From: Sphaerolaimus hirsutus
Lineage: Eukaryota > Nematoda > Chromadorea > Monhysterida > Sphaerolaimidae
Reading direction: 5' to 3'
Length of the DNA stretch: 64,000 nt
Assembly (NCBI GenBank): GCA_964036195.1
Contig: OZ038457.1
Coordinates: forward strand, 14,287,147-14,351,146
Both the position numbers and the translations under genes were made by a program. Below are positions 1 through 64,000 of the stretch, piece by piece (position 1 is the first letter of the stretch; each line of letters begins with the position of its first letter). The notes beneath the pieces were generated by a model, which had not been told where the DNA came from, ran no database searches, and saw nothing but the letters and a program-made list of their open reading frames with translations.

Positions 1-2271
1 GCGTGTTTTTGAAGTGACTAGCAAATCGGTGGTGGTTGGCAGCGGGCTGACACTCAACGAAATGGAGGAAAAGCTGACTGATACAGTCGAAACTTTATCA
101 GGTTTTTGTTTCGTTATTAGGCTGAATATGATTCTCTGGGAGTATTTCGAGTGGGGGAGGGGGCTATTCGAGGAAATATGGTACATGTTCGAAATACGAG
201 GTTTTCAAAGCAGGAAATAATTTTAAATCTTAATATAAATACAACGCACACACTGAAAATTTTAGTTCCGTCTCTGAACAGGTTTGGATCCGCTTGAAAA
301 GTTTTTGCTAGACGGTGAACAGTTCAAATTCACGCTTAACTCGACTCAATTACGTTTTCGGAATCTCATTCATCTATCTAATTTGACTCTCTCGCAGAGG
401 ACACGACGGGTGTGCTGCGCGCCGTGATAAAAATGCTGCGTGAATTTGCCGGCGAGCACGTTCGCAACGCCGCCGTCCGTTCTCTGGACTTTTTTGCCGT
501 TTTTTCATTTTTCAAATTTTGAAAAAAACACTTTGACAATACAGTGACCTTGCACATTCTCAGGGTTTCGCGGGCAACCTAGCAACCGCTAGTCCAATAT
601 CAGATTTGAATCAAATTTGGCTGGCTGCCAATGCCAGGCTCAGGTTGCTCAACTGCGCCACTGGTCGAACCAGCCAAATTGCCATCGATCAATCATTCTT
701 TACCGGCTATCGCAAGACCGCATTGGACAAGTTGGATGTCATTCTGTCCATTGAGATACCCCTTACAGACCAAGTGAGCCCCTGGTGCCAATCCCAGACC
801 AACGTACGTTTCGCCACTTTGCAGGGCATTTTGCGTGACTTTTTACACCTTGCTTGACTTTTGACATTTTACAGGGTATGGGACTGCCCCCTGGACTATA
901 TTTTGTAAATTTTACTATTTTTTCAGATAGTTCGATAAATTTTAGATAGCTGGCCAATTTGGGGGGGGGGGGGTTCAGGGGATAGTAGCCAAAAAAATTT
1001 GCCTCCCGAATAGATAGCTGAGCGGCCTCCCAGACAGATAAATGTATAGCTGACTGATTTAGGGGGTGGAAGTTCACACCCCGACCCCATCCGAGACCCC
1101 TGACTTCATGCATCGTGTTTACTGTAAATATACTTCATTTTGTGCATTAATTAATCTGATTTTAAGTTAGAAAAATGAAGGAGCGCAGCATGTAGAACAC
1201 GGAATCATGTAGTAATGACAACTTTTCCACCCACAATATGACAAAAATCAATGAAAACAGCCAACATGCACAACTTTGAAAAAATGTGAATTTAAAAAAC
1301 GGTTGAAAAAAGCTGGGCTGGTTATCCCTAACTGGTAGTTTACATGCTTTATGGCATACCATACCGCCTTTCAACCTACTACCTGACACTCGCAACTCCT
1401 ATCGCAAACACGGTGCCGCGCTCGCAGACGATCAAGGTGCAGTCGTACAAACAAGCGCAGCGGCGCGACGACGATATTGCCATAGTAAACGCGTGCTTCT
1501 GGCTCGAGATCGACCCCGGTTCTGCTGCAGTCACAAATGTGCGCCTTGCATTTGGCGGCGTCGCTGAAACCACTAAATTGGCCAGCCAGACTGCCGAGCT
1601 TATGATGAACAAACAAAGGTGTGTAGGTTGTTGTCTGTTGTCAACTTAGTTCACGCTTTGAGATGATAATTACCGTATTTCCTCAAATTACCCCCGGCGG
1701 GTTTATTGTTTCAGAGTGGAAATTTTTAGGGGGGTTGAACAAGGGGGGTATTTCGAGGAAATACGGTAGTTTATCACATCAGAACACTGGAAAACAATAT
1801 GGATGTTTTGTCGCGATACATTGCTTTCGCTAGAATAATTGGAAACTTAATTTATCACATCACTATTCATCTGATTATGGTGGAATTCATGCAAAGCATA
1901 CTGCGTGGTCAGTAATCATGTTGTATTTAGAATCCTTATTAATTTGTGTGCAAATAAACTAATTGATATCTTATCGATGATGACTTTTGGTTTCAATTTT
2001 AAACAAAAAACACTCCATATTACTTTTTATCACTTTCAGGAAGTGGGATGAATCGCTGTTGGAAGATACGCTCAAATCCCTGGCCAGTGAAATGGGAATA
2101 CCGTTCGGCAGCCCGGGCGGAATGGAGAAATATCGTAAATCACTGATACTGTCGTTTTTCTTTAAGTTCTTTTGGGAAGTGGCTGCAGCGCTGGGCTCCA
2201 AAAATGTGTCGACCCTGCCATCGCTCGTTGATAGTGAATATGAACCATTGAAGTCTACTCAGCTTTTCCGG
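1..2271 (+). CDS. XDH: XDH exons 1-5 in window: FAD-binding domain
   Basis: Five exons cover the flavin domain and the start of the linker. The first is cut by the window edge and reads [20 protein letters not shown]. Splicing 474 to 564 joins VRNAA to [16 protein letters not shown], the same spacing as VKSVASLGGN..SPISDLN in mammalian XDH, which fixes this junction. Exon 4 holds [11 protein letters not shown] and exon 5 holds [20 protein letters not shown], both standard family landmarks. The exon 3 donor at 774 is followed within 11 bases by an introner copy (785-890). Reading frame is intact throughout. Confidence 0.92.
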
Positions 2272-5200
2272 GTACGTTTACGAAGACGTAATACTGTATA
2301 TTTTGGGTTTGGTTTGGGCCCGGTTTGGGCCCGTATATTTGCATAATTACCGTATATCCTCGAAAAAGTCCCCAGTGGAGTTATTTTTTTCGTTTTAGAC
2401 TAGGGAGTTATTCGTCGAAGGAGTTACTTTTTCTTCGCTTGCCTAACAGGGGGATGTTATTCGAGCATATACGGTATCTATTTTCGCGCATTTCATTCAG
2501 CGGCTATATAGCGCTGTTTGTTTTCAGGAAAATGACGCTGATTCGCCGAGATACCCAGTGGGTACGGCCACGCCACACGCATCCGGGGAGATGCACACCA
2601 CTGGCGAGGCCATTTACACAGATGACATCCAAGTGAAAGGTGTGTGTTTCAAGTTCAGTGCAGAAAATTTCCAAATGTGCCAATCGCAGGGAGTTTTAGG
2701 GTTGGAATTTTTGCGTTATTCTGCTGGAATGTTAATACACATAACTGAAACATTATAATACTTTGTCACTGTGATCGATCATTGCATTGTATTTGAACAA
2801 TTTCCAACAAAAAAATCAGATTCAGAAATAATTCTTGCATCCCTCCGCAGATTGTCTCCACATGGCACTGGTGCATGCAGACAGGGCTCGCGCTTCAATC
2901 GAACGTATCGATGCAACAGCCGCCTCGAAGATGTCTGGTTTCGTAGCGCTCATAACTAATGATGATGTGCCCACTGGCGGCTCTATATATTCCGACGATC
3001 ATCCACTGTTCGCTGATAAAGAGGTGAAGAAAAAAGCTACCGTATATCCTTGAATAAAAACCCCTTGAATATCACCCTCCCTTGACAACAGATGCGTAAT
3101 GTAATTTTGAGTAAAAAATACCCCTTCAAACCCCCCCTCACAAACTTTAACGATAAAATAACTCCCCTGGGGTCTTATTCGAGGATATACGGTATGTTTA
3201 ACCATCAAACATTGGCATGCTTTTGATGGTGGATTTACAACCGATGAATTCTTTGTGCAGGTGCGACATTTCGGTCAGTCTGTGTGCGGCGTGGTGGCCA
3301 CCGACGCCCAGGCGGCCAGGTACATTGCCAGCAAGGTAGTTGTCCACTACAATGAGCAGAAACAACGGCCTATAGTCACTATTGAGGTGCCTTCTTTTTA
3401 CATGTGTTTTGTGGTAGCGCTGTTGGGGTGCACGTTGGTTCCATAGTACACTTTGGACATCAATTTTGAGTCCTCGTATTGTGAAAACGTATTTACGTTT
3501 TCCAGAAATGCCGGGCCGGGGTTTTATGCTTACGTTTACTCTACTTTTGTGCTTTGTTACATTTTCCCGGCTGAAATACCCGGCTACCGGAAATGTATTG
3601 TTTACGTTTTCCAAAAATACCAACAGTATTTAACCAGTGTGAACTTCCCAACAGGATGCCATAGCAGAAAAGAGCTACTTCTGTCCGCCTATGATCTTCC
3701 AAAATGGTCCCGAAACACTCAAAAGTGTGGAAGATATGCCAGTGCAGCCAGCTAGCGACGACACTGTGGCAGCAACTCTGCGTATTGATGGACAGGAACA
3801 TTTTTACTTGGAGCCACACTGCTGCCTCGTTGTTCCTGGTGAAAAAGGATCCCTGGAAGTGTTCGCCAGCACGCAGAACGCCACACGCGCACAAGTATGT
3901 CTTTGGTTGAGGATTTAAGTAGCTGGGCGGGGTCTGGTCATCGCGTAAGCGTGTGCAAAGGCGTATACTCGGCGGGTCGCAAAGATGCGCACAAAATGAT
4001 TTATGTCTTAGTCTATAACGCGCGGATACTTACATATGTACGATCTTTCACCAATAAATCTTTTTTTTAAAGAAAAAGGCGAAGCCGCGTTCAAGCGGCG
4101 AATGTTTTTCCCGGGACGTTTTTGGAACAATTTTGATGGTAAAATACTTCCAATGTTTTCCATTGTACGCAGCGCTTGATCTGCGGTGCGTTGAACCTTC
4201 GGCAGCACCTCGTGGTGGTCAACGTGAAGCGCATCGGGGGCGGCTTCGGCGGCAAGGAGAACACCGACGTGCTGGTCACTCTGCCCTGTGCAGTCGCCGC
4301 GTTTGTGTTAGCTCGTTTGAGTCATGTTCGGCACGTATTTACATACATTGTCATTTGCAAACATACATTGCAAACATTTCTGGATATTTGAAAAAATTCA
4401 GAAGGCATAACAAAATTTATATTTTCACCTGGTTTTTCTGGAGAGAGTTGATCATATTTATTTCATGAGAAGAAAATATAAAAAACCTCCCATTTATATT
4501 TTTATATTTATTTATATTTTCTTGGCGTTTTTCACAGAGATTGTATTTTATTTTATTTTTGAGAAATTTTCAGAGATTCTATTTTATTTTCTGAAAAACA
4601 CCCATTTTTGGAACGCTAATATTGCAATGTCTTCGTTCAATTTACCTCATTTGAATACGCATTTTTAAACGCATTAGTATTAAGTTGAAAAAATTCAGGT
4701 TTTGAAATTCAGGAAAACCAATCACATGTAATTTGAAGCTGTTTTGGTAATTTGACGGTCCTTTGGTTTATTTGAAGCCGTATTTATGTAGCGTTTCGAT
4801 TGCAGCCTGCGGCGCCCTGTGCGGATAGCGCTGGAGCGCCGAGAGGACATGATGTTGACTGGCAACAGACACCCGTTCCGCGCAGATGCGTCATTGCAGT
4901 TGGACAACGGCCGGCTAAACTTTGACATTCACTTGTTTTCCAATGCCGGCCACACGATCGATTTGAGCGCGCATGTCATGGGTTCGTTGTAGATTTTGAT
5001 GGATGTGCATAATTGAGGCGTCTAATTCTAAAAGTCGACATGTCCACAAGTCGATTTTGAGTAAATCGCATTTTAAGCTTCAGAACCAATTCCAGGCCCG
5101 TGGTGCGTATCCAATTTGGCCCTCTCATATTTTCCATCAAGTTCCATATGTTGACAATAAAGTGTCAAATTTTCAGCCCCTAATCTCAACCTATATGTGA

Positions 5201-8200
5201 ATAATGGGGTGTCCATAAAATTCCATTTGGTCAGAGCAAAACTGTTTCGGGGAGGGAAATGGACTTGTCGACTTCTTGCACGCGAGAACATTTTTGTTCC
5301 CGGGGAAGCCGAGGCTGCCTTATGGGAAATTTATGGACTTGTTGACTTTTAGAAATCGGTGTCCACAGTGGACTTATCACATTTCTTGCGTTTTTTTTCC
5401 ATAAAAAAAGGATGCGGAGGATAGACTTGTCGACTTTTAGCCCAAAACTAATTGGACTTGTCGAGTTCTTGCCCAATTTTTTTTTGCATTTTTCCCAAAA
5501 AATGTCAAATTTGGCACTATGCCATATGGGCATGTGAGGTCAAAAATTTTTATGGAAACTTATGAAAAATGTGCGGGAGTGGCCCCAGATGACGTTTCCG
5601 GGCCTAACTCGAAATTTTCATACTTTGGACTTGTCGACTTTTAGAAGTAGACGCCTCAATTATTTCGGAAGCTGATTATTTTGTTGAAAATCGTTCAAAT
5701 ACAATTCTATGACTGATCACAGTGACAAAGTATTATAACGTCTTTCGACGTATTTCACTTTTAGAATTGGACGCCTCAATTGTATATTGCAGATTTCATA
5801 AAAGATTTTATGTCAATGCTGCATTATATTGTCGTTGATTTATTCGCAGTGTGTGCGCTGATGACTCTGGGCACGACATACGACTTCAAGCGGCTGCGCG
5901 CGGTGGGCCGCGTGTGCAAAACGAACTTGGCCTCAAACACGGCGTTTCGCGGCTTCGGCAAGGTGCAGGCCATGTTTTTCACGGAGAATTACATGGAGCT
6001 GCTCGCCGACAAGCTTCGAATCAGGCCAGACATAGTGCGTTTCAGAGTTCATTGGCGCACCGCACACTCAAAATTTTCAAGGGCGGTTCGAACGTTTTTG
6101 AGTTCCGCCAAGGCAGAACTCCAAGGGCGGTTCGAACGTTTTTATTTAGGAAAAATGTGGCGTTTTTAGGACATTCGGATGAAATTCACACGAATCCGGA
6201 TGAATTCACACAGTTTTTGTCCATTTGCATATCATAACAAAACGTTTCAAAAAAGTTGGGACACTTTCAATTCCGCCCTTGACTTAAGAGATACGCCCTT
6301 TAGACAAGGTTGTTATGAGAAACACATCTTATTTATCTTACCAAACATATTTGTGAAAAAAATTTTATAGGTAGATCTAGGCTTTGTCTTCAAAAATGAA
6401 TAGAGAAATTTTTTAGTAAATTCACTTGTTTAAAAGATATTGAAGTTCACCGTGTGGCATATTTGTGTAAACTGAAACTGAATTCCACCCTCTAGAAAGT
6501 GTCCAAATGTTTTCTTGCCTAGATGGCGCACTGCACACTCAAAATTGTCAAGGGCGGTTCGGACGTTTTTGAGTTCCGCCAAGGTGGAATTCCAAGGGCG
6601 GTTCAAACATTTTGCACTTTCCTACCTGTCTGAAATAATTCCGCCCATGCACAATCCGGGGCAATTCCGCCATCGTGCAAAGTGTTCGAACATTTCATGT
6701 GCGGAATTGAAATCAGGGGCAGTTTGAACGTTTTTGGATTCCGCCCCCGTTTTGAATTCCGCCCTTTTGAATTCCGCCCTTGAAAAAGTGTTCGAACTGC
6801 AACTGAAATTTTGAGTGTGCCGTGCAACAATGTGATATCTCCGGTGTACTGGTGGCTTCTCTTTCCAGAGACGGCGCCGTTCAATTTTTCGTAAATCGCA
6901 CTCCTATTATGCGTTTTCCATAATAGCGTCATATGTTGCTCCAACCCCCTCGCTCTGGCGCTGTGTGCACCTGGTACCAATCCCAGACCCTTTAAAGTGA
7001 CAAATGTCATGCAAAGTGTCATTTGTCATGACAAATGTAAAGTAAAGTGCCAACTGTCGTCCAAAGATCAGTAATAATTGTTTTTGTTTTGTTTTAATTG
7101 ACATGTTACATGACATTTGGCACTTTACTTTACACTTTGCAGGGTCTGGGACAGCACCCTGGCATATCTTTTTATCGGACATTGTATCACATTTGGCGCT
7201 TTTCTATCACCTCGTGTGCCCTCTCTAACCTATAAACACGCGCAGTTTCGCGAGGCGCATCTGTGCAAGGATGGCGATGTCACACCGTATGGAATGAAGC
7301 GGGAACAGTGCAACTTGTCGCGTTGTTGGCGTGAATGCAAAAAATTGTCTGATTTCGAATGTGTTTTGGATGAGGTAGAAGAGTTCAACAGGTCAGAACG
7401 TTCCTATGTTTTATTTTCTGTCGTCTCAGAACTCACCTCCATCAGGGAAAAGGGGAAATGCCTTCTTGCAGGGAAAATCGTTGGCGTAAACAGGGCGTTG
7501 CTATCGTGCCCGTCAGTTTTGGTATCGCCTATGAGAAGAACAGATACCAGGTGCCTTCTCGTGTAAATTCGATGTCATGGTTAATGGCGGCCCACACGCT
7601 AGTTGACACACGCGTGTCGACTGGTCTGTGTCAACTCTGTTTTCGGCTTTACGTGCCGCGGAGCGATCTTCCAATGTACTTTCCGTAATATTTATTCTTC
7701 AACATTGCCGTATGTGCAAGCCCTGCAAGCTATCAACATTTGGAGATAGCTCTGCGACACGTGAAGGCGAAATTTGAGTTGACTCAGACCAGTTGACACA
7801 CTTGTGTCAACTAGTGTGTAGGCTACCAATAATGCGATGGTTGTGCGAAAACACGTATATTTTCGTCGTTCACAGGCTGGCGCATTGGTGCATGTTTACG
7901 CGGACGGTTCGGTGCTCGTGTCGCACGCGGGCATGGAGATGGGCCAGGGCCTGCACACCAAGATGCTGCAGGTGGCCGCCGCCACGCTCAACGTCCCCCT
8001 GCACATGGTGCACATCGAGAACACGTCCACTGACAAGGTTCCAAACACGTTCGCCACCGCCGCCAGTCTCAGCAGCGACCTGAATGGTGCCGCCATCGTT
8101 GTACGTTCATTTGTACCTATCACGTTTCTGCTACGTTTGTATCATAACACTGTATCTGAACCTGCTGTTGTGCGCAGAACGCCTGCGAGAAGATACTAAA

Positions 8201-11200
8201 GTCATTGGAGCCGCTGCGTCAACAAAACCCTGCCTTGGGTTGGCCAGAACTATGCGCTTTGGCTGTCAATGAACGAATTCAGTTGTCAGCTACAGGCTTT
8301 GCAAAGTGTGTTCTTTGTCGTCATGGAATTAGCTTAACGTTTTTCCCCAAATCTCCAATTTTAAGGGTCGACATTGAACATTACGATTTTGAGAGTGGAG
8401 AGGCGCAGCAAAAACCCATCTACTCCTACTTTGTGTATGGCGCTGGATGTTCGCGCGTCGAGATCGATTGTTTGACAGGGGACCACAAGGTGACTTAACT
8501 CACATTGAAAAATGCATACCGTATTTTTTCTTATAAAAAAAGCTGTTCTTTTTTACCAGCCTTGTTCTATTGGAAGTGCCATTCTATTGGAAGTCCAGTC
8601 TCGTTTGAACCCCCTTCAATTTTTACTTAAACTTTTTTTACAGCTGATGTCATCGCATCTCGTGATGGACGTCGGTGAAAGCCTCAATCCAGCCATTGAC
8701 ATCGGGCAGATTGAAGGTGCCTTCATGCAGGGTGTCGGTTGGATGACCACTGAGCAGGTTCAAGAATTCTTTTCAAAGGTTTTCTCTTTTGTAACTATCA
8801 TACGAGTCATACGTTTTTTTCAGCTCAAAGTGGCTCCAACTGGAAGGAACTTAGCACTGGGGCCTGGTGTTTACAAGATTCCTAGTGCGGCGGACTGTCC
8901 AAGAACATTTGATGTGAAGCTGCTCGGCGGTAGTTCAAATAAGATGGCCATTTTCTCGTCGAAGGTTATCCAATCAATTGCAAAGACAGTCAACTTCCTA
9001 AGTACTTAATAATTTCAATGTATCAATTTTTTTAGCGTTAAATAGGGTTGGGAACCCGACCCGACCCGACCCGACCCGAGCAATTTTGTCGATTTCTATC
9101 CGCATGCCTCATTTTCTATTGTCTCTGCTGCGCCGATCCTCGAAACATACTGTTATGCCATCGTATTGTAGGCATATTTACATTCATTTTCTTATGGTAG
9201 ATTTGAATTTTCAAACTACAACAAGTTTTGTGTTGCGCCATTGCCTAGGTATTCCCCCCCGCGCAGCGCTGTTGCATTTTCATGTGCCTATGTATTCTGC
9301 GTATGCATTATGTACTCATATTCGGCGGAACCGTTCACGCGTGCCGTTTTAGGTGTTCCGTTTTTCATTGTTATGTATGGCGCGTATTCACTATGTACTC
9401 TTGCGCCTAGCAGACATTCTGTCGCTGCCGTTTTTCTATATGGGTTGAGTAGGTGCCCCCCCACATTCTGTTTGTGTCCAGCCGATATTTTGAATCGGCT
9501 GGCAGTCAATGATTTCGTATTTTGACTCGTTATTTTTCCTAACTATCTACCTACATTATTTCGCCCCCAACTTATGTTCTGTGAACCATTTTCGCTGAAT
9601 AAAGCGCCGGTTTGAACCCCGTTGGCCTTGGCATCTTAAAAAATCAACAAACTTAAATTAAAATATTTATGACCGCAATTCCGCGGCCATAACATGGTGA
9701 CTGTACTGGGAGCGATTCATTTCGCTCCCAACTTTATCGATCCCAGGCTTTCCTGATCGCCTGGCTGTCGCGGCACGTTCGCCGCGCAGATATCGTTTTC
9801 GATCAGCCACTGGGGCTGATCGACTTCATTTGATTTCGCGTCGCTGTGCCATTGGGGCCAGCGACATTGCGTCAACTCGCGGCGCGCAGTCGTGACGCTT
9901 ATCGGTTCCGATCAGCCACTGGGGCTGACCGGAAATCAACGTTTTTTCACTGTCGCTGAGCCACTGGGGCCAGCGACATTTTATCGACTCGCCGCGACGC
10001 GCCACGTTTTCGCTGTCGCTGAGCCACTGGGGCCAGCGACATTTTATCGAGGCGCTGCGACGCATCTGGACGCGCCACGTTTTTGCTGTCGCTGAGCCAC
10101 TGGGGCCAGCGACATTTTATTGACACGCCAGACGCGCCGCGTTTTGGTGCTGCAATATTTTGGCGGCACGCGTCGCTCTTGGCCGCCGCTTATCAGCCGC
10201 TGGGGCTGCGCGGCCAAATTTTCGCTTCGATCAGCCACTTGGGCTGATCGACATCGTTTTTTGCGTCGCTTTGCCATTGAGGCTAGCGACATAGCGGCGA
10301 CACTTCGCGCCGGTTTTTTGGATTTTGGCGGAAATTTCGGCGCGGTGACAGCTGACTGCTGCTGCATTTTCTCAGGGTGCCCTGTCACATTAGACCAATT
10401 GTGCACCTGTTCTGCACATTTCTGGCTGCAATTGCAGTTAGCCACTATTGTGCCAATCACTGCACCTACTTTTTAATATTGAATTTTGGTTGATTTTTGG
10501 CGCAGTATTGTCCTACGCCAACTCCAGTTGTGCTTGGCCACTCCTGCACCATCTTTGCACTGAATCGTGCTTGTGCAGCCTTAGTGACTTTACACATTTT
10601 CCGCCATGTCGCAATATACGCGAGCGGAACTGGAGCCGATCGTTGAGTCATGGGTCGAGCGCACTGAGCGGCAGAAATTGCTGCGTTTGCTAAGTGTGCT
10701 TTTGCAGTTTCGAGTTGACAATGGTGAATGGCCTACGATTAGTGATCCACCCCGCCTAGGGACGGGGCCCTTGGTTCGACATGTGTGGAAATGCATGGAT
10801 TTGTATTTCACTGATGAAAATATTGTCCTGGAATTGGTGCTTGACCTCAAAGATCAAGTACCACCCGGAGGCATTGGGGATGACCCCACGCCGTCTCAAG
10901 GCATTACCGACCAGTCAGCTGCAGCGCTGACTATGGTTGATCATTTAGTCAATCGGTTGATCCAGCAGCTTCCACTGGCAATCGCCCAACAATTAAATTC
11001 ATTATCAGTGCCGGTACACTCGGCAACAATTCAAAATGTGCCTGTGGGTTCACTCTCCGCACCGGCATCTGCCACGTCACCGCCTAATGTGATCGTGAGC
11101 CCAAATTTGGGGCCCACATCAGGCATGACTAATCGAGCCTCTTCGAGCACCCCGCCCACATCGTCCGCTGACCCGGTCGGGGATTCTACTGAAAGCCGGC

Positions 11201-14200
11201 TGCAGGCAATTTCATCTGCCCCGGGTGGCCTGATCGGCCAAATTGCCGCCTACGTTGACCAGTATGTCATGGTCCCGGCCGATGGCTTTCTGTCGCTTGT
11301 GGATGCGCTGGCACAAATTTCACCCAGTGATCGCATGAGTGGCGGCCATGTAGCCACTGTCGCTAGCAAGCAGACATCATTCAATGGGGATTCGAGCGCG
11401 CCATCGGGGCCCTTTAAATTTTGGCTTCACAATGTGGCGTTACAGGCTCTGAATGTTCCCCCACCATATCAACATTTATTCTGGACCAACGTTTTCCAGC
11501 AATGTTTGAAGGGAAGCGCACAGGCACACTACATTTCTATTCGCCTGGATAAGCGCAATACGGTGCTCTATGTTCTCGACAAATTGGCTCGTGTTTTTCG
11601 AGTGGACCGCAAGGCGCATTCCGTCGCTGAGTGGTATCGAATTTCGGCTAAACCTACTGATTCTGTGGCCACGCTGTACAGCAGATTGTGCAGCACATTC
11701 CACTATATTAGTGAGCAGATTGACGACTCACAGCGTGAGAAAATGATTGGTGATAAATTGTTCCTCGAGATTGGAGGAATGCTGCCAATGTCTCTTTGGT
11801 ATCCATGGCGCGAGAAATGGCAAGATGGTCAGATCGAATTGGCTGATGTTGTTGGACGCCTCGACATCACGCGCGAGGAAAATCTGCATTATCGGGCTGA
11901 ACAAAATGAGCAATGTAATGCTAATCGTGCACCGAATCCGTCGAACGGTGGAAATGCTGCATGGTCCAATGACCCACCAGCTGTGGCTGCATCCAGAAAT
12001 GCCTCGGGTCGATCTGGCAGTCAAAATGATGGCTGGGATAGGCAGTCAAAATTTGACCCGACGACGCATCAGGGTCCATGGTGCACTTATTTCATGCATC
12101 GTGCCCCAATGCCGCATGAGCCGGCAAAATGTTATTTGAACCCTAATTCTCCTGCCTATCGACTGGATCGGGCAGAACGGGCCCGAGACTTCCTACAAAA
12201 GGCTGGCAAAACTGAGCACGATGCTTGGGAAAAAATGCGCTTTGAGTGTGACCAACTCAACCTGAAAATCGATGAGCACATCTATAGTGCCCCCAAATCT
12301 GACACTGAACCGACTACTAATCCAAATGCTAAGTTGACTAAAAATGTCTCTAATCCACCATCCGATTCTGAGCCCGAGCCCGATGATTTTGAAACGTGGT
12401 TCCCTAGCGGCTACGCAGCTCACAAGCAGATGGGTTGCGCCATGAACCCCTCAAGTGTGCGACACGCAAGCTGTGATCGCCCACTGGCTAAGGTAGACTT
12501 CATGGGCTGCACGCTCACAGGCACACTTGATAGTGGCTGTGAGGAGGGGATCATCATCGAGGAGCATCTGCTCGAGGATGTATGGAAACACGCACAGTGC
12601 AATGCCAGCACAGAAAAGGCGAAGTACCGGCCATACCCTGATTCTGGTTTAGGGACTGCCGGCAAGCCAATTCCGGGGCATCACCTGGCGCTCTACAAAA
12701 TGCATTTGCTGCATACCACACCCGGTGGACAACAGCAATCGGCAGACATCTGGGCTGTGGTTAAACGGAAACCACACTTCCCACGCACATCGAGCCCCCT
12801 ATTATTCGGCCATGAGGCACTCTACGGCACACTCAAAATGAATCGCACGGCTATCTCTGAGCTCCAGCGACTCGAAGCCAATTTCGTGCCCAAAGCCATG
12901 GGTGAATCGATTAGCGCCTGCCAATCTCCGACTAAGGGGGAAATGCTAACACAATCGGTGGTCACTAAACTATCACATCGTGAATTGGCGCCAATTACTG
13001 GCATTCGAAAATCACACTCGTCGAAGCCCGCTACACTGCCACGCGCCAAGGGCAGCAAGGTCTATGGCAGGCCCCCACGTAAAAAGTCTGCCACCAAATG
13101 TTTTTACAATTCTGCCAAACGCGTTTCACCACATGTTGAGTTCATGTTGGTGAACCCTGGAAAATCCGATGGTCAACTGGTGACCAACCCTCGGGGCGAG
13201 CCCTGCATGCGCCGCAAGCACAAGGCGAGGCTTAGCACCAGCACCCAGTGGAATCCAGGCTAAGCAGAGCTAGCATGATTTTAGGGCATAGCTTTGTCAA
13301 TTTCGAAACACTGTCCATTGTGAAATGTACACTTCAAATTGTTTTTTTATAATTACACTGCAATCTGATCCATTTGTGATTCTGGATTATGCTTTTAATT
13401 TGAATGCTTGCTGTTACAGTTGGGTAACTTAAAAGTTCCACTGAATTTTATGTGGTTGAAATTTTTGTAGCTTTTATGTAAGCTTTTATCTGACTTCCAG
13501 TTCCACTAGTGTTTCTTTTGTAGGTAGTGTAACTGTTGTCATGGGAGGGGCTGTTATGCCATCGTATTGTAGGCATATTTACATTCATTTTCTTATGGTA
13601 GATTTGAATTTTCAAACTACAACAAGTTTTGTGTTGCGCCATTGCCTAGGTATTCCCCCCCGCGCAGCGCTGTTGCATTTTCATGTGCCTATGTATTCTG
13701 CGTATGCATTATGTACTCATATTCGGCGGAACCGTTCACGCGTGCCGTTTTAGGTGTTCCGTTTTTCATTGTTATGTATGGCGCGTATTCACTATGTACT
13801 CTTGCGCCTAGCAGACATTCTGTCGCTGCCGTTTTTCTATATGGGTTGAGTTGGTGCCCCCCCACATTCTGTTTGTGTCCAGCCGATATTTTGAATCGGC
13901 TGGCAGTCAATGATTTCGTATTTTGACTCGTTATTTTTCCTAACTATCTACCTACATTATTTCGCCCCCAACTTATGTTCTGTGAACCGTTTTCGCTGAA
14001 TAAAGCGCCGGTTTGAACCGCGTTGGCCTTGGCATCTTAAAAAATCAACAAACTTAAATTAAAATATTTATGACCGCAATTCCGCGGCCATAACAATACG
14101 TGTGCGCAGAAGAAGCTTACCTTCCAGGCGATCGGCGAACCGCCGCTCTTCCTGGGTGCGAGCGTGTTCTTCGCTATCCGCCGAGCGATCATCTCCGCGC

Positions 14201-14355
14201 GGAGCGAGTCGAGCGGCAGGGACGAGCCGCTGCAGCTGGCCGCGCCGCTCAGCCCTGAGCGCATCCGGCTGGCTTGCGCCGATACGCAGGTCCTGCCGCT
14301 GCTGCGCGGGGAGGGGCGAGGCCCGCCGCAGAAACAGTGGGTCGTGCAGCTGTGA
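1..14355 (+). CDS. XDH: Xanthine dehydrogenase/aldehyde oxidase family gene, 3' part, 20 exons
   Basis: Molybdo-flavoprotein hydroxylase that oxidises purines or aldehydes in the cytosol. Exons read from splice sites with matching phases: 1-101, 398-474, 564-773, 1428-1618, 2040-2271, 2528-2639, 2851-3023, 3261-3386, 3655-3894, 4173-4306, 4806-4981, 5850-6034, 7246-7391, 7472-7550, 7876-8100, 8178-8305, 8366-8489, 8644-8757, 8824-8964, 14128-14355. The 2Fe-2S domains lie upstream of the window. Family signatures seen: [57 protein letters not shown] in GGGFGGKE and GEPPLF favour XDH over aldehyde oxidase, but three substrate-pocket residues deviate, so substrate use is uncertain. Introns carry many inverted-repeat elements and the last holds an LTR retrotransposon. 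Confidence 0.93.
785..890 (+). mobile_element. Introner-family copy in XDH intron
   Basis: GTGCCAATCCCAGACC ... GGGACTGCCCC with CTG duplicated at 782-784 and 891-893. It sits inside a pre-existing intron, 11 bases after the exon 3 donor. The shortest copy seen (106 bp). Confidence 0.85.
1673..1766. mobile_element. CCGTATTT-type palindromic element in XDH intron
   Basis: CCGTATTTCCTC ... GAGGAAATACGG between TA dinucleotides. The inner arms carry runs of C and G. This is the smallest copy of the most frequent repeat family in the window. Confidence 0.8.
2350..2474. mobile_element. CCGTATTT-type palindromic element in XDH intron
   Basis: CCGTATATCCTCGAAAAAG at the left, GAGCATATACGG at the right, flanked by TA. 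Confidence 0.75.
2528..4981 (+). CDS. XDH: XDH exons 6-11: molybdopterin domain, first half
   Basis: Six exons: 2528-2639, 2851-3023, 3261-3386, 3655-3894, 4173-4306, 4806-4981. They contain [43 protein letters not shown] and GGGFGGKEN. The glutamate after GGK is the residue equivalent to Glu802 of bovine XDH, which aldehyde oxidases lack. Exon 10 must end at 4306, giving the junction AAFV-LRRPVR, the same length as AAYKTGHPVR in mammals. Introns hold inverted-repeat elements at 2350-2474 and 3040-3192. Confidence 0.92.
3040..3192. mobile_element. CCGTATTT-type palindromic element in XDH intron
   Basis: CCGTATATCCTTGAATA ... TATTCGAGGATATACGG, flanked by TA. Confidence 0.8.
5011..5782. repeat. 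Inverted-repeat element, TTGAGGCGTCTA type
   Basis: AATTGAGGCGTCTAATTCTA at the left; complementary ends at about 5640-5660 and again at 5763-5780. The interior holds repeated GGACTTGTCGACTTTTAG. It fills the XDH intron between exons 11 and 12. A weak relative is near 50340-50560. Confidence 0.7.
5850..8964 (+). CDS. XDH: XDH exons 12-19: molybdopterin domain, second half
   Basis: Exons 5850-6034, 7246-7391, 7472-7550, 7876-8100, 8178-8305, 8366-8489, 8644-8757, 8824-8964. They contain NTAFRGFG (equivalents of Arg912 and Phe914 kept), [50 protein letters not shown] and [13 protein letters not shown]. Unusual: the position of bovine Arg880 (DRALF) reads VCALM; the FGISFT segment with Phe1009 and Thr1010 reads FGIAYE; and RGFGGPQG reads RGFGKVQA. 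Exon 19 ends at a GT donor (8965). If not spliced, the frame stops at 9007-9009. Confidence 0.9.
6052..6828. repeat. Inverted-repeat region, CGCACACTCAAAAT type
   Basis: GCACACTCAAAATTTTCAAG occurs at 6061 and, in variant form, at 6533, with the complement (AAATTTTGAGTGTGCCGTGC) at the right end. The interior repeats GGGCGGTTCGAACG and TTCCGCC words. Probably two overlapping copies. Confidence 0.65.
6974..7158 (+). mobile_element. Introner-family copy in XDH intron
   Basis: GTACCAATCCCAGACC ... GGGACAGCACC, with CTG duplicated at 6971-6973 and 7159-7161. The interior is an inverted repeat of TGTCATGCAAAGTG-like words. The right end lies 87 bases before the acceptor of exon 13. Confidence 0.8.
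7586..7825. repeat. Palindromic repeat with GTTGACACA arms
   Basis: CCCACACGCTAGTTGACACA at the left and TGTGTCAACTAGTGTGTAGG at the right. Related palindromes lie at 18476-18587 and 37250-37295. Confidence 0.65.
9057..9079. repeat. CCCGA simple repeat
   Basis: Four to five tandem CCCGA units after TAGGGTTGGGAA, in the last XDH intron, 70 bases before the LTR element. Confidence 0.7.
9151..9694 (+). repeat. Left LTR (544 bp)
   Basis: Begins TGTTATGCCATCG and ends GCGGCCATAACA, with 7-bp terminal inverted repeats TGTTATG/CATAACA. It contains AATAAA at 9598-9603 in the sense direction and a perfect 9-bp hairpin (CCAGCCGAT / ATCGGCTGG) at 9478-9502. Short ORFs inside it are not genes. Confidence 0.95.
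9695..9712 (+). promoter_or_regulatory. Primer binding site of the LTR element
   Basis: TGGTGACTGTACTGGGAG begins immediately after the left LTR. TGG pairs with the CCA 3' end of a tRNA, the usual arrangement. I did not identify which tRNA matches. Confidence 0.7.
9708..10290 (+). other. Array of about ten hairpins in the retrotransposon 5' leader
   Basis: First a hairpin GGGAGCG / CGCTCCC (9708-9729). Then about nine copies of one stem-loop whose loop is near constant (CCACTGGGG) while the stem switches between two sequences. GATCAG/CTGATC type: 9799-9823, 9908-9932, 10227-10251. GTCGCTG/CAGCGAC type: 9840-9865, 9952-9977, 10015-10040, 10088-10113 and a variant at 10265-10290. A further variant with an outer GGCCGC/GCGGCC stem is at 10181-10215. 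Both arms change together, so the RNA fold appears to be selected. The position before gag suggests packaging, dimerisation or translation control; this is inference. Confidence 0.85.
10606..13263 (+). CDS. Retrotransposon Gag-protease polyprotein, 885 aa
   Basis: Start chosen at CCGCCATGT, the first ATG after the leader. The N-terminal 250 residues are low-complexity Pro/Ser/Thr-rich linker. Residues about 265-440 form a Gag capsid-like region ([11 protein letters not shown], then [11 protein letters not shown]). A zinc-knuckle-like cluster follows, C493, H498, H504 and C509 (CX4HX5HX4C), not the classic CCHC spacing. An aspartic protease active site LDSG lies at 641-644 ([10 protein letters not shown]). 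The last 100 residues are basic. No YxDD, RNase H or integrase motif occurs. The product would form particles and process itself, while replication enzymes would have to come from another element. Confidence 0.9.
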   Translation: MSQYTRAELEPIVESWVERTERQKLLRLLSVLLQFRVDNGEWPTISDPPRLGTGPLVRHVWKCMDLYFTDENIVLELVLDLKDQVPPGGIGDDPTPSQGITDQSAAALTMVDHLVNRLIQQLPLAIAQQLNSLSVPVHSATIQNVPVGSLSAPASATSPPNVIVSPNLGPTSGMTNRASSSTPPTSSADPVGDSTESRLQAISSAPGGLIGQIAAYVDQYVMVPADGFLSLVDALAQISPSDRMSGGHVATVASKQTSFNGDSSAPSGPFKFWLHNVALQALNVPPPYQHLFWTNVFQQCLKGSAQAHYISIRLDKRNTVLYVLDKLARVFRVDRKAHSVAEWYRISAKPTDSVATLYSRLCSTFHYISEQIDDSQREKMIGDKLFLEIGGMLPMSLWYPWREKWQDGQIELADVVGRLDITREENLHYRAEQNEQCNANRAPNPSNGGNAAWSNDPPAVAASRNASGRSGSQNDGWDRQSKFDPTTHQGPWCTYFMHRAPMPHEPAKCYLNPNSPAYRLDRAERARDFLQKAGKTEHDAWEKMRFECDQLNLKIDEHIYSAPKSDTEPTTNPNAKLTKNVSNPPSDSEPEPDDFETWFPSGYAAHKQMGCAMNPSSVRHASCDRPLAKVDFMGCTLTGTLDSGCEEGIIIEEHLLEDVWKHAQCNASTEKAKYRPYPDSGLGTAGKPIPGHHLALYKMHLLHTTPGGQQQSADIWAVVKRKPHFPRTSSPLLFGHEALYGTLKMNRTAISELQRLEANFVPKAMGESISACQSPTKGEMLTQSVVTKLSHRELAPITGIRKSHSSKPATLPRAKGSKVYGRPPRKKSATKCFYNSAKRVSPHVEFMLVNPGKSDGQLVTNPRGEPCMRRKHKARLSTSTQWNPG
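13552..14095 (+). repeat. Right LTR (544 bp)
   Basis: Same length and ends as the left LTR. Differences seen by eye: A/T in GTTGAGWTGG, A/G in GAACCRTTTTCG and C/G in GAACCSCGTTGG. It is preceded by the polypurine tract ATGGGAGGGG (13541-13550) and followed by the ATAC target duplicate. Confidence 0.95.
14128..14355 (+). CDS. XDH: XDH last exon with catalytic glutamate
   Basis: Encodes 75 residues then TGA. It opens with [20 protein letters not shown], continuing SSK of exon 19 exactly as [13 protein letters not shown] does in the family. The glutamate of GEPPLF corresponds to catalytic Glu1261 of bovine XDH. Acceptor AG is at 14126-14127; an alternative AG 18 bases upstream would add six residues that the family lacks. 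The exon lies only 32 bases downstream of the LTR retrotransposon's right end. Confidence 0.93.
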   Translation, partial: AIGEPPLFLGASVFFAIRRAIISARSESSGRDEPLQLAAPLSPERIRLACADTQVLPLLRGEGRGPPQKQWVVQL

Positions 14356-14799
14356 TTGAGTGATTGTGTGGGTGCGCTGAAAGTGAGCGTTTGCGTTTTC
14401 GCGTGAGTAAATAGAAGTGCGGAAATGGGATATTTACCGAGCGTGACGCATTTGAAGGGTAACTAAATTAGCCCCGCGTACACATTGAGCGAAGGATTAC
14501 AAATTCCATTTTCAAATTATGTGTCCCTTAATTCCAAAAATTACGATTTTATTTTCAAAATAATGCAAAACCAAAACGTTCAAATACGTAAACAAAATGT
14601 TCAGTGTACGGTGTGACTGTGACTGTGACTGTATTTAAAGATTTTTATTTTTATTTCCAAATAACGATTCTTCGTGTTGTTTGTTTACTCATGCCTTTGC
14701 CGCTTACAGCACATTGAATATATCCCAGAAAGACATGATTTCACGGCATCTAGCTCTGCTCAATATCCCCACAAAATAACACATTAAAATTACCGCCTG

Positions 14800-14999
14800 G
14801 AGGCAGTCCCAGATCCTGTAAAGTGTAAAGTAAAAGTCATATAGAATGTCAATCAAAACAAAAAAGAAAACATTTTATTGAACTTCGCATGACAATTTAC
14901 ACATTACTTTACATTTATCATGACAATTGACACTTTGCATGACATTTTACATGACATATTTGCCACTTTACTACACTTTACAGGGTCTGAGATTGGCAC
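14800..14999 (-). mobile_element. Introner-family copy, reverse orientation, downstream of XDH
   Basis: GAGGCAGTCCCAGATCC at the left and ATTGGCAC at the right, i.e. the element read on the minus strand. Flanks are CTG and CAA, so the target duplication is imperfect. It lies between XDH and the unknown gene and in this orientation cannot serve as an intron for either. Confidence 0.7.
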
Positions 15000-15679
15000 C
15001 AAAATGGTAAAAATCTGTCATGCGCATATTTATATTTACTTTCGGTTGCGTAACTCAACATTCTTGTGTTCGGTGCCAGACATTCTAAGATGTAAATGCG
15101 CAGAAAACATCAAATATTCAGTTATTAAGTGGTAAATATTATACTCAATGAAACTACAGAAATCTCCCGATTTTTTATTTCTGAAAACAATGTGCTGCCC
15201 AAACACCGACCGAACAAATTTCGCATATAGACAAATTATTGGCGCACCACACACGTACATTTTTAGCCGTTCGTTCGAACGTTTGAACGATATCCGTACT
15301 AAAAAGCGGGAAAAAAGTTCGGCCTTGATGCGAATTGCTTTGAGAACCATGACTTTTTTGATGGGCCTGTTTTTTCTTCCAAAAAGACGAATTTTTTGAA
15401 GATGGGTACCTATGTATTCTGCTTGCGCGTCCAAAAAACGCTCATGTTTTCGACATCTGTTCGGATTTCCCCACTATTATTTATTTTTGGCCGATAACTG
15501 ACAGTTTCTCTTTCCTAACAGCCAACACCCCCATTTCAGTTCCATTTTGTTGTATAAATTCAGTTCTACGCGCGCATCAGTCCCAAAGTGAAAAGTCATT
15601 GTCAAAATTACCCACTTCAAAGTAACCGCATTACCGAACTGGTGCGGACTGTAGTTGACGGATATCGCTTTTTGTGAAG

Positions 15680-18071
15680 ATGCCCGAGAAGCCCGACGAC
15701 GATGGCTGGGTGGCGGTGCAGCGGCGTGGAAAGTGAGTCGCGTCGATTTCAGGGTTCGATGGTTGTGTAAACATGTTTGTGGTATGTCTATGGACATGCG
15801 GGTCCATTGTCATGTAAACCCGGTGTCGTGTATTTTGGGGGGTATTGGCATGGCACAGGGGTTAGCGGCTGCTGGTTTACATGAAGAGTAGAGTACATGC
15901 TAAGGCAGTAGGGCATGCCCACTCTCATTGTTATTGACACTGTTGAAAATTGAAAAACCAAGTCAGTTGTTATGCATTTCAGTTTTTCAATTTTTCTATG
16001 AGTAATGCCATCAAAACAGTGACAGAAACAATGCGAGTGGGCACGTACTGTGCTCCTAGCTATGTACACTACCTTTTTACCGTTTCTATTTCATTTGGTT
16101 CCGCAACTACATCACAATTAGCAACTTGTACCAATGTGATACTTCGAGTCGCACCATTACCCTGCATAGATACTATATGACCGTTGTGTGTGAAAAAATG
16201 AACCACTACGTACACTCGATACCTAATAGTCATGTATAGAACGAGAAAAGGAGAAATAAATACACCTAAATGATCACATGTTAATCACTGGGATGTTTGT
16301 GTAGACGTCACCATCCACTGCGAGGAGAGTTTTTGTGGGACTGCCGGCGCAGAAAGACAAGTGTCGGTGTATTTATTGTCATTTTTTATCCAATCAAAAA
16401 AGATTTTATATTTCCGTATCACCCAAACACAATTTTATGCTTTTTTTATAATGTCCATTCGGATGAGACCATTTGGTGCACCCACTTGTTGTGCTGCGCC
16501 ATGCAGCACCTATCCATGGTGTAGTTGATGTGCTCATGGATTCTCGCTCGGTGTGACTGGCATCTGTCACCACTTAATAACCATGATATTTTTTCTTTAG
16601 TACTCACCGTTGGATCAACGGCTTGGCATGTGCATCCAGAAGTGTCCATCAAAATATACATACGTTTCTTCGATCGAATATGCTTGCATGCTCCCAGCAT
16701 GTGTTCTAGTGTCAGATTCGGTCGGTCTTTGTGTGTCCCACAAAAGTTACATTCCAGCATTATGTTTTTCGGGTATTGCACGCAATTATAGCGTGCCTGT
16801 AACCACCTTGGATACTTACCAGAGACTGTATTTAGTCGCAATGTATCAGCATCATGATCCAAAAGTCTGAACCGTTGACTATTATGACCCTTTGTTCTAG
16901 TTAGGCAGTTCCGTTTTAAATTTTCATTGCTATGTTTTTTCAGCATGCCTTTACTCAAGGCGGACGGATGTGTGCCTGGTCGAATTTCATCCATAAACAT
17001 TTTTGCTCTCTCTGGTATGGTGGCTCCCATGCAAAATCGCGTGTTTGAGCGTCGTGTCGGGTTTTGTGATAAATATTCATATGCATGCTTCAACAAGTCA
17101 CTTTTATCTTGTAAATTTAGATACCTGTTATAGTTTATTGTATGCCGTTTTAAGCGGTGCAAGGGAAGCACCCCGCCTAGGTCCAACAGCAATGCGTCAG
17201 TGCAGGTGTTGACCGGGAGTTGACTAGCTGCTTTCACCGTTTGCAAGTAAATAGCATCAATACCCTCTGTAGTCATTTTTCTAGCCCCTACAACATCAAG
17301 ACCGTATAATACTGCACTCTCTACATACGATTTCCAAACATTGTTGGCGTTCCTTCAATGTGAACCCGCTGCCGCTAACCCACGTGCCAGGGCAATATCC
17401 CCTAAAATACATGACTGCCGGGTCTACATGACGAGTGGCACAGTTTTTAAATATTTTTTTTATTTTAGGAGTTATGAATTAGATCTTGACCGGTACCGAT
17501 TCACGCGGTTTTATGTTATTGTTTTTACGCGTTTATAGGCGCCGGCGCGTAGCCCCGCAGCAGCAGACATCGTCCAGACAGCAGACAGCAGCAGGTCCAG
17601 CGCAGCAGAGCCTGGTGGCACACTCGTCGGCGATGCACCGAGCTGCAGGGAAGCCGATATCACCACTACCAGAGCAGCGCAAAACGACGCCGGAACGGAC
17701 CAGCGTCGCGACGGCCGGCCCAGGTGCCAGTCACAGACCCTGTAAAATGTCAAATGTCATGCAAAGTGTCAAAGGTCACGCAAAATACCCCGGCATGGCA
17801 AACGTTTGCTATTTTACCGCGCATTTTACGTGACTTTTGATACATTGCATGACATTTTACACGGTCTGGGACTGCCCCCAGAGTTCACGCGGCCGCCGCG
17901 CCCAGTGTCACCAGTCGCGCCGCCGCGCGGTGTCCTATCCACCGATCAGTCGTCGAGAACGTTGCACGAACACGCATCCCCCCTCAAACAGGATGCAGTG
18001 CCGTTGCCAGATGACACTGGACAGGACCGGCTGCAAGAGCCACCAGTTCCTGCAATGAACTACGCGTTGGT
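15680..18071 (+). CDS. Unknown gene, N-terminal exons 1-3
   Basis: Exon 1 begins MPEKPDDDGWVAVQRRGK and ends at a strong GTGAGT donor (15733). The DGWxxVxRRGK pattern is common at the start of disordered regions and does not identify a family. Exon 2 (17539-17723) is RRRVAPQQQTSSRQQ... and exon 3 (17882-18071) is EFTRPPRPVSPVAPPRG.... Exons 2 and 3 are separated only by one introner copy, and removing it keeps the frame (P-E-F). The exon 3 donor is unsure: TTGGT|GTTCAA gives the right phase for the next exon but is weak. Confidence 0.75.
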
Positions 18072-21000
18072 GTTCAAACAGGCACCCTATTTCCTCGAAT
18101 AACTCCCCCCTTGAATTACTCCACCCTCAAAGACTTCTGACGAAATAATAACTCCCCTGGGGCCTTATTTGAGGATATATGGTAGGTAAATATGTAATCA
18201 TTGTCTAATAAAGTCTAATCTTTGTCTTAACTTTTACCAGTTCTGCCGCGTCGGCGGCGCTCATCCGGCCGGCCAACTTGTCACCGTGGGACCAGCAAAT
18301 TGCGCAGCGGCGTGCCGTTCCCGAAGTATTCAACCAAGACGAACGTGCCACTCCTGCAGAGTTCGCCGATCCGGCACGGCCAACCGAGCGGCAAGAGCCC
18401 ACTGAGTACGCGCCTCAATTCCGTCGATCTCTCGATGTTGTGGGCCGGCGAGGTGGGATAAATAGCCGGGCTTTTGGGCCCACACACACTAGTTGACATC
18501 AAACTAGTTGACATCATTTATTTGTGTGTTATTCAGTTGACATTCAGTTAACATTTATTTGCGTTGTCAACTACTGTGTGTGGGCCCGTTATCCCTTACA
18601 CAACGAATAAATACGAACGTGCAATGCAGAATCGATGGGCTGTCTGTCCACGACCACGAGCGCTCACTATTCGCCGCCGAGTCCGCGCTACGCGGCGTCG
18701 CACAGCGGCGGCCTGCAGCCGCACTCGACCGCCAGCGGCACGGGCGCCAACTCGACCAGCTACCGCGACAGGCAGCCCATGCTGGCGCTCACGCCGCTGC
18801 CCGCCCACAAGAACGCGCCCGTGATCTACTGCGCCGAGGCGGTCGTCATCCGCATAAAGGCGCGTCTGGTTTTCGATCGTTTTTTTGTGGTATTTGTGTA
18901 TTTCCTATATACCGTATTTTCCCGAATTAATTTTTTCGTTGGACTTTTTATAGGGGGGAGGGGACTATTCGAGGGGGGATTATTTAAGGGGAGGAATTAT
19001 TATTTCATCAAAATTTTGAAAGCACAGTTGTATCAACTCATTCCACAAAATATGCTTTATTAACACAATGGCATGCCATTTTTGTTCAAATCGTACAGAA
19101 CAAATAGATAATATTTATGCTAAAGTGGGGAACTATTCAAGGGGGTGTTTTTTTCTCACTCGCCTTACAGGGGGAATTTTTCAAAAGAAGGAACCATAAA
19201 GGGGGATTTTTCATGCAAATACGGTAGGTACAGTATGTATTTACATATTACAGGAACATTTCGGTCATTGCTGGGCACCGCAGTACGGCCGCATATTTTT
19301 CACCGAAAACAACCTGGTGGCCAGCGAGCGAACGTATCGCAACCTGGACCAAGTGCCTCCCGGTGCGGTGTGAATGCTCCACTTAGGGACACTTCCGCAA
19401 GTTGCCAAGTGACAATTGATGCGGTAGGTAAAGTTCTCGGTGGTATGTCGAGCTATATGTAAAGATCCTGTAATAAGTAAAACATTTTCATTTACTACTT
19501 TCATTTACTTCATTTACTCGCAAATTTATTTGTCACTTGATTTACAAAATTACACGATAATTACAAAATTGTCCCACCACATATCGTATTTACTGACACT
19601 TCTCAATTTGCGGGATCCTCACAACAATAACGTGCACTTTCAACTAGCATCTGCATTTCGCGCCCAGGAACATCGGCGCGCGTGTGGGCAACCAACAATG
19701 TAAGCGAATATCAACACGACGAAGGGTCATCTTTCCCCGACATCAAATGGAAGGCGCTTAAAGTTGAGATCGAGATGCACAGGTCCGATCTAAAATTGCG
19801 AAGTAAAAAAACCGTGTTTCGCCAGGCTAAACACATAAAGAAGTAGATACGATGCAAATCACTGCTTCAACTGACCCAGAGATCAAATTGTTCTACCTTT
19901 TTCTCACATTTTTATCGTCGGACATTTGGTGCCAGTACCTAGACCTGTAAAGTGGCATTAGGGTTCAAACGGGATTGACTTTTCGGGATCGGGATCGGGA
20001 TTGGTTTTTTGAGATTTCGGGATCGGGATCGGGATCGGGATTGGCCGGGATTGGGGTCACGGGATCGGGATCGGGAATGGCATTTTTTCGGGATCGGGAT
20101 TGGGGTGTAGGGATAGAGATTTTGGCCAATGTTCTGGCATCCACAGGTGTTCATAAAGGTCTCAAAACACTGTTGGATGCCAGAAACGTGGTATAAAATG
20201 GACGCTGGGGGTTTTTCGTTTACATTTTTGCATGCAAAAACCTCATTTTTTCACTTTATATAATTTTACTGATTTTTCCGGGATCGGGATCCCGGACTTG
20301 GGAGTTTCTCGGGATCGGGATTTGAAAATTTTCGGGATCGGGATCGGGACTGCAAAATCCCGGAATTTCACAGGATCCGGGATCGGGATCGGGATCCCGT
20401 TTGAACCCTAAGTGGCATGTAAAATATCATACAAATTTGTCAATTGTCATGCAAACTATAAAAATTTCAGTAAAATCGATTCATTTTTGTTTTGCTTCAC
20501 ATGTTACATGACATTTGACACTGAACTTGACACTTGAGGGCTCGGGACTAACCCCCTGTAGTGCATGTCTCCTTCACTCAAAAACGTGCCCTCGTGCAGA
20601 AGATCGCCGCTGGTGCGCGAGGGATGCGGCTGCGTGACCCGAGCCCATGGCGGCTTTGGTTTCTTGGAGACGGCGGGCGATGAGCTGACCCTGTTTGTGC
20701 CCGGCTTCGCTGCCACGAACAACATGCGCGGGCCCCGGGCCGGCTACCAAATGCCCGACTTGGAAGCCACGCTGACTCACTTTCTCGCCATACCGAACCC
20801 TGTAAGGTCTTCTATCGTCTGCAAAACTTTACATAAATCTATCATTTAAAAAAATTTATCACCATTAACATACATTTATCTAACGTATTTGTTCGAAGTA
20901 CACCCTTGAATAAACCCCATCGAAATGCCCTCCGCCCGAAATGATGTAACCCCTGATCGCTCACATCCGGCCATGAGCAATTTTTTACAAAAAAATTCCC

Positions 21001-24000
21001 ACCCCCGAACTAGACTTTTCAGCCAGATTTGCCGACTTTTCAGCCATGAAAAATAACGTACAAAAAATAACCGCCCTGGGGGGTTTTCGAGGAAATACGG
21101 TAGTTGTCGTCACTTTCTATTCTATATTCTCGTACTGCAGTAGCTTTTTTCAGAAAAAGAAGTTCGAGAACCTGTTTGTGATTGCGCTGCACCCAGTGGA
21201 CCCGCAGTCGTGTGGAAACTGTGTCAATAGCAGCGGTTTGTCATACTTTGGAAAATCACAGCGTTTGCGTTCACGATGAACAGGGTTCTCCTGGATTTTG
21301 ACTTCGCGGGGGTTTAGATGGATAGAAAATTACTCCTCCGAAGGGATATATGAAAAAAAAATTGTGTTGGGAGTTTCACAGTGTAGAAAGTAGAAGATGA
21401 AAAATCCTGAAAAATAGTCAGAAATTGGGTTAAAAGGCCAAAAATAGGTTTAATTAGATAGCTAAAAGTAGGTATATCTTTACAAGAACGTAGCCTGGAG
21501 GGGGGGTAGGGTGGCCGGGGGATCCCCCGCCACCCCCATTGGAGACCACCCTCACGGTTAAGCTGTGTGCGTTTCAGGAATGCACTGGCTGTGCCCGTCG
21601 GGCAGGGACGACTACGAGCAGACGCAGCTGAACGCCGACGTCTCCACCGACAGCGTAGCGGCTGCGGCTCCCGTGCCTGTCGATGAGTGCCCCTCGCAGG
21701 ATGGTGCGTGCTTTCCTGGGAAACGCTATACTTGACACTGTTAAGTACTTATACATGGTCGGGCTGAAAAGTCCCCGGGCAGTGCTCGCCATTCGCGCTA
21801 GGGGTAAGCTACGGTCATAAAATGTTAACACGTTAATATATCAGGTGTTTTGAGTTTTCACCCAAAATTTCAGTCCTCTAGCTCCACCCACTGTGGGACT
21901 GGTGGGGTTACAATTTCGGTCATTTTGTACTGATGTACAAATGGTGCTCTAGCTGAATGCTGCTTTAAGTTGTGATCATGAAACTTTGGCTAGTGTGAGC
22001 CACCAGTGTTGGTAATGTGCTGATAGTATTCAACACTTTCATCAACATCGTTGCTATCAAGGTAAAATCAATATGCAGATCACGGGTGATGTGCAAGAAA
22101 TGTGGGAACTGTGATGGATGTTTTTGGTGATCATCTGAGATCATGTTGTAATGCAATGATTTGAATGTTGTTTTGAAATGTGCAGTTAGTGGGTTATGTG
22201 TTTAAAATTTCTCTATGTTTCATTACTAATCTGTAGTGGACACATTACCTGTGTTCAACAACAGTGTGCATGCAAAATGCATCCTGTATTAACCACTTTT
22301 TGAGAAGGAGAGACAGAATGATGAATTTGGTAGTGAGAGTAGTGACAGTAATGACAATATGAACTAGACTTATGATATCATAGCTAATGTTGGTTAGTGC
22401 TGGCACATTGCCAACACTGGTGGCTTACACTAGCAAAAGATTCATGATCACAACTTAAAGCAGCATTCAGCTAGAGCACCATTTGTACATCAGTTCAAAA
22501 TGACCGAAATTGTAACCCCCACAGTTCCACAGTGGGTGGAGCTAGAAGGGTGAAATTTTGGGTGAAAACTCAAAACACCTGATATATTAACGTGTTAAAA
22601 TGTTATGACCGTAGCTTATCCCTAGCGCGAATGGCGAGCACTGCCCGGGGACTTTTCAGCCCGACCATGTACATTATACTTTTGCAAAACACCGTGACGA
22701 GAGTGTCCACCTCCCTACTCACAACTATAGCCAAGAGATTTCGTATTGTTGGCACACACTGGATGTCAACTGGTTTTGGTGTTAACTCGATTAGGAAGGT
22801 AGCAGGACAATTTTCAAGTCGAAGAGGAATTAATATTGCAGTCGCTTAAATAGGAATTTGAACACGTTTCGCAACGCAACAACTAAAATCTTTATGAAAG
22901 TGTGTGTGTAGCGGCATTATGAAAAACATCGTATAAAACACCGTGTATTGTAAATAAGGTACCTATGTTCGCATATGTAGTAATGTTGTCATCATCTTGA
23001 GAATTGTGAAAAATTTAAATAAAATTTTTTATATGCGAGTACATATTCATAAAAATCTAAAATGCGAACCACGTCAAATCGCCCCATTCCATCATCAGCT
23101 ATTTCCTTTTAACTACCCTGACGCATGCAGACGAGGAGTTCACCAGTGTCCTCCAATTCGGCGACTATCCGTACGACGTGATGGCCGTGGTCGACCAGCA
23201 CGATGTGCCCATCGCTCGCAACGACCCTCTGGTGCCCCCCGACGACCACTTACTCGAGGCCATCAAAGGCGCCATCCAACAGCATCCGGGTAATTTTTAC
23301 ATGTGAAATCAAATGGCCTACTTGCTAGAGGTCGACGAAGCGTACCACCATACGGTGTCAAATAGGTTGCCCGTTTTCCGCGTGAATTTTTGTTTACATT
23401 TCCGCTTTCCGTGTTCCGGCAGCTGAAATTTTTTTAACCTTTCCGTTTTCCAGCAGCCGAAAATGGTTTACCCTTCCGTTTTCCGTCAAAAATATTTTCT
23501 TGAGACCCTAACAAGAACCGCCAACGCCCAGGTGCCCAATATGATGGGGTAATTTTGCTGCGGTTGCCAGAGCAGAAGATTCTGGTGATCTGCTGCACGG
23601 TGGCAACGAGTCCCGGAGTCCTGCCCGCGGTGTTGCCTGTGGAATATGATGCCTCAACTTTGACGCCGGACGGTAAATGCATAACTGTTGTATACATACA
23701 TGTAAATATTCACTTATGTAAATACCTATTATACTTAAGCATTTTTAGTGGTGGTCTATTTGACGTAAGCCTACTACTCATGTAAACCCGCTAGTCATAT
23801 AGACCCCCCAGTCATGTAGACCCCCCATTTATGTAGACCCACAATCATGTATTTTAGAGGATTACAAAGGTACGGGGAATTAGCGGCAGTGGATTCAAAT
23901 AATTTGAGAGTACATAGCGCAGGCCGCAGTGCATGTGCACTCGCATTTTTCGCTCTTTTGATGACTCAATTATTATTGAAAAACTCAAATGCGTGACAAC

Positions 24001-25368
24001 TGATCTATGAGTTTTTATAATTTATTATCAGTGTGATCAAAGAGTGACAAATACGCTAATCCTCTGTACCGTGCTAATCTCCCCAAAAATACATGACCGG
24101 TGGGTCTACATGACTAGTGGGTTTACATGACTACATACACAGGGTCGTTTATTTTTCGTATTTAGGTGTACAGATGTATTTATTAATTACACATCTTGAA
24201 GTTTTTGTTTTTCGCGCAGTTTGGGCTCAGTGCCAGGTCGGAAGTACTGTGACTGTTCGACTTTGCAGCGGCCTGCACGCTGTGGTTGCCAATGATTTGC
24301 GCCTTGACGGTGAATTTGAAAAGCTTCATTTTTCGAGTGTGTGCGTATGTATCTTAACAAACACGTATGTACCAATGTGCGTGCAGATGCTAACAATGAG
24401 TGGCCAGCTTTTGTGTGTAAAGCAGTGCTTGGGCAACTCAAGTGCGCAGCTGGTGTCAGTCCCAGACCCTGTAAAATGCCCTGTAAAGTGTCAAATGTCA
24501 TATAAAGTCAAATGTCATCGGTTGCCATTTTGCAGGGCATTTACATGACTTTTCACGCTTTGCATGACATTTGACATTTTACATGGCATTTTACTGGGTC
24601 TGGGACTGCCCCCTGGTGGTCTGGGAGCTGTGCTGTTCCCAATCGACCAGCAGGAGCAGCCCCAGCAAAACGCGCCCAGGCCAGATGAAATGCATGCACT
24701 CGGACAGGTCTACGTGCCCGCCTGGTGCAACGTTGATGCCCCTGATCAAGAGCTGGTTTCGCTGCATGGCAACGTAGTGCACGCGACCACTGTTCGAGTT
24801 AGTGATAAGGTAAGCAGCAAAAATATTTGTGATGCTTTAGTATCCCACCGTTTGAACGATCGTTGGTGTATTTTACGTGTTTTTAGCATTTTTGCCTGGC
24901 GCTGCACCAATCCGAGTACGACTGCGGTGACCAGGTGCCAGTCCTAAACCCTTTAACATGCCCAGTAAAATGTCAAAGGTCATGAAAGATGCCCTGCAAA
25001 ATGGCAACGGTTGCCATTTTTCAGGGCATTTTACATGACTTTTGACACTTTGCATGACATTTTACAGGGCCTGGGACTGTCCCCAGTGCAATGGTGGGCA
25101 TGGGCACCTCGCTGGGCACCCACCAGAGACTGAGCCGGACTGCGCTGTTGACGGCGCTGATGTCGGCGCTGTTCAGATTGGTGATAACGGTGCGCAGGTG
25201 CCTGACATTGTGAGATGTTTTCTCGATGGTGATCAACCGCAGGGGGTGAGTCGTTGCATCGTGTTGTGGCACTTACCTGTAAAATACCTAACTTTCATTT
25301 TGCTGGGCCCTTGGCCTGGCCAATATCGACGTTGGTTCGGTTGCTTTCACTCTGAACGGATCGTTTGA
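15680..25368 (+). CDS. Uncharacterised multi-exon gene (about 17 exons) with transposon-derived introns
   Basis: I do not recognise this protein. Exons with matching phases: 15680-15732, 17539-17723, 17882-18071 (end uncertain), 18241-18452, 18630-18868, 19254-19362, 19668-19782, about 20600-20801, 21154-21235, 21578-21703, 23131-23289, 23532-23672, 24220-24336, 24387-24452, 24628-24809, 24887-24934, 25087-25245 (or open to the stop at 25368). The first third is disordered and Pro/Ser/Gln-rich. The rest is beta-rich, with segments such as QYGRIFF and GGFGFLE next to LFVP that loosely recall cold-shock RNP motifs; that resemblance is weak. Three introns contain the introner element at or near their borders. 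Confidence 0.75.
15796..17440. mobile_element. CATGTARACCC-type inverted-repeat element with RT fragment inside
   Basis: Inverted terminal regions of about 85 bp (left: CATGTAAACCCGGTGTCGTG... to TTAGCGGC; right: the reverse complement ending near 17440). It fills most of the first intron of the unknown gene. A truncated retrotransposon ORF lies between the arms, so this is probably a nested insertion. Confidence 0.65.
16446..17352 (-). pseudogene. Non-LTR retrotransposon, 3' ORF2 fragment
   Basis: Minus-strand reading frame open from about 17352 to the stop at 16446; the first ATG is at 17276. It begins NNVWKSYVESAVLYGLDVV, typical of the C-terminal half of non-LTR retrotransposon reverse transcriptases. 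It ends with a zinc cluster (CNFCGTHKDRPNLTLEHMLGAC, pattern CX2C...HX4C) characteristic of ORF2 C-termini. The RT catalytic core is missing, so this is a 5'-truncated dead copy. The clade cannot be set from this piece. Confidence 0.75.
17724..17878 (+). mobile_element. Introner copy forming a complete intron (phase 1)
   Basis: Starts GTGCCAGTCACAGACC, ends GGTCTGGGACTGCCCC, and the interior is one long inverted repeat of words like TGTCAAATGTCATG. It is flanked by the 3-bp target duplication CAG (17721-17723 and 17879-17881). The intron is 17724-17881: donor CAG|GTGCCA, acceptor CTGCCCCCAG|A. Exons 2 and 3 of the unknown gene join in frame across it. Confidence 0.88.
18081..18182. mobile_element. 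CCGTATTT-type element, diverged, abutting exon 3 of the unknown gene
   Basis: CACCCTATTTCCTCGAATAA ... TTATTTGAGGATATATGG. The left end starts about 10 bases after the presumed exon 3 donor. Confidence 0.65.
18241..21235 (+). CDS. Unknown gene, exons 4-9
   Basis: Exon 4 (18241-18452) carries LSPWDQQIAQRRAVPEVF. Exon 5 (18630-18868) carries SAHYSPPSPRY and APVIYCAEAVVIRIKARL. Exon 6 (19254-19362) continues EHFGHCWAPQYGRIFFTENN and must end at CCCG|GTGCGG to join exon 7 in phase (PPG-TSARVWATNN). Exon 7 ends at 19782 or 19802. Exon 8 (about 20600-20801) carries GCVTRAHGGFGFLETAG. Exon 9 (21154-21235) carries KKKFENLFVIALHPVD and a CGNC pair. Exon 4 is also open in a second frame, but only the SPWDQQ frame matches the phase of exon 5. 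Confidence 0.7.
18476..18587. repeat. Palindromic repeat with GTTGACA arms
   Basis: GGGCCCACACACACTAGTTG at the left and CAACTACTGTGTGTGGGCCC at the right. It lies between exons 4 and 5 of the unknown gene. Confidence 0.7.
18912..19224. mobile_element. CCGTATTT-type element, diverged
   Basis: CCGTATTTTCCCGAATTAA ... CATGCAAATACGG, flanked by TA. It lies between exons 5 and 6 of the unknown gene. Confidence 0.65.
19929..20555 (+). mobile_element. Introner-family copy split by a hAT-like element
   Basis: GTGCCAGTACC at the left and GGGACTAACCC at the right. The interior is interrupted by a 452-bp insertion (19959-20410) with its own 8-bp duplication; without it the element is about 167 bp. 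It lies in the intron between exons 7 and 8 of the unknown gene. Confidence 0.75.
19959..20410. mobile_element. hAT-like element made of GGGATC repeats
   Basis: Terminal repeats TAGGGTTCAAACGGGAT / ATCCCGTTTGAACCCTA, flanked by the perfect 8-bp duplication AGTGGCAT (19951-19958, 20411-20418). The interior is largely degenerate tandem CGGGAT units in one orientation. It is nested in an introner copy. Confidence 0.88.
20883..21100. mobile_element. CCGTATTT-type element, diverged
   Basis: ACGTATTTGTTCGAAG at the left, TTCGAGGAAATACGG at the right; it ends 53 bases before the acceptor of exon 9 of the unknown gene. Confidence 0.65.
21578..24452 (+). CDS. Unknown gene, exons 10-14
   Basis: All junctions are phase 1: 21578-21703 (GMHWLCPSGRDDYEQ), 23131-23289 (DEEFTSVLQFGDYPYDVM), 23532-23672 (YDGVILLRLPEQKILVICC), 24220-24336 (VGSTVTVRLCSGLHAVVA), 24387-24452 (NEWPAFVCKAVLGQLKCAA). 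The alternating hydrophobic pattern suggests beta-sheet modules. A 916-bp mariner-like element fills most of the intron after exon 10, and a CATGTAGACCC-type element lies in the intron after exon 12. Confidence 0.75.
21754..22669. mobile_element. Mariner-like nonautonomous element, copy 1 (916 bp)
   Basis: Ends CATGGTCGGGCTGAAAAG / CTTTTCAGCCCGACCATG between TA dinucleotides, with terminal inverted repeats of roughly 270 bp. No transposase ORF. It lies in the intron after exon 10 of the unknown gene. Confidence 0.88.
23762..24128. mobile_element. CATGTAGACCC-type inverted-repeat element
   Basis: Repeated CATGTAGACCC words at the left and their complements (GGGTCTACATGAC) at the right, with the inner arms CATGTATTTT and AAAATACATG. 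Same family as the arms at 15796-17440. Noncoding. Confidence 0.7.
24453..24612 (+). mobile_element. Introner copy at a CTG target, making most of an intron
   Basis: Starts GTGTCAGTCCC, ends GGGACTGCCCC, flanked by CTG (24450-24452 and 24613-24615). This target gives no AG. The next AG lies 12 bases past the duplicate (CTGGGAG|CT at 24627), and using it joins exon 14 to exon 15 in the correct phase. That would skip four codons of the presumed ancestral exon. Confidence 0.75.
24628..25368 (+). CDS. Unknown gene, C-terminal exons 15-17
   Basis: Exon 15 (24628-24809) carries GQVYVPAWCNVDAPDQELVS and ends at GTAAGC. Exon 16 (24887-24934) encodes only HFCLALHQSEYDCGDQ. Exon 17 begins at 25087 (CNGGHGHLAGHPPE...). 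Exons 16 and 17 are separated exactly by one introner copy in phase 0. After GTGAGT at 25246 the same frame runs on to a stop at 25366-25368. Another frame nearby (25309 on) encodes VGSVAFTLNGSFEYCHLTFP and a stop, resembling an upstream segment of this protein, but no AG acceptor precedes it, so the true C-terminus is unresolved. Confidence 0.65.
24935..25083 (+). mobile_element. Introner copy forming a complete intron (phase 0)
   Basis: Starts GTGCCAGTCC, ends GGGACTGTCCC, with CAG on both sides (24932-24934 and 25084-25086). The intron 24935-25086 has GT from the element and AG from the right-hand CAG. The frame on both sides (YDCGDQ-CNGGHG) is continuous. Family and mechanism as for the copy at 17724. 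Confidence 0.88.
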
Positions 25369-27040
25369 ATACTGCCACCTCACATTTCCATGATTTTTCA
25401 TTCTTCTTTCACGGCAGTCGTTGCAAGTTTGCAACAAAAACTCGGAGTGTAGCGACGAAACTCCTCAACACGATGCTTATTCCACTATTTTGCATCAGTG
25501 GGCCGAGCTGCGTGATTTTGTGCGTGAAGTGTTTATGTGAAGTGCGTGAAGTGTTTATGTGAACCTGCGTATCGGTGAAACTGTGATGAGTGCTGTGATG
25601 TGATGAAAAATGCCGCAAGTTCGGTGCCGAGCGCACCCATTAATTGACATGAAGATTGCCTAGAGAGTACTGGCACGATGGCGCGCATAGTGTAAAAACT
25701 TGAACGGCGGTGTAAAATGCCCTGTGGAGCCCTCTCCGGTAACCCACTAAGTCATTAGTTGACCATTAGTCAACGCTCAACTGAGAATACCTTTTAAACT
25801 GCACGTTTGTTCACTTAAAGTCATAAGCTGTACCCTGTACACAGCTTATTTAGCCAAAATGACCAAATAATGAATGTTCCACTCAGCTATAACGCGTTCA
25901 AATGTGTTTTCCATTTTACCGCAATTAGTGCGCGCTTCCTAATCCAATCAGACAATGCCTTCAAGGCTGTGTTAGCCTCTATAAATACAAAAGCTTCAAA
26001 TTAAATTTAAAATTTAAAATTCAAAAGATTTAAATTTTTTGACAAAACAAACTTGTACTGCTTCAAATATTGCCAGCCGTGCACTTTTTGTGAGATCTAT
26101 GATCTCTTACGTTCAATGACGCCAAGTATAAAATGACGATCGTCGCCGCAATTTATCTGATTTCAGCGTTGTTTATGTGTGCAATTGTTGATTTTGTCAT
26201 TTTGGTTCGTGTAAGTGAAATAACCCGAGCATGCTTACAGCGGTATAAGTAACTCAGTGTGTGTGTGCGTGTGCATGTCCTAACTCCTAAGATTAGTCAA
26301 ACGTTTTGTCAGTACTCTATCGACAGTGTTTACTCCAGTTCTGCCTGTGCACTTTAACTGATCCAGTGTCCAGTGATCCATAATAAATTTTATGTTCCAG
26401 CACTTTCAACAGCACAGCAACATGTTCTGTTGAATCACTGTGCTTCGCATTAGCTGAGAGGTTTTCTGACAATAGATTTATAGATTTATACTGAATGAGA
26501 ATCTATAGTAGTTTTCTGAGGGAGGTGTATTTTTACCAAGCGAAATATAATATGGGCCTTGAATTTTTTTATCGATGCAAAAGTTTAGCATCAAATCAAT
26601 GGTATAAGTTATCTATTGAGCAAATTGCCACATAAGTGAATGTGCATCTACATTTCCTAGTACACATTTACCTTTTTTCACATTACCTAGACCTTCTGCA
26701 TGCACAGGGTAAATACGTTCAGTTTTGCCACACATTATTTACTGGCAGTGGTTTGTGGTTAGCAAAACTGCATCTTTTTATTAGCTAGTTAAAATAGAAA
26801 AGTTGCACTTGATATTTGTTGCTTTTTAATCCGGTGCTAATTACCATTGCATCATATTTATTAAGTTGAATTACAGATAAATGTTCTATTTATAACATGG
26901 CCTTCAGCTATAGGTAAATATGTTTAGTGTTTGTTCTGTGACTGGTGGGTGAAGTGCCGAAATGGTTCTATACCGCCTCATGGTGGAAAATTGTTACACT
27001 GTCAGCACACTAGGTAAGCTAGGGCAATTTGTGTAGTAGG
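25369..27040. other. Gene-free stretch after the unknown gene
   Basis: Contains the likely 3' untranslated region and downstream DNA of the unknown gene. AATAAA occurs at 26382-26387, a possible polyadenylation signal far from the stop. I see no exon-like GC-rich block or clear repeat in the rest. Confidence 0.5.
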
Positions 27041-27693
27041 TAGGGTGTCAAAAAAATTTTTTTACGGAAACGGAAAAAAAATTTCAGCGGCCGGAAAACG
27101 GAACGGAAAACGGAAAAAAAATTTGCACTTGGTGGAAAACGGAAACAGAAACGGAAAAAAATTTTCAGTGGCCAGAAAACGGAAAAAGGGGCCGGAAAAA
27201 CGGAAACGGAAAAATGAAATTTGCATGGAAACGGAAAAATTTGCTGAAATTTTACCAAAAAAAACAGATAAAATTTGCTGAAATTTTGCTGGAAGAGGCA
27301 AAAATTTGCAGAAATTTTGCTGGGAAAAGGAAAAATTTACATAATTGACAATCTGCATGAATTTTTTCCCAGTTTGGCTGGAACAGTAAACAGAAAATTG
27401 AGCCAAAAAAAGGTAAAATGAGATGGAAAAACAGAAAATTGAGACGGAAAACAGAAAAAAAAGCAGAAAAACAGGAAATTGAGCCGGATAACAGAAAAAA
27501 GGCGGAAAAACTTACAATGTAGCTGGAAAACGGAAAATGAGCCGGAAAAACGGAAACGGAAAAAAATGTGGCCGGAAAACAGAACGGAAAACGGAAAAAA
27601 AATTTCAGCAGCCGGAAAACGGAACGGAAAACGGAAAAAATTTGCCTGCGGAAAACGGAAACAGAAAACGGAAAACGGAAATTTGACACCCTA
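27041..27693. mobile_element. hAT-like element made of ACGGAAA repeats
   Basis: Ends TAGGGTGTCAAA / TTTGACACCCTA, 8-bp duplication GTAGTAGG on both sides (27033-27040, 27694-27701). The interior is degenerate AACGGAAAAA units, all in the same direction. Long Phe- or Lys-rich reading frames here are repeat artefacts. Confidence 0.88.
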
Positions 27694-28958
27694 GTAGTAG
27701 GTGTTAGTATCTGTATGTGTTTATGTAGGGATGACCGGCGGTTTTTTCAACTGTTTTCTGCATTTTAAAAATGTTGTTTAAAACAATGCAAGCGTCAAAA
27801 CCGTTTCAAAAGAACGGCGGCTTTGAACTTTTGTATACTTATTCACTAGGTGTTTTGAATTTTTTTGCATGCAAGCGTGCAATTTCAAATACAAGTTGAC
27901 ATGGTGGTTGTTTTCATTGGTTTTGTGGCATTTTTAGTGTCAAGTTTCCATTTCTGCTTGTATCATGTAATAATGTATTGATAAGCCATTGTATGTTAGT
28001 GAAGTATACAATATCCAGCCATTGTGCTTCCACATACTTCCACAGTGTGATACATCACTCTCAATGTATTAGCCTTCTCTTATAACATTATTTAAGCAAT
28101 ATTCTATGCCCAACTTCACTCGAAGTTGTGAAAGTTCAATGAAAGGTGACAATGCAACAAAGTCAACATAAAAATGGATTCTTTGAAGCGAAATCACCAC
28201 TTATGCTGCTATCCCATGTCTCCGCAACCATTCCATTCCATGGTTATATATCAACCAGATTCAAGCTAAGTTCAGCAGTCACTTTCTCATTTGATTCCGG
28301 AAACCATAACTCCAGCCGTGATGGGGCTAACAAAAATGTGGTTTAAAGTAAAATTTTCATTTCGCACTCATCTAGGGGGGGGGGGTGCTTTACTAGTGTT
28401 CTGTAGTGCAGAATGAACTTTCATTGTGTGGTACTCTAATGTACAATAAAATTGGGAAACGTAGTGAAAATCATGTTTATCACTTTGTATTTCAATTACC
28501 CCCATGGAGAACATTTTTTCACTGTTCACCAGGTTCTAGATGTAGTGTCCAGACCAGAGTCCGGACCAACTTATTTTGTAAAGCTACATTGGGTGTTGAA
28601 CTTGGCTTGGACGATGCAAATCTTATAAAACATGTATTCAGCGGCCCACACTCAGACGGTCCTTTGACCCTCCCCCGGTTCTGTGTACTAGTGGGGGATG
28701 TAATGTATAACACCCCAAAAATTCTAGCCCCTCCATACCCGGGGCAATGGCTTCTGGAGTCAAATGAAAGAGTGAATGCAGACTTGACTTGAAGGTAATT
28801 TTACATCACAAATTACTGTCACTTGTCTGATATATATGTTATATGTTGACTTAAACGGGAGATTTTTAAAAACTGTTGTTGTTTTTTTAAAACGGGATCA
28901 TCGGAAAAACATCTTTTCTATCCCTATATTTACACATAGGTACACGCAAAATTGACAC

Positions 28959-29482
28959 CAGAGTTGTTAAAATTACTCAACTTGTTTCAAAGCATGTATA
29001 TGTATTTTAAAATATTACTCAGCCCTGAGTACAGATAATGTAAATGTACTTTTTACCCATACTCATGAGTACATGTGAGTAAAATACTTTTCCCAGGAAA
29101 ATGTAAAATCGAGTACTTTTGTCTCGGAAACAGTAAAAGTGAGAAGTTTTCTTCATAGAAAATGTAAAAGTGGTTACTTTTTATAGAAAACATAAAAGCT
29201 ACTACTTTTACTATGTGAGAGCGATTTTTACACAGGAAGACATAACAGATGTCGGTTTTATGATTAGGTATTTAGTATTCTTATAGGAAAATGCTTGGAA
29301 TTCTTCAAGATTTTTTTTAGCAACATAAAAATTGCGATTTGAAATTTCTGAAATACGTTTCTGTACACATGTGGGTACTTCTCAAAAGTACGCTTACAGG
29401 TGAGTACAGGTATTTTGAAAGAGCATATATAAATGTATTTACCCAGTACTCGAGTAAATGTAAACACATTTTAACAACTACG
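28959..29482. mobile_element. hAT-like CAGAGTTG element
   Basis: Starts CAGAGTTGTTAAAA and ends TTTTAACAACTACG, flanked by ATTGACAC / ATGGACAC (7 of 8). The interior is built from GTAAAAGTG-like words. Confidence 0.75.
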
Positions 29483-30804
29483 ATGGACACTGCATGCTCT
29501 ATACTGTATCACTGCTATAGTTGGTGAGGCTGGTAAGTCAAGTTTCCTTTGTAAGCGGCTTTACTTGGTTTTTAAATACATAACTGCATGTACATACAGT
29601 AAGATCAATGGGCGTTGTCGTGGCTGCACCTTTTTTCTCTAACTGATCTTTTACCAGAAGTTTTTGCTGCAACTAGGGTTGGGAAGCGATTTTAAGCGAT
29701 TTAAAAAAACGCAAGCAAAATGTTGGTATGTATGCACTTGTAAAAATGCAAAAAAAAATCATGCAAGGGCGTAGTTCCACATGGATTAACTGAGTTTTTC
29801 AATTTTTGGCAGAAACTTTTCATGGTTTTTGCAGAAAATTTGGGTGTGTTAAACATACTTTTCTATTTATCTTTGTGAATCATTTACTTTTTTTCACTTC
29901 ATGGTAATTCCTTCTGAAACGTGTTCGCTGAACTCGACAACCGCCACTGATGACACTATGGATTTACGCATGTATTTCAGATACGGATGTATCCACATAC
30001 TACGTGTGGATGACATGCAATTTCAGCATTGCAAACAAGTTTGTTCATCAAAGTAAATGTTAGAGATACGGGGGGATTTAGACATGCTTAATATGTATCG
30101 GTCACCCGTCACAAGAAAATCGGATTTCGCATGCATTTTTACATAGCACGTTTGAAATTTATGCCGTTTTGAGAAAATATAGAAAATAAATATAATATAA
30201 CATGTCTGCCTGAAATTCAATATTTGATGTATAGAATCATAAAAAAAATATATAAAAAATAAAATCATAAAAGTAATTTTGCCACATTTTCTGAAAAAGT
30301 TATGATTATTTTATGCATTAACAGTCACTGCAATGCACTCAAAAAACTATTAGGTAAGGTATATTGGCTACAATGATATTCGACACCTGCCACCATTTTG
30401 AAGCATTGCTGTGTTCCATTTAAGCCGCCAAACCAGTGGTATTCTTTGTTCAAACTGAAGAATGGGTTCCCTGGTGTTAATGCTAAATGGTAGCATTATT
30501 GTCAGCCATTTTCTTTTTATTTGTTTTACCCTCCACACATTTTTTAATTCTCACAAAGAAATTTCGTATGGAAAGAGATCGGAATGGAAAGCGCTATAAA
30601 TAAAGCGGTATGCATAATCTGTAACTTCAAGTTGAGAATGAATTTTACTGGCGCATGAAATTCAATATATCGTTCAATATTGCACGCAAAAATTTTACAT
30701 CACACAAGTTGTCTTTTTAGCATAAGGATTTCTGAAGTCACAAATCCTGCGAAAGTGCACTCAATAATGTGCATATCGCCGGTGTAAATATTTAGTTATT
30801 CAGT

Positions 30805-30850
30805 TTATATATATATATATATTATATGTATATATATAAATATTATATAC
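30805..30850. repeat. TA microsatellite
   Basis: Run of TATATATA with short interruptions in the gene-free middle of the window. Confidence 0.8.
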
Positions 30851-31410
30851 ATACCATTTCTAATGCACCTTGTGTTCTATGGGTTTTTTATCGTCATCAA
30901 TAAGGAATTTTTCATTCCACACTGCAGCCGGCAATCTGTCTCTAACCTATAGACAAGGATGTGCACTGAAACTGATGCATGCGGGGGGAACTCTTGAGTC
31001 ATTTGGTTTTTACATGTACATTTCAGGCTGGAGAAGTGTCTGAACAAGCAACCGCACTGAAATGCTTGCAGGAGCATATTGATAAGATGTAATTTTACGT
31101 ATAATGTCTAAGTTAAGTTGTAATAAGCTTGGTTGAAAGAAATTCGCGCATTGGCAGCCTGCATATTCCAGTTATATTTAGATCAGCTGCGTACTTTTTC
31201 CAAAACCACCTGTTATTTCAATCAAGATGCAAATCTTTCACCAACACGAGCATGCGCGCTGAAAAATATACGTAAAAATGTATTTGACATGCAATTGCTA
31301 CTTGTTACTCTGTTTCTTCTGTACAGTCTAACATGACTAGCATTTCGTAATGCATGTAGCATTTTTCATTACGTCGCTTGTGTGCCGTCATTCTTTTCGT
31401 GTTTTTATGT

Positions 31411-31853
31411 TACCGTGTTACCTCCAATATAAGGTATACCTCCAACATAAGGTACCCTCTAATATAAGGTATAACTTTTGGCTTTTTTGAACGTGACGAA
31501 ATAAATATAAGGCATACCTCCAATATATGGTATACCTCTAATATAAGACACAGTTGGCTGCATGCCAAAACGCATACAATCGTAAAAACCGTTGCCAAAC
31601 ATGGTGTACAACTATGAAAATGGTGTCGAGGGGCACCCAGACAACCCTGTGCAACTTGTATTAGGCCTGGTTCATCACTTTGTTACATTGCTATTTTATA
31701 AAATGAATGTCGTTGTTGTTGACTGTCGGTAATAGGTTTGCTTAATCTAGCGAAAACAATATATGGTATACCTCTAATATAAGGTATATCAAAAACGCTG
31801 AAAAAAGCTGACGAAATCAATGTAATACCTTTTATTGGAGGTAATACGGTAAT
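31411..31853. repeat. Inverted-repeat element of TATAAGGTATACCTCCAA words
   Basis: ACCGTGTTACCTCCAATATA at the left, TTGGAGGTAATACGGT at the right, with several direct copies of ACCTCCAATATAAGGTAT between. Noncoding. Confidence 0.7.
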
Positions 31854-33455
31854 AGAAAGTCTGCCTATGGGCTATGTTTCGTTTCCCAATTATCCATAGA
31901 ATTTTTCGCAGCATGCAATCGGCAACCACCATACCTAAATACATGCTGCATTATCTAACTATTTATTCTAGAAATGTTAGCTATTTGCAGTAGTTTAATC
32001 GACCGTAACAACTCATAATTACAGAAATCTACGAGCTTTTTACATGTTGGGATGTCTGGGGTTCAAAAACCGTTTTCAAACGGAAGCATAATCATTGTGT
32101 TTTTTTAAACAGCAGCCAAAATTTTCTGTGCAGACGCACTGACTCACTAGGTTAATTTTACAATTTTTTACGCACAGTGCGCAATTTTACATAAAAATTG
32201 GGGATTGTTTTCATTGTTCTTGTGACATTTTTGGTGTAACAGTGTCCATTTATAAGCTCACATGTAATAATGCCAATACGCACCACCGAAATTTCTAAAA
32301 CAGATAGGTAGATCTGTTCCAAATACACTTGAGTTTACTATAACGAAGAATTTTTGATCTCCATCAGCAGCAGTTAAGGTACTCCTCATTCCGGTAAACT
32401 CAAATGTCTTTTAAACTAATTTATCAGCTTTCAAAGTTGTGTTTGTCAACTAGTCTGTTACGGGAAACAATCCCTGCTATGTTTGTATGGTAAATATATA
32501 AAAATATATGCATGTGCTTCTCGTGTTAGCATATTTTAACACTAGCCGATGTCCTTTGTTGAAGCCACAAACATATATATATAAAGGCAATATACATAAT
32601 GAGTCAACATAAAACTGTTTTTTTTGGCGAAAATCATTTAGGTATAATGCTATCCGACAGCTCCACAGCCATGCCCATCACTAGCTATAGAAAACATCAC
32701 AACGTACTTAAACTTGTGTCATATAACTCCATTTGTTGATTAAAAACTATCTTTGTGCAGTTTAAAAAAAACAACATTTTTTATTAAAAAGGTTTTTTCA
32801 CCCCAACTATTTGTACATGTATGTACGCATGTATTTATTCTTCTACACGCTATTGAAGGGTTAACGTCGATGGAAAATTCAAAGAGAACAATGTGCAATT
32901 AAAGGGTTATGGCTGCTAATTGTGGTCGATTCGATTACTCCCTGGATGGAGACGTGGTAAGGCTTTTCTCCTTTAAACATCTAGTGATTTCTCAGAGACA
33001 CGTTTATGACCTGTTTTGAAAATTCCGGTACGTGCTGTCGCGCGAAGTCTTTTTAGTGCTCAGTATAAATAGGAAAAATACATACATTTGACTTGATACA
33101 TATTAATACGTTATACAAAATGTTTATGTTTCATTGACCAGCAATGAATTTTTTTATTATTTTACATGTGTTGCGTGTGCGTGAGTTACGGCTAGCATGC
33201 TGCTAACGCGACGAGATAATAAATAACTGCTCATGCATAGTATCAAGTCACTGGAATATAGGTAGCCGGGAATTTTTAACCATAAACATTTGTTACTTGA
33301 GTATTTCTCAGGATTTACCGTAAAAAATGACGATTGAGAGTATGCCTAAACGTCCAACGAAGACAGCTATATACATATTTACATATTTATGTAAACAACT
33401 GATGTTTTACATTAACTTCAAGTCTTCAAACATGAGGTAACGGCACTGCACTGCG

Positions 33456-33575
33456 TTGCTCATTTTCATTCTCTCATTCTCATTCACTCATTCTCTAATT
33501 CCCATTCACACATTCTCTCATTCTCATTTATTGATTCTCTTGTTATCATTCACTCATTCTCTCATTCTCATCGGT
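33456..33575. repeat. CATTCTCA-type tandem repeat
   Basis: About twelve imperfect units of CATTCTCATT / CACTCATTCTCT. The reading frame across it is a repeat artefact. Confidence 0.75.
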
Positions 33576-33618
33576 GTCCATCCTTCATTTCTGAAATCCA
33601 CTAGAAAGTTTCTGCATA

Positions 33619-34302
33619 TGAAGGGTGTGCTTCTAAAAGTACCGATCTACAAAAAATCGATTTTGAGATAATCGCGATTGAAAGTTTGGAGCATGCAATA
33701 CCCATACATGGGTATTGGGTATGGGAATTTTGGGTAAGGGTATTTCGGCCATATTGTTGGGTATCCACATGCATGGGTATAATCATTGATTATACACATA
33801 ACACTAGCTATATAAAATTTAGGGAATTGTATTTTTGTAGTACAGTACATTTTAAAGGAACAAATTGGTAATAGCGTGTAGATCGGTATTTTTTAAAGCA
33901 CAAAATCAGAAAGCTGTAGATCGGTACTTTTACCCATAATAAAAAAGCACAAAATGAGTTTTTGCGCAAGCGGACGCCGATCTGACATCGGTACTTTTAG
34001 AAGCACAAAAAATAATGTGCAGATCGGTACATTTCAAAGAACAATTTTGAAAAAAGTGTGTAGATCGGTACTTTTAAAGACACAAAAGCTGAAAAAGCTT
34101 GTAGATCGGTACTTTTAAAATTTCAAAAACTGTAATTTGCGATTTTTTTGCTTTTTTCGACCCCCCATATCTCAAAATTGAATTTCGCACCCCCCACATA
34201 TTATATATATTTTTGAAGCGCATTTTTATGGGGACCCCAAAAATGGTCCTAACTCAAATTTGAAAAATTTGTAGATCGGTACTTTTAGAAGCACACCCTT
34301 CA
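33619..34302. mobile_element. TA-target element with GTAGATCGGTACTTTT repeats
   Basis: TGAAGGGTGTGCTTCTAAAA at the left and its reverse complement at the right, flanked by TA. The inside has about seven direct units of GTAGATCGGTACTTTTA. Noncoding. Confidence 0.82.
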
Positions 34303-35171
34303 TATGCTTTCCACCGCGGTTGATTTCAAGCAAATTCACAGTGGTGACTAGACTACACGTGCACTCGACTCGACTCCATGCACTATATATGTCTGTTTAC
34401 TTTCACAATAAATGAGAATAAATTCATGTTGGTTTTATTGCCCGCCAGCCGAGAGAGAAGTGGGTGGTGAATGCATTAGCCCCACCATACCTATTGCCCA
34501 TACTCAGTTGGTTCTGCTCGAATAGTAATGAAAAAGCGCCGTGGCCCCGGAGTTAGGAACTGCTGCGCTGCTACTCTGCCTGCCCTCACACTCATTTATG
34601 TCTCACGTTGGAAGCGTGCCAATGATGATAAAGCATGCGATTTTTGTATAAAAGATGAAAGAAATCATTGCTGTGAATAAGTTTATGTATAGCGTTATAA
34701 CAGAGATGACTTTTTTCAACTTTTTATCAAAATCGTACGTGTAAAACATCGTTGGCACGCTTCCAGCGGGAACCACGCGTGCAGGGTGTAAAGTGACTGG
34801 AGTATACCATAGATTTAACGGACTATACATCTGAAAAGAATTCGCAAACTTAAGGCAAGTACCAATAACTGACATATTGCACAATTAAGTACACCACCAC
34901 ACCATATCTGACCTTCAAAAATTTGAAATTCAACAATACTCCCGTTGGTGGGGGTTTTACGTAGGGCACCGACTAGCCACTAGGTCATTTGTTTTAATGA
35001 CGCTGCGCACACTAGTAAATACACCGCCAAAATTAGGAAAACTCCTCGATCTATTTTGAACACATTTGAGCTTACCATAATGAAGAGTCTGTCAACTACT
35101 GTTGACGGCAATCAAAAATCACCCATTCTGGTAAACACAGACGTGTTCAGAACATAATTATGAGTGGTGTA

Positions 35172-36289
35172 TAGTGATGGAAAAGCGCCAGGAACAATGG
35201 CGCCAGGCGCCAATGGCGCCATGGCGCCATTCAAAATAATGGCGCCGGGCGCCAAAGGGCGCCAGAGAAAATGGCGCCAGGCGCCAATGGCGCCACGGCG
35301 CCATCTGAAAAAATGGCGCCGGGCGCCAAAGGGCGCCAGAAAAAATGGCGCCGGGCGCCAAAATGGCGCCAACCATAAAAGACACTATTTTAGCAGGTAT
35401 ATCATAACAGAAGCTTTTTTAGAAGAGCAATATGTTACCGTATTTGCTCTAAATACCCCTTGAATTAATTCCCCTTCGAAATACCTCAGGTCTGAGCGAG
35501 CTGGGGAACAAATAACCCCCACTCGACACCCCCGTCTGTAATAAGGTACATAAATCATGTTTGCAATGAACATGATGTTTTAATGGCTGCCAATATACAT
35601 TGCAGCTATACCTCAAAATACCCATAGAGGGTTTATTTTCAGTGAGTAAATTTCGAGGGGGGTTATTCGAGGGGTGGTTGTATTATTTCCCCAGAAATTT
35701 TCGAGACAGACTGTAGTAAAGATGGGCTTTTACCTACCCAAAACTGGTAATAAAACTGACAAAACAGGATATATTTCGATGTATCAACGGAGATGGTTAC
35801 ACAAACTAGTCTTATGTGTAGCTGTGATGCATATTGGCATCGATTAGTACATCATGTACATTGTGTACATGATGTACCTTATTCCAGATGGGGGTATTTC
35901 GAGAGGGTGTTATTTTTTACTCAGCTCGAAAATACCTGGAGGTATTTCAAGGGGGTTAATTAGAGGGGGTATTTCGAGGAAATATGATACATTGACTGCT
36001 TTGTGTAACGATCAACGATAAAATGGCCAAAAATGTCCTATTTGGTCACATTTATTCACGGAATTTTGGCGCCATTTCTGGCGCCATCCAAAACAATGGC
36101 GCCGAGCGCCAAATTGGCGCCAGCGAAAATGGCGCCAAGCGCCAAGAGCGCCACGGCGCCATTCGAAATAATGGCGCCAGGCGCCAGATGGCGCCAGAGA
36201 AAAGGGCGCCAAGCGCCAATGGCGCCATGGCGCTGGCGCCCTTTGGCGCCATTAAAGGGCGCCAGCGCCATGGCGCCATTCCATCACTA
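35172..36289. mobile_element. hAT-like element with GGCGCC repeats, containing a nested element
   Basis: Ends TAGTGATGGAA / TTCCATCACTA, perfect 8-bp duplication GTGGTGTA (35164-35171, 36290-36297). Both outer parts are dense GGCGCCATGGCGCC words. The centre holds a CCGTATTT-type element (about 35438-35988). Confidence 0.88.
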
Positions 36290-38403
36290 GTGGTGTACTA
36301 GCGTGCGGGGCCACAATGGCAAAGGCAGTGGGTGGATTGCTGTTATGCTGATTCATTTATAATCTTAAAAGTGTAAATATCTATGGAAATAGTTAACATT
36401 CACTCAATTTTCATTTCAGTACATAAATTTTCCCAACCATAACCAAGAAACATAATCAAGAAAAACATCAGCATTGGAATGTGGAGAGCAAAAAAAAACA
36501 AGTTGCTGTGTAGGTTGACGCTGTTTTTATTCACATCTGATTACATATTTTATGTATTTTACTAACATGCCTATATTGATAATTTTAGACATTTATATTG
36601 ATGTACAAATAGATGCCTGGTTGAAAAATAGAAAAATTCTCGCTGTTACATTTTCCCAAAAAAGTTTTTTACTTACCTCTTTACGCAGTGTAAAAGTAAA
36701 AACGTTTACTTGAAATTTTCTGTATTCAGGGGTGAGTAAAAAACGTTTATTTAAAAAGTAACATATTTACTTTTCAACAACTCTAGCAAATACATACAAT
36801 ACAATACATACATAACAATGACAGTATACACATGTATTCTCAAGCTCTATCCATATTTTTAACTCTAAATACTGCTGCTACCACCTGCTCACCTGCTAAC
36901 CTTCATAATAAACTCGGCGGACATGAAACGAATCAGTGATTCGGCCCTTCGTTACCAATGACGTGTGTTTTTTTATTCAAACTTGAATGGACGAATTCCA
37001 TTCGGTTCATGATACATTTGATTCAATCCGACTTTTTATGCGAAAATGATGTGATATTGATAGACAACTCGTTATAGAACGTCGGATTGTTAGGTCTTAG
37101 GTAAGATCTTACCGTCGCAGTCCCGAAAAATTCATTCAAAAAATTATGTATGAACTTACCGCTGCGTCCAAGTTACTGTTGCGTTTTATATGAACGAAGT
37201 AAATGACGCATGATTTCCGTTCGCGTCGACGATAATGACCGCGGAATGCAATTAAGTCAACATATGTGTCAACTCGTGTGTGGGCTGCCATTAGCAACCA
37301 ATTGCGGTCGCTTAATCGCATTCCGCAGTCATTTTTGTTGACGCTGACGGAAATCATGCGTCTTTCATATTTGGTAACATTCTCGCAAACAGTAACTTGG
37401 ACGTGTGCCAACTACGAATATACGCAGTTGTACGAAAATTCCTTAGACCATTGACTTCTATAATGTCCGTCGAGTTTACATATTATTTGCATGGGAATAC
37501 ATATTTACAATATTTTTTCCTGTATACTCTGCGGACCGCATGTCATGCTTCTTTATGAATGAAACATGACATCATGGCGTCATCAGTAATCAAATAACAT
37601 ATGTTCACCAAAAAGTATTATTGATGAAGAAAAACGTTTGCTGTACTCGACTCCGCTTATTTGTTTTGAAAATGTTTGTGTGAAAGTTTTTTGTACACTT
37701 TTTTCACATGAGTTTTTCAAATTTATTGATCCAATTAATTTTCTTTCTGTAGAATGCTGCTCTACGCAGCTAATAGAATAAAAATTGCCCCGAAAAATGA
37801 TTTCAGGCGCAACATTTTTACCTAATCGGTTTTATTTACTCGACTCCGCCTTTTTCTTCTTTTGTGTGAAAGTGGGTGCGTAAGGCGCATTTGCGGATGC
37901 ATTGCGTGCTGTCCGCGGAGTATACCATTTATTTAACATTCTCCACTGACAACCATTTACAAAAGTGGTACTGCTCAACAGAATCCTACCCATGAACTCC
38001 TTCAATACATCATTCCTTCAAGTTTATTCTGACATCCTGTTTTTCTGCTGCAGCATATTTACTGTCAGTCTTTTTGCTTGATTAGCGGCCTTTTTTGCTT
38101 TAGGAAAGTGATTGGATTCGAACCGAGTGGAAAAAATACGCTGCCTTTTCTTCTGCCAGCGCGTCTGTTATTTCCTAATGACGTACCCCTGAAAATGGGG
38201 CTAATAAATAGCATGTTTTTGTCAGCAGGTTTATGTCTACCCGTCATATAACAAATTCTATTCAATACTTATAATGGTAAATACACATTACTAAAATAAT
38301 TCAGCCGGAGTTGAAATTCATTTTTTCGGTTCACTAAAATCAGGCCACTTTGACTGGTCAAGTGTGTCGACTTTGATGCCATGCATGTGAGTGTACTTTT
38401 AAT
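36290..38403. other. Gene-free stretch between hAT-like elements
   Basis: Contains a fragment of the CAGAGTTG family near 36640-36785 (ends CAACAACTCTA) and a GTTGACACA-type palindrome fragment near 37250-37295. Nothing exon-like seen. Confidence 0.5.
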
Positions 38404-39184
38404 CAGAGTTGCGAAAGTGTATTTACACTTACCCGAAATACTCGGGTAAATGGGTATTTATATTTACACTTACACTTACACTTTCATAAAATACCCATAC
38501 ACTTTTTTTACACTTTCCTGAGCAAAATACCCGGGTACAGAAAGTGTATTTTTTCTTTCAGATGGCCCTGTTTTATGCTTTTGAGAAAGCATAAAATAGG
38601 GTCATGTACAAAAAATAACTGCACAGTGCACACATGCAGTTATGCATTGAATGTTGAAAATATGACAAATGTACAAACTAGCCTTTGATCTCCAACCTTT
38701 GATCAGTACTTATGGTATTCTACAGTTCATCATACTTTTGTAAAAAAGGACAAGATCAATGGAAATTCACCAGCTGGACACAAAGTCAACTGGCTTTTGC
38801 ATTGACATTTCCATTCTTGCATTTAAACAGTGTGTATCGCATTGCTTAGTCAGTAAAATATCAACACTGAAAAAGTGCCATTATTAGGGAACTTCATACC
38901 ACTACAGTATTTGTTACAGTCTGAAATGTTTTATAAAATGCAGTAAAATGTGAAATAATGCATGAAAATGACAAATAAAGTGATCTTAAGGTGAAAACAG
39001 TGGTGTTTTTAATGCTCAACAGTGAGAGCTCTTTCTTAAAAAATTTTTACACTTACACTTTTTTTACACTTTCCTAGGTATTTTTAAAATACCTTACACT
39101 TTTGGTATCCATACTCAAAATTTGGAAAGTGTATTTACACTTACACTTACACTTTCCAAAAATACCGGTATTTTAACAACTGTG
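38404..39184. mobile_element. hAT-like CAGAGTTG element, uninterrupted copy
   Basis: CAGAGTTGCGAAAG ... TTTTAACAACTGTG with the perfect 8-bp duplication CTTTTAAT (38396-38403, 39185-39192). Terminal parts are TTACACTTACAC words; the middle is unique AT-rich DNA. It is a relative, in the opposite orientation, of the copy at 54618-56259. Confidence 0.9.
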
Positions 39185-39536
39185 CTTTTAATTGGGATAT
39201 GTGGACCAGTTTTGGTGCAGTATTCTTAACGGCGACATACATACTTTGCAGTCATTTGAAAGAGATTGTAGTAGGGTCCACAGTAGTGTAACGAATAGGC
39301 TCAAGCGACCACACTGCTGATAACTTTGTTCGTGGTCTCCCTACAACGTTTGGGTGAAGCTCATCGATTGCAATAAATTTCTGCTAATTGGAGATTACTC
39401 GCAATGGTCAAACCGTGTGATTTTGTCTTTGGGTAGCTTGCAGCCACGCGCAAAATTGAGTCAGGTTTCCAACAAAGACATATTTCGGTATCGATAGTCA
39501 ATGCTTTTTAATCTACATAAATAGGTATATTCGAAT

Positions 39537-39978
39537 CAGGGCCGTATACAGGGGGGGGGCGGGGGGGGGGGGGCTGCAGCCCCCCCCCTCCCGGGGCGAG
39601 ACCAGAAAGTGACCGGAAAATGCGACTTTTTCAACGTCAGCGTAAAAAAATTTGCGCGCAAGCGCGCATTCTCCACCAGACATAAAGTATTATCATCATA
39701 TTTGCTCCATGTGGCCGAAAATCGTTATAAATACACTCGAGTGTTCTGCTTTTTGCTGTTTTGTATGTATATTTACATACATTTACAGCGTTCCATGGCG
39801 CTGACGCCAACGCCAATTGCGCCATGGCGTGGCGCTTACTAATGGCGCCAGCGCCATGGCGCCATTCCGCCACTATGTAGATCAAATTTTAGGGGGGGGG
39901 GGCTGAGCCCCCCCCCCCCCTCGCCGGCCTCCGTAAACAAGCAGCCCCCCCCGCTCAAAAATCCTGGATACGTCCCTG
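39537..39978. mobile_element. hAT-like element with CAGGGACGTATCCAGG ends
   Basis: Left CAGGGCCGTATACAGG, right CCTGGATACGTCCCTG, 8-bp duplication ATTCGAAT (39529-39536, 39979-39986). G and C homopolymer runs sit inside both ends; a short GGCGCC-word patch is inside. A further right-end fragment is near 47815-47835. Confidence 0.88.
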
Positions 39979-39986
39979 ATTCGAAT

Positions 39987-42900
39987 GATATTTCGCTGTG
40001 TAATTTGTCCCCTTGTTATCTCGCAATAGCACTCCTGCCCTAGAATTGTCAACTTACTTACATTCCGAAAAAAAAATTTTGCATACATTTTACTTGATGC
40101 TTTTGCTGTCCGAAACAAACCACTCCCGTTTGTTATGCACACTATCAGATGGTGGCTTTCATTATTGTAATGAATGGGCGCCATCTTTTATCGGAGATGC
40201 ATATAACCTTAATCTCGCTGATACAGACCCCCTTTAGACTTCTTCAAATAATGTGGTGCAATCTATTTTTTCTTCGTGGTGCTGTGTGGATAGCGCCCTT
40301 CATAAAGCTCAGCTGATCCAACCCCAAATAAGCATTTCTTATTATTTATGTTCCTTGGGAGTATTTATGTTTGCACTTTCGACTGAACACAATTTTATGA
40401 TGAAAGTAATGCTTTATCCAAGCTGTGATCAAGTTTCTGTTGTACTGAAGTTGTTGTTTAAAAAAGCTTTCGTGTTTCAATATTAAAAATTACTTTCTAC
40501 CATATATCATTGAATTAACCCCGGCTGGAATACTAGGTATGAGTGACCTGGGAAAGAATAAAACCCCCAATAATGAAGCTTCTCACTAGGGATGAAAGGA
40601 ACGGCCCCGTTTAACAGTTTTTACGACCCCGTTTTGAAAAAAAGTTTCGATACTTGCGCTTTTTATATGAACTGGTGGCAAATATAAATGTGAAATCAGG
40701 TACCTCAGTTTTCATAACTATCTCACAGGGAAACGTGCAGCCCAATATGGCTGCCATTTGATGTGGGGCTGCCCACAACATTTGCCTACAGATATGCCAA
40801 GTGGCACCCCCTGGCACCCCCCTGTTTTGCTGCTACAGATTGATGAATGTTTTTTCCAATTTTTTTCCCGGCAAATATAAATGGGAATTTACAAAAAAAC
40901 ACAAAATACAGCTGCAGTAAAGTGCACAGCCGATTTTTTTGTGTGCTGCCAACACAAGCAATGAATACACTTGTGTTGGGTCCTTTTCAAATAAAATAAA
41001 AATTACTTATAGCTTTCCCACAGCCATATTTTGACTGCTGGTAAGTTGGGAGTATAATTTGGCCCCTTGTCCATTCACACCCACAAAACTTGCCACCAGC
41101 AAGCAGGCATGGACCACAAAAACATGACAACAATGATTTTAAACTTTGTGATTATCAAAAGTGTAGTTGTGATTGAAAAACTGTGATTTTCAATTTTCTG
41201 GGTATGACCTCTTCATTTGTTAATCCCAGTCACACTAGATACAGGGCACATTGCCCATTAGCCCCTATAGGTTTTTATCAAATAATAAGTGTCCACATTG
41301 GATGGGCACAAGTATTTTGTCATTTGCGTCAAGACACTGCAGGCGCCAGACACGCTGTCAGGCGAGTGCCCCCTCTATGCAGGGCCATTTTTATAATTGG
41401 CTAAAAAAATACTTGAATGCAAAAATGGAGCCCAGGAGCAGCCATATGTTGCCCCTGACACCAAACAAGCCAATTCTGGACCCCATGTGCTCCATGAATA
41501 GCTTGGGATAGTGGATTGTTCACTTTTTCAAACCTATGTTTTTCTCCAAAAAAAATTTCATGTTTGATCAACAACGCCACCGGGGGGGCTTCCGGGGGTT
41601 CTGACTGGGTAGAAAAGTTGCACATGATTACAATCTACCAATGTCAAAAAAAATTGTGGTCTCAAATGTCCAGAAAAAAATTTATCAATAATTTTTGTTT
41701 CATCAGGAACAAAAATTTGTATGGAAGTTCCATTTATATTTGCCAGAAAAAAAAACATGGAAAAAATTTTTCTGCATCAAGGGTGGCCTGAGGGGGGTGT
41801 CCCCTAGGGTATATATAGTAAATACTTGGGGGCACCCTCACACAAGATGAAAGCCTAACAGCTTGCATGTGGGATTTGTAAAATACAATTAAGTGATTTT
41901 CCCATTTATATTTTCCACCAGTTTACAACGTTGTTAAAAAAACCCGGCCTGCGGCGTACTTCTCACATTCCAGTCCTCAAATCATAAATCCGGGGTATTT
42001 CAAGATTATACGGTATTAGAATTTGATGTCAGTTTTACTGTTCGCAATCGCAGTACACCGCTCCGCTATACGCTGTGTTTTATCTTAACGACCTGGATTT
42101 TTTTATGAAGGCTACATAAATGTGAGATACGACGACCGGTGCTGGTGCGGTGCCATTGCAATCTTCAGGGGTGCCATGCCGGTGCCGGTGCCTTTTTTCA
42201 GAATAGCACCGGTGCCGGTGCGGTGCCATTTTTTGCCGGTGCCAAAGGTGCTAGCACCAGGGCCAAAGTAAAAGGCACCGGGAAAGGCACCGGCCAAGGC
42301 TTCATGTGCTGTGCAATTTTGTCCATAATATGTGCTTATTCATATTTCAAAAAACAGCGATATATTTACCCAACCGTTTTTGCCTATTTTGTAACCCTCC
42401 CATCAAATAAATATACCTACTGTGAAATCCATTATACCCGATACATGATCTGATGTGTGAATCTAAAATTTCGTTGTATTTTAAATCATTTTTATATTTT
42501 ATATTTATCTTACTTTTTTGTTCAAAATTTGTTGTCAGTTTATGACAGAGATAGTTCCATTCTCTGTACAGCAACGACTCCGATCAGTAGACAATAGTGG
42601 CTATGGACATTGTAGTGAATTAAATATTTTATCTTTCATTTGTAATCATTGTAATTGCTTCATAAAAGTGATTGCCACATCATTCTGAAGTGCGCAACCA
42701 TCAAAATCGGTTGAAAATTCATGGAAATATGCACTTCCAAAGGTGAGACCACTGAGAAACTGCCCGATATTTACTTCAGAAATTCCAGCCCGGTGCGGTG
42801 CCTTTCGGTGCTGGCACCGGCAACCCGCCGGTGCCCTTCGGTGCCGGTGCCATTTTTTCCAAAAGGCACCAGTGCCGGTGCGGTGCGGTGCCATTTTCTG

Positions 42901-43173
42901 GCCGGTGCCCCAGGGTACCAGGTGCCATTTTCATGCGTTGGCAAAGGTGCCGATGCGGTGCGGTGCCATTTTTCCCGGTGCCTTTAACATCACTACGTCA
43001 TCAGATAATATTTATTTGTTTGGCATGCTCCTGATTTTTGGAAGTGCTTCTACTTTCACAGCGGAATTTGGGTGACGCCAGACTTTTGCAGATGCCTTGT
43101 AATTGACGTCACCAACTTTATCGCTTTTTCTAACCCAATTTACCAGTTGGTTCCTTTTTCAGACGGTTGAATA
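39987..43173. other. Gene-free stretch with GGTGCC repeat patches
   Basis: Two patches of GGTGCCGGTGCGGTGCC words (about 42130-42300 and 42785-42985), probably ends of word-repeat elements like the GGCGCC one, but I could not find clean target duplications. A diverged CCGTATTT-type end lies near 40500-40545. Confidence 0.5.
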
Positions 43174-43595
43174 CCGTATTTCCTCGAAATACACCCCTCG
43201 AAATACCCCCCCCCCCGCAAAATAGACACTATGAATTTATAAACCCCCCTCGAAACCCCCCCCGCCCCCCCCCCCCCGCAAATATAGTGTATAGAGAACG
43301 TAAATGACAAAAGGTACGGTTTGTGATCCGGGAAATGCAGAACACACGTCAAAAACAATGACTGTGTCATGTTAGAACAGGGTTTATACCGTCTACGTAC
43401 TAATAAATATGTCTATAGAGTCTTATACATGGCGCTTATTGTTGCATTTTTCGATGTCTGTGTACGGTACAAACAACAATTTAGTACTGAGATTTCAAAA
43501 AATTTCTGTCGGAATAATACCCCCCTCGAAATATTCCCCTCAAAATGGTCACTCTGAAAAAATAAACCCCCTGGGGGTCTTTCCGGGAAATACGG
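43174..43595. mobile_element. CCGTATTT-type palindromic element
   Basis: CCGTATTTCCTCGAAATAC ... CCGGGAAATACGG, with long C runs in the left arm. Confidence 0.75.
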
Positions 43596-44232
43596 TGGGA
43601 TATTTTGGCAGTACACACTCAGCGCGTGCGTCAAACGTCCGAGTTTTGCCAAATGCAAAACACCTCCGCTTTGTTGGTTGGTAAGCCATTGAACGCGCTG
43701 GCTATCTAGTTTGGCGGGCGGGCGCGCCCGGACGCATTTACATGCGCGCAATGTGGAGGCATGGATGCAAAGTGTTGGGCATCCTGTTTGTGCGTTCGGC
43801 CCGGCTCGCTGAAGTGTGGCGCTGGCACACTTTTAGCCCCCCACCCCCAATACAGCGTCCAAATCTGAATGAGAGATGCCCCCGATTTGACTGGAGGCAG
43901 CCAGCGAATGCTCGCCTTGACTGTTTGGTATCTGAATCCTCGCGCTCGCGTACACAGAGACATATTCTCTTTCTTCCATGTGGTTACGTATTTATGTCTG
44001 CACTTTGTATCCGTGTACGTGTTGCGCTTTGGCAATTGCAGCACAAGTGTTGTTTTGGGAATACTTTGGACTTGTTTTGTCAAACGTTTCCGTGTCCATC
44101 AGTATTACAATTTATCATTATTCAGTTTACAGTTTATGGTTTGGTCGAGTTTTCTCACAAGTTTCAACTCAAATTATTTGGGCAGAACCCACCGCGACCA
44201 TACATGATGTTACAATAGGTAAAGTTATGTAC

Positions 44233-44760
44233 CAGAGTTGTTAGAAGTACCAAACTTTTCCAAAGTATGCGCAAGCGTGAAGTATTTCTTGTTTTACTCA
44301 CCCCCGCCCCCAAGTACAGAAGCCGTAAAAAAAAATATTTACTTTTACTCGTGAGTAGATGAGAGTAAAATACTTTTTCCTCCAAAAGCGTAAATACACG
44401 TGATTTTTCTTAGAAAAGCATAAAACCAGTTAAAATGACCTTTTGTTTCTAGAAAATGTAGGAGGGAAGATTATGAATATTTACTCTGGACAACAAAAAG
44501 GTGTTTTCATTGTATTAAGAAGTATTCTTTATGAAGAGGAAGTTAATTCAATGTTAGCATTCTAAAAATGGGTAAAATATAATGGAAAATACTCCTTCAG
44601 TACTCAGAAAAATTACTATATTGTACTAGGTCTAGAAAACTCTCAATAAGTAAGCGTAAAGGTGAGTACAGTTTTTTTTTGAAAGTATGCATATGCGTAT
44701 TTACTTGGCACTCGAGTATGTAACTTTTTGAGTAAAAGTAAATACACATTAACAACTGTG
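44233..44760. mobile_element. hAT-like CAGAGTTG element
   Basis: CAGAGTTGTTAGAAG ... TTAACAACTGTG, flanked by TTATGTAC / GTATGCAC (6 of 8). Interior of GTAAAAGTA and TACTTTTAC words. Confidence 0.7.
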
Positions 44761-45175
44761 GTATGCACTGGTATTGGTATTCATTTTCAGCAGCTTTTCT
44801 GCCATACATTGCCTAAAAACTCCCACTGGGGCCGACAATTGTTCATCCGATATCTACCAAAAAGTGGTAGCAAGAAAACTGTGGCCAAAAATGTTCTCTA
44901 TGCAATCAACAGACCAATCTCAGTTCAGAGCCCACCGCGTTCAGTTCAGTGCATCCCATCTCCCGTGATGTAATAGGCATGCACTGGTCCGTTCCGGCTC
45001 ATGCCTTTCTGCATGTAATTTAGTGCCTGCCCACGCGGATGGATACCTAGAGCATATGGTGACATGAGGAAGCTTTCTTAGTAACCTGAAACCGCCCAGT
45101 GGAGCCCATGCTTGAGTATATTGCACTGCCGCCGCGCTTACCTCACGAGTGTGGTCGTTCTGACATATTGCATAC

Positions 45176-45935
45176 TCTCACATTATGTGGAATTTTACAT
45201 GTTGCTGTGTGACTCTAACATAATGTGGAATCTCACATGCCCGAAAGGTGAATTTCACATGCCCATGGCCAAACGTGCCTGCTAGGCATGTGCCATGCAC
45301 ATTTTGAAGTGACTTTTATGTTTCACAAGTGTGTCAACGATAAATTAATCAAGCAATTTTTGTAAAAAGATGAAAAAATTCAATGCAATGAATGCAAATT
45401 TTCATAATTCCAATCAAACAAAAAATCTTCATAATATTTATGATGCAAATATATATTTTGCAAAACAAGTTTGAGTAGAATTCTAGGCTAATGTAAATAT
45501 ACTGATGTTTGGAAGTAGGTGTTAAAATAGAAATGGAGCTGAATAGAAGTGTATTGCAGTTACTTACACCTTGCACGCATTGTTCTTGCTGAAAGTGCGC
45601 CAACAATGTTTAACATATGCAACTTTCATAACAAATTGAAACTGACTGCAGTTACGACGTTTACCACTGACATATTCACAATGGTGAATTTTTCATATTT
45701 TTACAAAAATTGCATGCTTAACTTATCATTAGCAGGCTTCCAATGTGAGACATAATAGTTGCAACAAAACGCTGCATGGCACATGCCTAAGACTGCATGT
45801 GCATGGGCTGGGCATGTGAGATTCATGGTGCGCATGTAAGATTCACTTTGGGCATGTGAAAATCACCTTCGAATATGTGAGATTCCACATTATGTGAGAG
45901 TAGACATTATGTTAGAATAGAATCACTCTTACCTC
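45176..45935. repeat. Long inverted repeat with CACATTATGTGG arms
   Basis: Left arm 45176-45290 (TCTCACATTATGTGGAAT, CACATGCCCGAAAGGTGA) is complementary to 45795-45935. The centre (45330-45760) contains a separate repeat also seen near 34600-34880 and 59940-60165 (GGAAGCGTGCCAATGATGAT). Confidence 0.7.
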
Positions 45936-46315
45936 ACAGCTGCACAGCACTGGATGCGTGCATGCGCACGTGTGGTCCATTGCGTCCACTTGGGTGCCGG
46001 TGAAAGTGGGTGGAAAGTAGAGAAGCTAAAGTGAATAGCTCCATAAATGCTGATTGATTCTTCATTTTGCATCTCTCTATATTAGTCTGTTTCGGCTTCA
46101 AACTCATTCAATTTTATTCAATGTATTTGAAATGGACATTTCAAACTTCCTGTATTTTGTGAAGTGAAAACATAGTGTTCGTTATTTGCCTGTCGATTTT
46201 CGGGTAACTGGTTTATTTACCTATATATATTCTCACATGAAGGTCACTTTTACGACTTGCACTCATTTCCAGCCGGCACGTTAATTATTCACCCAGTATC
46301 CCACTCGTTGCCATC

Positions 46316-46955
46316 ATGATCCCCATTCACCTATTGGGGCTGGATTCCAAAATGACGGGCACGGAGGCCCGTCGCAGGTCTGGCTCGGGCAGCGCGCACA
46401 GCTCGCCCGCCAGGCCGCCCAACGGCACCGCGCCCATGGTCAGCACCGGCTCCAGCGGCAATTTGGTGTGTCCCCGTGTCTGCGTAGTTCGGATCGACTC
46501 GCGCAACTTTGTCGCATGATTCGGGCCCTTGGGGGCGGTACCAGGCCGTGTCAAATGTCAAATGCCATGCAAAGTGTAAAAAGTCATGTAAAATGCCCCG
46601 CAAAATGGCAACCGAGTTGCCATTTCGCAGGACATTTTACATGATTTTTGACACTTTGCATGACATTTGACATTTTACACGGTCTGGCATTGGCACTCGG
46701 TGTATCTGTCCGTGCACATGGATGTACACTTTTTGGTGATTATTTCAGCGCCGGCCGGGTAGAGCCGCGGGCAGCGTGCAGCACAGCGGCAGCGCCCATT
46801 CACTCAAGGCGGTTGAATCGACGCCGTCGGCTAGGAAGCACACTGCACCTGGAAGCGTCGTGGTTGAAGTCAACTGCGTCGACAACCATGGCCGGCCGAG
46901 TGCACCCAGCAACAAATTTGTGCCTAACGGGGCACACAATCAACATGGATCCCAG
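46316..46955 (+). CDS. Syn: Synapsin first two candidate exons
   Basis: Exon 1 opens at ATG 46316 (MIPIHLLGLDSK) or ATG 46352 (MTGTEARRRSGSGSAHSSP) and ends at GTGTGT (46466). Exon 2 (46749-46955) is Ser/His-rich and ends HNQHGSQ at GTAGTT. They read as a disordered N-terminus. Exon 2 ends in phase 0, while the next recognised exon opens in another phase, so a small exon or an alternative promoter between 46956 and 52180 is missing. Assignment to synapsin rests on position and strand. Confidence 0.65.
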
Positions 46956-49900
46956 GTAGTTATTGTGAATTTCTGTCGGTGTTTGACGATGCAGCTACTT
47001 AAGCTTGTATTTATGTATGAGTGTGTGCACTGCTGATACAGGGCACAGTTCCGCAGAGACGTGAGAAGTAAAATGGGGAGGAAAAGCGAAGTGAAGTGGC
47101 AAAAACGAAGTGAATTGAGAAGTAAAATGGCAAAAGCGAAGAGAATTACTTTTATTAAGAAATTATTTATTTACTTTGCTTTTGCCAATTTACTTGCCAT
47201 TTTACTTTGCTTTCGCCACTTCTCCACTTGCGGAACTAGCACCCGAGACCCGAGTAGCCCATGCCATCCGACATCTAAACCCATCCCACATCTAGACTGA
47301 CCGCACATCTAATTTTGTGTCATCCGTGTCAACGGGGGGCGGGTAACCCACCCTCAACCGCCCAGCGATCTATCTATCCCTGGGGCAAATTTTTTGGCAT
47401 TTTCCCCTGAACCCCCCCCCCCCCAGCTTATTGCCTAGCTATCTAGCTATCTGGAGCGCTTTTGAGAAATGTTACTCTAATTTGCACCAAAAATCAAAAA
47501 TTTTCATAATTCTTATAGATTTTCACCTTCAATTACCTATTCTCAGTATGCCGGGTATAATTAAATGTGTTCGGTGTCAACATGTTTCGTGTCCAGTCTA
47601 GATGTGGGATGGGTTTAGATGTCGGTTAAGCATGGCCCGCACCCGATGTCTCTTGGAGGCCAACACGAATTTTGGCTTTGCCCATTCTAAATTGCCGGTC
47701 GCAAATCTGACAATTTCCGAGCTTGGGCACAATAAAATGTAACGCGAATCACTGAAAAACATTTATATCAATCACGATAGACCTGTTAATGATCCCCCGT
47801 GGAGCCCCCCCCCCACTCCCTGGATACGTCCTTGCATAGAGTACGGCAGCCATTTTAGATTTTGAAAAATTGGACGAATGCCAACAGTTTGTCAGTTGTG
47901 TTGAAAAAAGATCATTTAGCCATGGCTGCGATGATGTAAGGTTCGTATACATAAATATGTTCAGCAACTGCGGTCGAGGGACAATTTTCACTTGCTAGGC
48001 TTCGGGTGAATGCGTCCTTCATTCGTCTTCCCACATTTAGGGAAAATCGCATCAGAGTCGCTTTTACCTACATAAAGATCTTGAGATTTATGCTAGTCAC
48101 ATAAATCTCCCTGCGTGTTTGATTTGTGTCAAAATTTCAACTTGACGTCAGCAAAAATTTGTTAGATGACTACTAGGTTATCACTTGACATCACACATTT
48201 TATAGCAAGTTATTTAAATAGGACATAAATTTATTCAGTTACCTATTATCCATCACTGAGTAGGTATATTTATTTGACACATTCCGGAGTGATTTTTTAA
48301 ACATACGGAATGTTTTAAGTACAATATTATGGTATTATTAAAAGGGAAGCCTCGAAAAACCACAAGCGTTCATTATATCGTCAGCAAATCTTGAGGGGGG
48401 TCATTCGGGAGCATATTGCGTATTGAGCATATATGCTAAAATGACCGCAAAATAGCGATAATGATAAACCGACGGATACCACATAAATACACGTATCTTT
48501 CTTGAATTTATCACTCCTTTATCGTGGTTCATCCAGACTCATCCGTTCTGGCAAATATTGCTATTAAAAACACTTCGAGAAATGAACAAAATCCAATTTA
48601 GCTTAAAAATGATCACTGGCGTCCATGGGGCGCCATGGGCCGCTTCATTTATCACAGCTGCCTATATTTATGTCAGCCACATGCATTTTCAGCCCTGCAA
48701 TCGAACTCTGTATAGAATCCCGTCTGGGAATCCTGTCTGGTTATTTTACCTTTTTATATTGCGTACTATTGCATGTTTGCATTGAACATGCGGAATAGTG
48801 TCGACATGTTTCTCACATACGATGTGACGAATATATATTACCTCGATGTAGAATTTTTGCATTTCATCATTTGGATTTGTACTCAGATTGCCAATTTCAC
48901 ATTGCGCTGCGATGACAGCATTTCTGTCAATTTGAACATGTGAGAAAAACTCGGCCGCAATTAGTTACAAAACATTAACAGTTTGTATGAAGCGTTGTAT
49001 CCAAGTAGCTTACTTGTGCCAACAATGTGGTTTGTCGTATACTCCGCGGGCCGCACGCTACGTCATTTATCAAGGGATATCACTCCTATCACGCTTACTA
49101 ACACTCCATCATGACGTCATCATTAATGATTAGAGTTATTCAGAAGATAAGAAAAAAGATTTCAGGTGCGAAACATAGTTCGACTCGACTCCATCTTTTT
49201 CTTTTTTAACATTCTTTTTTGTGAAAGTGTATATTACATAAGTATTCTGCTAGCGCGTTTTAGACTATGACATAAGTAATTTTGGGCGCATACTTTGCCT
49301 CCCGCCGAGTATAATACATGTGCGCGTGTGTTGAGTGTGGGAGTACTCATCAGGGTGTACTGAAACATAAATAATGCATGGATTGTGCATGATCACGCGC
49401 TGTCCAGACACCTAAAGTGAAGCTTGAAGCTCAAAAGCCCGTAACTCATTTCCATGGCAGTGTGACGCACGCTGACACTGGCCTGTTCTGAATTTGCGCT
49501 CACTAGAATAAGTCTATTATGGCACTTGTTTAGTCGGCGGCAGCGCGCTTGTTTTTGTATTTGGTTCTATCCGGAATTTCTGTGGGCGTTTTCACCTGAC
49601 GAGGATAACCATGCAAAGCCTACTTTTTTCGACACCTCAATTTGTTAACGGTTTTTTTATGTTCTCATACAAGTTTAAAGTTTGCTATCTGTTATCGCAA
49701 CGCCCTATTGACTTTCTTCACACTTTCCTATTGATTTTAAATCAGACAAATTTATGAACATATTATCACTTTTCAAAACCCATGTAGGTAGGTAAATAGA
49801 AAAAACATCTACAGAAATTTGCCTAAGTTGCCTAGTTCAGACTAAAGTTTCTGAACATTGCTTATGAATCCAGTTTTAGTCTAAAAGCAAACCAACAATT

Positions 49901-52900
49901 GAGGATGTATTTTACTTGGTGCAGCTTCCAAATTCCAGTTGCAAATTCCCGGTCGACTTTCAAATTGAAAGTGCACACTCCATCTTCCATGCATTTCCCA
50001 TTTCAAGTCGTACGAATGCTTTGCTGCTGTTTATATGGGTATTTTTATCAGTGAGTGCTATTTTTACCACTGCGATGCAATATTGTGCTATTCTCGTTAA
50101 TAATGCAAATTGCTTTAAATGGAATGAAGTTTCATCCTAATGTTTTTGAAACATCTTTCAATCGCGATGCCAATCAAATATGTGAGAAATTTACATAAAT
50201 GGCATGTAAATATTCACATCCGTAGATGTATTTAGAATGGATAGCACGAACCCTATATCCCTACTAGTCCCTATAATATACCCTACGTATATCCCCAGAG
50301 GAGTTATTATTTCGACAGCAGTTTTGGAGGGGGTTATTCATAGTGGACTTGACACATATCTTGCTCTCTTTTCCCTACAAAAAATAGCTGCACAAGGTGG
50401 ACTTGTTGACTTTGAGCACCAAATTGAGTGGACTTGTTGACTTCTTGTCCAAAAATTTTGTATTTTTCTCTTCCAAAAGTGTTAAATTTAACACCATGAG
50501 AAAGGGGTGTGCGAGGTCAAAAATTCTGGAAAATAATGAAAAATGGAGTAGCCCCAGATGAAACAACATTGAAAGAAATGTTTGCACTGAGCCAAAAAAG
50601 ATGTACCTACGTAGATGTAGAACAATCTCTCATTAAAAAGTAGGACCGATTCAAATCAAGTTTGAATAGAATGGAATTAAATCATCCCGTCCATTCAATT
50701 TTGATTTAAGCCATAATAATCGTAATTACTTAGTGTAACAAAACTGTATCGCGAAAATTCCGTCGACTTAACTTCATCCAAGTAAATACATGCTTGTATT
50801 TATGCATGTGACGCATGCTTATGCAATGTCGTAACACCGCCTCTTATATGGCACCTGGCTTGCATGGACCCCTTGAGTGTATGTATACGAAGACATGCTG
50901 CAATGTGGGTGTGTATTTATGTAGTATGTAGCACAGTTTATATAATCGGTCGCATTTGTCACTTGCGAGCGACACGTTATCCCACGTCTGCATACATTCG
51001 GTAGAGGAGATCATTCGGAACGTGGAGATAGCATGGCATCAAAGCATTCACGCCGTTATGCACAGGCGGCGACGCGAAGATATGGGCGGAACTAAAGCCA
51101 CTGCCGAGCGTGCATCTGACATTCATTTTCGCTGCCGCACCAAGAAATAATCTGCATGATCCAATCTCGCAGCGCGGTCCTATCACAGCGCTGCTTACGG
51201 ACTGGGCGCGATCGCAGAGTTGTTAGAAGTACCGTACCTTTTTGCACAGTAAATGTATTGAAGTAAAAGTATTTTATTTTTACTCACCGTTGAGTACAGA
51301 AACGTAAAGTAAAACTTTTTACTTTTACACTGCGTAAATGGTGAGTAAACGTTATTACCCATTTTTACGCGGGGAAAACGTAACAGCGAGTATTTTTTCG
51401 AGTTTGTACCAGAAAAACGTAAAAGTGGGTAAAAGTAAAAGTGACAGTAGTTACTTTCAGTACCCACCGCAACTTCGAACGTTATGCTGCCATTTTTACA
51501 CCTGTTCTAATTCATTTGATTTTTCCTAATTACGTTTTCTGTACTCACGTTCTCCCAAAAAGTACGCGTAAAGGTGAGCACGGTTATTTTTCCCTCAGTA
51601 CTCTAATATACGTATTTTCGAGAAAACGTAAATACGTTTTAACAACTAAGCACAATAGCGCCAGCCCTCGACGATTGCGTCACCGCGACGCTCTCGCCTC
51701 GATCCATTCCGAATGTCTTTCAATTATCATATTTAGTTCGGCGGGTGCGAACGTGCCGTCCATGGGCACTCGTATTTCTAAACTGCAGCTCGCCGCCGCG
51801 ACCGCTAGTGGTCTGCTTATGCGATAGAAGTGCGCTGGACAAGTGGACCGTTCACTCATCCTTTTATCGATCTTGCTGGCCTGGTTCCATGATACTCTGG
51901 CCCTGCCATTGCTCTGCGTGTTTGTTTTGGCTTGAGCCTGGAGGCTTGACTGATATTGTAGGCTACTATAGATTATTGTTTTACCTAGTTGTAGATGTAG
52001 AACTGCGTTTTGAGTCATATTTAAAATAAGTTTCATATTTAATGATGTTGATATGTTATGTGAAATTTATGTAAATAAATACAAATAGTAGGTTATACGT
52101 TTACATTTATTGAAATGTTGCGTTTTTCAACTACCGTGGATCTGTAATTAGGTAGGTATTTTGGTAATTAGACATTCAGTATTATTGGTGCGCGGTGTAG
52201 ACACCGGTCGCAATTACAGCGATTTGGGCGCCTCGCAGACTTCCGGCTCGCAACCGGCCGGCTTCGCGACGCTTCGCGACAATCTGCACACGGGCATGGA
52301 CTTCCTCAAGCGACGCTTCAGCACGTCCGAGTCGGCCGCCGCCGAGGCGCACATGGAGCCGGTGAGTGCCCGTATCGTGGCCGATTGACCTTTGCCATCC
52401 TTGCCGCTGTTGGAGATGCTCTGGGCGCTCCATGCTCTACAATGCAGTGGTATTCTACATTTTGGCCCCTTGGAGGGGGGGGGTTAATATATGTATAGCA
52501 AATCATCCCTCCGGAGAGATGGAGAACTGAAAAAAACTTCTTTTTTCGCTGGGGGGGGGGGGGGTGGGGAGTTCGCGTGGGTTCAATATAAATATGGGCT
52601 TTTTCTAGGTATAGAAAAGGGAGAAAAATCGCTAAAAGTATGTGAATAATAGCTAAAAATAGGTGTACAAGCATTTATAGTACAATATATAACTGAAAAT
52701 TATCGAGAAAACACATGAACTAGTGATTTTGAAGGTGGAAATCCAAAAATGTTATGAAAATTAGCGAATTTGAGTGAAAATTTAGGTAAAATTTCCCAAA
52801 AATCGCTCCAGATAGCTTTATAGCTGGGCGATTTGGGGGGGGGGGGTCAAGAAATAGTAGCCAAAACCCTTGCCTCCGGGATAGATAAATAGCTGAGCGG

Positions 52901-55900
52901 CCTCTGGGATAGATACCAGATAACTGTGCGATGTGGGGTGGTTACCCCCTCCGCTTACCCCCCCCCCCAATTCGAGACCCCTGCTACAATCACAGGCCGG
53001 CCCCGAAATGACCGGCGTGCCGAGCAGCCAGTCGCAGTCTTCGGCGGTGCAACCACCGCCGGCCGGCTACGCTGCCGCGGCGCACCTGCAGCAGCACAGC
53101 GACGGCTCCGTGATTGCGGTGGGCAACGACGTGGCCGCGAGGGCCGCTCAGCCGCAGCAGTCGATGAGCCACGGTCAGCAACAGTCAGAGCAGGGGCAGC
53201 AGCAACAGCAGTCGCTCACGAGCAAGTTCAGCTTGGCCAGTTTGACCAACCGCGTCAGCTCGGCCATGCATGTCAGGTGCAGTTTTAGTTTATCTCTATT
53301 TTATTCAAGATTCATCTTATGTGTCTAATGAGTTTTGAGATGGATACCAAACATATGTTAGAGCATGTACCGGGTGGGCCAATCTCGTTGGGTTGGCAAT
53401 ATTTTTTTTCTTCAACAAAACCCCGATTTTTCTAAAAAATTGCAGCATCAGCAATAATTGATTGACTAGCCAAGATTTTGTGCAAAAATAGCCGACAAGT
53501 GCACAGACTAGAGTAAAGTAGAGGTGCACCTAAAAATTCTAACCTAGGTACATTTTCTTTTACATTTTCCGTGGTATTTTGATATTAGATAGAAAGGTAT
53601 TAAGATAGTAAGTATTTTTTGAGTATGTTTTAAAACAATTTCTCAACATTTCACAACGTTATTCATGTCTGCGTTGATGTTAACTCTGGGTAGTATTTGA
53701 TCAATTTATAGTTCCAAAATTAATGAATAAAAATTTAAAGAATTTGAAATCAAATTCTGAAAGGAGAATACTCGCCGCGTATACGTATTTTGGTCAATAT
53801 ATGATAGAAGCAACAAGTCTATTTGCACCTTGCCTTGTTTACGTGCCAAGTGCTGTATTTAAGTATACCATACATCCCCCCTTTCAGCGCACCCACGTCG
53901 CCACAGAAGACGGCCGTCGGCCAGTCCACCGAGGAGGGCGACGTGGGCATGGTGCAGCACGTGTCCGGCTTCACCAGGAACCTGTTCAACGCGGCCACTG
54001 GCCAGCGCATCGGCGAGAAGACCAAAGTTATATTGGTCATTGAGAGGGACTTCGTGGATTGGTGAGTGTTGTCTTTTGCACTTTGGCGCTGCATACCGTA
54101 TTTCCTCGAAATACCCTCCTTGAATTAACCCCCCTTCGAAATACCCCCAGGTGTTTCCGAGCTGAGGAAAAATAAACCCCCCTCGAAATACCCCCATCTT
54201 GACTGATGTACACCATGTATACAATGTACGTGATGTATTTATTGGGATTAAATCTCATCGCAGCTATACAGAGAGTAGTTTGTATAGCCATCTACGTTTG
54301 TATGTCCTAATGCGTCCCGTTTGGTGACGTTTATTACCAGTTTTGGGTACCTATATAAAAGCCCATTCTTTACGATGATATTTACGAAAATTTCTGGCGC
54401 AAAAATAACCCCCCTTGGTTAAGCCCCCCCCCCCTCGAAATACCCCCCTCAAAATTTCCACTCTGAAAAAATAAACCCCCTGGGGGTATTTCGAGGAAAT
54501 ACGGTACATTAATTTACTACTTGTAAACTATGTATGTCGGTAAACCTTTAGTAAACTCATAATTTAGCTTTGAGTGACATTTGAGGTTATTGAATTAATT
54601 TCTCGTCAACTAACTCACAGAGTTGTTAAAATACCGGTATTTTTGGAAAGTGTAAGTGTAAGCGTAAATACACTTTCCAAATTTTGAGTATGGATACTCA
54701 AAGTGTAAGGTATTTTAAAAATACCTAGGAAAGTGTAAAAAAGTGTAAGTGTAAAAAAAATTTTGAGAAAGAGCTCACACTGTTGAGCATTAGAAGACAC
54801 CACTGTTTTCACCTTTAGATCAATTTATTTGTCATATGCATGCATTATTTAACATTTTACTGCCTTGTATGGAACATTTCATACTGTAACAAATACTGTA
54901 CCTAGTGGTATAAAGTTCCCTAATGATGGCACTTCTTCCGTGTTGATATTTTACTGATTAAGCAACGCGATACACACTGTTTAAATGCAAGAATGGACAA
55001 GCAGCAAATGTCAATGCAAAAGCCAGTTGACTTTGTGTCCAGCTGGTGCCAATCCCAAGCCCTGTAAAGTGTAAAGTAAAGTGTCAAATGTAAAGTCAAA
55101 TGCAAAGTAAAGTGTCAATTGTCATGCAAAGTTCAGTAATAAAATCTTTTCTTTTTTGTTTTGATTGACACTTGACTTTGCATTTGACTTTACATTTGAC
55201 ACTTTACTTTACACTTTACAGGGCTTGGGACTGCCCCCAGGTAAATTTCCATCTATCTTGTCCTTTTTACAAAAGTATGATGAAACTGTAGAATACCATG
55301 AGTACTGATGAAAGGTTAGAGATCAAACGCTAGTTTGTAAACAGGGGACACGCCAGGTCCGCCACCTAGCTTCTGAGTCGGTGCCGGTAGCCATATCTCC
55401 AGCTGTAGTGGGGGGATTTATTCGAAGTTTTGAGGTTATATACTAGATATCCCCCACTACTTTATGCGGGCTGGGGGAGGTCGGCGACCCACCTGAGTGT
55501 GGACCGCCGTATACATGAATATTTTTCGTTGTATCGAGAGTCTAAGAAACGTCTAATGTAATTTTTATTTTTGCTGTCCAGTGCCAAACCTGGACAGCGA
55601 ATTCTCAAAAATATCATTTTATTTTCCAGCAGTTCACTCTCAGGGGGGTTGCCAGGGGGTTCAATTTCCCGCGAAAAGTAGTGGGGGGTGTCGTGTACAC
55701 CCCCTCAAAATTTCGATCAATTCCCCCCAACAGTTTCAGTTTGGCAGCCCGTTAAATAGAAACAACATGGGGTGGCGGACCTGGCGTGGACAGCGATTTT
55801 TTCAAAAAAAATATTCATGTTTACGGCGGCCCACACTCAGGTGGGTCGCCGACCTCCCCCAGCTCGCATAAAGTAGTGGGGGATGTCTAGTATATAACCT

Positions 55901-58900
55901 CAAAACTTCGAATAAATCCCCCCCCACTACAGCTGGAGATATGGCCACCAGCACCGACTCAAAAGCTGGGTGGCGGACCTGGCGTATCCCCTGTTTACAT
56001 TTGCACTATTTTCTACATTCAATGGATAACTGCATGTGTGCACTGTGCAGTTATTTTTTGTACATGACCCTATTTTATGCTTTCTCAAAAGCATAAAACT
56101 GGGCCATCTGAAAGAAAAAAATACACTTTCTGTACCCGGGTATTTTGCGCTGGAAAGTGTAAAAAAAGTGTATGGGTATTTTATGAAAGTTTAAGTGTAA
56201 ATATAAATACCCATTTACCAGGTATTTCGGGTAAGTGAAAATACACTTTCGCAACTCTGCTAACTCACTCCAGTAAACTCAAATTCATTCAAGGCTGATT
56301 TATAAGTTAACTAAATTTTCAAAGTGTGCAGCGACTTTCTGTGTGCGCTGTGAGAGCACTGACGACTTCTATGTAAATCCAATGTATACATTGTGCACAG
56401 GAGCAAATACGGCCGGGGCCGCAAGGTGCACAACGGGGAGTTCGACGTGCGCATCGAGCAGGCGGACTTCTCCGAGCTGTCGCTGCACTGCGCGCACGGC
56501 CGCTGTGCGGTCGAGATTGCCCCCAAAGCAGGCGCAGCCAGGAATGCTCGGTCGGCATATGATTCTAAGCCCGGTCAAATGACAAGACATATATTACCGT
56601 ATTACCTCGAATTATCCCCCCCCTTGAATTAACCCCCCCCTCGAATAAACCCCCCCTCAAAATGGGCTGGGGAAATAATAAACCCCCCCCTCGAAATACC
56701 CCCCCCCCTTCGGAATGATGTACGTCATGTACATAATAAATACGTCATGTATGCAATGTATATGATGTATATTACTGTTTATTTGTACTGCAGCTACACA
56801 TGGACATGTTTGTGTAGCTAATCTACTAAATATATCTTGTTTGGACACACTTATTACCTGTTTTGGGCATGCAAATGCCTACTATTTATTACGATACTTA
56901 CGAAAATTTCTGACGAAATAATAAGACCCCCCCTCGAATAAACCCCCCCCTCGAATTAACCCCCCCTCAAATTTTGCTGGCGAAATAATAAACCCCCATG
57001 GGGGTATTTCGAGGTAATACGGTATACTTTTTAATCAAGTTGTACATGGTCGGGCTGAAAAGTCCCCGGGCAGTGCTAGCCATTCGCGCTAGGGGTAAGC
57101 TACGGTCATAAAATTTTGACAGGTTAAGATATCAGGTATTTTGAGTTACCACCCAAAATTTCACCCCTCTAGCTCCACCCACTGCGGAACTGTGGGGGTT
57201 ACAATTTCGGTCATTTTGTACTGATGTACAAATGGTGTTCTAGCTCAATGCTGCTTCAAGTTGTGATCATGAAACTTTGGCTAGTGTAAGCCACCAGTGT
57301 TGGTAATGTGCTGATAATATTCAACACTTTTATCAACATCATTGCTATTAAGGTAAAATTAATATGCAGATCAGGGTGATGTGCAAGAAACGTAGGAAAC
57401 TGTGATGGATGTTTTTGGTGATCATCTGAGATCATGTTGTAATGCAGTGATTTTAATGTTGTTTTGAAATGTGCAATAAGTGAGTTATGTGTTTAAATTT
57501 TCCCTGTTTCATTACTAATCTGTAGTGGACACATTACCTGTGTTCAACAGCAGTGTGCATGCCAAATGCATCCTGTATTAACCACTTTTTGAGAATGAGA
57601 GACGCAGAATGATGAATTTGGTAGTGAGAGTAGTGACAGTAATGACAATATGAACTAGGCTTATGATATCATAGCTAATGTTGGTTAGTTTTGGCACATT
57701 GCCAACACTGGTGGCTTACACTAGCCAGAGTTTCATGATCACAACTTAAAGCAGCATTGAGCTAGAGCACCATTTGTACATCAGTACAAAATGACCGAAT
57801 TTGTAACCCCCACAGTTCCGCAGTGGGTTGAGCTAGAGGGGTGAGATTTTGGGTGTTAACTCAAAACACCTGGTATCTTAACCTGTCACCATTTTATGAC
57901 CGTAGCTTACCCCTAGCGCGAATGGCGAGCACTGCCCGGGGACTTTTAAGCCGGACCATGTACATAGGCAGTCATGACAAAGTCCACATCGAGTTTCGTT
58001 AAATGTACACCGGGGGCAGTCCCAAACTGAAAGACACTGTAAAGTGTAAAAGACCCTCTAATATGACGGGTGTCATGCAAAAAACCCTGTAAAATCTCAT
58101 GTGTTATGTAAAAGACAATGTTAAGTGTCATATGTCATGTAAAGTACCCTGTGAAGTGTCATGTGTATCCACATCTCATTTTATTGTATCCAAATCTAAT
58201 GTTGTTGTATCAAAATCTTACTTATTGACATAAGATTTGGATACAAACCATAAGATGTGGAACGAAAAACATAACATTTGGATAAGATACAATAAGATTT
58301 GAATACACATGACATTTTACAGGGTTTTTTACAGTTTACAGGGTCTGGGACTGCCCCCAGTTGTTTATAGTCGACCCTCACCTTGTCACTCGACAACGTG
58401 TAAAATGAGTGGAGAATCAGACGAATGCCTACGCGGTACACTTTGCTCGCAGCAGTTTCTCGCCCGACCTGGTGCTGGTGCGGCAGGCGGTCAAGTCGGA
58501 GACGTGGAACTACTCGCGCACGATCATCGGCCTGCACTACGCCGGCGTGGCCGGCGTGAACGCGCTCCCCGCCGTGCACGCGTTCTCCGACAAACCTTGG
58601 GTGGTGAGTGCGCTGCGCTGCCCTTTTTTGAAACAAGTCCAGGGGCCAATTCCGCAAAAGGCGAAGTGAAAAGTGAAGTGAAAGGCGAAATGTAATTGAA
58701 AGTGAAAATAAATATATATAAATAAAACGTAGAGGATGAATTCTGACTTAGGAAGCATTGTTTCTGATGACGTGAATGATGACTTGTGGGAAACGTGACG
58801 ATTTTTCGCTTGCGTTGGAACTTTGCAATTGAAAATGTTTTCTGTTCTGAAAAATGTCTTTCACTACACTTTTCACTTCGCTTTTCACTTTTATTTTCAC

Positions 58901-59081
58901 TTCACTTTTCACTTCACCTTTTGCGGAATTGGCACCAGTTCTAGGATGGGTGCTAGGATTTCAACATAACTGTAACCCCTTTAAACTGCAGTATGCGCAC
59001 TTGTTGGGTCTGCAGCGACGACTGGGCAGAGAGACTTTTCCATTGATCGAGCAAAACTACTATCCCAACGCATCCATGCTG
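46316..59081 (+). CDS. Syn: Synapsin, N-terminal part (runs out of window)
   Basis: Synaptic-vesicle phosphoprotein that tethers vesicles and regulates release. Exons: 46316-46465, 46749-46955, about 52180-52361, 52996-53276, 53888-54061, 56401-56550, 58453-58603, 58992-59081. The central-domain exons match synapsin in order: VILVIERDFVDW, KVHNGEFDVRIEQADFSELS, SFSPDLVLVRQAV, RTIIGLHYAGVAGVNAL, SDKPWV, TFPLIEQNYYPN. All central-domain junctions agree in phase. The ATP-binding remainder of domain C lies beyond 64000. A TIMP gene nested in the following intron, the arrangement known in flies and vertebrates, supports the call. Confidence 0.93.
46538..46695. mobile_element. Introner-family copy in first synapsin intron
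   Basis: Inverted repeat of TGTCAAATGCCATG / CATGACATTTGACA words with GTACCAGGCC at the left and ATTGGCAC at the right. Ends are diverged and the flanks (GCG, TCG) do not show a clean duplication. Confidence 0.65.
47042..47242. mobile_element. Relative of the AAGTGAAG-type element
   Basis: GGCACAGTTCCGC at the left and GCGGAACTAGCAC at the right, with an interior of GAAGTAAAATGGC / GCCATTTTACTT inverted words. The left flank is CAG; the right flank is CCG. It lies just after synapsin exon 2. Confidence 0.65.
47243..47648. repeat. Inverted-repeat element, GACATCTAAACCCATCCC type
   Basis: CCGACATCTAAACCCATCCC at the left pairs with GGGATGGGTTTAGATGTCGG near 47607-47626. The middle has a G/C homopolymer patch like those at 960-1110, 21490-21545 and 52540-52985. 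Confidence 0.65.
51215..51648. mobile_element. hAT-like CAGAGTTG element, diverged
   Basis: CAGAGTTGTTAGAAGTACC at the left and TTTTAACAACTAAG at the right. The target duplication is eroded. It lies in the long synapsin intron before the domain A exon. Confidence 0.65.
52180..53276 (+). CDS. Syn: Synapsin domain A and linker exons
   Basis: The exon ending at 52361 (strong GTGAGT) carries NLHTGMDFLKRRFSTSES. RRFS (codons 52311-52322) matches the conserved domain A kinase site for PKA/CaMKI (LRRRLS in vertebrates, RRFS in insects). Its left border is uncertain (AG at 52178-52179 is one option). The next exon, 52996-53276, is Gln-rich (SHGQQQSEQGQQQQQSLTSK); it must end at GTCAG|GTGCAG to join SAPTSPQKT in phase. 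Confidence 0.85.
53888..59081 (+). CDS. Syn: Synapsin domain C, first four exons
   Basis: 53888-54061 ends ...KTKVILVIERDFVDW, the first strand of the ATP-grasp-like domain. 56401-56550 gives SKYGRGRKVHNGEFDV... and must end CTCG|GTCGGC. With an acceptor at 58451-58452 this joins GAARNAR to SFSPDLVLVRQ, matching VVRSFRPDFVLIRQ of vertebrate synapsin. 58453-58603 ends DKPWV, and 58992-59081 is YAHLLGLQRRLGRETFPLIE.... Introns carry the hAT-like, CCGTATTT-type, mariner-like and introner-type elements listed separately. Confidence 0.93.
54096..54504. mobile_element. CCGTATTT-type palindromic element in synapsin intron
   Basis: CCGTATTTCCTCGAAATAC ... GTATTTCGAGGAAATACGG, near-perfect ends flanked by TA. 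It starts 35 bases after a synapsin splice donor. Confidence 0.82.
55046..55237 (+). mobile_element. Introner-family copy nested in a hAT-like element
   Basis: GTGCCAATCCCAAGCC ... GGGACTGCCCC, left flank CTG, right flank CAG. The related hAT-like copy at 38404-39184 lacks it (site near 38766), which shows the ancestral site and confirms that this is an inserted unit. Confidence 0.85.
55340..55995. mobile_element. TA-target inverted-repeat element, GGGGACACGCCAGG type
   Basis: AACAGGGGACACGCCAGG / CCTGGCGTATCCCCTGTT with arms of about 200 bp, flanked by TA. The empty site in the related hAT-like copy reads TTTGTACATTTG, supporting a 2-bp TA duplication (Tc1/mariner-like). A fragmentary relative lies near 28540-28770. 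Confidence 0.82.
56597..57022. mobile_element. CCGTATTT-type palindromic element in synapsin intron
   Basis: CCGTATTACCTCGAATTAT ... GTATTTCGAGGTAATACGG, flanked by TA, 46 bases after the exon 6 donor and 22 bases before the mariner-like element. Confidence 0.82.
57045..57960. mobile_element. Mariner-like nonautonomous element, copy 2 (916 bp)
   Basis: Same ends, same arms and, as counted here, the same length as the copy at 21754, flanked by TA. It lies in the synapsin intron between exons 6 and 7, directly after a CCGTATTT-type element. Confidence 0.88.
58013..58357. mobile_element. Introner-family copy in synapsin intron 6
   Basis: Both ends are of the GGGGCAGTCCC / GGGACTGCCCC type. The right flank is CAG and the left is CCG. 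The middle is an extra AT-rich inverted repeat built on ATCCAAATCTTATTG-like words, which makes this the longest intact copy (345 bp). Confidence 0.7.
58643..58935. mobile_element. Second CAG-target inverted-repeat family in synapsin intron 7
   Basis: GGGCCAATTCCGCAAAAGG at the left and CCTTTTGCGGAATTGGCAC at the right, flanked by CAG (58640-58642 and 58936-58938). The interior is direct and inverted AAGTGAAGTG words. Ends and target resemble the introner (GTGCCAAT...), so this looks like a sister family. Confidence 0.8.
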
Positions 59082-59524
59082 GTTCGTTTTTTTTCTCCTT
59101 ATATTTTACTTACTGTTTGGTGTGGAAATTTCGTGTTTGGTAGCAGGTGCGCCGTTATTTTGTAATAAGAAAGATTCCATGCATGTTTGCCATGCAAACA
59201 AGTTAATAATTTCGGGGCAGGTGTTCATCCAAAACGTAGCATCTTACATAAATACAAAATTCATTGCCCATGTAAATGTAAATGTGTTTATTTAAATATT
59301 TATGTACACAGCAAGCACAAGAACACAAGAAAAATTTTGATTGAAAAATGCAGTGCGGCTTGCGCGCAGATCACAGCACTGAGCAAATGTTGTTGTTTTT
59401 TGTAAAATAAATACTATCCAAATTAAAGTCGATAAATATCTTTTGGCAATAACTCGGACACATTCAACTCGACATTTCCGCGTAGCGTAATGGGAAGAAA
59501 TCAGACAATCGTTCTAATTTCCAC

Positions 59525-61011
59525 CTATGAGCACTGGTCACCCATCTGATCACGAGCACATAACACACATCGATCGAGCTCCTTGTTGCTGCTCCACTTG
59601 CACAACCCACTTCTTATGTGTCTGAAGTGGGCACTGCTCACAGCCGATTCTTGGCCACCTCCTGTCATTCGGCAGTGCGCGTGTTTTCTGTAGCATTCGG
59701 TCACTTTCAAGTCTGATGCGCTATTTCCCTGGGCAAAGAGAGCTGCGTCTGTTGTCGATGATGAGGTATTTGACGCTGATGATGATGTGCTGCAGGATAA
59801 TTTGTTATCTGGCTGCTCAGCGCTCGATATCTGAGTGTATGTTTTCGATTGGTTGCAATGCAACGTTGATTATCGAACGTGACAAATTTTGTCTGGAACG
59901 TGTGAATTGATATACTCCAGTGAGTTTACTTACATATTGCGCGTAGTTCAAGCTGGAAACGTGCCAATTTAATTACCACATGCGATTTTCACTTTTAAAA
60001 AAGTTGAAAAATTGATTGCTGGTATAGCGTGATGCGTTATGCTATTCACAACAATGAAGTGAATGAACGTTTTAACCTTTACAAAAATCTTATGCTTTAA
60101 TTATCATTGGCACGCTTCCAACGTGAAACATAAATAACTGCGCATGCAGAGTATAAAGTCCAGTGAGTATAAAACACCCACCACATACCTGGCATTGGCA
60201 GTTTTCGGCGTATTTCTGTTTCCTCAGCGCACTTTTTATTCTGTGTGTGAGTTCTGACCACGGCTGCACCCAGTCACAATGGCTGACAGACATGTGTAGT
60301 TGGTTGTTGATTTTCTGTAGTGAACCTGAAGTGGAAAAACTCCGATGTAGGGAACAACTCGATGATCTCAGAGAAGGGATTATTCAGGGAACCCAGATAG
60401 GGAATTATTCAAGGATTCATCATTCAAGGTTCCAGTCTTGACACTCACCAGAGATGATGTACTTTGTTTTGTTCTGCACTTTCGCATAAACAGATTCTGG
60501 TAGGAGCAATTTCCCTAGCTGCGCATCACTAATCTGCTGAAAGCTGTCACCGATTTTGATCTGATTTTTTATTTTCATGTCGACAGACAACCATTCTTTG
60601 AATAACTGTTCCTCTGACAAATGCTTCAGCTGAGTCTTGATCACTGAAAATGGTTTGTAATGGTATTGTTTAAAGTGACATTGTTATCTTATGGACAAGT
60701 AAATATTGGTTCACTGGTAAGGGGGTTTCCAGTCATGTAGAGTGTAAAAGTTTCTATAAACTGTAAAAAATTCTGCTTTGTTCAGATTTCTGTATAGGTT
60801 CGTTCATTCCGAATTTTTTACGCGAATTGTGTTTTAGGTAAATAAAACGCCACCAACCAAAATCGGCTCTGCAAAACTTTGTCTGATAGTGTTCAGTACT
60901 GCAATCATCTTGAACCTCTGCCGCGTGCAATCCAATAATGCCGCAAATGGATAGAAAGAAAATGGAGCAAAAGTTATAGTAGGTAGCTGCTGAATACCAC
61001 GGGGAAATCAT
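59525..61011 (-). CDS. Timp: Tissue inhibitor of metalloproteinases, nested in synapsin intron
   Basis: Secreted metalloproteinase inhibitor family. Minus-strand exons: 60858-61011, 60449-60643, 60189-60325, 59525-59728 (last acceptor less sure). Phases agree, giving about 229 residues, slightly longer than usual. It has a hydrophobic signal region (NFCSIFFLSICGIIGLHA). Joining exons 1 and 2 makes CRADFVIKTQLK, matching FCNADFVI of TIMPs. Exon 3 gives SHCDWVQPWSEL and ENCQCQ (TIMP: TCSFVAPW, GCECK). Exon 4 gives KVTECYRKHAHC and a CKW...C...QCS tail. Odd: the N-terminal CxC is DxC, and the partner ESVC is ESVY, so the Cys1-Cys70 pair is gone. Confidence 0.9.
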
Positions 61012-61575
61012 TGTGTGGCTTGGTCTATATTGACTGAAGTCAGGTGATCATTTTGGTTTAGGTTGCGTTTCGCTCTGAGTCTGAAAATAATTTTTAGAAG
61101 TTTTTATTGTTATTGGAGTTTCAAAGATTCACTGAAAACGTGACACTCATGCGTTAATAATTGGCACAGTCCAGTGGAAAGTTAACAACGTTCTAAGCTA
61201 CAATCGAACACGGTCAGTTATACAACTTCGCAAGGCACGGTTTGACGAGAATGTGCTCAGAATTGAAGTAATTATCTCGTCGCCTTTCATTAACCCAGAC
61301 TAGTCGGGTCGGTTTGCGCACGCACAGTGCTCATATTTTAATGAGCAACGGTAGTCCTGCTTTCAATTTGACCCGGTGTAATTCAGTCGCTACACGCGGC
61401 TTAACTGCGTTACTTTCTGCCCACATACACGAGTTTATGATGCTTACATGATCGCATGATAACTTGCCAGTAATGAGAATTGAGAATGCATTGTGTTGCG
61501 CACGTCGGATAATGCGGCCAAATTGAATGCCGTCTGTATTGGGCACTTGAATGGAGTGTGTTCCACTTTTCATCC

Positions 61576-61964
61576 CTGACGGTTTACATGCTCACAGTTT
61601 TCATCTGAAATGCTCTGTCTTACTTGCCAAAACATACGGTTTTCAAGCCCCAGGCATGTTTTTACATGCCAAATTGATGTGACATTTTTTATCACAGCAT
61701 ATAACACTTTACGTGCTTAAGTATTACAGTTTACAAGCCACAGACATGCCGGCACACTAATATAGCCTGTAAACCATCGTATCTAGCAAGTAAATTGATA
61801 CAAAACAAACAACTTTGGCTTGAAAAGTGGCATACTTATAGCAAGTAAAGTGACATACTTTGGATGAAAACTGGCACAGTAGAGTAGCAAGTAAAGTGTC
61901 ACACTTAGCTAGTAAAGTGACACAGAATAACATGAAAACCCTGAGCATGTAAACCGTACAGGAT
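61576..61964. repeat. Inverted-repeat element upstream of TIMP
   Basis: CTGACGGTTTACATGCTCA at the left and TGAGCATGTAAACCGTACAG at the right, with several AAGTAAAGTGACA words inside. It lies about 570 bases upstream of the TIMP start codon. Confidence 0.7.
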
Positions 61965-64000
61965 GAAAAATGAATGAGTGAAATGAGTGAAAAAATGCGC
62001 CAATATTAATGCATTGCTCTGCACCGCTGGCACTGCCCTGCACTTCCTTTGTACCGGTGCCGGTCGTATCATAAGAAATGCATTGCATGGTGCTCGAATC
62101 GAGGCAAGCTGGCGTGCTTATTGTTTCCCAAATTGAATTTAGTTCGGGGCTTGGTGTTCTGCTCGAGGAATGTAGCTCTCACTGTTTGGCTTAACCATCA
62201 CCAAAGCTGCTCTACGTAATGTATGGAAGCCAAAAGTCGTTTACGTATGTTTTATGACTGTTTCTGCAATAAAGCACAGTCGTATTTCAATGGCATGTAA
62301 AATGCAGTGCTATGCATTGCAAATTGGAACTGGCCCGTTGCACTGTACGGACCGAATGCTTTGCTCAAAATGTTTTTGTAATTTGACGATGGAGTGATGT
62401 GAACAATTCCGCGCTTGATCCACTCAGAGTAAATGCTATGTGTGATGAGAAATCAAATGCTTTTTGGCGGATTTTGGTGCAAAGTAGATATCGTACAAAT
62501 AACGATTGAGATCGGGTGAATTGAGTACACCCTGACGAACGTTTGGTGTAATTACTCAGAGCCTATCCAGTATCAGATGATAGATGATAGATGCGATCTA
62601 TATGCGATACCTGTAAATATTTACAATTCTTAAAAACAACAATATAGTTTGGTTAAAGTTTACCGGGTTTTTATATTAGAATGATTCGCGGTTCAATTGC
62701 CGAGAGTAGCGCTAAAAAAATAGCCCACTGTTACAAAAATGAATCATGAACCTGTAGAAGTTTCAATTGCAGTGCTGCATTCCACATGCAGTATTTGCAT
62801 TTTCGGAAAGGTGTATAAAATGAACTTAAACTAAGAAACGACTCATTATTTGCCCAAAATCAACCACTTCTAACCCAGTGAAAGAAAAAAGTGTGCGAAA
62901 TGCGCGTCGCTGTAGAAAGTGTGCAAAGTGAAGACGGCGCTTTATCCGCGGGTGGTGTGGCGGTCGTGCATGTGGAAAGTCAACTGGTCTGTTACAAAGG
63001 CCATAAAAATTGCTCGGCGCTGTGCCGCCGTTAGAGTTCCAAAAATGGGAGGTTTGCAGAAAGTATAATAAAATATTTATAATCTCAGAAAATATCTCAA
63101 AAATATAAAATAATTAAATCTCTCTGAAAAAATGCTGAGAAAATTTAATAAAATATAAATGAGATACTTTCTTCTCATAAAGTGCCTAAATTTAGTTAAA
63201 TATCTCCGTAATAACAAGGATAAAATATGAATAAATATCATCAATTTTTTTGTGTTTTCTTATATTTTAAAAATATATAAATTTTTCAATATAAATTTTA
63301 AAATATAGATTTTGCAACGCTAGCCACCGGTGATGCACTCGCCCGCCGCAGGTGAATCATTCACACGAAAATCAAATCAAGATTGCGGTGCGGCCAGTAG
63401 TAAAGTGAAGAAATGTGAAAAAGAGGTAGGCAGGCGGCGTCTATTCTCACCTTTGCGTGACAGAAATTTTTCAACTGAGTTTTTATGACATTTTTCCATA
63501 GCCCTAAAGGGGAAGCTCTTGTACATTTGTACATGGAATTTTTTGTAGGTTTCACAGAAAATGGACGAAAAAACTGCTTGCAGAGTGAAATCTGATGACA
63601 TATCTAATCTGATGACATAGTGAAATATCTAATGACATGCTGTGCATTTAAATACCGGGTCTGAATAATTACGCATTGTGTGTTTGGTAATGACCACAAT
63701 GGGACGGCAAGGTACAAAAAATGTCCGACAAAAAAACAACGAAATAAAAACATATCACATGGCGACAGAACGGTGACAGAAGGGCCACGTGCGCATTATC
63801 TATGCATGCGCAATTTACTGCCATTCTTGCTGAATGCTGAGCCCAAAATGTCTGGAACCCTGCTGAGAAAAGTGGCCAATGATTGTTTGTGTTCCATCTC
63901 TCTGATATTGGAACTTCGGCCTTCAAAGATAGATACCGCATGAATGTTTGTACCTAGTTACGATTTGTCTTTCAGCGGGGATAATATCCCGTTAAATAAT
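61965..64000. other. Synapsin intron, no further gene recognised
   Basis: AT-rich, including 63060-63310 with ATAAAATATTT-like words similar to 4440-4620. No synapsin domain C exon (expected FPVVVKIGHAH) is visible, so the gene continues outside. Upstream sequences of TIMP would lie in the left part of this stretch; I see no clear promoter element. Confidence 0.5.

Follow-up and report, generated by a model that had tools for sequence, protein, structure and literature searches.

We describe a family of palindromic miniature transposons that very likely works as an introner, i.e., an element whose copies make up whole introns, and that appears to be of the NuwaI type (PIF/Harbinger-like, CWG-duplicating). 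On the reading to which we lean somewhat, this single animal family would account for hundreds of introns and, owing to the ambiguous middle base of its 3-bp CWG duplicate, for two kinds of them: copies with CAG would be GT-AG introns and copies with CTG constitutive GT-TG introns, the spliceosome accepting TG as a normal 3' end, perhaps aided by an RNA hairpin that hides inner sites. About half of the intronic copies seem to end in a non-textbook splice signal. The copy noticed originally lies in the window (the whole 64-kb stretch of DNA analysed) and is of the CAG type; it is probably a spliced intron too, with less certainty than the copies found in known genes (see below).

Structure and genomic distribution of the element

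The original prediction of a palindromic 155-bp element between CAG duplicates agreed with the letters of the window in coordinates and inverted repeats: the element occupies positions 17724-17878, with CAG at 17721-17723 and 17879-17881, and two inverted-repeat pairs cover it, one of 39 nt and one of 30 nt, both 87% complementary. The predicted borders were also read as such, CAG followed by GTGCCA on the left and CTGCCCC followed by CAG on the right. The two ends of the element are thus unlike, one starting with GT (T-end) and the other ending in CTGCCCC (G-end). The T-end 16-mer, allowing up to three mismatches, had 14 occurrences in the window where 0.56 would be expected, and none of 100 shuffles reached 14. 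Nine two-ended copies were visible in the window, and the closest other genomic copies by score were 83-84% identical to the reported element. The features are as follows:

17539-17723, plus strand: putative upstream exon, preceded by an acceptor-like TTTATAG; weak codon scores and no Pfam match
17721-17723, plus strand: left CAG target-site duplicate, by sequence the final three exon bases if the element is spliced
17724-17878, plus strand: 155-bp palindromic miniature transposon, NuwaI-like, putative intron body (sequence, inverted repeats, fold)
17724-17739, plus strand: T-end (GTGCCAGTCACAGACC), source of the putative GT donor
17863-17878, minus strand: G-end (GGGGCAGTCCCAGACC read on the minus strand), with a GGG start as in NuwaI; its plus strand gives the CTGCCCC before the putative acceptor
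17879-17881, plus strand: right CAG duplicate, by sequence the last three bases of the putative intron and its 3' splice site
17882-18102, plus strand: putative downstream exon, open until the stop at 18100-18102 in the predicted frame
785-890, plus strand: family copy with CTG duplicates, non-coding score
6974-7158, plus strand: family copy with CTG duplicates
14800-14999, minus strand: family copy with the G-end at left
24453-24612, plus strand: family copy with CTG duplicates
24935-25083, plus strand: family copy with CAG duplicates, possibly exonic (codon score 7.4, under the cut-off of 9)
46532-46696, minus strand: family copy with eroded duplicates
55046-55237, plus strand: family copy, left CTG and right CAG
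58013-58357, strand unassigned: family copy with two G-type ends and unequal duplicates

A second, apparently unrelated miniature element lies 600 bp downstream of the reported copy (18476-18587), with 23-bp ends (GGGCCCACACACACTAGTTGACA) that are 96% complementary. The minus strand of 16446-17354 holds an open frame of 302 aa, which we take to resemble the end of a non-LTR retrotransposon polymerase. Rfam, at the gathering threshold, gave no match in the window.

A search of the 348-Mb genome for the element's ends, as the original prediction had proposed, was run and returned 2,605 exact T-ends (GTGCCARTCCCAGACC) preceded by CWG, 1,377 of them after CAG and 1,228 after CTG. The exact G-end (GGGGCAGTCCCAGACC) was found 732 times after CAG and 989 times after CTG, and the reversed-pattern control of these exact-end searches gave 0 every time. 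In the examined loci and the window there were 115 complete copies, of which 107 had one end of each type; CWG stood on both sides of 83 of these 107, with equal duplicates in 66. Among the 82 copies with enough flank, the left/right duplicates were CTG/CTG in 33, CAG/CAG in 33, CTG/CAG in nine and CAG/CTG in seven. The 16 unequal pairs among the 82 differed at the W position only (e.g., window 55046-55237, L088 and L077:460). The target was C-CWG-G, with frequencies of 62% for the outer C and 66% for the outer G. A consensus of 178 bp was derived from 72 copies of 140-215 bp, whose median divergence from it was 8.4%. In the G-end, G was present in at least 90% of copies at each of positions 1-4; the T-end started with GTG, the T-ends having been chosen in part by the search pattern.

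Several genes held two copies at different exon positions, i.e., those of OSCP1 (L047 and L072; C1:3.592 Mb), chondroitin synthase (L077; C1:5.421 Mb) and a kinase (L018); the dual-specificity phosphatase gene of L002 probably does as well.

Reading frames, orientation and predicted splicing of the copies

Flanks were joined at one duplicate and the resulting peptides were searched by Pfam (curated cut-off) and PDB. For Pfam, 28 sense-oriented copies were picked by eye, not at random, and a match above the cut-off crossed the junction in nine: four CAG/CAG copies (L018:1497, L026, L040 and L047), four CTG/CTG copies (L018:868, L072, L077:1504 and L079) and one CTG/CAG copy (L077:460). In the remaining 19 joins the match was absent, below the cut-off or off the junction. 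Oscp1 was crossed at L047 (CAG, 3.3e-19) and at L072 (CTG, 4.4e-17); the two copies are separated by about 0.8 kb and fall in adjoining parts of the profile. The other crossed profiles were CHGN at both L077 copies (CTG/CTG, 2.2e-11; CTG/CAG, 2.4e-15), kinase at both L018 copies (CAG, 7e-10; CTG, 5.6e-7), ECH at L026 (CAG, 6.5e-10), LRR at L040 (CAG, 6.1e-9) and CBS at L079 (CTG, 7.4e-6); at L040 and L079 the Pfam stretch extends merely 3-4 residues beyond the junction on one side. PDB alignments were ungapped at the junction for L079 with AMPK gamma (E 1.3e-39), L026 with dienoyl-CoA isomerase (5.5e-12) and L077 with chondroitin sulfate synthase 2 (4.7e-7). None of ten antisense joins gave a Pfam match above the cut-off and one gave a match below it (E 0.019), a weak control because several of the ten are the reverse strand of copies called sense.

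Empty sites were sought for two insertions, that in AMPK gamma (C1:5.773 Mb) and the reported copy. A second AMPK-gamma gene, on contig C2, lacks the insert at the corresponding position (query 2-70, 83% identity, without a stop and with codons aligned on both sides), its codon at the site being TTG and not CTG; judged by this alignment, it is a paralogous empty site for one copy of the family.

The orientation of the copies was examined with a codon log-odds score derived from 540 codons of eight joins taken as coding, all with the T-end at left: L026, L040, L072, L077 and L079, with junction-crossing Pfam matches, and L002, L010 and L028, chosen by eye. Of the 115 complete copies, 81 were scored after the removal of eight that did not have one end of each type, 24 that lacked CWG on one or both sides and two whose flanks were short; many of the 81 came through similarity to the reported copy, so they are not a random sample. 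Thirty-three of the 81 were coding-like (score of at least 9), and the T-end was on the coding 5' side in 31 and the G-end in two (binomial p 1.3e-7); in five of the 33 calls the margin over the opposite strand was below 3.5 points. The ratio was 23 to 2 without the training loci, and 37:4, 24:2 and 21:1 at score cuts of 5, 12 and 15, respectively. It follows that a GT end facing 5' is what matters, which would correspond to the requirement for a splice donor; no such orientation would be needed by a symmetric mechanism or one acting on DNA.

The 60 loci taken by pattern were the first places listed, all on contig C1 between 0.6 and 7.4 Mb; by hand tally they held 18 sense coding-like copies at the pattern site and two antisense ones. 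If this region is typical, extrapolation would make about 30% of the 2,605 sites, some 800 copies, introns. The central copy of L091 looked antisense with a codon score of just 4.7; its G-end has become GCAGCA, so that the opposite strand would carry a GC-AG intron, and its joined flanks had no Pfam match.

These data suggest the following mechanism. As the sequences show, the element inserts at CCWGG-like sites, duplicating CWG, and removal of the element plus one duplicate restores conserved reading frames exactly. For donor and acceptor, the spliceosome would use the terminal GT and the right-hand CWG, respectively (GT-AG with CAG, GT-TG with CTG), while a long RNA hairpin would hide the inner GTAAAA and TTTTACAG sites and draw the outer ends together. 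The predicted RNA fold of the window copy has -70.8 kcal/mol (z -9.9 against 200 shuffles). When nine copies were folded alone, a single long hairpin resulted each time, which left four bases at the start and six or seven at the end unpaired and in which the inner GTAAAA and TTTTACAG largely paired with each other; with 40-nt flanks the hairpin persisted, and in several of the nine copies the outer ends paired with flanking RNA.

The GTGCCA at the element's start is, we assume from the consensus, a weak donor, and the AG within TTTTACAG, about 19 nt upstream of the element end, looks stronger than the terminal acceptor. It might therefore be proposed that the stronger-looking inner GTAAAA and TTTTACAG are the true splice sites and that the outer ends remain in the mRNA, but this would add about 37 nt and shift the frame, the inner sites are largely paired in the folds, and the near-symmetric inner part predicts no orientation bias; we consider it very improbable. 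We give just as little credit to removal of the elements as DNA, or through a hairpin mechanism independent of splicing. The hairpin itself, the apparently equal tolerance of CAG and CTG and the likeness to Amoebophrya introners, with their hairpins and non-canonical borders (PMC7789003), would fit such a process; however, it would be indifferent to which end faces 5', and the coding-like copies are strongly oriented. Both inner splice sites and DNA excision were rejected on the bias of 31 to 2.

As for the reported copy itself, the original prediction held that coding is continuous without the element. The joined flanks are indeed open (...P-E-F...), but all three forward frames run through the junction without a stop (over 80, 57 and 61 aa to its left), and on the left side it is the predicted frame that scores lowest by codons. 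The best frame, which differs from the predicted one, scored 10.2 in sense against 8.7 in antisense. No Pfam match was found in the joined flanks, and a genome search with the joined 142-bp empty site returned only its own two halves and no paralogous empty site. With three open frames, low codon scores and an empty Pfam search, the designation of the flanks as exons 2 and 3 of a gene gained no independent support. No recognisable protein surrounds this copy, and its status as an intron therefore derives from the family: because the family is an introner, we regard the reported copy as a probable intron. The claim that it is a whole intron stands well for the family, through frame joins, orientation and an empty site, whereas at the reported copy itself the evidence is anatomical. 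The same weak codon scores, three open frames and empty Pfam search would suit a mere transposon in non-coding DNA whose splice-like borders are a family property and which is the intron of no transcript; such copies are common, since 33 of the 81 scored below 0. Against this stand the right orientation, the CAG duplicates, the long open joined frame and the slight lead of a sense frame, albeit another than the predicted one, and we hold the non-coding explanation to be possible but clearly the less probable one.

Copies with CTG duplicates and the putative 3' splice site

CTG duplicates had been expected to be absent from exons and thus to serve as a negative control; CTG copies were present instead. 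The 31 sense coding-like copies comprised 14 CAG/CAG, 13 CTG/CTG, three CTG/CAG and one CAG/CTG, and the 33 copies scoring below 0 included 12 CAG/CAG and 13 CTG/CTG, so CTG was not depleted among the coding-like ones. The original introner interpretation had overlooked that copies with CTG duplicates, which lack AG at the right border, are as frequent in exons as those with CAG. Since a CTG copy removed exactly, i.e., element plus one duplicate, corresponds to a GT...TG intron, this genome would contain perhaps hundreds of such introns if excision is exact. The insertion was in phase 0 in 12 of the 13 exonic CTG/CTG copies, there at the boundary of the Leu codon, and in eight of the 14 CAG/CAG copies. 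The exact-end counts showed a stronger excess of CAG over CTG at the right border (989:732) than at the left (1,377:1,228; Fisher p 0.003, the two counts coming from different sets of copies), which would fit a slow improvement from TG to AG.

CTG copies might instead be spliced from the terminal GT to an AG in the downstream exon, with the loss of a few codons. This proposal would agree with human TG acceptors, which were found only beside a canonical AG (PMC2374985), and with the position of the first AG, which falls exactly 18 nt downstream and in frame in four of the 12 phase-0 CTG copies, these being the four homology-confirmed CTG/CTG copies. Nevertheless, the first AG is in frame in eight of the 12 phase-0 copies and in 30 of 44 ordinary CTG codons of the same exons; the rate equals the background and therefore gives no sign of selection for downstream-AG splicing. 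The use of that AG would shift the frame in four of the 12 (five of all 13) and would remove conserved residues from AMPK gamma. Furthermore, exonic copies with a right-border CTG are as diverged from the consensus (median 0.080, n=13) as those with CAG (0.084, n=16; p 0.58), in a hand list of copies scoring at least 9 and 140-215 bp long from which three longer copies were dropped and to which L026 was added (score 6.8, but with a homologue). Downstream-AG splicing is thus not favoured, and we judge it rather unlikely compared with the use of TG as the normal intron end.

The first AG at +18 nt (L072, L077 and L079 on C1 and L018 on C13) compares with two of 44 background CTG codons; this is a post hoc observation, and downstream-AG splicing may apply to these four.

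Relation to known transposons and introners

With a CWG duplicate and one end that begins with GGG, the family fits the NuwaI group of PIF/Harbinger-like transposons. NuwaI belongs to the PHIS superfamily (PIF/Harbinger, ISL2EU, Spy), is defined by CWG duplicates, has been reported only from animals, and its inverted ends "usually" start with GGG (PMC4482050). The present elements share the 3-bp CWG duplicate, the inverted ends, one GGG start and an animal host; in contrast, their other end starts with GT, and intron use is not mentioned in that account of NuwaI. Autonomous NuwaI copies would be expected to carry a DDE transposase and a Myb/SANT gene. A genome search with PF13359 (DDE_Tnp_4) gave at least 163 matches from 150 scored of 306 candidates. 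Comparison by eye of the listed DDE places on C1 with the listed exact-end places, up to 100 in each list, revealed no long element with the family's ends; the DDE place C1:27123437 has an ordinary short copy at a distance of about 3 kb, and no matching ends were found around the sole DDE copy read (L093, 4,501 bases). Because no transposase gene with these ends was found, the membership in NuwaI is drawn from the duplicate and the end sequence. The DDE_Tnp_4 family of this genome is itself very uniform and probably recent, a 300-aa frame being common to most of the listed PF13359 matches.

Introners have been surveyed in 175 genomes, including two animal groups, of which copepods are named (PMC9860276). 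The present family resembles those introners, mostly non-autonomous DNA transposons that make introns with splice sites split between element and duplicate; the word "Harbinger" is absent from the main text of that survey. Its Fig. 2C presents an element that, as here, brings the 5' site and co-opts the 3' site, but there the duplicates measure 4 bp and inverted ends are absent. In the green alga Micromonas, IE-B and IE-D introners have GT-TG splice sites (25 and 6 members, respectively) and very variable lengths, from 100 to 6,494 nt for some IE-B members (PMC3879977); unlike these, the present family would yield both AG and TG through the ambiguous base of its duplicate. The introner elements of Amoebophrya share the inverted-repeat hairpin, direct repeats of 3-5 nt overlapping the exon borders and non-canonical sites, but their borders and families are very diverse, whereas here a single family has fixed GT and CWG (PMC7789003). 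The human introns with TG 3' splice sites are likewise U2-type introns ending in TG, which there occur only as alternatives beside AG and here are apparently the normal end (PMC2374985). Non-AG intron ends are used by Fritillaria, a tunicate with a divergent U2AF, where U2AF1 and U2AF2 are noted for duplication or zinc-finger changes (PMC13326754), and PIF/Harbinger remains were reported in recently gained introns in a fungal study (PMC8476143).

Animal introners and algal GT-TG introners are therefore already known, and a NuwaI-type introner was not found described in the literature searched on introners, Harbinger, copepods, NuwaI and TG acceptors, which was mostly open-access and without preprints; a prior description is possible. 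The original view that a CWG-target family in an animal is undescribed is half correct, since CWG is the mark of NuwaI (PMC4482050) and introners in animals had been reported (PMC9860276). Through this family, intron birth in an animal would be linked to a well-defined group of transposons, one with a target (CCWGG) similar to the exonic side of splice sites. The family would also constitute a natural experiment, since its copies are similar in age and structure but differ consistently between A and T in the final triplet of the intron, and the need for a 3' AG thus becomes directly testable across many genes.

Apart from the family, the assembly includes a mitochondrial contig (C762, 14754 bp) with 18% G+C in its first 10 kb and long frames on both strands. 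Judging from COX1 motifs, we presume that it reads by the invertebrate code (AGA = Ser, AAA = Lys, TGA = Trp), which speaks against a tunicate, and what we take to be a cytochrome b-like gene appears split over two frames.
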